Below are positions 1 through 32,987 of a stretch of DNA of 32,987 bases, one piece after another; within the stretch, counting starts at the first letter, position 1; each line of letters begins with the position of its first letter. The notes under the pieces are model-generated. The model was not told the DNA's origin, made no database searches, and saw only the letters and a program-made list of their open reading frames with translations. Position numbers and translations under genes: made by a program. This stretch comes from an archaeon (GTDB lineage: Archaea; Asgardarchaeota; Hermodarchaeia; Hermodarchaeales; Hermodarchaeaceae). The stretch is taken from positions 1 to 32,987 of the forward strand of contig JABXGU010000370.1 of the NCBI GenBank assembly GCA_016550415.1, read 5' to 3'.

Positions 1-11
1 AAAAAGGGAAA

Positions 12-86
12 TGGAGCCTCGGACGGGGATTGAACCCGCGACCAGCAGCTTACAAGGCTGTCGCTCTACCACTGAGCTACCGAGGC
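12..86 (-). tRNA. tRNA-Thr(UGU)
   Basis: On the minus strand a complete cloverleaf folds with acceptor stem GCCTCGG/CCGAGGC, discriminator U and an encoded CCA at 12-14. The anticodon loop CTTGTAA (50-56) gives anticodon UGU, so it reads ACA/ACN threonine codons. The T loop has the usual TTCAAT core. There is no intron, unlike three other tRNAs in this window. It is divergent from the tRNA-Pro gene downstream. Confidence 0.95.
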
Positions 87-199
87 ATGATAATGCTGGT
101 GTTGTATAACTCCTTTTTGACTTTTACGCCCAATTGGTCGGTTAGTATTCGTTGGAGGGACAAAAGTTTTTCAACCCTTCTAACTAACACTAGAGAGCT

Positions 200-305
200 G
201 GGTCGATGGTCTAGATAACTGAGAAGATATCTTCTTTGTCAAGAATGGTATGATTCGAGGTTTGGGACCTCGAGGCCGGGGGTTCAAATCCCCCTCGGCC
301 CACCA
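200..305 (+). tRNA. tRNA-Pro(UGG) with D-arm intron
   Basis: The acceptor stem GGGTCGA (200-206) pairs with TCGGCCC (295-301), with discriminator A and an encoded CCA at 303-305. The anticodon stem CGAGG/CCTCG holds the loop TTTGGGA, giving anticodon UGG (263-265). The T arm is GGGGG-TTCAAAT-CCCCC. The D arm is about 29 nt too long. An insert with a GAGAAG/CTTCTT hairpin sits inside the D loop. Taking out 217-245 leaves the D arm TGGTCTAGATTGGTATGAT, which is identical to the spliced D arm of the tRNA-Pro(GGG) gene at 23.8 kb. The anticodon loop has no intron. Confidence 0.93.
217..245 (+). other. predicted BHB-type intron in tRNA-Pro(UGG) D loop
   Basis: A 29-nt insert. The inner stem pairs 218-226 with 231-239, with one T-T mismatch and an ATAT loop. 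Bulges are ATA (215-217) and AAT (244-246). The central helix is CTAG (211-214) with CAAG (240-243), with one A-A mismatch. Cutting after the second base of each bulge gives a normal D arm. The motif is relaxed, so the exact cut points are inferred mostly from the match to the other proline tRNA. Confidence 0.75.
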
Positions 306-343
306 TCTCTTTCCTTTATTGTATTTGGCTTGTATTCGAAAAA

Positions 344-353
344 CTTTAATATT
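344..353 (+). promoter_or_regulatory. TATA-like box of 5S rRNA gene
   Basis: The sequence CTTTAATATT is centred about 25 nt before the predicted 5' end of 5S rRNA, the usual spacing for archaeal TBP sites. It is inferred from position and composition only. Confidence 0.5.
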
Positions 354-373
354 CGAGTTAGATGATGCCTTCT

Positions 374-492
374 GGACGCGGCCATAGTACCTGGGAAACA
401 CCCGGTCTCGTCAGATCCCGGAAGTTAAGCCAGTTACGTCGACTCGAGTACTGATGTCCGAGAGGTGTCGGAAAAGAGCCGAGCTGCGTTCC
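374..492 (+). rRNA. rrf: 5S ribosomal RNA
   Basis: The core GATCCCGGAAGTTAAGCC (414-431) is the conserved loop B/C region of 5S rRNA. The 5' end (GGACGCGGC) pairs with the 3' end (GCTGCGTTCC) to form helix I, allowing one bulge. Length of about 119 nt fits the family. A T-rich run follows directly (495-506), as expected for archaeal termination. No 16S or 23S gene is next to it, so 5S is unlinked from the large rRNAs, at least within this window. Confidence 0.92.
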
Positions 493-596
493 ACTTTTTC
501 TTTTTGGTTACTGGAATTGATTATGTCCGATAAGAAAAGGTTTTTATTAGGCTTTTGAGCCGTTGCGCAAGAAATGCATGTGAAAAAGTGATTCAA

Positions 597-1700
597 ATGA
601 TGCAGGTCGGGAACGAGTGGTCTTGGATCATCAACCTTCTTTTCATTGTCTTTTTCTTTGTCATGTATATGTATGGCACTCGAATTCAAGCTTATGTGTG
701 GACACGCCAAGTTGAAACGGCTGTTAGCCAATTAGAATCTCTTACAACGCAGGGCAAGCAAATTGCTTACCGAGCATTTAAGGATCTTGCAGCAAAGGAA
801 GAAGACATCAAATCAACAGTCGAAGACTTCATGGAGTTCTTTATTATCGAACCCGTGAGTTTGGATCCTGCAGGTGTTTTGGGTCGCTTAGAGCATTTAT
901 TGGATGTGCGTACACATCGCTATGAGAAAGAAATTGCTCGAATTGCACCCAATGCTGAGCCTGAAAAAGCCGCAAATGCAGAGAGCGTACTCTCCGGTGC
1001 AATGGCGCTAAATTATATCTTCCGTGTTGTGCGCCATTTTATGATTTTAGGGAAGAAAACAAAGAGCATCTACTATATTATGCAAGTCCAGATGCAATTG
1101 CCAGAAATAATGCGAATGGCAAAAGCATATTTTGAAGCAGTGAGGGCATTCGCAGACGGAAAGCCAATAGGTGATGGTATGGGCCCGTTAGCAATTGCAC
1201 ACTTTGCCAGAGAACTAAAGGCGGGGAAAAGCGAAGAAATCACTCAACACACGATTGCTCTATCTTCAAAATTCGAAGGACGAAAAATCCTCTTTGTCCG
1301 TGCAAAGGGTTACGGGAGTCATGTTGGCAAGCCCGGCGAAGCAATAAAAATGCTTGTTGACCGAAGCAAGGGAAAAATTTCCCGTATAATCACCATTGAT
1401 GCGGGAATGAAACTGGAAGGAGAAGATAGTGGCCATATCATTGAAGGGGTCGGAGCAGCAATTGGGGATCCTGGACCAGAGAAATTCAAGATGGAAGACT
1501 CGGGCGTCAAATACGATATTCCAATTGACGCAATAATCATCAAGGAATCATTGGAGGATGCCTTGAGCCCGATGAAAAAAATTCTCGTTGATGCTGTGCC
1601 AAAAATAATTGAACGCATCAAGAACGCTATTATGCTAAGAACAAAGAACGGAGACACTGTAATAGTAGCAGGAATCGGTAACTCCATTGGCATAGCTTAA
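597..1700 (+). CDS. DUF1512-family archaeal membrane-anchored protein
   Basis: The protein of 367 aa starts with one hydrophobic segment (about residues 9-27) and continues as a soluble domain. The family (DUF1512) is archaeal and has no established function. The C-terminal half contains glycine-rich turns around GYGSHVGKPGE and ends in VIVAGIGNSIGIA, which looks like an alpha/beta fold. I chose ATG 597 because AAGTGAT just upstream resembles a Shine-Dalgarno site. A TTG at 555 would add 14 residues that look non-coding. The coaD-type gene follows 19 nt downstream on the same strand, so the two are probably cotranscribed. The family call is by recognition of sequence style and is not certain. 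Confidence 0.8.
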   Translation: MMQVGNEWSWIINLLFIVFFFVMYMYGTRIQAYVWTRQVETAVSQLESLTTQGKQIAYRAFKDLAAKEEDIKSTVEDFMEFFIIEPVSLDPAGVLGRLEHLLDVRTHRYEKEIARIAPNAEPEKAANAESVLSGAMALNYIFRVVRHFMILGKKTKSIYYIMQVQMQLPEIMRMAKAYFEAVRAFADGKPIGDGMGPLAIAHFARELKAGKSEEITQHTIALSSKFEGRKILFVRAKGYGSHVGKPGEAIKMLVDRSKGKISRIITIDAGMKLEGEDSGHIIEGVGAAIGDPGPEKFKMEDSGVKYDIPIDAIIIKESLEDALSPMKKILVDAVPKIIERIKNAIMLRTKNGDTVIVAGIGNSIGIA

Positions 1701-1719
1701 GGGTAAAATCATTGAGAAC

Positions 1720-2271
1720 TTGACGATTGGTAAAGCTTTTTCAGATGAGATAAGAGCATGGCACGGGGTCTGTGCATTGCCTAAAGTTTCATACCAATGG
1801 GTAGCAATTGGTGGTACCTTTGATCAGCTTCACAAAGGGCACAAGACTCTGCTTCGCCGGGCTTTTGAATTGGGACGTCAAGTTCTCATCGGATTAACCA
1901 CACAAGAAATGGTCAAGCACAAACCAGATTGGGAATCAATAAGAAGTTATGAGCAACGAGAGGCTGAACTACAGCAGTGGCTTGAAGAAGAAGGCTATAG
2001 TGGACGCTATATCATTAGACCATTAAGTGACGCATATGGTCCAGCAATTACAATGCCAGAGTTGCAGCTGATTGTTGTTAGTGAAGATACTTGCCCAGTA
2101 GCCAAAGAAATTAATGAAATAAGAAGGGAAAGAGGACTTCAACTTCTTCACATTGCTGTACTCACCATGGTTATGGCGGAAGACCTTATTTCAATTTCTT
2201 CGACACGCATACGAGCCGGGATTATTGATAGAGACGGACGACTAATCTACAAAGAAGTTCCAACCCCGTAG
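1720..2271 (+). CDS. coaD: phosphopantetheine adenylyltransferase (archaeal PPAT)
   Basis: It catalyses transfer of AMP from ATP to 4'-phosphopantetheine, giving dephospho-CoA, the fourth step of coenzyme A synthesis in the cytosol. The nucleotidyltransferase signature GGTFDQLHKGH lies at residues 31-41, and the C-terminal signature ISSTRIR lies near residue 160; both are diagnostic of the HIGH-superfamily PPAT fold. At 183 aa from TTG 1720 it is longer than typical archaeal PPATs (about 150-165 aa). A TTG at 1777 would give a 164-aa protein beginning just before the core and is a credible alternative start. A 14-bp palindrome (2303-2316) lies about 30 nt after the stop. Confidence 0.93.
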   Translation: MTIGKAFSDEIRAWHGVCALPKVSYQWVAIGGTFDQLHKGHKTLLRRAFELGRQVLIGLTTQEMVKHKPDWESIRSYEQREAELQQWLEEEGYSGRYIIRPLSDAYGPAITMPELQLIVVSEDTCPVAKEINEIRRERGLQLLHIAVLTMVMAEDLISISSTRIRAGIIDRDGRLIYKEVPTP

Positions 2272-2302
2272 TGAAAGGCTTTAAGAGCCTACAAAATAAT
2301 TT

Positions 2303-2316
2303 TTCATTGCAATGAA
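2303..2316. repeat. 14-bp perfect palindrome
   Basis: TTCATTGCAATGAA is a perfect inverted repeat directly after a T-run, between coaD and the putative ncRNA. It could form a small hairpin or be a protein-binding site. No function can be assigned. Confidence 0.4.
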
Positions 2317-2640
2317 GGGATAACAGCCATTTTCGAGGACGAGCCAAAAGGATAACACCTAATGATGGCTTGTGCAAGATAAATGGCGACACCAGAGCGG
2401 CGTTGAGGGTTATGAGGCATGTGACAGGCTCCTACACGATCTATGACGTGAAGTCAAGAGGTGAGTGAGGGGGCAACCCACTATGCATACAACTCAACGT
2501 CGGGTCGTGTCAGTGCTCGAATACTCTTGGCATATTAAGAGAGGACCTGTCGGAGGATTCATGGCGTTCCGCCTGCCGATGATGATGGGGCGTTAGTGTC
2601 CCGAGAGACAGGGTACGACCGACCCATCATTTTCCTAGAT
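2317..2640 (+). ncRNA. probable structured non-coding RNA, unidentified
   Basis: This roughly 320-nt stretch between coaD and taw2 has no credible ORF. It is richer in G and C than its flanks and holds many long complementary segments. These include GCCATTT (2326-2332) with AAATGGC (2381-2387), CGTTGAG (2401-2407) with CTCAACG (2493-2499), GACAC (2388-2392) with GTGTC (2507-2511), a GGG...CCC hairpin near 2470, and ATGATGGG (2581-2588) with CCCATCAT (2623-2630). AATGATGG at 2361 competes for the last partner. Size fits an archaeal RNase P RNA, and GTGCAAG plus GATAAATG (2372-2385) faintly resemble its conserved regions IV/V. The canonical GAGGAAAGTCC and the 3' signature are absent, so I do not name it. 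Strand is inferred from flanking genes. Confidence 0.55.
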
Positions 2641-2658
2641 TTGACTTAGGCACAATTC

Positions 2659-2666
2659 TAAATATT
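2659..2666 (+). promoter_or_regulatory. TATA-like box for taw2, implying a leaderless start
   Basis: TAAATATT is centred about 25 nt before the GTG at 2687. If used, the transcript would begin at or next to the start codon, consistent with no Shine-Dalgarno motif in front of this gene. Confidence 0.45.
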
Positions 2667-2686
2667 GAGAAAACATTGTACAAAAT

Positions 2687-3556
2687 GTGATAGCCAAGTC
2701 TCACCCAAAACATGGAACATTCTATAAGTTCCTTTGCCATCAATTGGAGAATCAGGTTCCCATCAATTTGTTGCCCCGCCGACTACGTGTTCTGGGTCAT
2801 ACAGCAATTCTTTGGCTAAATCCCCAACTATTTCCCTTCAAAGAAATGATAGGACAAGCTGTCCTAAAGTTCGATTCTAAGATTCGTTCTGTTCTAATGC
2901 GAACTTCTGCCATTTCAGGACCCTTTCGACAGCCTTCAATGGAATTAATCGCTGGTACCTCTGACACTGAGACCTCCTTCAGGGAAAACGGATGCATCTT
3001 CAACTTGGATCCCATGAAGGTAATGTTTTCAGTTGGCAACAAGGCTGAAAGAATTCGTATTAGCCATCTTGGCAGAAATGAGTTTGTTGTGGACATGTTT
3101 GCAGGAATTGGGCAATTCTCGATACCAATGGCGGTGCATTCCCATCCACGCTTGATACATGCAATCGAATGGAATCCTGATGCATTCCATTATCTACAAC
3201 AAAACATTAAGGCAAACCATGTTTCAGAAATCATAAAACCCCATTTCGGTGACACAGGAGTTCTTGCACCAAAAGTTGCCAGAGGACAGGCAGACAGAGT
3301 ACTGATGGGATTGATACAGGGAACCACCAAATATCTCAATCAAGGTATCCGGTGTTTAAAGACAGGTGGAATCCTTCATGTCCATGAAATTGGTCCACGA
3401 ACCGATACTATTTCTGAAGTCAGTGCTTCACTTGAAAAAGCAGCCCAAGAGCTTGATAGACAAGTGACTATCCTAGCTACTCGAACGGTTAAAACATTTA
3501 GTCCACGCTGGAACCACTTTGTTTTAGATGTCCAAGTTGATGATGCTAGCGACTGA
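2687..3556 (+). CDS. taw2: tRNA wybutosine-pathway aminocarboxypropyltransferase Taw2/Trm5-like
   Basis: A class I AdoMet-dependent enzyme of 289 aa. Motif I is DMFAGIGQFSIP, shared by Trm5 (m1G37) and Taw2/TYW2 (which moves the 3-amino-3-carboxypropyl group of AdoMet to imidazoguanine 37 of tRNA-Phe). Where Trm5 carries its NPP-type motif, this protein has DRVLMGLIQGT followed by GGILHVHE. That pattern matches Taw2/TYW2 (human TYW2 has DRVNLGLIPS), so Taw2 is the better call. The GTG start has no Shine-Dalgarno site but has a TATA-like box about 25 nt upstream. Its last 11 bp overlap the end of the convergent TyrRS gene. A Trm5 with relaxed activity remains possible. Confidence 0.82.
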   Translation: MIAKSHPKHGTFYKFLCHQLENQVPINLLPRRLRVLGHTAILWLNPQLFPFKEMIGQAVLKFDSKIRSVLMRTSAISGPFRQPSMELIAGTSDTETSFRENGCIFNLDPMKVMFSVGNKAERIRISHLGRNEFVVDMFAGIGQFSIPMAVHSHPRLIHAIEWNPDAFHYLQQNIKANHVSEIIKPHFGDTGVLAPKVARGQADRVLMGLIQGTTKYLNQGIRCLKTGGILHVHEIGPRTDTISEVSASLEKAAQELDRQVTILATRTVKTFSPRWNHFVLDVQVDDASD

Positions 3557-4658
3557 CCTTAAAGTTAAGAACGTCTTGGAGAAGTTTGGCAGCTTCCTCG
3601 TCTTGCTCAAAATAATCGCGAACAGGTTTGAGTAGTTCTGCAATGGCTTCAGCAGCTGCCTGCTTCAAATCAAGTGGATGAATTACCCCAGAAGCGAAAA
3701 GTTTGTCTAATTCGTCCGCACTATCGACTTGAAGTTTGCCACCGAATTTCTCTTCACGTTTGATGTAAAATTTGAAGTCTTCCTGTGAGAAAAGTAAGTG
3801 GCGAACATAACCTAGAACAGGATTGCCTTCAACTTGCTTTGCTGGACAAAATGCGTTGCGCATTTTCTTCATAATCTCTTTTGGCGAGTCGTGAATAAAG
3901 ATTGCATCACCTGGTTTGGACTTTGACATTTTGGTAGCAATCGCTAATTCTTGAGTGGTAATCCCCTTGTCAACATCCATGCGAGATGCGCCAGTGAGAC
4001 CTAAAAGAAGGGGCGTGTGAATGCCAACAGGTTTCCACCCAAGTTTTAGTTTATCCGCTACTTCTCTTGCTAGAACGTGAGCTCGCCTTTGATCCATTCC
4101 CCCGAGACACAATTCGTATTTCTGATTGATTATGTCAGCTACTTGCATGCAGGGATAGATGAGTTTTGAAAAATCTATTTCTGCATCCTCTTCATTGCGG
4201 CCCATAATAGTCATCGAACGTTTAACCCGAGCCAAACTAAGGCTCTTAGCTGTACGAATGACATCCTCCCAATAATCCAGTCTACGCATCAGGTCCTCTG
4301 CAGTTAAAATTCGCACTTTTCGGAAATCCACACCTAATGCAGTAAAGCAATGACGTAGATATTCAGCGCATTTTCGTATCTTCTCGATGTCGCCGCCCAA
4401 TTTATCATTAATTTTTGCATGCCACGTAGCTAATAGGAGTTCCATTCGAACCCCCAGTTGGATAAGCACTCGTAATTTTTGTACCCAAACTACCCACCCG
4501 ATGTGAAATAGTCCGCTGGGTTCAACTCCAACATATCCTAGGGGTTTCTCTTTTCGTGTAAACAAAGTTGCTAAATCCTCAAATGTAACTACCTCAGCGG
4601 TATGAAGCATAGCTTTTGTTGCATCAGGCGGAACCTCAGTCACTCTAATCACAACCAC
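3546..4658 (-). CDS. tyrS: tyrosyl-tRNA synthetase
   Basis: A class I synthetase of 370 aa that charges tRNA-Tyr. Visible signatures are the HIGH motif as HIGW (residues 52-55) after GYVGVEPSG, the KMSKS loop TKMSKSKPGDAIFIHDS (residues 242-258), and the archaeal TyrRS C-terminal pattern (RPEKFGG-like KREEKFGG and HPLDLK). The tyrosine-binding Y42 and MQVAD block fit TyrRS rather than TrpRS. The GTG start at 4658 lies about 25 nt after a TATA-like box, so the message may be leaderless. An internal start at MLHTAEVV (residue 17) is also possible. It ends overlapping taw2 and is divergent from the Toprim gene. Confidence 0.93.
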   Translation of the reverse strand: MVVIRVTEVPPDATKAMLHTAEVVTFEDLATLFTRKEKPLGYVGVEPSGLFHIGWVVWVQKLRVLIQLGVRMELLLATWHAKINDKLGGDIEKIRKCAEYLRHCFTALGVDFRKVRILTAEDLMRRLDYWEDVIRTAKSLSLARVKRSMTIMGRNEEDAEIDFSKLIYPCMQVADIINQKYELCLGGMDQRRAHVLAREVADKLKLGWKPVGIHTPLLLGLTGASRMDVDKGITTQELAIATKMSKSKPGDAIFIHDSPKEIMKKMRNAFCPAKQVEGNPVLGYVRHLLFSQEDFKFYIKREEKFGGKLQVDSADELDKLFASGVIHPLDLKQAAAEAIAELLKPVRDYFEQDEEAAKLLQDVLNFKVSR

Positions 4659-4682
4659 TTCACGTGGGCTTCGTAGAATTTG

Positions 4683-4691
4683 ATATAAAAG
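4683..4691 (-). promoter_or_regulatory. TATA-like box for tyrS
   Basis: On the minus strand TTTTATATC lies about 25 nt before the GTG at 4658, consistent with transcription starting almost at the start codon. Inferred from position and composition. Confidence 0.45.
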
Positions 4692-4792
4692 TTGTCATTT
4701 ATGATTTATATTACCTAATGTTTTGAAAACATTCATAATGATTTTGCGAGAAGACTTGAACTGCTCCATCGAATAATCAGGGAGGATAATAT

Positions 4793-5170
4793 TTGACACA
4801 GCGCAGATTACTTGAAGAACGCTATGAACAGGGCATTGAACTCCTTTTAGAGATATCAGAGGATGGCGTCCCAATCGTAGTTGAGGGAATAAAGGATGTG
4901 GCAACACTACGACACATCGGACTCAGTGGACCAATCATTACACTTGTTGGACAAAGCATTGTTGCACTAGCAGATAAATTAGCAGACTTTGACCGCCTTT
5001 TGATTCTTTTTGACTTTGATAGACAAGGTAAGCGTCTAACCAAGAAATTAACTGAACAATTACAAGGCCGAGGAATAATCATAATGGAAGATATCCGCCA
5101 AACCTTGCAACATGCATTTTCTTGGCATACACGAGTAATTGAAGGATTGAAAAAAGACGTACCTCAGTAG
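4793..5170 (+). CDS. small Toprim-domain protein (RNase M5/primase-like, UPF0292-type)
   Basis: A single Toprim fold of 125 aa. The catalytic glutamate motif is VVEGIKDVATL, followed by the acidic pair in LFDFDRQGK, the metal-binding residues shared by primases, topoisomerases and RNase M5. Archaea carry such stand-alone Toprim proteins; the substrate is not established. The TTG start is supported by a strong GGAGG at 4781-4785, seven bases upstream. It lies 162 nt upstream of dnaG, which has its own Toprim domain, on the same strand. Possible roles are RNA cleavage or nucleotidyl chemistry, but this is inference from the fold. Confidence 0.85.
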   Translation: MTQRRLLEERYEQGIELLLEISEDGVPIVVEGIKDVATLRHIGLSGPIITLVGQSIVALADKLADFDRLLILFDFDRQGKRLTKKLTEQLQGRGIIIMEDIRQTLQHAFSWHTRVIEGLKKDVPQ

Positions 5171-5332
5171 CCACAAGATTTTAATTATGTTCGCTCAGTA
5201 CTTCTTTGAATCAAAATTACCTAGTATCAAGTTTACACATTCATTAAACAATGAAAAAGAACTGTGGCGCAATTACAATGAGATGCGCCACTCAAACGTC
5301 ATAATTCATTAAAATTACTTAGGTGTATTATC

Positions 5333-6656
5333 ATGGTATCAAATAAGGATGATACTGGAACTACAAAATATTGTATAAGAGGAAAAATCGAAATCGATGG
5401 AGTTGTAGAAACACCAGATGTGGTTGGCGCTCTCTTTGGTCAAACGGAGGGCCTACACTTCATGTAGATGACATGAAGGGGCAATCGGTGAAGATTTAGA
5501 TCTTAGAGAATTACAACTATCTGGACGAATTGGTCGAATAAAGGTTGAGCTGAAATCTGAAGGAGGCAAGTCTCGCGGAACAATCAATATCCCATGCAGT
5601 CTTGACCGTGTCGAAACAGCTATCCTTGCAGCCACCTTGGAAACTGTAGATCGTGTTGGACCCTGTGCAGCAAAAATTAGCTTAGAGAAAGTCGAGGATG
5701 TTCGTGAAGAAAAACGACGCCGAATTATTGAGCGCGCAATAGGACTAGTCCGTGACTGGGAAGGCGATGTCTCCCCTGATTCTCAAGAGGTCACAGACAA
5801 AGTTCTGCGTGAATCCCGTACAGCGGAAATCATAAAATTTGGCCCTGATGGTCTCCCTGCTGGTCCAGGAATTGACAAAACGGAGTCCATAATCATTGTG
5901 GAAGGCAGAGCAGACGTCTTGGCTTTACTACGAACTGGAATAGATAATGTCATTGCTGTTGAGGGTACAAGTATTCCAAAATCCATCATTGAACTCGCTA
6001 AAAACAAGACAGTCACTGCATTTCTTGATGGAGATCGTGGTGGCGATTTAATATTAAGAGAACTCGAACAAGTTACAGAAGTCGACTTTATCGCACGAGC
6101 TCCACCAGGGCGTGAAGTAGAGGAACTCACACAGAAGGAAATATCCAAGGCATTACGAAGCAAAATACCATCATCACAAGTAAGTAGGAGAGAAAAACGA
6201 AAAGGACCAAGAAGCACCGCAAAAATTCCGTCAAAAGCAAAAAGACCAAGTCGACGTGCGTCCTCACAGAAAAGTACAAGGGCAAGGCAGACTTCCCCAC
6301 CGGCAAAGGCACGTAAACCCACGCAAACAAAACCAAAGATTGAAAGACCAGTCGAGAGTAGGCACGCCCTAATTCCTGCTCCAGTGCTTAAGTCAGCCCA
6401 AAAAATCCAACAGACGATGATGGCTAGGATTCTAGATGAAGACTTTAAGCAGTTGAAGGAAACTCACGTTGGTGAAGTGACTACAGATTTACAGACCATC
6501 GAGAAAGCAAAAGTTCTCCTTTTAGATGGAGTAGTAACACAACGACTTGTCGATATCGCTGAAGACCGCGGGATAGAACTAATCGTTGGTGCACGTATTG
6601 GCAACATTGTAAAAAGACCAGTGAAGATGAAAATTCACACCTTTAATGAACTATAA
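5333..6656 (+). CDS. dnaG: archaeal DnaG primase-like exosome protein, gene interrupted by a 28-nt intron
   Basis: In archaea DnaG associates with the RNA exosome and has primase activity in vitro. Read as join(5333..5456, 5485..6656) it encodes 431 aa. The start ATG has AGGTG at 5321-5325. The N-terminal DnaG domain includes [12 protein letters not shown] and, after the junction, [18 protein letters not shown]. The Toprim domain shows [15 protein letters not shown] and [12 protein letters not shown] basic, low-complexity linker (about 190 residues in) leads to the conserved C-terminal domain ending in [13 protein letters not shown]. In the genomic sequence exon 1 runs into TAG at 5465-5467 and the rest is in another frame. 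Removing 5457-5484 restores the family sequence EGLLGEDLDL exactly. If there is no splicing, the gene would be broken, but the remainder is fully conserved. Confidence 0.9.
5457..5484 (+). other. predicted BHB (archaeal) mRNA intron in dnaG
   Basis: The inner helix is CTTCATGT (5458-5465) with ACATGAAG (5471-5478), a perfect 8-bp stem with loop AGATG. The central helix is GCCT (5451-5454) with GGGC (5479-5482), 4 bp including one G-U. The bulges are ACA (5455-5457) and AAT (5483-5485). This is the canonical bulge-helix-bulge layout. Cutting after the second base of each bulge removes 28 nt and joins CTA-C to TC-GGT, giving Leu-Leu-Gly as in other DnaG proteins. The outer exon helix is weak (one G-C pair). 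A frame stop TAG lies in the intron. Confidence 0.82.
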
Positions 6657-6686
6657 AGAAATCACACACAAATGGTCAGGCAGTAA

Positions 6687-6694
6687 GCTTAAAT
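6687..6694 (+). promoter_or_regulatory. TATA-like box ahead of the membrane protein/atpD pair
   Basis: GCTTAAAT lies about 55 nt ahead of the GTG at 6748, in the 91-nt gap after dnaG. It fits an archaeal box A with a short 5' leader. Position-based inference. Confidence 0.4.
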
Positions 6695-6747
6695 AGCGAA
6701 CACCCGCAGTTTCGAGCCGACTGCATAAACATTGTGAGTGTGCTCTT

Positions 6748-7032
6748 GTGTCCCAAGAAAATATGAAAATTGTTCGAACCCTTCAACTAATTGGATTCTT
6801 CTTCGCAATGGGAGCTGTGCTAACAGTCCTCATTAACGTCATTTTACCATTTGATTGGGATCTAATCGCATCAATTTTCTTTCTATCCTATTTACTCATT
6901 TGCGGCCTTTCATTTGCTGTAGCAGGAATCATAATAGAACATCCAGACCTAACCCGGAAATACACACTTGAATGGCTACTTGCAACAGTAGTTATTCTAA
7001 TCTGGGTGATATGCGTATACGCTTTGCTTTAG
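6748..7032 (+). CDS. small three-helix membrane protein of unknown function
   Basis: A 94-aa protein with three predicted membrane helices (about residues 11-34, 38-62 and 72-93) and a short charged N-terminus. I recognise no family. It starts at GTG 6748 and ends 10 nt before atpD, so the two are likely cotranscribed. Because AtpD is a stalk subunit of the A-type ATP synthase, a link to that membrane complex is possible, but only by neighbourhood. Confidence 0.75.
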   Translation: MSQENMKIVRTLQLIGFFFAMGAVLTVLINVILPFDWDLIASIFFLSYLLICGLSFAVAGIIIEHPDLTRKYTLEWLLATVVILIWVICVYALL

Positions 7033-7042
7033 GGGAAGAATA

Positions 7043-7711
7043 TTGTCGCAACCAGGAATTATCGCTGGAATACGACCAACTCGAATGGAATTAATCACCC
7101 TCAAAGAACGGCGCGAACTAGCTGCCAGGGGTTATGAGCTACTTCGAGAAAAGCAAGATGCTCTAGTACGCGAATTCTTCACCATTCTTTCTGAAGCTAG
7201 ACAAGTTAGAGAAGAAATGGAAACCACACTTAACAAGGCTTTTTCATCGTTGATGGAAGCTAAGCTGGTGGAGGGAGGAGTCAAACTTGAAGAACTTGCC
7301 CTTGGTGCTCAGAGCTTCATAGACTTTGAAATGGCAACACGCAATATGATGGGAGTTACGGTTCCAGTCTTTCGTGTAACCCAAAGGGCAGATTTGCCAC
7401 GATTTCACTATAGTCTTGCTGGTACTTCTGCTGCAGTAGATCAGGCTGCAAAGAAAATACGGGAAGCACTTGAGAAAGTTGTTAGACTAGCAGAAGTTGA
7501 AGCAACTGTCAAAAGGTTAGCATCTGAAATTGAAAAAACAAAACGTCGGGTAAATGCTCTGAACTATGTAGTCCTTCCAAGAATAAACAATACAATTCGG
7601 TACATCGAATTAATGCTCGAAGAGCAGGAACGAGAGGACCTATTTCGAATGAAACGGGTCAAGGCCATGCTTAACCGAAAAGCAAACGCGCTAACTACTA
7701 GCCACCCGTGA
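7043..7711 (+). CDS. atpD: A/V-type ATP synthase subunit D
   Basis: Subunit D is the coiled-coil central rotor stalk of the archaeal A-type ATP synthase, coupling the membrane ring to the catalytic A3B3 head. The family hallmarks are the N-terminal IRPTRMELITLKERR, a long charged helix, a middle globular insert, and the C-terminal helix VNALNYVVLPRINNTI. Length of 222 aa is normal. The TTG start follows a GGGGAAG stretch. It is unusual that no other ATP synthase subunit gene lies nearby, since these are normally in one operon. Its 3' end overlaps the convergent nac gene by 14 bp. Confidence 0.94.
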   Translation: MSQPGIIAGIRPTRMELITLKERRELAARGYELLREKQDALVREFFTILSEARQVREEMETTLNKAFSSLMEAKLVEGGVKLEELALGAQSFIDFEMATRNMMGVTVPVFRVTQRADLPRFHYSLAGTSAAVDQAAKKIREALEKVVRLAEVEATVKRLASEIEKTKRRVNALNYVVLPRINNTIRYIELMLEEQEREDLFRMKRVKAMLNRKANALTTSHP

Positions 7712-8090
7712 GAGAAATTATCGCCTTTGCTAGGTTTCCACCAGCTTCACGCAACGCATTCCGTGCTTCTTCTTCTGAGACATTGGCTTGGCTTGCAACC
7801 AGTTGAACATCCTCTTCTGTGAATTGGGGTTCAACAATGGGTTCTTCCACATCACCAACTTCTGCAGCCTCTGTAGGTGCTCTTTCCGTGCTTTCTCCAA
7901 TGATTTGATATACACTCTCACCTTGAGCCCGCATCATCATAACTTGTGGTGATGTAAGAACAAGTTCCTTGTCAGGAAAACGGATAAGAACTTCAGTTAC
8001 ACCTTCCAATTGCTGGAAATCAATACCACTCTTGCGCATTTGCCTTTCCATCGATCTCCGTTTTGAACGGGCTTTTTTAACTTTAACCAA
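7698..8090 (-). CDS. nac: nascent polypeptide-associated complex protein (archaeal NAC)
   Basis: A homodimeric ribosome-bound factor that contacts nascent chains. Of 130 aa, the basic N-terminus (KARSKRRSMERQMRK) would bind the ribosome. The NAC beta-barrel follows (EVLIRFPDKELVLTSPQVMMM), then an acidic linker, and a C-terminal UBA domain (residues about 90-130) beginning FTEEDVQLVASQANVSEEEARNAL is present. TTG 8090 is the only canonical start that keeps the basic tail, with GGGAG just upstream. A 10-codon leader ORF with its own GGAGG ends 2 nt before this TTG. The gene is on the same strand downstream of the PUA gene and PAN. Confidence 0.92.
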   Translation of the reverse strand: MVKVKKARSKRRSMERQMRKSGIDFQQLEGVTEVLIRFPDKELVLTSPQVMMMRAQGESVYQIIGESTERAPTEAAEVGDVEEPIVEPQFTEEDVQLVASQANVSEEEARNALREAGGNLAKAIISLTGG

Positions 8091-8265
8091 TGTTACTCCC
8101 TCAATACTGAGGTAATAGAAGGCACTAGAAATCCTCCGGAACAGTTCATCTCAGTGTCTGATACAGATATTACGTTTTTTCGGAGAATTAAATGCCATTT
8201 TAGTTTAGTGCCCTTTAGATAAAAAACCAGCTTTTTTAGTTATTGTTTGGCTCACCCAACAATTC

Positions 8266-8766
8266 CTACTTTTCATCACTGGTCATTAATCTTGTATGTC
8301 TTGTGCTAGAATGATGACGACTTCGAACAGCAACACCTCGAGAGAGATCCAACATTTCTCTCGGACAAAGATTGGCATTGCCAACAGCTAGGAGCTTATC
8401 AGTTTCGTCAACAACAAGGACTTCGTCTCTAGCACGCAATCTGGGGTCTACTTGGAGAACATGTTTTGCAAATACACTTCTCCCTTCAACAACAAATTGA
8501 GCAACTTCCTTTAGAATTACAACACGAAGGCGAGGTGGTGGAATTGCCTTGTGAAGCCGTTTGCCGCCCTCCATTGTCAATACAATTCGCCCATCGTTGG
8601 CACGAATTGTAGCTAGGATAATTCCCTGGAGATATATTCTGCGTATTCGTCCAGACCGTCTTGATATTTCGAATTCGCACTCGTCGGGAAAGAGAGCTTC
8701 ACCAACATTTTCTTCAAATTGGTAGTTAGCAATACCTCTTACTCGATTGAGTGGACTATCATTTAT
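8266..8766 (-). CDS. pre-PUA/PUA RNA-binding protein with apparent non-AUG start
   Basis: The C-terminal PUA domain (RSVFAKHVLQVDP to GVAVRSRH) is the RNA-binding module of archaeosine transglycosylases and pseudouridine synthases. Ahead of it the open frame continues with NYQFEENVGEALFP and RRSGRIRRIYLQGI, which is the conserved pre-PUA domain of stand-alone archaeal PUA proteins. No ATG, GTG or TTG exists between the PAN stop codon and residue 63 (TTG 8580). A strong AAAGGGGAT (8775-8782) lies 8 nt before ATA 8766, so AUA (or ACG 8769) may be the start, giving about 166 aa. The function is probably tRNA or rRNA binding. A call from 8580 would lose the whole first domain. Confidence 0.8.
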   Translation of the reverse strand: MNDSPLNRVRGIANYQFEENVGEALFPDECEFEISRRSGRIRRIYLQGIILATIRANDGRIVLTMEGGKRLHKAIPPPRLRVVILKEVAQFVVEGRSVFAKHVLQVDPRLRARDEVLVVDETDKLLAVGNANLCPREMLDLSRGVAVRSRHHSSTRHTRLMTSDEK

Positions 8767-8781
8767 CGTTTTGAATCCCCT

Positions 8782-9987
8782 TTATCTGTAGATATCGGTA
8801 TGTTCACCTAAGTCCATTTGGCTGCCTAGAACTTTAGTAATTGCTTTTTCAAAGTCCTTACGCTCAACGATATCTCGAAGTTCTCTTATGGCAAACATCC
8901 CAGCTTCTGTACAAATAGCTTTGATGTCAGCACCAGTAGCCCCAGCAGTCTTAGTAGCTAAATAACTGACATCTACATCAGAAGTGAAATTCATCGGGCG
9001 CATATGAATTTTAAAGATAATCTCACGAGCATCCTTATCAGGATAAGGGAACTCGATGATGCGATCGAAACGACCCGGACGTAAGAGAGCAACATCAAGA
9101 ATATCTGGTCGGTTTGTTGCTGCAATAATTCTAACATCGCCACGTGGATCGAAACCATCAAGCTGGCTAAGGAGCTGCATTAAGGTCCGTTGAACTTCAC
9201 GATCACCACTAGTGGCTATATCAAGACGCCGACTGGCAACAGCATCCAATTCGTCAATAAAAATTATACTGGGAGCCCGTTTCCTAGCCATATAAAAAAT
9301 CTCTCTTACTAAACGCGCGCCTTCGCCAATGAATTTTTGAACTAATTCTGATCCAATTACACGAATGAATGTTGCACTTGTCTCATGTGCAACTGCACGA
9401 GCTAGAAGTGTTTTTCCCGTTCCAGGAGGGCCACAAAGGAGTACACCCTTTGGAGGTTCAATTCCAACTTTTTGAAAGAGTTCGGGATGAAGCAGGGGAA
9501 GTTCAACAGCTTCACGCATTTCCCCAATCTGTTCTTCTAACCCACCAATGTCACCATAAGTAACGTCGGGGCTCTCCTCAACATTCATAGCCCGGACAAA
9601 GGGATCAATAGAAGTTGGAAGTATATCGACGACGGCGAGTGTACGTTGGTTGAGAGCGACTCTTGCTCCCGCTTCAAGCTTACTACCAATTATGGATTCT
9701 GGATATTGTACAACAAATTGAGGACCAGTACTACTCTTTACAACAACACGACCATCTTCTAACAAATCCACCACAGTAGCTGCTACTAGAGGAGGCTGAC
9801 GGAGCTTATTCATTTCAGCTTGGTATGTGCGTATTTCATTTTCAAGCCTCAATCGTTCAGCTACAAGATTTTCTTTCTCGAGTTCCAAGTCACGTAGTCT
9901 TTGCTCTAATTGAATAGATTTCTCAGCAAGACTCAAATAATCTTCTGAAGAAACTGCCTTTTTTCTTACAGTTGTAGAATCAGTCAT
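8782..9987 (-). CDS. pan: proteasome-activating nucleotidase PAN
   Basis: A hexameric AAA+ unfoldase that feeds proteins into the 20S proteasome. Of 401 aa, residues about 20-62 are a coiled coil and about 65-125 form the OB domain. The AAA module has Walker A GPPGTGKT (186-193), Walker [11 protein letters not shown] (241-250) and an SRH around ATNRPDILD. The C-terminal tripeptide Ile-Tyr-Arg is an HbYX motif, which docks into the proteasome alpha ring and opens the gate. The PUA gene follows in the same frame, starting within about 20 nt. It shares a 143-nt divergent promoter region with the MBF1 gene. Confidence 0.96.
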
Positions 9988-10130
9988 CGCTGCCTCCCTC
10001 CATGATGGATGCTAAATAATTTTGTATTCCCCAACGAATACCGCCCAAACACCCTTAAAAGTTGCTAATACGGAAGTAAAGTTTTAGTTAATGAAGTATA
10101 AGAGATAATTTCAGGTGGAATAACAGCACC

Positions 10131-10664
10131 ATGCCAACATGCGAAATTTGCGGTCGTGAAACTCTGTCGACCCAAGAAATTTCTCTCGAAGGTGCAAGAC
10201 TCCAAGCATGCAGCCGATGTGCGAAACTTGGAGAGCCAATCCATAAACCTACTCCTTCAGCCCCACAATATTCAACCTCAGTACCAACAAGTCAAAAACG
10301 ACCAACTTTACATCCCCCACGATCAACACCATCTAGACCACGGCAAATAGAACGAGAGTTAGTTCCTGTTGAAGATTTTTCCCGATTAATTAGAAATGCT
10401 AGAGAAGAACAGGGATTATCACAAAAGGATATCGCCAATAAGATCTACGAACGAACATCAATTATTGCCAAACTTGAGGGCGGAAAAATGTCTCCAACGA
10501 TTGCGCTCGCCCGAAAACTAGAACGCCTTTTCAAATTAACTCTTTTGGAAGAAGCTGAATCAGTAGATTTGCCATCAATCTCTCCTTCCAGTTCTACCAC
10601 TTTAGGGGATGTTGTAGAAGTCCGCCGCAAAAGGAAACCTTCCAGCGTTGAAAGAGAAAAATGA
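10131..10664 (+). CDS. mbf1: multiprotein bridging factor 1 (archaeal MBF1)
   Basis: A 177-aa protein made of an N-terminal zinc ribbon (Cys4, Cys7, Cys27, Cys30), a Pro/Ser-rich linker, and a Cro-type helix-turn-helix (about residues 85-140, with GLSQKDIANKIYERTSIIAKLE). This is the architecture of archaeal and eukaryotic MBF1. In archaea it associates with the ribosome and translation, whereas in eukaryotes it bridges activators to TBP. A basic tail (VRRKRKPSS) closes the protein. AGGTGGA lies about 10 nt before the ATG. Trm56 follows 29 nt downstream, so they are probably one transcription unit. Confidence 0.94.
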   Translation: MPTCEICGRETLSTQEISLEGARLQACSRCAKLGEPIHKPTPSAPQYSTSVPTSQKRPTLHPPRSTPSRPRQIERELVPVEDFSRLIRNAREEQGLSQKDIANKIYERTSIIAKLEGGKMSPTIALARKLERLFKLTLLEEAESVDLPSISPSSSTTLGDVVEVRRKRKPSSVEREK

Positions 10665-10693
10665 TTTCTTAACAAAGATCACGAGGTAAGTTA

Positions 10694-11254
10694 ATGAAAA
10701 CGCCTAGATGGCGTATCATCGTTCTAAGGTTGGGACACCGACCTGAGCGTGATAAACGCGTTACAAGCCATGTGGGGCTTACTTCCAGAGCCTTCGGAGC
10801 AGACGGAGTTTGGATAGCAGGTCTTAATGATCCGAGAATTGTCCAAACAATACAAAAGGTCACTAGCCAATGGGGATTTAGGAACTTTGAGATTCAAACA
10901 GGAGTTCATTGGCGAAAGAGTATCCAATCCTGGAAGAAGCAGAAGGGAGAGGTCATTCATCTAACAATGTATGGACTTCATATCGATAAAGTGATAGCGG
11001 AAATCCGAGCCTCCCCCCGTGATAAGCTGGTTATTGTCGGAGGACCAAAGGTCCCATCAGAGGTGTATACACTAGCAGATTACAATGTTGCGATTGGACA
11101 TCAACCACATAGTGAAGTCGCTGCCCTTGCTGTTTTCCTTGATCGCCTTTTTGAAGGCAAGTCTCTAAAGATAATTCCAGAGGATGCAAAGAGCACAATT
11201 TGTCCATCTCCTCATGGTAAGCAAGTAGAAGAACATCGAATAGAGGAAACATGA
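10694..11254 (+). CDS. trm56: tRNA (cytidine-56-2'-O)-methyltransferase Trm56
   Basis: A SPOUT-class methyltransferase that methylates the ribose of C56 in the T loop of archaeal tRNAs. The family N-terminus ([21 protein letters not shown]) is almost invariant. It is followed by [13 protein letters not shown] and the knot region with [13 protein letters not shown] and [15 protein letters not shown]. Length of 186 aa is typical. GAGGTAAG just upstream of the ATG supports the start. It is next to MBF1 and TFE, within a block of translation and transcription factor genes. Confidence 0.95.
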
Positions 11255-11354
11255 ATTCAAGCAAAATGCCAAAACTACATTTTTCTAGGATGAATCTATT
11301 ACAGTTCAATGAAAAATTCTATATTTTGCAGCGACAATATATTAGGAGTAGATT

Positions 11355-11864
11355 ATGTCAAGACATGATATGCTAATCAAAGCAGTGGTGACAGAGTTCG
11401 CAGGAGAAGAGGCGTTCGATGTAGTGTCACGTCTAAAGGATAATGAAGAAACCACAGACGAGCAAATAGCAACGGATACAGGGATGCGACTCAACGCAGT
11501 TCGAAAAATACTCTACAAGCTCTATGAGTTGCATCTTGCTTCATATCGACGAACACGAGATAAACAAACAGGCTGGTTTGTATACTACTGGATGTTAGAG
11601 CCCCAACGGATTCATGACCTTCTTCGCGACAAGAAGCGAAAAGTGCTAACACGACTTGAGGAACGCCTCAACTATGAGAGAAATAACATGTTTTACCACT
11701 GCAATCATAATGGGTGTCCTCGTCACACCTTTGATGAGGCAATGGCTAATGCATTCAGATGCCCCATCTGTAATAATCAACTTGTGCATGTGGATAACAC
11801 CAAAATCATCCAACTTCTAAATAAACAGATAGAAATCCTAAAGGAAGAAATAAAGCATAACTGA
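11355..11864 (+). CDS. tfe: transcription initiation factor TFE (alpha subunit)
   Basis: The archaeal homologue of TFIIE-alpha, which helps TBP/TFB-bound RNA polymerase open the promoter. Residues about 1-90 form the extended winged helix (IATDTGMRLNAVRKILYKLYE). A charged coiled helix follows, then a zinc ribbon with Cys116, Cys121, Cys136 and Cys139. Length (169 aa) is normal. It lies 100 nt after Trm56 and is followed by the tRNA-Val gene. Confidence 0.95.
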   Translation: MSRHDMLIKAVVTEFAGEEAFDVVSRLKDNEETTDEQIATDTGMRLNAVRKILYKLYELHLASYRRTRDKQTGWFVYYWMLEPQRIHDLLRDKKRKVLTRLEERLNYERNNMFYHCNHNGCPRHTFDEAMANAFRCPICNNQLVHVDNTKIIQLLNKQIEILKEEIKHN

Positions 11865-11897
11865 CAGCGCAGTTATTTCTAAATCCAATCAAAGACC

Positions 11898-11906
11898 TTT
11901 TTATAG
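11898..11906 (+). promoter_or_regulatory. TATA-like box of tRNA-Val
   Basis: TTTTTATAG is centred about 28 nt ahead of the tRNA 5' end, the right spacing for an archaeal box A. Confidence 0.5.
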
Positions 11907-11930
11907 AGAATGCAAAAACAGTGAATTGTT

Positions 11931-12038
11931 GGGTCGATAGTCTAGATATCAGAAAAGGCAAGCCCTCTTCAGACTGGAAGGCATGATATCGCGTTTACAC
12001 CGCGATGGTCGGGGGTTCAAATCCCCCTCGACCCACCA
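11931..12038 (+). tRNA. tRNA-Val(UAC) with D-arm intron
   Basis: The acceptor stem GGGTCGA (11931-11937) pairs with TCGACCC (12028-12034), with discriminator A and encoded CCA (12036-12038). The anticodon stem TCGCG/CGCGA holds loop TTTACAC, so the anticodon is UAC (11996-11998). The T arm is GGGGG-TTCAAAT-CCCCC. About 31 extra bases sit inside the D arm. Removing 11946-11976 leaves TAGTCTAGGAAGGCATGAT, a normal-length D arm. The anticodon loop has no intron. Confidence 0.93.
11946..11976 (+). other. predicted BHB-type intron in tRNA-Val D loop
   Basis: A perfect 4-bp central helix pairs GTCT (11940-11943) with AGAC (11971-11974). Bulges are AGA (11944-11946) and TGG (11975-11977), and cuts fall after the second base of each. 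The inner intron helix (GAA/TTC plus AGG/CCT) is set back by a few unpaired bases, so this is a relaxed motif. The insertion point differs from both proline tRNA introns. Confidence 0.72.
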
Positions 12039-12155
12039 ATATTACATTCATCATCAACCCATAATCGCACCATAGTAAGAAATGAGAACACACATTTTTA
12101 CATCGTGTAATAAACTTATTAAAGTGGGCATAATCTACCACTAACACAAAAGCAC

Positions 12156-12240
12156 GCCGGGGTATCCTAGTTGGTAGGGAGCAGGCCTGCTAAGTCTGTG
12201 ACCATTGGTCTCACGGGTTCGAATCCCGTCTCCGGCGCCA
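12156..12240 (+). tRNA. tRNA-Ser(GCU)
   Basis: A class II tRNA of 85 nt. The acceptor stem GCCGGGG (12156-12162) pairs with CTCCGGC, followed by discriminator G and encoded CCA. The anticodon stem CAGGC/GTCTG holds loop CTGCTAA with anticodon GCU (12189-12191), reading AGC/AGU. The long variable arm (TGTGACCATTGGTCTCA region) is diagnostic of serine tRNA. No intron is seen. Confidence 0.95.
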
Positions 12241-12291
12241 AACACTTTTTTCACTTCAATTATATTTTCTCAATGCCGTTACGAGAAATGA

Positions 12292-12299
12292 TTAAATAT
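12292..12299 (+). promoter_or_regulatory. TATA-like box of SRP RNA gene
   Basis: TTAAATAT is centred about 26 nt before the predicted 5' end of the 7S RNA. Position-based call. Confidence 0.5.
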
Positions 12300-12321
12300 G
12301 TTAATGTGGCTTGAAGCTAGA

Positions 12322-12674
12322 TTGGACGGTGAGCCTAGACGGGGGGCTAGAAGCCCCGCAGCGCCGCTACGGGCTGGCCAAGGCTCTCCTGTACCGCAAA
12401 TGCTCTATATGGCGGGTTGAATGCCAGCAGAAGGCTTCAAGAGCTGTTGTACGACCCGCTGTTCGTGGCTGTGAAGATCCGCCTCGGAGGATCGCTGGTG
12501 GTGGTAGGCTTTTCGTAGGAAGGGCTGAACTACCTCTGGTGGGTGAACCCAGCGAGACCCGGGAGGGAGCAGCGTAAGCCCGCACTGTAGATGCTTCCGA
12601 GATCCGGGTCAGAGACCTGACTGTGAGCACGACGACAGTGAAGGTTGTCGACTGTTGGGGCTCGCCGTCCGCCC
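12322..12674 (+). ncRNA. ffs: 7S signal recognition particle RNA
   Basis: The S-domain helix 8 signature is visible as GGTGAACCC (12540-12548), then AGACCCGGGAGGGAGCAGCG (12554-12573), the SRP54-binding asymmetric and symmetric loops seen in all SRP RNAs. The two ends are joined by a perfect 12-bp helix, GGACGGTGAGCC (12324-12335) with GGCTCGCCGTCC (12659-12670). Length of about 350 nt is somewhat longer than the roughly 300 nt common in archaea. It ends 15 nt before the convergent ncsA-like stop codon. Its exact termini are estimated. Confidence 0.9.
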
Positions 12675-12686
12675 TTTATTTTCTCA

Positions 12687-13646
12687 TCACGGCTTTAATC
12701 CCAATTCTTTCAGGAGCTGGCAAGTACTACATATTTCACGTGATGTTGGTTCACCACAAATACGGCATACCTCAAAATCCTCTTGAGGCTGGGTCTGCAA
12801 TATGGCAATAATTCTAGAGATTGTAGCATAGAGGTTGTATTTTGAACCTGAGTGACGACCTTCGAATGAGTTCAGCCATGAACGAATTTCAGAGCGGAGA
12901 GACTGGTCACGGTAGGAGCAGGGATTGGTTTGTGATGGAAGACCAAGGAATTGGGCATAAAGGGCAATATCTTCCTCAGGAATATAATAAAGCGGCTTAA
13001 TGCGTGGTACTAGTTGACTAAGAGAGGCTTTTTGAACTGGTCCAGAGCGGGCAAGGCGTTGTAAATCTCCACGAATAAGGTTCATCAACATTGATTGAAC
13101 CTCATCATCGAGATTGTGACCCAAGGCAAGTTTGTCAGCGTCTATTCTTCGTGCTAATATGTTCAATCCTTGACGTCTTAAAACAGCACAAAAAGAGCAA
13201 GGAGAAAGTGGTGAATTCATTTCACGAGCCTTGGATACAACTTCATCAAGATTCACAGAAAAAAGATCTTGATAAGAAGACACTACATAATCTACATCAA
13301 GTTGTTGCGTTAATTTGGTCACTATTTTGATACGTTCGGAATCCTCAGCTTTTCCCTCATTCAAGGTTACTGCAATTATCTCTGACTCTGGAAATCGGCT
13401 TTGAATATTTACAAGAATAGAAAGAAGTACGGCACTATCCTTGCCGCCTGATAAAGCGACTGCGATACGATCTGTTCGTTGGAGCATGTTCCACTTTGAG
13501 ATAGCCTTGCGTGTTTTCTCAATTAATGATTGACCGAAACATTGTTCGCAGAGAACTTCACCCGAATAGGAACGTCCCACTATTGCTGGACGACCACACA
13601 TCATACATTTTTCTTTTGACAACTGTGAACACATTAGAGGACCCAA
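12687..13646 (-). CDS. ncsA: tRNA 2-thiolation protein, NcsA/TtuA family
   Basis: This family adenylates and thiolates uridine 34 or 54 in tRNA using ubiquitin-like or persulfide sulfur. The 319-aa protein has an N-terminal zinc finger (Cys14, Cys17, Cys33, Cys36), the PP-loop ATPase motif SGGKDS (66-71), a central SPCSFC cysteine motif, GHNLDDEVQ, and a C-terminal zinc finger (CRICGEP...CSTCQ). All these are typical of TtuA/NcsA. The start is ATG 13646, with an alternative ATG four codons inside. It lies 27 nt downstream of the site-2 protease gene on the same strand. Which uridine it modifies cannot be told from sequence. Confidence 0.92.
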   Translation of the reverse strand: MGPLMCSQLSKEKCMMCGRPAIVGRSYSGEVLCEQCFGQSLIEKTRKAISKWNMLQRTDRIAVALSGGKDSAVLLSILVNIQSRFPESEIIAVTLNEGKAEDSERIKIVTKLTQQLDVDYVVSSYQDLFSVNLDEVVSKAREMNSPLSPCSFCAVLRRQGLNILARRIDADKLALGHNLDDEVQSMLMNLIRGDLQRLARSGPVQKASLSQLVPRIKPLYYIPEEDIALYAQFLGLPSQTNPCSYRDQSLRSEIRSWLNSFEGRHSGSKYNLYATISRIIAILQTQPQEDFEVCRICGEPTSREICSTCQLLKELGLKP

Positions 13647-13673
13647 CTTCTATACTCTTTAAGTTCCAAGGAC

Positions 13674-14870
13674 CTACCCGAAGAAGAGAAGGAGAAGACC
13701 TGGACTGATGACTGTGAATATTATATTCAATAGGAGGAGGACAAGAGCAAATATCCTTAGCCCCCAGAGTACCACGCGTCCACTGGTTCGTTCAAGTGAG
13801 ATTGCAGCATCAATAAGCTCCTTATAAAGTCGGTCTCCATCAAGGGGCGGGATTGGAAGAAGGTTCATGATAGCAAGGCTTAGGGAAATCACGTATAACC
13901 AGAGCATATTGAGTATGAATCCGTAGTTTATGGCAGGACCCAGATATTGGAATGGAGGAATTAGGGGATAGTAGTCTGTAAGATATATTCCCATATAAGC
14001 TGAAGACGCATTCGCTGGAGATGAACCTAAAGTCAAGTTGAGCTGAACACCATTAATGATTAAGATTACAAGGTCTCCGGGGTGTGCATTATCTAGGAAT
14101 GTACCCAGGTCGTCAGCGTTTGTGATGACAGTATCATTCATTCCAGTTATCACAGTATAAGGTGAGAGAACGCCATCAGCGGGAGCACCAGCTACAACAT
14201 CTCTAATGAGGACTCCTTGGGGTGCTTGTACAACTAAGGCGGTAATAAGAATGAAGGCAATGAGCGCAACACCAAGATTTGCTGATGACCCTGCTGCAAA
14301 AAATCGAGCCCTCACTCGACGCGTTGTCTTCGTTTTCACATATTCTTCATCAGGCTCAACAAAAGCACCGAAGAGGAATAAAAGAGCAAAAATCCCCGAA
14401 CTCTTAACAGGAATATCATCTGATCGAGCAGAAATACCATGAGCCATTTCATGAACAACGATTGAGATAATCAACGGGATGAGTAGTACAAGAAAGAATG
14501 AGAAAGACATGGTAACACCTGGAACCAGAGGTACAATTGGTCCAGGTGCGGCATCAGGCACTTGAAATAATGCTCGCAAAAATTCAGTTAAATTGACAAT
14601 TAAGTAGTAGAATCCGAATAATGAGAAAATAAAGCAAACACCAACAAAACCTGACCAAATATACCGCCATGCACGAGGATGCCATTTTCCTACACGGTTA
14701 AGAAAATTGTTGAAACGCTGAGTTCGAGCCATAAGCATGAAGGGACCGACTTCTATGCCATGCTTTTCCAATTGGATAGTTGAATCAAGAATGAACAAAA
14801 TCATCCAAGGAATCAGGATAATTAGCCATGGTAGAAGTGGTAGGAGAAAATCTAATTGTAGCATTTTCAC
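13674..14870 (-). CDS. site-2-protease-type intramembrane zinc metalloprotease (M50)
   Basis: A polytopic membrane protease of 398 aa. The zinc-binding motif HEMAH (140-144) sits in a membrane helix, and the second motif appears as MNLLPIPPLDGDRL near residue 345, giving the third metal ligand. A PDZ-like domain (about residues 215-290, GVLIRDVVAGAPADGVL) lies between them. Two N-terminal helices precede the core. Such proteases cleave membrane-anchored regulators or clear signal peptides; the substrate here is unknown. It is transcribed toward ncsA. A membrane-anchored HTH protein (27966-28442) is one conceivable client, but that is speculation. Confidence 0.9.
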   Translation of the reverse strand: MKMLQLDFLLPLLPWLIILIPWMILFILDSTIQLEKHGIEVGPFMLMARTQRFNNFLNRVGKWHPRAWRYIWSGFVGVCFIFSLFGFYYLIVNLTEFLRALFQVPDAAPGPIVPLVPGVTMSFSFFLVLLIPLIISIVVHEMAHGISARSDDIPVKSSGIFALLFLFGAFVEPDEEYVKTKTTRRVRARFFAAGSSANLGVALIAFILITALVVQAPQGVLIRDVVAGAPADGVLSPYTVITGMNDTVITNADDLGTFLDNAHPGDLVILIINGVQLNLTLGSSPANASSAYMGIYLTDYYPLIPPFQYLGPAINYGFILNMLWLYVISLSLAIMNLLPIPPLDGDRLYKELIDAAISLERTSGRVVLWGLRIFALVLLLLNIIFTVISPGLLLLFFG

Positions 14871-14986
14871 ATCCTCGGTAATCCCTCACAGAGAACAACT
14901 ACACTATTTAATTCTGATGCAATTTGAAAAGAGAAGTGTTTAATAGCACTAGTCTTGGGGGTCGATGTTGAACAGTGGTGAATGCC

Positions 14987-15304
14987 ATGTCTTCCAAGAG
15001 TATTCTCGTCTTTGTTGCAGTGGGCAGCCGATCTGAGGCAAAGGAAATTGCACATTATTTGGTGGAAAAACGCTTAGCCGCATGTGTTAGCATTATTAAC
15101 CAAGACTCCGTTTATCGGTGGGAAGGAAAAGTAACAGAGGGAAAAGAAAATCTGCTAATCATTAAAACAATTAAAGAGCAGTTTACACCTTTGCAAAAAG
15201 CGATATTATCAAAGCATTCCTACGAGGTCCCTGAAATCATCAGCATTGATATCACAGACGGATACCAAAAATATCTAGATTGGCTTGCAAATAGCGTCAG
15301 CTAA
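14987..15304 (+). CDS. cutA: CutA1-family divalent cation tolerance protein
   Basis: A small trimeric ferredoxin-like protein linked to copper/divalent metal tolerance, though its molecular role is not settled. The family pattern is clear: VAVGSRSEAKEIAHYLVEKRLAACVSI, then YRWEGKV and the C-terminal YEVPEIISIDI plus YLDWL. ATG 14987 gives 105 aa, the usual length. GTG codons at 14975 and 14978 in the same frame would add three or four residues. Confidence 0.93.
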   Translation: MSSKSILVFVAVGSRSEAKEIAHYLVEKRLAACVSIINQDSVYRWEGKVTEGKENLLIIKTIKEQFTPLQKAILSKHSYEVPEIISIDITDGYQKYLDWLANSVS

Positions 15305-15349
15305 AATGAGTAAGAGTTGTTTTGAAATCAAGATTGTAGTGTGTTGATA

Positions 15350-16063
15350 ATGCCACGAGAAAAGCCAGTTCGAAGAGATACAGGTATTCAGAAAGTTGTT
15401 TACACACCAGAACATTGGCAACTTCTTGCATCCCTTCGAGAAAGAGCTGATAAAATAATGGCACTACTTGAAGGAAAGGGTATGGAACCAATTGTGCACG
15501 GAAGTGTCAGTCGTGGCGATGTTGCCAAACACAGTGACATCGATGTCTACATACCTCAAGTTGTTCCTTCATTTACTGTTGAACTCGCTCTCGAACAAGA
15601 GGGTTGCCAAATTATTAGCCGCGAACTGGTTCATGCTACTCCATTTCATGCGATAAAAGCCCATATTCATCTGCAGGATAATGCTGTTGTGACTTTTCCA
15701 CTGACTAATCCAGCACCCATCGAACTTGAGTTCTACAAGTTTGGAGGTAGCTTAACACTTAGTAATCTTAGAAATAAACAAAGAGTACCAGGTGTCGATA
15801 AGCGTCTTGTCTTGATCGAGCCTAACCAGCAAGGTCATACTGAAATGCCAGTTATAGGAAATGAGGTTCTAACAACGAAAAAAGTTGGAGTAGGTCTGAA
15901 AATTGTGCAGGAGCGATTGAGAATATTAATGCGACGTGATGAAGTGGGACGAACAGGAGTATATCTTAAGCGCCAATTAGCAACAAATGATACCTTCGAA
16001 GCTTTACTGAAAATCATCAGCGATCGTGACCCTGTAGTGCGAAGACGCCTACAGAAAGGGTGA
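15350..16063 (+). CDS. archaeal nucleotidyltransferase-fold protein
   Basis: The polymerase-beta-type nucleotidyltransferase core is visible as GSVSRGD followed by SDIDVYIP near residues 50-70, the glycine-serine loop and paired metal-binding aspartates. The C-terminal half is alpha/beta with a basic end. Such archaeal proteins of about 235 aa are uncharacterised, and the substrate is unknown. A TTG at 15341 lies three codons upstream; ATG 15350 is preferred. It ends 7 nt before the radical SAM gene, which implies cotranscription. Confidence 0.82.
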   Translation: MPREKPVRRDTGIQKVVYTPEHWQLLASLRERADKIMALLEGKGMEPIVHGSVSRGDVAKHSDIDVYIPQVVPSFTVELALEQEGCQIISRELVHATPFHAIKAHIHLQDNAVVTFPLTNPAPIELEFYKFGGSLTLSNLRNKQRVPGVDKRLVLIEPNQQGHTEMPVIGNEVLTTKKVGVGLKIVQERLRILMRRDEVGRTGVYLKRQLATNDTFEALLKIISDRDPVVRRRLQKG

Positions 16064-16070
16064 TAATGAT

Positions 16071-17156
16071 ATGACGCGGCGAGTCAAACTTTCAAAAGGA
16101 GGGTCACCTTATGTTGGAAGTCTACCGAAAGGCTGCCGCGCATGCATAAAGGGCGCCAAGCTTGTCCTTTTCATAACGGGACTTTGTGCAAAAGGGTGTT
16201 ATTACTGTCCAATTTCAGAAGACCGTTTTGGGGAAGATACAATATACGCTAATGAAGTAAGGGTTGAAAAAATTGAAGATGCAGTAGCAGAAGCAGGAAT
16301 GATAAGTGCTGAAGGAATGGGAATAACTGGTGGTGAACCACTACAAGAGCTGGAAAGAACTTGTCATTATATTCGATTATTCAAACGCAAGTTCGGGAGA
16401 GACTTTCATATCCATCTTTACACTGCTCTAGAGCCAGTACCAAGACAGATGATTAGGCAGCTTCTAGATGCAGGATTGGACGAATTGCGCCTTCATCGTT
16501 ACACTGCAGGAGAAGACTTGGTTGCTCTTAGAGAAGAGACGAGAACAAGGGCACAACTCGGAGTTGAGGTTCCTTCAATCCCAGGTCAAATGAATCAAAT
16601 GAAACGATTATTGCATGACCTTGATGCAGCTGGCCTAGATTTTGTGAATATTAACGAAATGGAATTTGCGCCTCTGAATGCAAATGAATTACACAAACGG
16701 GGATTTAGGCTCAATCCCAACTCTATTGCAGGAGTGAAGGGAAGCGAAGAAATGGCAGTTGATTTGTTGGATTGGGCTTCAGAACAAACATCACTTAATA
16801 TCCATTTCTGCCCGATTTCCCTTAAAGATGGAGTCCAACTTCGTAATCGATTTCGCCGACGAGCAAAGAATATTGCAAAACCCTTTGAACGAATCAGCTA
16901 TGAAGGCTTGCTTGTGAAAGGAACGATTACTCCACCAGAAAAAATAACACTCCTTGAGGCACTCGATATTCTCCGTAAAGACTTCAAAGTGCCAAAAGAA
17001 CAAATATGGATAAATGAAAAACAAAGCAGACTGGAGACATCAACAGTGTTGGTTCGCAGATTGGCTAAACACCTTAAACGTCTAGGATTTGGTGTTGGAA
17101 TTGCTGAAGTATATCCAATTGACAGCCGCTTTCAAGTAACGTATACACCGCTTTAG
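16071..17156 (+). CDS. radical SAM protein, COG2108-like (PFL-activase related)
   Basis: The 4Fe-4S cluster motif CxxxCxxC is present as CAKGCYYC (Cys39, Cys43, Cys46), with the AdoMet-contacting GITGGEPL near residue 85. A further Cys pair (GCRAC, 22-25) may bind metal. The 361-aa length and the C-terminal domain fit a conserved archaeal group related to pyruvate formate-lyase activating enzymes, of unknown substrate. The gene overlaps the end of the convergent pelA gene by 4 bp and follows the nucleotidyltransferase gene closely, suggesting joint expression. Confidence 0.88.
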   Translation: MTRRVKLSKGGSPYVGSLPKGCRACIKGAKLVLFITGLCAKGCYYCPISEDRFGEDTIYANEVRVEKIEDAVAEAGMISAEGMGITGGEPLQELERTCHYIRLFKRKFGRDFHIHLYTALEPVPRQMIRQLLDAGLDELRLHRYTAGEDLVALREETRTRAQLGVEVPSIPGQMNQMKRLLHDLDAAGLDFVNINEMEFAPLNANELHKRGFRLNPNSIAGVKGSEEMAVDLLDWASEQTSLNIHFCPISLKDGVQLRNRFRRRAKNIAKPFERISYEGLLVKGTITPPEKITLLEALDILRKDFKVPKEQIWINEKQSRLETSTVLVRRLAKHLKRLGFGVGIAEVYPIDSRFQVTYTPL

Positions 17157-18268
17157 GCTACTGGAAGAGAAAAACGAAGAATCCCTGCGATTCCTCCAAG
17201 TCCACCCAACTGTTTTCCTGCTTGATGCTCTGAACTTAATATGTCTACAGATCCTCCTTGTTCTTCCACTCGTCGCATTATATTCTCTAATTTTAGTCGG
17301 GTTTCCGGCGGTGATTCTCGGAGAGTTTTATCTAGAATCATCAGTGATTCAACTGCCCCAAATTGAACTGCACGCTCAATTTCCTCCCAGCCATATACTG
17401 CTTTTCCAGTTTCTTTCCCCAAATGAAGCATCAAATCATCCATAAGGCGAATCTCTCTGTTTAAACGAAGTTCGCCAGCGATACGCTCCACAACACCACG
17501 ATTAAGAGCTTCTTGAATTCCTGCAACAGTCCCACTGCTACAATGGTCAAGAATTAGAAAATCTTTGCTTAGAGGAACTTTACTCCTAAGAAACTCAGCC
17601 AATTGCTCTTTAGTCGAGCCAGGTCCAACAACAATTACATGTGTTATATCTGGAAGCTGGTTCAACAATTCATTTAACATCATAGCTACACTCGTAAACA
17701 GTTTTTCACTAATATTGGAGGATTGAACATAATTCCCATATTTTCCCATGGATTTTCCATGTAGTTCTGCACGTACATCAACACCAGTATCATCAATAAC
17801 TCCAATTGAAGCACATTCCTCCTCAATTGCTATGACAATGATACGCTGCCCCTTACGAGACGCAGCTTCCTTTAATCGACGTAGGAGCGAACGGGGCCAA
17901 TGTGTCTTAACAATTTCAATCTTGATCCCTAGAGCTATGTTGATTGTATGAAAAGACCCCATGGTAACAAGATCCTCGGGGCCTTCCAAGATTCGACCTT
18001 TCACCCTCAAGCGATTTGAATATTTGTGGAGAGACACTTCATCTACAGCTAGACGAATGAACATTCGTTTGCGTTCACCTTTATCAGGTCGAGACCCATC
18101 CTTTGACTCTCGACGGACCCGACGAACAGTACGTGCAGCAATTTGATCTCCAGGCAGGATGATATTGTAGAGATGCCATAAGTCATCTATGTATTCTGGC
18201 ACAACAACCACAATACCTTTTTCTAGCTTTTTAGTGACAATCTTCACTGGGTGTCTCTCCGACAACAT
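17153..18268 (-). CDS. pelA: mRNA surveillance/ribosome rescue factor Pelota
   Basis: Archaeal Pelota (aPelota) partners with aEF1A and ABCE1 to split stalled ribosomes. At 371 aa it has the Sm-like N-terminal domain (EYIDDLWHLYNIILPGDQI...RTVRRV), a central eRF1-like domain (IIVIAIEEECASIGVIDD; VIVVGPGSTKEQL) and the C-terminal domain with GAVESLMILDKTLR and SSEHQAGKQLGGLGGIAGILRF. There is no GGQ motif, as expected for Pelota rather than aRF1. It starts at ATG 18268, divergent from rimI. Confidence 0.96.
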   Translation of the reverse strand: MLSERHPVKIVTKKLEKGIVVVVPEYIDDLWHLYNIILPGDQIAARTVRRVRRESKDGSRPDKGERKRMFIRLAVDEVSLHKYSNRLRVKGRILEGPEDLVTMGSFHTINIALGIKIEIVKTHWPRSLLRRLKEAASRKGQRIIVIAIEEECASIGVIDDTGVDVRAELHGKSMGKYGNYVQSSNISEKLFTSVAMMLNELLNQLPDITHVIVVGPGSTKEQLAEFLRSKVPLSKDFLILDHCSSGTVAGIQEALNRGVVERIAGELRLNREIRLMDDLMLHLGKETGKAVYGWEEIERAVQFGAVESLMILDKTLRESPPETRLKLENIMRRVEEQGGSVDILSSEHQAGKQLGGLGGIAGILRFSLPVA

Positions 18269-18329
18269 TTATGTAATTCTTGATTTCTCTCACATAATTC
18301 TATCCACGCGGGAATGGTGGGGTCGTTGA

Positions 18330-18809
18330 ATGGTTAGAGTAAGATTAGTCGTGGAACAGGACTTAAAGGAAATATTCAATATTGAACGCCAATCCTTTCC
18401 AAATCCTTATTCTTTTGACTTCTTCAAATTGCTGGTTGAAACTTGTTCTAATTGGTTTATCGTAGCAACCAACGAATTTGAAAAAAATGATGAAAAACCT
18501 AGTATTCTAGGATACGCAGTTGCTAACATTCTTCAATGGGATAGAGGACAAATAGGTCATATTATATCCATTGCAATTAGACCAGAGAATCGAAGAAAAG
18601 GAATAGGAACCAAACTAATGAAAGAACTAATACATCGCCTCCAAAACGATAAATGTATACAAGTTCGCCTTGAAGTGAGTACAACGAACAGAGCTGCACT
18701 TGAAATGTATAAAAAATTTGGATTCATGGAAGTGGATTTTATACCAAACTATTACATTGAAGGAGGAGATGCTTCAGTACAGGTCCTTGATTTGGGCGTG
18801 AGTTATTGA
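18330..18809 (+). CDS. rimI: N-terminal acetyltransferase RimI/Ard1-like (GNAT)
   Basis: A GNAT acetyltransferase of 159 aa, likely acetylating protein N-termini. The acetyl-CoA loop reads RPENRRKGIGTKLM, and the C-terminal motif reads TTNRAALEMYKKFGF, both typical of RimI/Naa10. An insert between beta strands (EFEKNDEKPS) varies in the family. GGTGG lies just before the ATG. Its stop overlaps the start of the Trm-G10 gene (ATTGA arrangement), so the two are translationally coupled. Confidence 0.92.
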   Translation: MVRVRLVVEQDLKEIFNIERQSFPNPYSFDFFKLLVETCSNWFIVATNEFEKNDEKPSILGYAVANILQWDRGQIGHIISIAIRPENRRKGIGTKLMKELIHRLQNDKCIQVRLEVSTTNRAALEMYKKFGFMEVDFIPNYYIEGGDASVQVLDLGVSY

Positions 18810-19864
18810 GTTTGGATAGAGTCCAACCATGTTTATTCATTTTATCTGGTGAACACTCGACATTACCTTTAGCAGAACTTCAAGCCGCTTTGGAAGCTGA
18901 AAAATATCAATATGCATTGAAAGAACATCGAGAACGTATAGCAATATATGACGTTAGCCCAAATGGTGCAGCTCTAGCAACCCAAAGAACCGCGCTGGTA
19001 AATTTAGCTCAAAGAGTCCTTTTTGAAGTACCGATGGTTGAAAATCAAATTTTCAAAGGGGTTGAAGAGATCGATTTTCAACTTTTTATTCGAAAGGGAT
19101 CTCGATTTGGTGTGCAGATAACAAGAATCAGAAAAGAACACAAATCTGTAGATATTGAGGAACTTCAGCGGAAAATTGGTTCTATAATTTGGTATGCAAT
19201 GAAAGGGAAGGTAGCTGTTGACCTTGATGCACCTGATGTATTATTTATTGGAGTCATATATGGAGAGAGATTTTTCTTTGGGATCTATCTAGCTTCGCGG
19301 GATAGACGATATTTTTTCAATAGAAGGAGTCCAAATCGACCATTCTTTGTGCCCAGTGCCATGGACCCAAAAATTGCCCGAGTTATGGTGAATTTTAGTC
19401 GTGCGTCTCATGGTGATAATTTTTTGGATCCTTTTTGTGGGACAGGTGGGTTTCTTTTAGAAGCGAAAGCTGTGGGATGTCTTCCCATCGGACTTGACAT
19501 TGATTCAAGCATCCTTGCTGGTTGTCACCAAAACCTCACTCATTATGAGATGCCTTTTCTTGGAGTTGTTGCTGATGCAAGAGTTTCATTGCTTCGCTCT
19601 CAAGTAATTGACGCAATAGCTACTGATCCACCATATGGAATAACTAGTTCGACGAAGGGGGCAAAGGTAGCAAACTTGATACGGTCATGTTTGCCGCCTT
19701 TAGCTGATGTATTAAAACCTAGTGGACACCTTTGTTTTGCTGTGCCATTGAAACATTACAATGATGAGCTAATTACGACAAAGGAGTTCTCAATTAAAGA
19801 ATCCCATACGATGCGTATCCATCGAAGTTTAAAGAGACACATTGTTGTCCTACAACGGAAATAA
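18806..19864 (+). CDS. tRNA (guanine-10-N2)-methyltransferase (Trm-G10 / archaeal Trm11)
   Basis: It methylates N2 of G10 in archaeal tRNAs. The N-terminal part (about 1-160) is the ferredoxin-like plus THUMP RNA-binding region. The Rossmann domain has LDPFCGTGGFLLEA (motif I), GLDID, and the catalytic TDPPYG. Length of 352 aa matches the family. The TTG start overlaps the rimI stop by 4 bp. RNase Z follows 18 nt later, giving a tRNA maturation operon rimI-trmG10-rnz. Confidence 0.93.
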   Translation: MSLDRVQPCLFILSGEHSTLPLAELQAALEAEKYQYALKEHRERIAIYDVSPNGAALATQRTALVNLAQRVLFEVPMVENQIFKGVEEIDFQLFIRKGSRFGVQITRIRKEHKSVDIEELQRKIGSIIWYAMKGKVAVDLDAPDVLFIGVIYGERFFFGIYLASRDRRYFFNRRSPNRPFFVPSAMDPKIARVMVNFSRASHGDNFLDPFCGTGGFLLEAKAVGCLPIGLDIDSSILAGCHQNLTHYEMPFLGVVADARVSLLRSQVIDAIATDPPYGITSSTKGAKVANLIRSCLPPLADVLKPSGHLCFAVPLKHYNDELITTKEFSIKESHTMRIHRSLKRHIVVLQRK

Positions 19865-19882
19865 TTCAAGCGTGAACAAATA

Positions 19883-20800
19883 ATGAAGATTGTTTTTCTC
19901 GGAGTTGGCGGCGGAATGCCTTCACAATCCAGAGCGCTGCCAGCTGTGGCTCTAAAACTCAATGGGCAAATCCTCCTCTGGGATTGTGGAGAAGGAACTC
20001 AAATGCAACTCCAACGAGCTAGATTCAGTCTTCAACGGATAACTGAGATTTTCATATCTCACCTGCACGGTGATCATGTTCTTGGTCTTCCAGGACTACT
20101 ATCATCAATGGTCCTTTTGCGAAGAGAGAAATCTTTAGCTATCTATGGTCCTCCCGGAATCAAAGCATTCGTAGAATCGACATTAGAATTGACACACGTT
20201 CAACCAGAATACGAAATAACAATTCAAGAAATCAAAGAAGGGGTTGTATCTCGCCAAACTAACTACACGATGGAGTGCCTACCTGCACTTCACAGTGTAG
20301 CTTCATTTTCCTTTATTCTACGGATGACCGATACTCTAGGAAAATTCAATCCAACAAAAGCAAGAGAACTAGGTGTCCCTCAAGGACCACTTTGGAAGCA
20401 ACTTCAAATCGGAAAGAGTGTTAAAAATTCATCAGGGCGAACTATTAAACCTCGTGATGTCCTCGAACCACCTTCAAAGGGCGTATCAATCGCCTACTCA
20501 GGGGATACAAAGCCAAATCCCAAATTCGCTAAAGCTGCTCAAGGCGTTACCCTCCTTATCCATGATGCAACATTTACAACAGAACATGAGGAAAAAGCAA
20601 ATGAGTATGGTCATTCCACAGCCGCACAAGCTGCAGTAATTGCCAAACAGGCAAAAGCCCAGCAACTCGCATTGGTTCAGATTAGTCCACGTTTTGAAAC
20701 GAATGAAAAACATGAACAAGAGGCACAACAAATCTTCCCCCAGAGTTTTGTGCCATCTGAACTTCAAGTAATAGAAATTAGTAATATCATTCGAGCTTGA
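19883..20800 (+). CDS. rnz: ribonuclease Z (tRNA 3' processing endonuclease)
   Basis: A metallo-beta-lactamase-fold endonuclease that removes 3' trailers of pre-tRNAs. Zinc ligands are visible in ISHLHGDHVLGLPGL (HxHxDH at 60-65), LHSVASF, SGDTKPNP and EYGHSTAAQAA. At 305 aa it is a normal short-form RNase Z, with the exosite arm around residues 150-185. Five tRNAs in this window already encode CCA. The stop region overlaps the convergent UPF0201 gene by 14 bp. Confidence 0.95.
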   Translation: MKIVFLGVGGGMPSQSRALPAVALKLNGQILLWDCGEGTQMQLQRARFSLQRITEIFISHLHGDHVLGLPGLLSSMVLLRREKSLAIYGPPGIKAFVESTLELTHVQPEYEITIQEIKEGVVSRQTNYTMECLPALHSVASFSFILRMTDTLGKFNPTKARELGVPQGPLWKQLQIGKSVKNSSGRTIKPRDVLEPPSKGVSIAYSGDTKPNPKFAKAAQGVTLLIHDATFTTEHEEKANEYGHSTAAQAAVIAKQAKAQQLALVQISPRFETNEKHEQEAQQIFPQSFVPSELQVIEISNIIRA

Positions 20801-21224
20801 TGTTTGTAAGGAATTGAGGTTTCCCCTTTACAGTGGGTGGACTGACATAATCTATTAAATCATAGATTCTTTTTGCATGTATTTCGACACGAATAGGACC
20901 CATCCCTGACATATCATCTAGGTCACAAAGATGGATTCTGTTCATCAAAGCAGCTTGGCGGGCAATCCCGAAAACTAAGGTATTGTTTACGACCTTTTTC
21001 AATAAACTCTGACGAACTGCTTCCAATATTCGCTGTTCACGAAACTTCTTAGCAATCGTGTCGATTGATTCCAGTCCAGTCGCTTTTCCCAGTAAAAATA
21101 GCTCGCCAGATACATTACTAATAGAATCTACCTTAGCTATTGGACAGATGTTCAGTAACGCCTTTCGAACCTTTTCTGAATCCTCAGTGGCTTTTACTTC
21201 CGCAGATAGAATAACTGTAATCAT
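20787..21224 (-). CDS. UPF0201 family archaeal protein
   Basis: A 145-aa archaeal protein with the pattern ILSAEVKATEDSEKVRKAL, FREQRILEAVR and FGIARQAALMNR, ending MGPIRVEI plus a short tail. The family has a ferredoxin-like ribosomal-protein-L5-like fold, and a role in RNA binding is suspected but not shown. It follows the UPF0200 kinase gene by 25 nt, a pairing that is common in archaea. Confidence 0.88.
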   Translation of the reverse strand: MITVILSAEVKATEDSEKVRKALLNICPIAKVDSISNVSGELFLLGKATGLESIDTIAKKFREQRILEAVRQSLLKKVVNNTLVFGIARQAALMNRIHLCDLDDMSGMGPIRVEIHAKRIYDLIDYVSPPTVKGKPQFLTNIKLE

Positions 21225-21249
21225 GTGATAATCGCCAATAAGCCTGCTA

Positions 21250-21795
21250 TTATAGTGACTGCTCTTTGAGGAGTTCCAGTACTCTTTGTTTCAGATCTTC
21301 GGGTTCTCCATCATTTACTAGAATCATATCAGCTTGCGCAATAACTCGTCCTAACCCCACATCAAGTTCACGGGAATCCCTCTCACGAAAGTTCTCCCAA
21401 GTAAAAGCATCGTCTGGACGCCCACGTTCAACTAATCTCTGAAAGCGGACTTTTGGTGAGGAATGAACAGCAACAACTATTACGCATTCAAAGATTTGAC
21501 GAAAATACTCAATTTCAGCTTCGCTACGAGCTCCATCAATTACGATACAATTTTCCTCTAATTTTTGGATTTTTTCTTTGCAGCGAATTGCTATAACAGC
21601 AGGACCAAATTTCTTTCGAAGGTCAAGCATAATCTTGCCCAAAGTTTTTGGCGTATGAGAGAGCTTTCTGCGCGTTGCCTCTTCGCGCACTATATCTCCC
21701 ATCACAACAACGGGAATGCCAATGGATGCTGCACATTCAACGCCCATTGACTTTCCAGATCCTGGCATTCCAACAAAAATTATTGCTTTCTTCAC
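21250..21795 (-). CDS. UPF0200 P-loop nucleotide kinase-like protein
   Basis: The P-loop GMPGSGKS (residues 9-16) and the adenylate-kinase-like layout (VVVMGDIVREEATRR, IVIDGARSEAEIEYF, VERGRPDDAFTWENF) define the archaeal UPF0200 family, related to dephospho-CoA kinase and nucleoside monophosphate kinases. Substrate unknown. At 181 aa it is typical. It sits in a minus-strand operon behind the COG1223-like ATPase (30-nt gap) and ahead of UPF0201. Confidence 0.9.
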   Translation of the reverse strand: MKKAIIFVGMPGSGKSMGVECAASIGIPVVVMGDIVREEATRRKLSHTPKTLGKIMLDLRKKFGPAVIAIRCKEKIQKLEENCIVIDGARSEAEIEYFRQIFECVIVVAVHSSPKVRFQRLVERGRPDDAFTWENFRERDSRELDVGLGRVIAQADMILVNDGEPEDLKQRVLELLKEQSL

Positions 21796-21825
21796 GTTTT
21801 CTTCCCATTTGTTTGTAAATAGAGA

Positions 21826-22944
21826 TTACTTATACAACGATTTCTCTTTTGATGTTAAAATAGCAGCTATCTGCTTGAAGGTGGACTCATCTAGGCAGGA
21901 GAAACCCTTGGACAGGGCATAATGCAAAGCCCCCTTAAGTATACGTTCCTTCAAATCACGACCAGAATAGCCTTCTGTACGCTTAGCAATTTTTTCTAAA
22001 TCAGCAGTAACTTTTAGTGGCAATGTTGATGCGTACTTTTTGAGTATTTGGAGGCGCTCATTGTAACTTGGTAGCACAAATTCGATTTCCTCTTCAAAGC
22101 GGCTACGAAGCGCTGAATCTAGGAATTCCCTTGTGTTTGTTGCAGCAATGAGTACAATACCTTCACGTTCATCGATTAGATCGAACTGCGAAATTAGCGA
22201 ATTTACCACTTCGGTTACGTCACCACGTACTGATTGGAATCCACGGTCGAGACCAATTGAATCAATTTCATCTATGAACACTATGCAGGGTCTTTTCATG
22301 ATAACGTCTTCGAAGAGTTTGTGTACTTTGTCTGCACCTGCGCCTACATGTTGTCCAATGAGGCTAGTGGCTTTGACATAGAAGAACTCAACCTCTGTTT
22401 CCCATGCAAGAGCTCTAGCAAGCATTGTTTTACCAGTGCCAGGAGGACCATAAAAGAGGATACGACGTGGTGCCCATCCGGCAAACTGACCAGGATTCTC
22501 CAAATATCTCTGAATTATTACGCACTTTACCTTGGCGTTTTCATGGCCAATAACATCGGTGAATAAAATTTTGTTACCACGTGTAGGCTTGAATTCTTCA
22601 ATCTCAATCAATTTTATCTTAGTTTCAGAGACGATGTGTGCCTCTAAAGGTCTAACAGCAACGACCTCGAAGGCAAAGTCCGGCAATAATAATTGGTCAA
22701 AGAGATAGTCTTTGGGTTTGACCTTGATTCCCTGCCATTGATCAACTGCATAAGCACTGAATAGTTTTTCATCACGTATTCTTAAAGGAGGGACACCCTG
22801 TGAACCAGTCATTTCAAGGGGATAGCCTGCTGGGCGTAGAACAACTTCTCTTGCAGGAATAATTCCTTGATCAACGGGATCAGTTGTTTGTCGTCCGATG
22901 TCAATGAGCTGTTTGCGTGAACGTGATGACTTCTTCGTTTTCAA
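21826..22944 (-). CDS. AAA+ ATPase, COG1223-like, with C-terminal HbYX-like tail
   Basis: A single-AAA protein of 372 aa with a divergent N-terminal domain (about 1-125). Walker A is GPPGTGKT (166-173), Walker B FIDEIDSIG, sensor AATNTREFLDSALRSRFEEE, and a C-terminal helical lid. It resembles the FtsH/p97-related archaeal family COG1223, but no protease domain is fused. It ends Ser-Leu-Tyr-Lys, so the last three residues fit hydrophobic-Tyr-X, the proteasome-docking signal also seen in PAN. It is the first gene of the minus-strand trio with UPF0200 and UPF0201. Confidence 0.87.
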   Translation of the reverse strand: MKTKKSSRSRKQLIDIGRQTTDPVDQGIIPAREVVLRPAGYPLEMTGSQGVPPLRIRDEKLFSAYAVDQWQGIKVKPKDYLFDQLLLPDFAFEVVAVRPLEAHIVSETKIKLIEIEEFKPTRGNKILFTDVIGHENAKVKCVIIQRYLENPGQFAGWAPRRILFYGPPGTGKTMLARALAWETEVEFFYVKATSLIGQHVGAGADKVHKLFEDVIMKRPCIVFIDEIDSIGLDRGFQSVRGDVTEVVNSLISQFDLIDEREGIVLIAATNTREFLDSALRSRFEEEIEFVLPSYNERLQILKKYASTLPLKVTADLEKIAKRTEGYSGRDLKERILKGALHYALSKGFSCLDESTFKQIAAILTSKEKSLYK

Positions 22945-23033
22945 GCAGACAAAGCCTCCAAAAGCCTGATATTGGCTTTGGTAATGAAAATGGATTTAAG
23001 TCTTACTCATTATTTTAGCGACAAAAATCGTAG

Positions 23034-23621
23034 ATGGTGAATAATATAACAGGAATTCGAAGCTTCATTGCTATAGCTGTTAAAGATGAACTTGTCCTAG
23101 AAAAAATACAGCACATACAGCAAGATCTTCAAAGGACACGAGCAGACCTTAAAATTGTTGTACCTCAGAATCTGCACTTTACTCTACACTTCCTCGGTAA
23201 TATCGAGAGCCATCTTATGCCCCAACTTCAGAACATCATCCAGGAGATTGACATCCCCGCTTTTGAAGCAGAACTTACGGGAATTGGATGCTTCAAACCT
23301 TCTCGCCCTCGGATTATCTGGGTAGGAGTTACGAAAGGAAATGAGAATTTTACTCAGCTTCATGGCTTGCTGGCGAAGCGTCTCCGTGAGCAACAATTTC
23401 CTGTTGAGCATCAGAAATATTCACCCCATCTTACCATAGCAAGGGTTCGAAGTGGTGCACAACGAGATCAGCTCCTTCATGTTCTTGATCAGCATGCTAG
23501 TTTTGATTTTGGTCAAATCAGAGTATCAACTGTGGCATTAAAAAAGAGCACTTTAACACCACGTGGACCCATTTACGAAGATATAGAGATAAAAACACTG
23601 AGTAGCTCCCCTGAAGAATGA
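23034..23621 (+). CDS. thpR: RNA 2',3'-cyclic phosphodiesterase ThpR (2H family)
   Basis: A 2H phosphoesterase that opens 2',3'-cyclic phosphates of RNA (historically called 2'-5' RNA ligase). The two catalytic HxT motifs are visible as HFTLHF (His48) and HLTIAR (near residue 132). Length of 195 aa is typical. Splicing by the tRNA endonuclease generates 2',3'-cyclic phosphates, so the enzyme is relevant in an organism with many BHB introns, although RtcB performs the ligation. A 15-codon ORF overlaps its stop by ATGA. Confidence 0.94.
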   Translation: MVNNITGIRSFIAIAVKDELVLEKIQHIQQDLQRTRADLKIVVPQNLHFTLHFLGNIESHLMPQLQNIIQEIDIPAFEAELTGIGCFKPSRPRIIWVGVTKGNENFTQLHGLLAKRLREQQFPVEHQKYSPHLTIARVRSGAQRDQLLHVLDQHASFDFGQIRVSTVALKKSTLTPRGPIYEDIEIKTLSSSPEE

Positions 23622-23665
23622 CAGACAAAGAATTACTTGAAGGCATTGGCGCTTCCCGAGAGTAG
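23618..23665 (+). other. 15-codon ORF coupled to the thpR stop
   Basis: ATG ACA GAC AAA ... GAG TAG encodes only 15 residues (MTDKELLEGIGASRE). Its ATG overlaps the thpR TGA as ATGA, a classic coupling arrangement. In many archaea thpR is followed by the CCA-adding enzyme gene, and this could be a decayed remnant of that gene start, or chance. No continuation of the frame is seen before the tRNA at 23808. Confidence 0.3.
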
Positions 23666-23807
23666 AAGATTTTCCTATTAACAAATATCCACAAAATATG
23701 TGATAGAAAACCTACTACCATATGAGATTCATCTCATTCAAGATAGACATTGTTTCTGCTAGGAAAAGGAATTAAAAGGACTTGACAATTTAAGGAAATA
23801 CTCCCGC

Positions 23808-23913
23808 GGGACCGTGGTCACATTCCTTCAAATCGAAGAATGCCAGACTAGATTGGTATGATGCCTGCCTGGGGCGCAGGCGTTCCCGCGTTCAAATCGC
23901 GGCGGTCCCACCA
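23808..23913 (+). tRNA. tRNA-Pro(GGG) with D-arm intron
   Basis: The acceptor stem GGGACCG (23808-23814) pairs with CGGTCCC (23903-23909), with discriminator A and encoded CCA (23911-23913). The anticodon stem CCTGC/GCAGG holds loop CTGGGGC with anticodon GGG (23871-23873). The T arm is CCGCG-TTCAAAT-CGCGG. A 29-nt insert interrupts the D arm between positions 12 and 13. Its removal gives TGGTCTAGATTGGTATGAT, identical to the spliced D arm of the other tRNA-Pro. Confidence 0.93.
23820..23848 (+). other. predicted BHB-type intron in tRNA-Pro(GGG) D arm
   Basis: The inner helix is CATTC-TTC (23821-23829, one bulged C) with GAA-GAATG (23835-23842) and loop AAATC. The central helix is TGG (23815-23817) with CCA (23843-23845), with a G-G mismatch as the fourth pair. 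Bulges are TCA (23818-23820) and ACT (23847-23849). Cutting after the second base of each gives the consensus D arm GTGGTC-TAGATTGG. Confidence 0.8.
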
Positions 23914-23983
23914 TCATCCTTTTTGCACTTTTTGAAGAATCATCTATTCGAGTTGCCCACATTTGTAAGTGAGCATCCTCTGA

Positions 23984-25045
23984 TTAGGGGAAATGCCACC
24001 ATGGTTGAAGTATTTGTTTTGTTGCATCGAGAAGCTTTGTGACATATTTCTCAATGCGGGGATCTTCATCAGGAGATTTATCTTGTATTGGTTTTCCTTG
24101 TCCACTCATAGGAATGAGAGTGTTATACACGCTCTCTCTGAGGGCCTTTAGGTCATAGCCACCCTCGAGGAGCATTATGGCATGCCCTTTGCATGCCTTC
24201 TCACTACATTCCATGACTAAATTTGCTATCTCGAAGTAGCCCATACTACTAAGCGCGAGATTAGTAAGATTATCTCGATAATGACTATCGCAACCAATAG
24301 AAACTAGTATTGCTGTTGGATTGAACTGTTCAACCAGTGGTGGAAAAATCGTTTTCAATGCCAGTAAGTATGATTTATCGGTGGTACCAGGTGGAAGCGG
24401 GATGTTTACATTATATCCTTTGCCAAGGCCTTCGCCTATTTCATTTGTAAAGCCGGAATATCCAGGGTAAAGAGTGCGACCATCTTGATGAAATCCGATG
24501 TAGAGAACTGATTTGTCATCGTATAGGATTTCTTGGGTACCATTTCCGTGATGAGCATCAACATCTAGTATGACGACGCGGCTGTCTGGTATAGTTGCTG
24601 TAATATGACGCGCAACAATTGCAACATTATTGAAAAGACAGAAGCCCCGAGCTGAGGTTGCATTTGCGTGGTGACCGGGCGGTCGAACAGGGGCGAATGC
24701 GTTACTGATGTTGCCTTCGATAATGAGTTCCCAAGCTTTTATGCCTGCACCAGCAGCAAGGAGAGCAGCATTGTAAGATCCTTTGGAAGCTCGAGTGTCA
24801 GAATCAAACCGGCTTTCACGATCAGAACCAGCATGAATGAGGTCAATATAGTCCTTGGGATGAACACGTTCAAGTTCAGGAATTGTAGCAGCTCGAGGTT
24901 TTATCAAGCCGATATGTTCATCATCGAAGACCTTTCTTTCCTGAAGGAAATCCATGATGGCAGTTATTCGCTCAGGACGTTCAGGATGTCCATAGCCAGC
25001 ATCATGTTTTAGGAAAGCTTCATGATAGAAAACACCAGTCTTCAT
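23984..25045 (-). CDS. histone deacetylase/acetoin utilisation-family zinc hydrolase
   Basis: A class II-type HDAC fold of 353 aa. Active-site motifs are RPPGHHA (His-His charge relay), LDVDAHHGNGTQEI (zinc Asp and His), GCDSHYRDNL and EGGYDLKALRESV. The substrate could be acetyl-lysine on chromatin proteins (Alba or histones) or an acetylpolyamine. ATG 25045 is chosen because GAGGT lies seven bases upstream and the family N-terminus (MKTGVFYHEAFLKHDAG) begins there. A TTG at 25084 would add 13 residues and overlap hel308. It is downstream of hel308 in one transcription unit. Confidence 0.92.
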   Translation of the reverse strand: MKTGVFYHEAFLKHDAGYGHPERPERITAIMDFLQERKVFDDEHIGLIKPRAATIPELERVHPKDYIDLIHAGSDRESRFDSDTRASKGSYNAALLAAGAGIKAWELIIEGNISNAFAPVRPPGHHANATSARGFCLFNNVAIVARHITATIPDSRVVILDVDAHHGNGTQEILYDDKSVLYIGFHQDGRTLYPGYSGFTNEIGEGLGKGYNVNIPLPPGTTDKSYLLALKTIFPPLVEQFNPTAILVSIGCDSHYRDNLTNLALSSMGYFEIANLVMECSEKACKGHAIMLLEGGYDLKALRESVYNTLIPMSGQGKPIQDKSPDEDPRIEKYVTKLLDATKQILQPWWHFP

Positions 25046-25076
25046 AATATTGACCTCAATGAGGTTCAAATTTTTC

Positions 25077-27326
25077 TTAGTCAAGTGGTAATCGTGACTG
25101 TTTAGTTGTTTGTTGATGAGAGACCTTTAATGATTGTTCTTCTTCGGGCGTGATAATGCCACCACACTGGGCTTTAATGGATTGAGCAATTTGAGACCCG
25201 ATTGTTGGTATTGAAGCAAGTTTGGCAAGTGGGGCATTACGGATTTTTTGCTTTGATATGAAACCATTACTAAAGAGAAAACGGGCGCGAACACGCCCAA
25301 TTCCCTGAAGCGTAACCAGTTCCGCAAGTTCTCGCTTAACACCATATCGTACACGAAGTTCAAGTTCATCCAACTCAGAAACTAAAGTTTCGAATTTGAA
25401 GATTTGAGCAAGTTCGTGGCAGGCATGGAGAAGCCAAATTTGAGTGTCCACTAAACGAAGCAAATCACCTGAGCCAATTCCAAATTGACTGATAAGTTGG
25501 TCTTCAGTATGTTCTTCAATCCATCCTTGGGCAAGCATTGCTGTCTTTACTTCAGCCAAGAAGAACTCATATTTTGTACGGTCATACTGGGGATTTGGAA
25601 CCGGTATAACAAATTCATCAAGATGCTCAACAGCATAATCATTGATGCTTTCATCTTCATTGCGTCTAAGATAGAGGTTAGCCATATCAGGTGTGTGGCA
25701 AATTAGATGCAGATATGATAGAGGAGTTGTTCTATCTGTCATTTTGGAGGCATAGGAAAGACCATCTCGAATGATTACAGCAGATTTTGGATCTATGTAA
25801 AGCTGAGAAACGCGACGCCCAAATTTTGTGGCAATTAGGCGATTAGCTTGCTGTTCCAAAAGACCCTCATCTTGTAGGAATTTAACTATAATATCAACCA
25901 TGTAGGTAACTTCTTCAGGGTCTCTCTGGTGACCAAAGAATGTTTGACTGATAAAGTCCATTATGCCTTTGGTATTTGAAGCATAATTCATAGCAATTGT
26001 AGAAAGTATGTGGCTACGGAGAGCAGATTCTGTAGCTAGCTTTGAAATGATGCTTTCTGGTTTTCCCAGAACATAATAGTCCAGAAGGAAATCTCGTTCA
26101 TCTGGCTTCCTAGCAATTAGGATAGCGGTACCTGTCTTATCGTATTTTGGACGTCCTGCACGTCCTGCCATTTGTTTATATTCCAAGATTGGGATTGGTT
26201 GATAGCCCTCCACACTATCAAAACGTCGATATTCTTTAATTGCAACAACACGGGCAGGTAGATTCACTCCAGCGGCGAGTGTTGGAGTAGCGCACACCAC
26301 CTTTAGATAGTTGTTTTTAAAGGAGTCTTCAATAAGGCGGCGTTCAGCATAACGCAAACCAGCATGATGAAAGGCAACCCCTGCCCCAATGAATCGAGAT
26401 AATTTTCTGCTAACTTGTGTTACTTCACCCACTCGAAGAATATGTTCAGCGAGGAGATCCAGTTCACGTTTTTCATGCTTGGATAAGTGTGGAGAAACAA
26501 TTTGGCAGAGACGTTGAGCTGTGCTCACAGCAGACTTGCGTGTGTTAAGAAATGCAAGAAGCTGCCCATTCTGGTTAAGAACATGCCGAGTAATATCACC
26601 AATTGGAAATGATGAGAAAGGTTTGAGGTCCTCCTCTTCGTCGTCACCAAAGGTGACAGTTCCATCTAAATAAACGCCTTCCCGTAATACCACAGGACGC
26701 CATTCACTTGTAACTGAAGTCCCATTAAGCCACTTGGCAAGTTCCTCTGCATTATCGATGGTTGCACTTAATGCTAAAATTTGAGTGCTAGGAGCAATTT
26801 GCCTTAACCTAGCCAATACTACTTCGAGTGTAGGTCCTCGAGTAAGATCATTAATAAGATGTACCTCATCTGCAACCACAATGGCAATTTCAGACATCCA
26901 CTTTGTACGATGTCTTAACAGCGAGTCGGCCCGTTCATTTGTACAAACAAGAAGATCATAGGCGCCCAGTTTTTCTTCAGCAGAGTCAAAGTCACCCGTT
27001 GTTATACCTACCTTTACACCAAGCTTTTCGTACTCACTGAATTCCTCAAATTTCTCAGATGCGAGGGCGCGTAAGGGACAAAGATAAATCGCTTTACCTT
27101 TTCCGCCCAAGATTGTCTTCAACATGCAAAATTCAGAAACAAGAGTTTTCCCAGAGGCTGTCGGAATCGCCAGCACAACATTCCTGCCATCTAATACACC
27201 CTCCTTTAAAGCAGCCACCTGTGGAGGGAAAAGCTCTGAAATACCTCTATTTTTGAAGAAGCCCTTAATTTCATTTGACAGGGGTAAATCACTAATACGC
27301 TTAATTGCTGGTTCCCACCTCGGCAC
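25077..27326 (-). CDS. hel308: DNA repair helicase Hel308 (Ski2-like)
   Basis: A superfamily 2 helicase of 749 aa that unwinds stalled forks and branched DNA with 3'-5' polarity. Motifs in order are the Q-motif-like ELFPPQVAAL, Walker A PTASGKTLVSE, the DEVHL box, SATIDNAEEL (motif III), VAFHHAGL, TPTLAAGVNLPA and QMAGRAGRP (motif VI). A winged helix, ratchet domain and a C-terminal helix-hairpin-helix (TLQGIGRVRARFLF; LASIPTIGSQIAQSI) follow. It ends in a basic Q-rich tail. The first gene of the unit with the deacetylase. Confidence 0.95.
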   Translation of the reverse strand: MPRWEPAIKRISDLPLSNEIKGFFKNRGISELFPPQVAALKEGVLDGRNVVLAIPTASGKTLVSEFCMLKTILGGKGKAIYLCPLRALASEKFEEFSEYEKLGVKVGITTGDFDSAEEKLGAYDLLVCTNERADSLLRHRTKWMSEIAIVVADEVHLINDLTRGPTLEVVLARLRQIAPSTQILALSATIDNAEELAKWLNGTSVTSEWRPVVLREGVYLDGTVTFGDDEEEDLKPFSSFPIGDITRHVLNQNGQLLAFLNTRKSAVSTAQRLCQIVSPHLSKHEKRELDLLAEHILRVGEVTQVSRKLSRFIGAGVAFHHAGLRYAERRLIEDSFKNNYLKVVCATPTLAAGVNLPARVVAIKEYRRFDSVEGYQPIPILEYKQMAGRAGRPKYDKTGTAILIARKPDERDFLLDYYVLGKPESIISKLATESALRSHILSTIAMNYASNTKGIMDFISQTFFGHQRDPEEVTYMVDIIVKFLQDEGLLEQQANRLIATKFGRRVSQLYIDPKSAVIIRDGLSYASKMTDRTTPLSYLHLICHTPDMANLYLRRNEDESINDYAVEHLDEFVIPVPNPQYDRTKYEFFLAEVKTAMLAQGWIEEHTEDQLISQFGIGSGDLLRLVDTQIWLLHACHELAQIFKFETLVSELDELELRVRYGVKRELAELVTLQGIGRVRARFLFSNGFISKQKIRNAPLAKLASIPTIGSQIAQSIKAQCGGIITPEEEQSLKVSHQQTTKQSRLPLD

Positions 27327-27965
27327 TAAGCTCCCTTTATGTACTTTAGATGACCGGGTGACAGATTACCAATGCATTCTATCTTTTGCATCTATTGACA
27401 CCTAGAGGTTGCGAGGATTCACTTTTCAAGTGTAAGTATTAATATTACCCTTCCCTCTTTTGAGAGTTTTACTCATAGCTTTAAGGCTTTCTTATTTTTA
27501 TCTGCCTCTTTTGATTCGTTCACATTTCGTTGTGTTATAGAGTAGAGGAACTCCACTGATATTCTTAAATATTCATGAATAATCCTTCCACCCTCGCATC
27601 CTTTTCATCCATCTTTCTAGCAAAACCTTAGTGATGCCACTGAACATTTAATTACTATGGGTGCGAATTGCCCGCTCCAGAGCATATATCAAAACAACCC
27701 TAAGAATTCTATACTGTTGCCCCAACCATCATGTGCATTACAAGCCTAAAACCCTTGACACAACCAGAGTTTCCACATAATCAAAATATGACCAGACACG
27801 TTCACACAACTACTGGCAGACACACTCACCCTAGCCAACCTACTACTCAATGGACGACCAATCTCAGAAGATTTAGCCCCTTAATTTGATATTTTTAGCA
27901 GACCAATGAGCTTAATCTAACCATTATCCTCTTCCTAGAATTATAGGGGAACATCACAAAAGAGT
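27327..27965. other. 640-nt stretch with no recognisable gene
   Basis: Between hel308 and the HTH membrane protein, no ORF of convincing composition is seen in any frame. The first part is T-rich and may include the hel308 promoter. The region 27700-27860 is C/A-rich on the plus strand, unlike the neighbouring DNA. It may be a decayed gene or recently acquired sequence. No tRNA, repeat array or transposase signature was seen. Confidence 0.5.
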
Positions 27966-28442
27966 TCATCTAGTTGCGTCCTTTTGAAAGATTGGTCTAC
28001 GCCGTAGCAGAATAATGGCTTCATACCAAAGAATGACCACAGAAAGAGCTGCAGGTAACAACGCAATAACCACCAGCCAAACGATGACAGGAAAAAGGAG
28101 AAGAAGCACAACAAGAATCGAAGTTGTGGTGGCAATCGCATACACCAAGTGCTTTGGGATCCACCAAGAGCCAAGGCAGAAGAATCGTTTCATCAGACCA
28201 AACTTTCTACGCTGAAGAATATGGTACTGACCGTCACGTGCTTTCTGCGCAAGGTTCATCTCCACCAATCTCTCAAGATGGAACACAGCAGAACTCGGGC
28301 TTGAGAATCCCATTGCTCGCTGAACCGAACGTGCTCCACATCCCTCCTGATAATAAGAACAAAGATACCAATAGACGAGAAGAGTATTCCTGTCTGGAAT
28401 CCTTGTGTGCCCCTGCAATTGCTGATTGGATGAGTCCCCCAT
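27966..28442 (-). CDS. winged-helix protein with two C-terminal membrane helices
   Basis: A 158-aa protein. Residues about 18-78 form a wHTH-like domain (GARSVQRAMGFSSPSSAVFHLERL looks like the recognition region). After basic residues come two closely spaced hydrophobic segments (about 100-118 and 122-142) and a basic tail (LLRRRPIFQKD). This suggests a membrane-tethered DNA-binding regulator, an arrangement found in several archaea. No known family name. It could be released by an intramembrane protease such as the M50 protein encoded at 13.7-14.9 kb, but that is only a hypothesis. Confidence 0.78.
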   Translation of the reverse strand: MGDSSNQQLQGHTRIPDRNTLLVYWYLCSYYQEGCGARSVQRAMGFSSPSSAVFHLERLVEMNLAQKARDGQYHILQRRKFGLMKRFFCLGSWWIPKHLVYAIATTTSILVVLLLLFPVIVWLVVIALLPAALSVVILWYEAIILLRRRPIFQKDATR

Positions 28443-28525
28443 AATGGAACAACCTTATGAGTGCTTTTTCAAATAAACCTTAAAAAGTGCACCTAGGCTG
28501 AACGAGGAATTGTCACACAAGTATT

Positions 28526-29455
28526 TCAATGGCTATCCTCATCATCATTTGTTCCTTGATTCAGCTCTGCTCGTAGACGCCGGAAGCCAACTATTGTTAT
28601 GCTCATTAACGTAAAGCCAACAGCTACTAGACCTGCAACTATGAGAATGGTTGTCCATGGTGAAGGGATATCCGAGTCATCAGGGTATGCCCAGGAGAAG
28701 GAGAAGTAATACTCATCATATGCAACGACTGGATCGTAAAGTGTTGAATTATATGTTTTATAGTATTTCCACCAATCCATTCCATACTTGTCTTGGTAAG
28801 CTTGGTAGAGGGCTTCTATTATTGAATCCTTTATACTCCAATTGAAAAAGTAGTTAATCTCCTGAACACCGAGTAGTAGCCTTCCAACCGCGTTCTCAAG
28901 GGCAATTTTCAGTGTGCTATCTGATCCTAAAGGTGTTTCATTCCACTGAACATATGCATCATTTTCCTCAGGTTGTACGCATCTGATTATCATCGAGCCA
29001 CCGAATCCACCAACTGCATCATCAATGTCGAAGTATATGGCGAAGTATAACTCGCCAAAAGCAATCACTGGTTCAGCGTAGGTAGTGTGATAAGTCTCTG
29101 CATACTGGAATGAATCCATTCCATACTTACTCACATAGGCTTGAGTCACATTTTGTTCAGCCTGCGATATTACACCAAAGAGGATCCAGTGTTGGCTCTC
29201 GTTGACATTCCGTTGGGCAAAAAATGTGGCATCTTCTAAGACTTGGTGAAGACTGGGTGTTTCATTCAAGGTTGACTCCGCCCACACAATATAGGGGTCT
29301 TCTGGTTGGAGTGTCACCCTGCGTGTCATTAGAGGGATTCCTGGAGGATATCCACTTGATTCCCAGGATTTTGGTATGCCCATATTGCCCTCAGTGGGTA
29401 CTACGAGGAGTGCAAGGATTATTAATAGGAGCGAAGTTATCCAACGCTTTGACAT
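28526..29455 (-). CDS. surface-anchored protein with internally duplicated domain
   Basis: A 309-aa protein with an N-terminal signal peptide (SLLLIILALLVVPTEG) and a C-terminal transmembrane helix (about 266-290) followed by a charged cytosolic tail. The outer part contains two copies of a roughly 100-residue module. Copy 1 has SKYGMDSFQYAETYHTTYAEP and copy 2 has DKYGMDWWKYYKTYNSTLYDP, each preceded by a Pro-Glu, Tyr/Val-Trp-rich segment. Several N-x-S/T sequons suggest glycosylation. AGGTGAT five bases before the ATG is a near-perfect Shine-Dalgarno. No known family is recognised. It lies downstream of the metalloprotease gene. Confidence 0.8.
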   Translation of the reverse strand: MSKRWITSLLLIILALLVVPTEGNMGIPKSWESSGYPPGIPLMTRRVTLQPEDPYIVWAESTLNETPSLHQVLEDATFFAQRNVNESQHWILFGVISQAEQNVTQAYVSKYGMDSFQYAETYHTTYAEPVIAFGELYFAIYFDIDDAVGGFGGSMIIRCVQPEENDAYVQWNETPLGSDSTLKIALENAVGRLLLGVQEINYFFNWSIKDSIIEALYQAYQDKYGMDWWKYYKTYNSTLYDPVVAYDEYYFSFSWAYPDDSDIPSPWTTILIVAGLVAVGFTLMSITIVGFRRLRAELNQGTNDDEDSH

Positions 29456-29750
29456 GATAAATCACCTACCACATGGTTAATTCATTCAATAAGGTTGAGT
29501 GGAGAATCGTTTCCCTCCTAATTAAAACGATGCAGTCGAACAGCACGTTCGATATACTGAACACCATATTCTGGCTTTAACCATTCGAATTATGACCCGT
29601 CTACGCCATTTTTGTTTGGTTCATTTTGAGCTAATCATAAAACACTATGAGATGCATACATTTTTTGGGGAATATCTCACATCAAAAAAGAGAGAAGGCT
29701 GCACCTATTTCAAGGTGTCAGCCAATTTATTTGACACAATAATGCTATCA
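29456..29750. other. 295-nt gap between the two secreted-protein genes
   Basis: This intergenic DNA lies between two minus-strand genes. It includes the Shine-Dalgarno of the duplicated-domain gene near 29465 and probably its promoter. The plus-strand ORF that starts at 29592 overlaps the protease gene end, has no recognisable domain and is considered spurious. Nothing else is seen. Confidence 0.4.
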
Positions 29751-31892
29751 CTAAAATATGGTAATACTGACCTCAACCCATTCGACTGTCAGATGCCAGT
29801 CGTAGCTCCAAGAATCAATTCTGCCAATACCGATCCGATAAGTCCCAGCAGAAAGATCAGTAAATTCCGCTGTTTTCGATGTAAAATCTGTGTCAGTGTA
29901 ATTTAAGATTTGGATTTGCTGCAGATAGTTACCATTCTGATCAAGCAGGTACACCCAAGCCATTCGTCTACCCGGAGCTTGGGACTCTGAGAAACTATCA
30001 TCCACGCGGAACCGTCCATTGACTCTGATATTGCCCCCAGCACTTACTGTAAATGTTTGACCTGTATAACCATAGAACCGATAGCTATATTGTGAACTCC
30101 CAGTGGTGTCGATATGGTAACCATCGCCATAGGTAGTTGAAACTCCATAGAATCGATAATATCTGCCTGTGGGGCTTGTTCGACCGCTATACTCACTGAA
30201 GATTGTTACCCCTGCCCATTCAGCTGTTAGTTGCCAGTCAGTTGTCCAACTATCAGGTCGACCCACAGCAAATCGAACTTCCTGTCCTGCAGTTAAACCA
30301 TTGATATCGGCTTCGATGTAATACCAAGTTGTCCCGTTCAAATAGTTGAGGATTTCCTTACTGCCTAAAATTTGGGAAGCGTCCGTGGATAGGGCATAAA
30401 CGAAAAGCCTTCGACGTCCAGGTTGAAGGCTGGACCAGAATGTGTCATATTGTCTAAAGTTCCCTGTGAAATGAAGCTTTCCGTCGGGTTTGACAAAGTA
30501 GGTTTGAGATGATGTGTATCCGAAGAATGTGTAGCCGCCCTGAGAACTGCCTGTTGTGTCCATGTGGTATGCGGCTCCACCAACAGCATCGTAATCAATT
30601 GTATAGAAGTTATAGTATTTTCCACTTGGAATAGTCTTCGGACTCCAGTCTACTAACCGGCTTCTCGCATAGTTCTGCATGTAATAGCAATTGTTGTAAC
30701 CATAGTATCCAGTTCCGTCAGAGAATTTAGGCAAGATAGGGTAATCACTCTCAGGAGGATCTACAGGTCCCATGATTGAGCGATACCATGAGGGCCAAAT
30801 ATACCAGATGTCACCGAGGGAATGCCGTCCATAGAAATTGTGCCCGATTTCATGAGCAACGATCATCTGACGGGTGTATAAAGGATAAGGTAAACCAAGG
30901 GAATCGAAGTGTCGACTGAGCCCGTAAGCAAAGTAGCTCCTCAATCCTGGTTCATATGCAAGACCACCCACAGATAGAAGCTTTCCACTGAATAGATGAG
31001 CTACATCACGAGGTAGATAGGTTGACTTATCAACTGAAATCATAGCATCACGGAAATCAGGTAAAAGTTGATATGGGTCTGTTGCTGTAAGCCCACTTAG
31101 GAATGCAATAGTGCCTGTAACTGATAATGCTGTGTCAATATAAGCTGCATATATGTTATCCACTCCATTGATGACTGTAATCATATCAATTTGCCAAGTC
31201 GTGGGCAAACGAAGGTAAAAGTCTAGGTCGCACGCTAGAACTATTCGGCATTGTAGAGTTCCTCCAGCTGATGAACCAAGGAGCACTTCTCCTCCTATGT
31301 TCTCACTTTCGACTTCGATTGATTGCATTGGAAGGGAGGGATATGATTCCCTTGAGAGATCCTTATCAACAGATACGAAGAACTTGCCCGATAATTCGGG
31401 GTCATCTGAATATCGGCTGAGTGAATCAACACTATATGTTGTTTGGTGGTAACACAGCCAACCAGCTATTGTGTCTGCTGTTGTAGTTATGGCTATCCAG
31501 CTTTCAGGGTCACCCTTAATGGAGCCTTGAAATGTGGCTACTTCGGGCATAGATTGTTCCTGAATGTGTCCATGTTCGTCTACAATTAGCGACTTGAAAT
31601 CGTTGCTTAGAAGGTGTTTTTCTGTTGGTTGAAGTTCAATTGTGCTATCGAAGAAGGGAAGGGAAACCGATGAATTACTTTGGGCTGCGAGAGCAAAGAC
31701 TTTGGGGTCACCTTGGAAAATTGTGTAGTTTGTGAAATAGGTAGGTATGGCAGATTGAAATGGGTCTAGCTGTTCTGTTGGTGTTGCATTGTTCACTGGA
31801 ATTGTCATTGAAAGAGCTAGCAAGATTGACAGAACGATAAGGAAACGTTTGGAAATGAGTCTTCCATTTCTAGAGATTGTACTTTCTATCAT
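29751..31892 (-). CDS. secreted M12B/reprolysin-like zinc metalloprotease with two C-terminal repeats
   Basis: A 713-aa exported protein with a hydrophobic N-terminal segment (about 16-33). Residues about 100-160 resemble the ADAM-type propeptide (TFQGSIKGDPESWIAI). The catalytic domain contains HEIGHNFYGRH (347-357, three zinc histidines) and a Met-turn candidate SIMG (372-375), which makes it a metzincin. Two homologous modules of about 140 residues follow (about 418-565 and 569-713), each with YHxDTTGSSQ, a GRR motif and an RxDSW...DW.LT.EW ending. Module function is unknown, perhaps substrate or surface binding. It faces the wHTH gene across an operator-like region and is likely regulated by it. 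Confidence 0.85.
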   Translation of the reverse strand: MIESTISRNGRLISKRFLIVLSILLALSMTIPVNNATPTEQLDPFQSAIPTYFTNYTIFQGDPKVFALAAQSNSSVSLPFFDSTIELQPTEKHLLSNDFKSLIVDEHGHIQEQSMPEVATFQGSIKGDPESWIAITTTADTIAGWLCYHQTTYSVDSLSRYSDDPELSGKFFVSVDKDLSRESYPSLPMQSIEVESENIGGEVLLGSSAGGTLQCRIVLACDLDFYLRLPTTWQIDMITVINGVDNIYAAYIDTALSVTGTIAFLSGLTATDPYQLLPDFRDAMISVDKSTYLPRDVAHLFSGKLLSVGGLAYEPGLRSYFAYGLSRHFDSLGLPYPLYTRQMIVAHEIGHNFYGRHSLGDIWYIWPSWYRSIMGPVDPPESDYPILPKFSDGTGYYGYNNCYYMQNYARSRLVDWSPKTIPSGKYYNFYTIDYDAVGGAAYHMDTTGSSQGGYTFFGYTSSQTYFVKPDGKLHFTGNFRQYDTFWSSLQPGRRRLFVYALSTDASQILGSKEILNYLNGTTWYYIEADINGLTAGQEVRFAVGRPDSWTTDWQLTAEWAGVTIFSEYSGRTSPTGRYYRFYGVSTTYGDGYHIDTTGSSQYSYRFYGYTGQTFTVSAGGNIRVNGRFRVDDSFSESQAPGRRMAWVYLLDQNGNYLQQIQILNYTDTDFTSKTAEFTDLSAGTYRIGIGRIDSWSYDWHLTVEWVEVSITIF

Positions 31893-31935
31893 ATTATTTT
31901 CTTCCTATTTTCAACGAGATTAGTATCTCATTGTG

Positions 31936-32029
31936 TATAGTCGTTATTAGTATACCTATTTAAACTATACGCTATAGTGATATAAACTATATTCTTTTAT
32001 ACTATAATATGAATTGGATAATGTATAGT
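31936..32029. promoter_or_regulatory. repeat-rich operator region between protease and wHTH genes
   Basis: Six copies of the hexamer TATAGT or its complement ACTATA occur at 31936, 31964, 31973, 31986, 32001 and 32024. The 31964 and 31973 copies form a perfect inverted repeat, ACTATA-CGC-TATAGT. They cover the divergent promoters and would overlap any TATA box. This looks like a cooperative binding site for a dimeric regulator, with the wHTH protein encoded directly downstream as the obvious candidate. Confidence 0.65.
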
Positions 32030-32036
32030 TTGGATA

Positions 32037-32318
32037 ATGGTGTTGATGTTGAAAAGTATAGAACAGCTAGAAAAGAAAGGTGCACTCTCTACCTTACTTT
32101 TTCTCCGTGATAACCAAGCTAAAGAGTGGATGATTACTGAACTAATGGATCGTATTGATTGCAGCCAGCGTGCTCTATATTCTGCTATACAGCTCCTTCA
32201 CCAACTTGGGCTCATTCAGCAGATTCGTAAGCCTGAATTCAATCGTCGTTATATTGGTCTCACCGATAAGGGGAAGGCTGTTGCAGGAAAGCTTAAGGAA
32301 GTTGCGGAAATGCTATAG
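32037..32318 (+). CDS. small winged-helix transcriptional regulator
   Basis: A 93-aa wHTH protein. The recognition helix region is DRIDCSQRALYSAIQLLHQLGL, followed by a beta wing (RKPEFNRRYIGLTDKGK), resembling MarR/HxlR-like archaeal regulators. Start is ATG 32037; ATG 32046 in frame is an alternative. It is divergent from the metalloprotease gene and separated by the hexamer-rich region, so it probably controls both itself and the protease. Its last 6 bp overlap the convergent 57-aa gene. Confidence 0.82.
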   Translation: MVLMLKSIEQLEKKGALSTLLFLRDNQAKEWMITELMDRIDCSQRALYSAIQLLHQLGLIQQIRKPEFNRRYIGLTDKGKAVAGKLKEVAEML

Positions 32319-32486
32319 GATTGCAAGTTCTTTGATTATTTGTTCAACCTGTTTTTCTTTGAATGCAGACTCTATTCCCTCAAGTATCTGTATGACTTCC
32401 TCCACTGTGTCAGCATCCGCCATACGATGCCTTATGAGGTCTAGGCAGGCTTGGAAGCCACCCATCCAATCTGGGTTTTTTGGCAT
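32313..32486 (-). CDS. 57-aa hypothetical protein
   Basis: Minus-strand ORF beginning MPKNPDWMGGFQACLD and ending IIKELAIL, 57 residues. The GGGGTGG stretch lies 12 nt upstream of the ATG. It is predominantly helical and acidic (ADADTVEEVIQILEGIESAF), with regular amphipathic spacing. No family is recognised. It ends inside the wHTH gene (6-bp overlap), like the other convergent pairs in this window, which supports it as real. It could be an adapter or regulator for its neighbour, but this is not shown. Confidence 0.6.
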   Translation of the reverse strand: MPKNPDWMGGFQACLDLIRHRMADADTVEEVIQILEGIESAFKEKQVEQIIKELAIL

Positions 32487-32664
32487 ATAGAGTAACCACC
32501 CCGATGAAAGGATTCTGCTGAATTATTTAAACTTCAAGGAGTCAGTGCAAAAAGTGAACCTGTTTAGAGATGTAAACATTCTAAAATTTGCAGGATAGCG
32601 TTTTCTTGATTGAGTTTTTTTCTTTTTGAATGAAACACTGAGATGTGCTGATCTCCTTCGTCTT

Positions 32665-32987
32665 CTAAATCTCTCCGCTTTTCTTCAGAATATATCCAAT
32701 TCTTGAGATGCTATAGGAGAGGTCGTATACATCAAATATTATCTCAGCAATATGTCCATATGACCTTCCTTGTTTGTGCAGCTTTCCAATATATTTCATG
32801 ACATCATCAAGAATCCTTTCATATCTCTGTGACATTCTAATCGGAAGCATTTTGGCAAGCTTATAGGCATTCACTTTTCGTGCTGTTGCATGCAGGAAGA
32901 AGGGAAGCTCTGCTGCTTTAATTATGCTTTTTTGTCTTCTTATTAGAATAGAGATTCCATCTTTGGCTGACTCGATCTCGAACGTTT
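32665..32987 (-). CDS. hypothetical protein, 5' partial at window edge
   Basis: The frame is open from the right edge (starting TFEIESAKDGISILIRR) to a stop at 32665, at least 107 aa. It has no internal stop. A GTG at 32874 would give a 69-aa form, but the upstream residues look coding, so the real start is beyond the window. The C-terminal part has a HTH-like helix pair (GRSYGHIAEIIFDVYDLSYS). No family is recognised; a DNA-binding role is a guess. Confidence 0.6.
   Translation of the reverse strand, partial: TFEIESAKDGISILIRRQKSIIKAAELPFFLHATARKVNAYKLAKMLPIRMSQRYERILDDVMKYIGKLHKQGRSYGHIAEIIFDVYDLSYSISRIGYILKKSGEI

Follow-up and report, generated by a model that had tools for sequence, protein, structure and literature searches.

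In the window, i.e. the whole stretch of 32,987 nt of DNA that was analysed, the dnaG locus occupies positions 5333-6656 and its reading frame is interrupted close to the 5′-end. The locus was divided into the following parts:

5333..5456, + strand: dnaG exon 1, comprising by translation 41 codons and the first base of a Leu codon
5457..5484, + strand: predicted dnaG intron, 28 nt, phase 1, with an in-frame TAG inside
5485..6656, + strand: dnaG exon 2, ending at the stop codon TAA, with a match to the NCBIfam DnaG model NF003108.1 (E 7.3e-109) on 5637-6653

The frame starting at the ATG at 5333 ends at the TAG at 5465, while the frame of exon 2 is shut upstream by the TGA at 5469; the two frames do not overlap and therefore cannot be joined by an ordinary frameshift. 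On translation, removal of the 28 nt gave an archaeal DnaG of 431 aa, and with the cuts placed behind base 2 of both ACA and AAT the joined frame read GLLGEDLDL, a sequence conserved in DnaG. The junction is unique, as the joined DNA differs under every shift of both cuts by up to 8 nt. The coordinates and bases given in the original prediction were correct, and its claim that removal of exactly 28 nt restores the conserved DnaG sequence was borne out by this translation.

The Rfam scan of window positions 5000-7000 with E-values up to 1 returned no match to a group I or group II intron, and the insert of just 28 nt does not hold the ribozyme core of such self-splicing introns. The cbf5 intron, which lies at the catalytic Asp codon of cbf5, is likewise a different element, the host gene here being dnaG. 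A gene for an RNA 2′,3′-cyclic phosphodiesterase-like protein, an RNA-end-processing enzyme, is located on the same contig (window 23034-23621).

Structure and conservation of the dnaG insert

The predicted RNA structure around the insert is composed of the following elements:

5451..5454, + strand: 5′ strand GCCU of the central helix, in exon 1; pairs formed in all 9 aligned sequences
5455..5457, + strand: 5′ bulge ACA, predicted cut after 5456
5458..5478, + strand: inner hairpin of 8 bp with a 5-nt loop; three inner pairs changed on both sides
5479..5482, + strand: 3′ strand GGGC of the central helix, in the intron, pairing with 5451-5454 and including one G-U pair
5483..5485, + strand: 3′ cleavage site AAU, predicted cut after 5484; an internal loop in the fold, not a strict bulge

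The central helix of 4 bp and the cuts after the second base that define a BHB motif are present, with 4/4 pairs in the window. In the minimum-energy fold the inner hairpin of 8 bp, the central helix of 4 bp and the bulge on the 5′ side were kept, the 3′ site formed a 2x2 internal loop (GG/AA), and beyond this loop the outer helix was reduced to two pairs, G5447-C5486 and A5448-U5485. The strict hBHBh′ form, which calls for an outer helix and two bulges of 3 nt, is thus absent, and due to the 2x2 loop at the 3′ site and the 2-bp outer helix the insert belongs to the relaxed BHB class only. The motif had been proposed to be canonical; the 5′ bulge, the central helix, the 8-bp inner hairpin and the 5-nt loop were found as proposed, but the AAT bulge on the 3′ side was not, and a proper outer helix was lacking, so that as modelled the motif is a relaxed BHB and 'canonical' is too strong a word. 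The fold of the region had a z-score of −3.9 against shuffles, and when the letters of the intron were shuffled with the exons fixed, 1 of 200,000 shuffled introns reached the same structure at the junction.

In a DnaG tree, built with a quick method and carrying long-branch warnings elsewhere in the tree, the window was placed in a clade of 14 rows with Hermodarchaeota-titled sequences (support 100), where the remaining 13 form its sister group (support 87). The insert was present in both Hermodarchaeota loci (L001, L002) among the 80 loci returned by a genome-contig search, and dnaG was in two pieces at the same site in 8/8 class genomes examined, with intron lengths of 28 nt in five of them, 29 nt in G010 and G012 and 31 nt in G011. 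Together with the window, the intron was found in 9/9 clade sequences, with lengths out of phase and both exons open, and one change on the tree is needed to account for it. It is preceded by the hexamer GCCTAC in eight of the nine sequences and by GTCTAC in G007. In the last 33 codons of exon 1, 433 synonymous versus 90 non-synonymous codon differences were counted over all 36 pairs of the nine sequences; the window differed from G001, G002 and G007 by synonymous codons only (11, 15 and 16, respectively); against G011, 12 of the codon differences were synonymous and 4 non-synonymous. The original prediction had held that the gene is not decaying and had proposed to look for the element in relatives; the recurrence of the insert at the same site throughout the class genomes and the mostly synonymous change in both exons are in agreement with this. 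Of the closest database proteins, P0001-P0042, all 42 either have their start within exon 2 or open with intron sequence that was misread.

In the alignment of the nine sequences, 94.8% of the structure cells were paired, compared with 37.0-51.1% when the partners were slid, and three inner-stem pairs had changes on both sides, i.e. compensatory changes. Among 500 shuffles, the observed values were reached by 2 for the percentage paired, by 5 for the covariation score, by 35 for the pairs changed on both sides and by 470 for further pair types. According to these counts, support for the pairing is good, and the signal of compensatory change is modest. The inner stem contains one or two mismatches in G007, G009, G010 and G012, and for both G010 and G012 the structure was matched by 9 of 30,000 shuffled introns in each case.

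Further candidate introns in dnaG, EF-1alpha and uS3

Screening of 195 genomes of the phylum revealed that dnaG is broken 13 nt upstream of the Hermodarchaeal site in 21 further genomes, between the Gln and the next residue of FGQ(T/L)EG. A model of the upstream-site introns, run over 227 Asgard genomes, added G205, G212, G216, G089 and G222 (at least 26 in total); the break in G089 had been absent from the first screen, so that this count may be incomplete. The 20 upstream-site introns that were extracted have lengths of 29-43 nt, all 1 or 2 modulo 3, and a central helix with 4/4 pairs in 18/20 and 3/4 pairs in 2/20. When both dnaG sites are taken together, all four central pairs were formed in 27 of 29 introns and three of four in the other two, with fixed cut geometry. 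The inner stems at the upstream site are weaker, with unbroken runs of 1-7 pairs, and when three of these introns were folded one had a z-score of only −1.3 and another favoured a different pairing. For 12 introns of both dnaG types, shuffles matched the structure in 0 to 44 of 30,000 cases (1 of 200,000 for the window).

On the tree, 17 of the 20 upstream-site dnaG genes fell into one clade, where they are intermixed with intron-less relatives and where the neighbouring database entries bear names such as Lokiarchaeota and Promethearchaeota. Those of G016 and G056 adjoin Jordarchaeaceae and Freyarchaeum names, and that of G020 was unplaced. The upstream-site label requires 7 changes on the whole tree, 4 of which are forced by starred branches. 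Two dnaG copies, one without and one with the intron, were observed in G142 (G142:C40:2559-2969 and G142:C91:4308-4741), possibly due to a mixed bin. Rejected candidates were a second dnaG piece in G105, which is a contig-end fragment and not an intron break, and the R2 hits L258 (G202), L260 (G092) and L262 (G205), whose frames read through and which were attributed to chance.

A model of the Hermodarchaeal dnaG intron (R1) was also run over the 227 genomes. It matched the eight dnaG introns and EF-1alpha of G011 (E 3.4e-6); two weaker matches, in G156 and G175, lie in frames that read through and were regarded as chance. The following candidate introns were found in EF-1alpha:

G011:C10:74371-75723 (L207), − strand: EF-1alpha with two BHB introns, the first near-identical to dnaG introns of relatives
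L293 (G212): intron of 30 nt beside the DAPGHxDFIKNMITG motif
L295 (G099) and L296 (G078): introns of 30 nt at the same site, beside the DAPGHxDFIKNMITG motif
L303 (G031): intron of 35 nt beside the DAPGHxDFIKNMITG motif
L294 (G053): intron of 33 nt inside the P-loop GKS

The first intron of G011 EF-1alpha is 29 nt long and lies between ...GCCTAC and GTAATGGAT, and its removal gives FAYVMDRL. It is identical to the dnaG intron of G002 at 27/29 positions, compared with 26/31 for the dnaG intron of G011 itself, and this closeness was reached by 0 of 20,000 random introns generated under the same BHB constraints. The 27/29 identity and the same preceding hexamer GCCTAC point to mobility, and the intron appears to have been copied between genes. 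The close relative G010 (92% identical to G011) has an empty EF-1alpha site, GCCTACGTCATGGAC, and is also read through at the second site, where G011 carries an intron of 31 nt (KN^MITG). EF-1alpha was free of stops over 429-431 residues in six of the seven other class genomes; G012 gave a weak match only. In total, EF-1alpha contains at least seven BHB introns in six genomes and at six sites. All seven candidates have 4/4 central pairs, unbroken inner runs of 5-10 bp and a protein-compatible junction, where these scores are the best of the compatible junctions. A lone in-frame TAA without insert in G213 and breaks with overlapping ends in G140, which suggested small frame errors, were not counted.

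In uS3, at least nine introns were found in five Loki-like genomes (L347-L351), one or two in each and at two shared sites. At site 1 (K^GGKRI) 4/4 central pairs were formed in 4/4 genomes and the inner stems have just 4-7 of 9 pairs; at site 2 (LE^MPQIEV) the inner stems have 8-9 of 9 pairs and the central helix only 2-3 of 4 pairs in 5/5 genomes. The intron-less uS3 of G214 reads LEMPQIEV, identical to the predicted join at site 2. uS3 also gave two matches in G051, G058 and G086.

A 26-nt frame-breaking insertion in a MoxR-type ATPase gene of G011 (L205, G011:C10 about 39560-39570) was by eye without a BHB and was not counted. Additionally, an ab initio BHB scan was performed on six of eight assembled contigs (393 of 424 kb). 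The dnaG intron of G008 was ranked first and that of the window joint second, those of G011 and G009 were not among the matches listed, and EF-1alpha was missed because its middle exon is shorter than the limit used. With 14 candidates in the true geometry compared with 10, 7 and 8 in shifted geometries, the scan was uninformative. Overall, on these sequence comparisons the dnaG intron belongs to a wider set of BHB introns of about 30 nt that interrupt essential genes of Asgard archaea, and at least one of these introns has apparently moved between genes.

Splicing machinery and interpretation

The search with PF01974 returned two EndA genes in seven of the eight class genomes and one in G001, and RtcB was found in 8/8. 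For the EndA alpha subunit of G002 (186 aa) the closest solved structure was the Aeropyrum pernix alpha chain 3p1z_B (E 1.8e-46). The regions around the catalytic His and Lys are aligned between the two, and a K-P-K loop in G002 takes the place of Aeropyrum K44-P45-R46; the beta subunit (198 aa) is without the catalytic His. In the excerpts available of PMC6379350 and PMC12397907, the broad specificity of the enzymes of Crenarchaeota is ascribed to this loop. A survey of this loop, for which 39 loci were given, yielded 23 rows: 15 readable alpha rows, two alpha rows cut at the loop (L083, L167), one empty row (L187), two beta rows (L087, L088) and three wrong frames (L085, L086, L089). The K-P-[KR] loop was present in 15/15 of the alpha rows readable there, including those of intron-less species, and the enzyme type is therefore wider in distribution than the introns. 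In the Thorarchaeota-titled genomes G004 (L085) and G003 (L086) a single EndA match was obtained per genome, located in a longer frame (346 and 252 aa, respectively); most other genomes listed have two short EndA genes.

A pair of database proteins bears on splicing itself. P0042, encoded on a contig of 74,437 nt, has its start past the intron. P0043, encoded on a contig of 1,524 nt, is continuous across the predicted junction; the two agree at 285 of 286 residues, after which the end of P0043 diverges as if by a frame error. Judged from the two sequences, the pair hints at a sequenced spliced transcript, for which metatranscriptome cDNA would be the likeliest source and an intron-less allele the alternative. 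With a 151-aa query for further joined Hermodarchaeal DnaG proteins the top identity was 68%, so that none among the best 120 of 673 is a close relative. With a spliced DnaG query of the Loki type, no spliced/unspliced pair as close as P0042/P0043 was found among the best 120 listed of 8000 candidates scored.

The presence in 9/9 clade sequences, the exact cut geometry, the covariation, the out-of-phase lengths, and EndA and RtcB in relatives together argue that, with high probability, the 28 nt in the dnaG mRNA constitute an archaeal intron of the BHB type. The original prediction of such an intron thus stands as the best reading, with the amendment that the motif is relaxed and that the case is not isolated, given the second dnaG site, EF-1alpha and uS3. 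In the dnaG pre-mRNA, GCCU at the end of exon 1 would pair with GGGC at the end of the intron, adjoining the 8-bp hairpin. A two-subunit (alpha-beta)2 EndA would cut behind nucleotides 5456 and 5484, the second base at either site, RtcB would join the exons to CTAC/TCGGT and thereby allow synthesis of full-length DnaG, and the excised 28-nt RNA would probably be circularised. Gene structure, conservation and covariation were observed directly, and EndA and RtcB genes in related genomes only; cleavage, subunit assembly and ligation are inferred.

The stable hairpin would also suit a programmed ribosomal frameshift or translational bypass, in which the 28 nt are kept in the mRNA and the ribosome shifts or hops over it, and in some relatives the exon-2 frame is indeed open through the intron and was translated by gene callers (e.g. 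P0004, P0005, P0007-P0017). In the window, however, the TAG at 5465 precedes the TGA at 5469 and leaves the frames without overlap, and if the ribosome hopped from CTA onto the codon preceding GGT, the second conserved Leu of GLLGE would be lost. As the lengths of 28, 29 and 31 nt are out of phase and exon-intron pairing comes with a fixed cut geometry, such recoding is considered very improbable. Slightly less credit still is given to a permanently split dnaG, with a functional short peptide from exon 1, an equally functional C-terminal DnaG that has its own start, and the insert as a spacer: database gene models do start inside exon 2 (e.g. P0001-P0003, P0006), but this arrangement has no need for exon-intron pairing, an exact cut geometry or a frame-compatible junction, and the joined form is seen in P0043. 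Stops and a shifted frame in one contig would by themselves be compatible with a pseudogene or an assembly error. Such damage is hardly conceivable for a break that recurs at one site in every class genome examined, is accompanied by mostly synonymous change in both exons and leaves its trace in all of P0001-P0042.

The BHB introns as a group would have spread by reverse splicing at GCCTAC-like sites. The balance is even for the broader proposition that Asgard archaea harbour dispersed, mobile, protein-free BHB introns of about 30 nt in essential genes (dnaG, EF-1alpha, uS3 and probably more), which would insert in codons of highly conserved motifs, find their sites by pairing between the intron 3′ end and the exon, and spread by splicing reversal and return to DNA.

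Provided that the introns are spliced, EndA/RtcB splicing is a requirement for coding genes in several Asgard lineages. Among database entries, the DnaG models from the Hermodarchaeal clade are truncated or misread, and the same may hold for EF-1alpha and uS3 models of the genomes affected; EF-1alpha and ribosomal proteins are common phylogenetic markers. Moreover, intron gain in archaeal protein genes is now testable, with the G011 EF-1alpha intron absent from its close relative G010 and a near-copy in dnaG of other relatives. If the introns are indeed a mobile family, the proliferation of mRNA introns would have a counterpart in archaea, within the lineage that stands nearest to eukaryotes.

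Comparison with known archaeal introns

Among titles and abstracts of the open-access PMC literature, none reporting introns in Asgard protein genes or in dnaG was found. In the excerpts available of PMC7714728, cbf5 is named in 2020 as the only other reported BHB intron in archaeal mRNA, and in those of PMC2738675 introns in other protein-coding genes are mentioned as predicted and unconfirmed (refs 39 and 50, with titles on rudivirus SIRV1 and Sulfolobus genomes). The accessible part of PMC2738675 describes the intron in cbf5 pre-mRNA of Sulfolobales and Desulfurococcales as BHB-like, 16-44 bp in length (Table 1), mostly unconventional in motif, cut between bulge residues 2 and 3, gained and lost in particular lineages and linked to hetero-oligomeric EndA, and reports EndA action on it. 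As far as described there, the Asgard introns are alike in being short BHB-like introns in a protein gene, with the same predicted cut position, a mostly unconventional motif, lineage-specific gain and loss and a probable link to hetero-oligomeric EndA. Unlike cbf5, with one gene and one site, they belong to another superphylum, occur at two sites in dnaG, six in EF-1alpha and two in uS3, and include one intron sequence common to two genes.

For HVO_1309 of Haloferax, the excerpts of PMC7714728 describe a BHB element in the 5′-UTR and processing of the mRNA by EndA. An mRNA would be the EndA substrate in dnaG as well; in contrast to the untranslated region of HVO_1309 and an enzyme that needs a strict motif there, the dnaG coding frame depends on the removal. 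According to the accessible part of PMC4090602, the tRNA introns of Thermoproteales spread by intron transposition (Fujishima 2010, as described there), which the BHB requirement allowed and which was proposed to occur at the DNA level. Near-identical BHB introns at different places, from which copying is inferred, are common to both cases as far as these excerpts go, whereas in Thermoproteales the hosts are tRNA genes and in Asgard archaea the copying would have taken place between two protein-coding genes.
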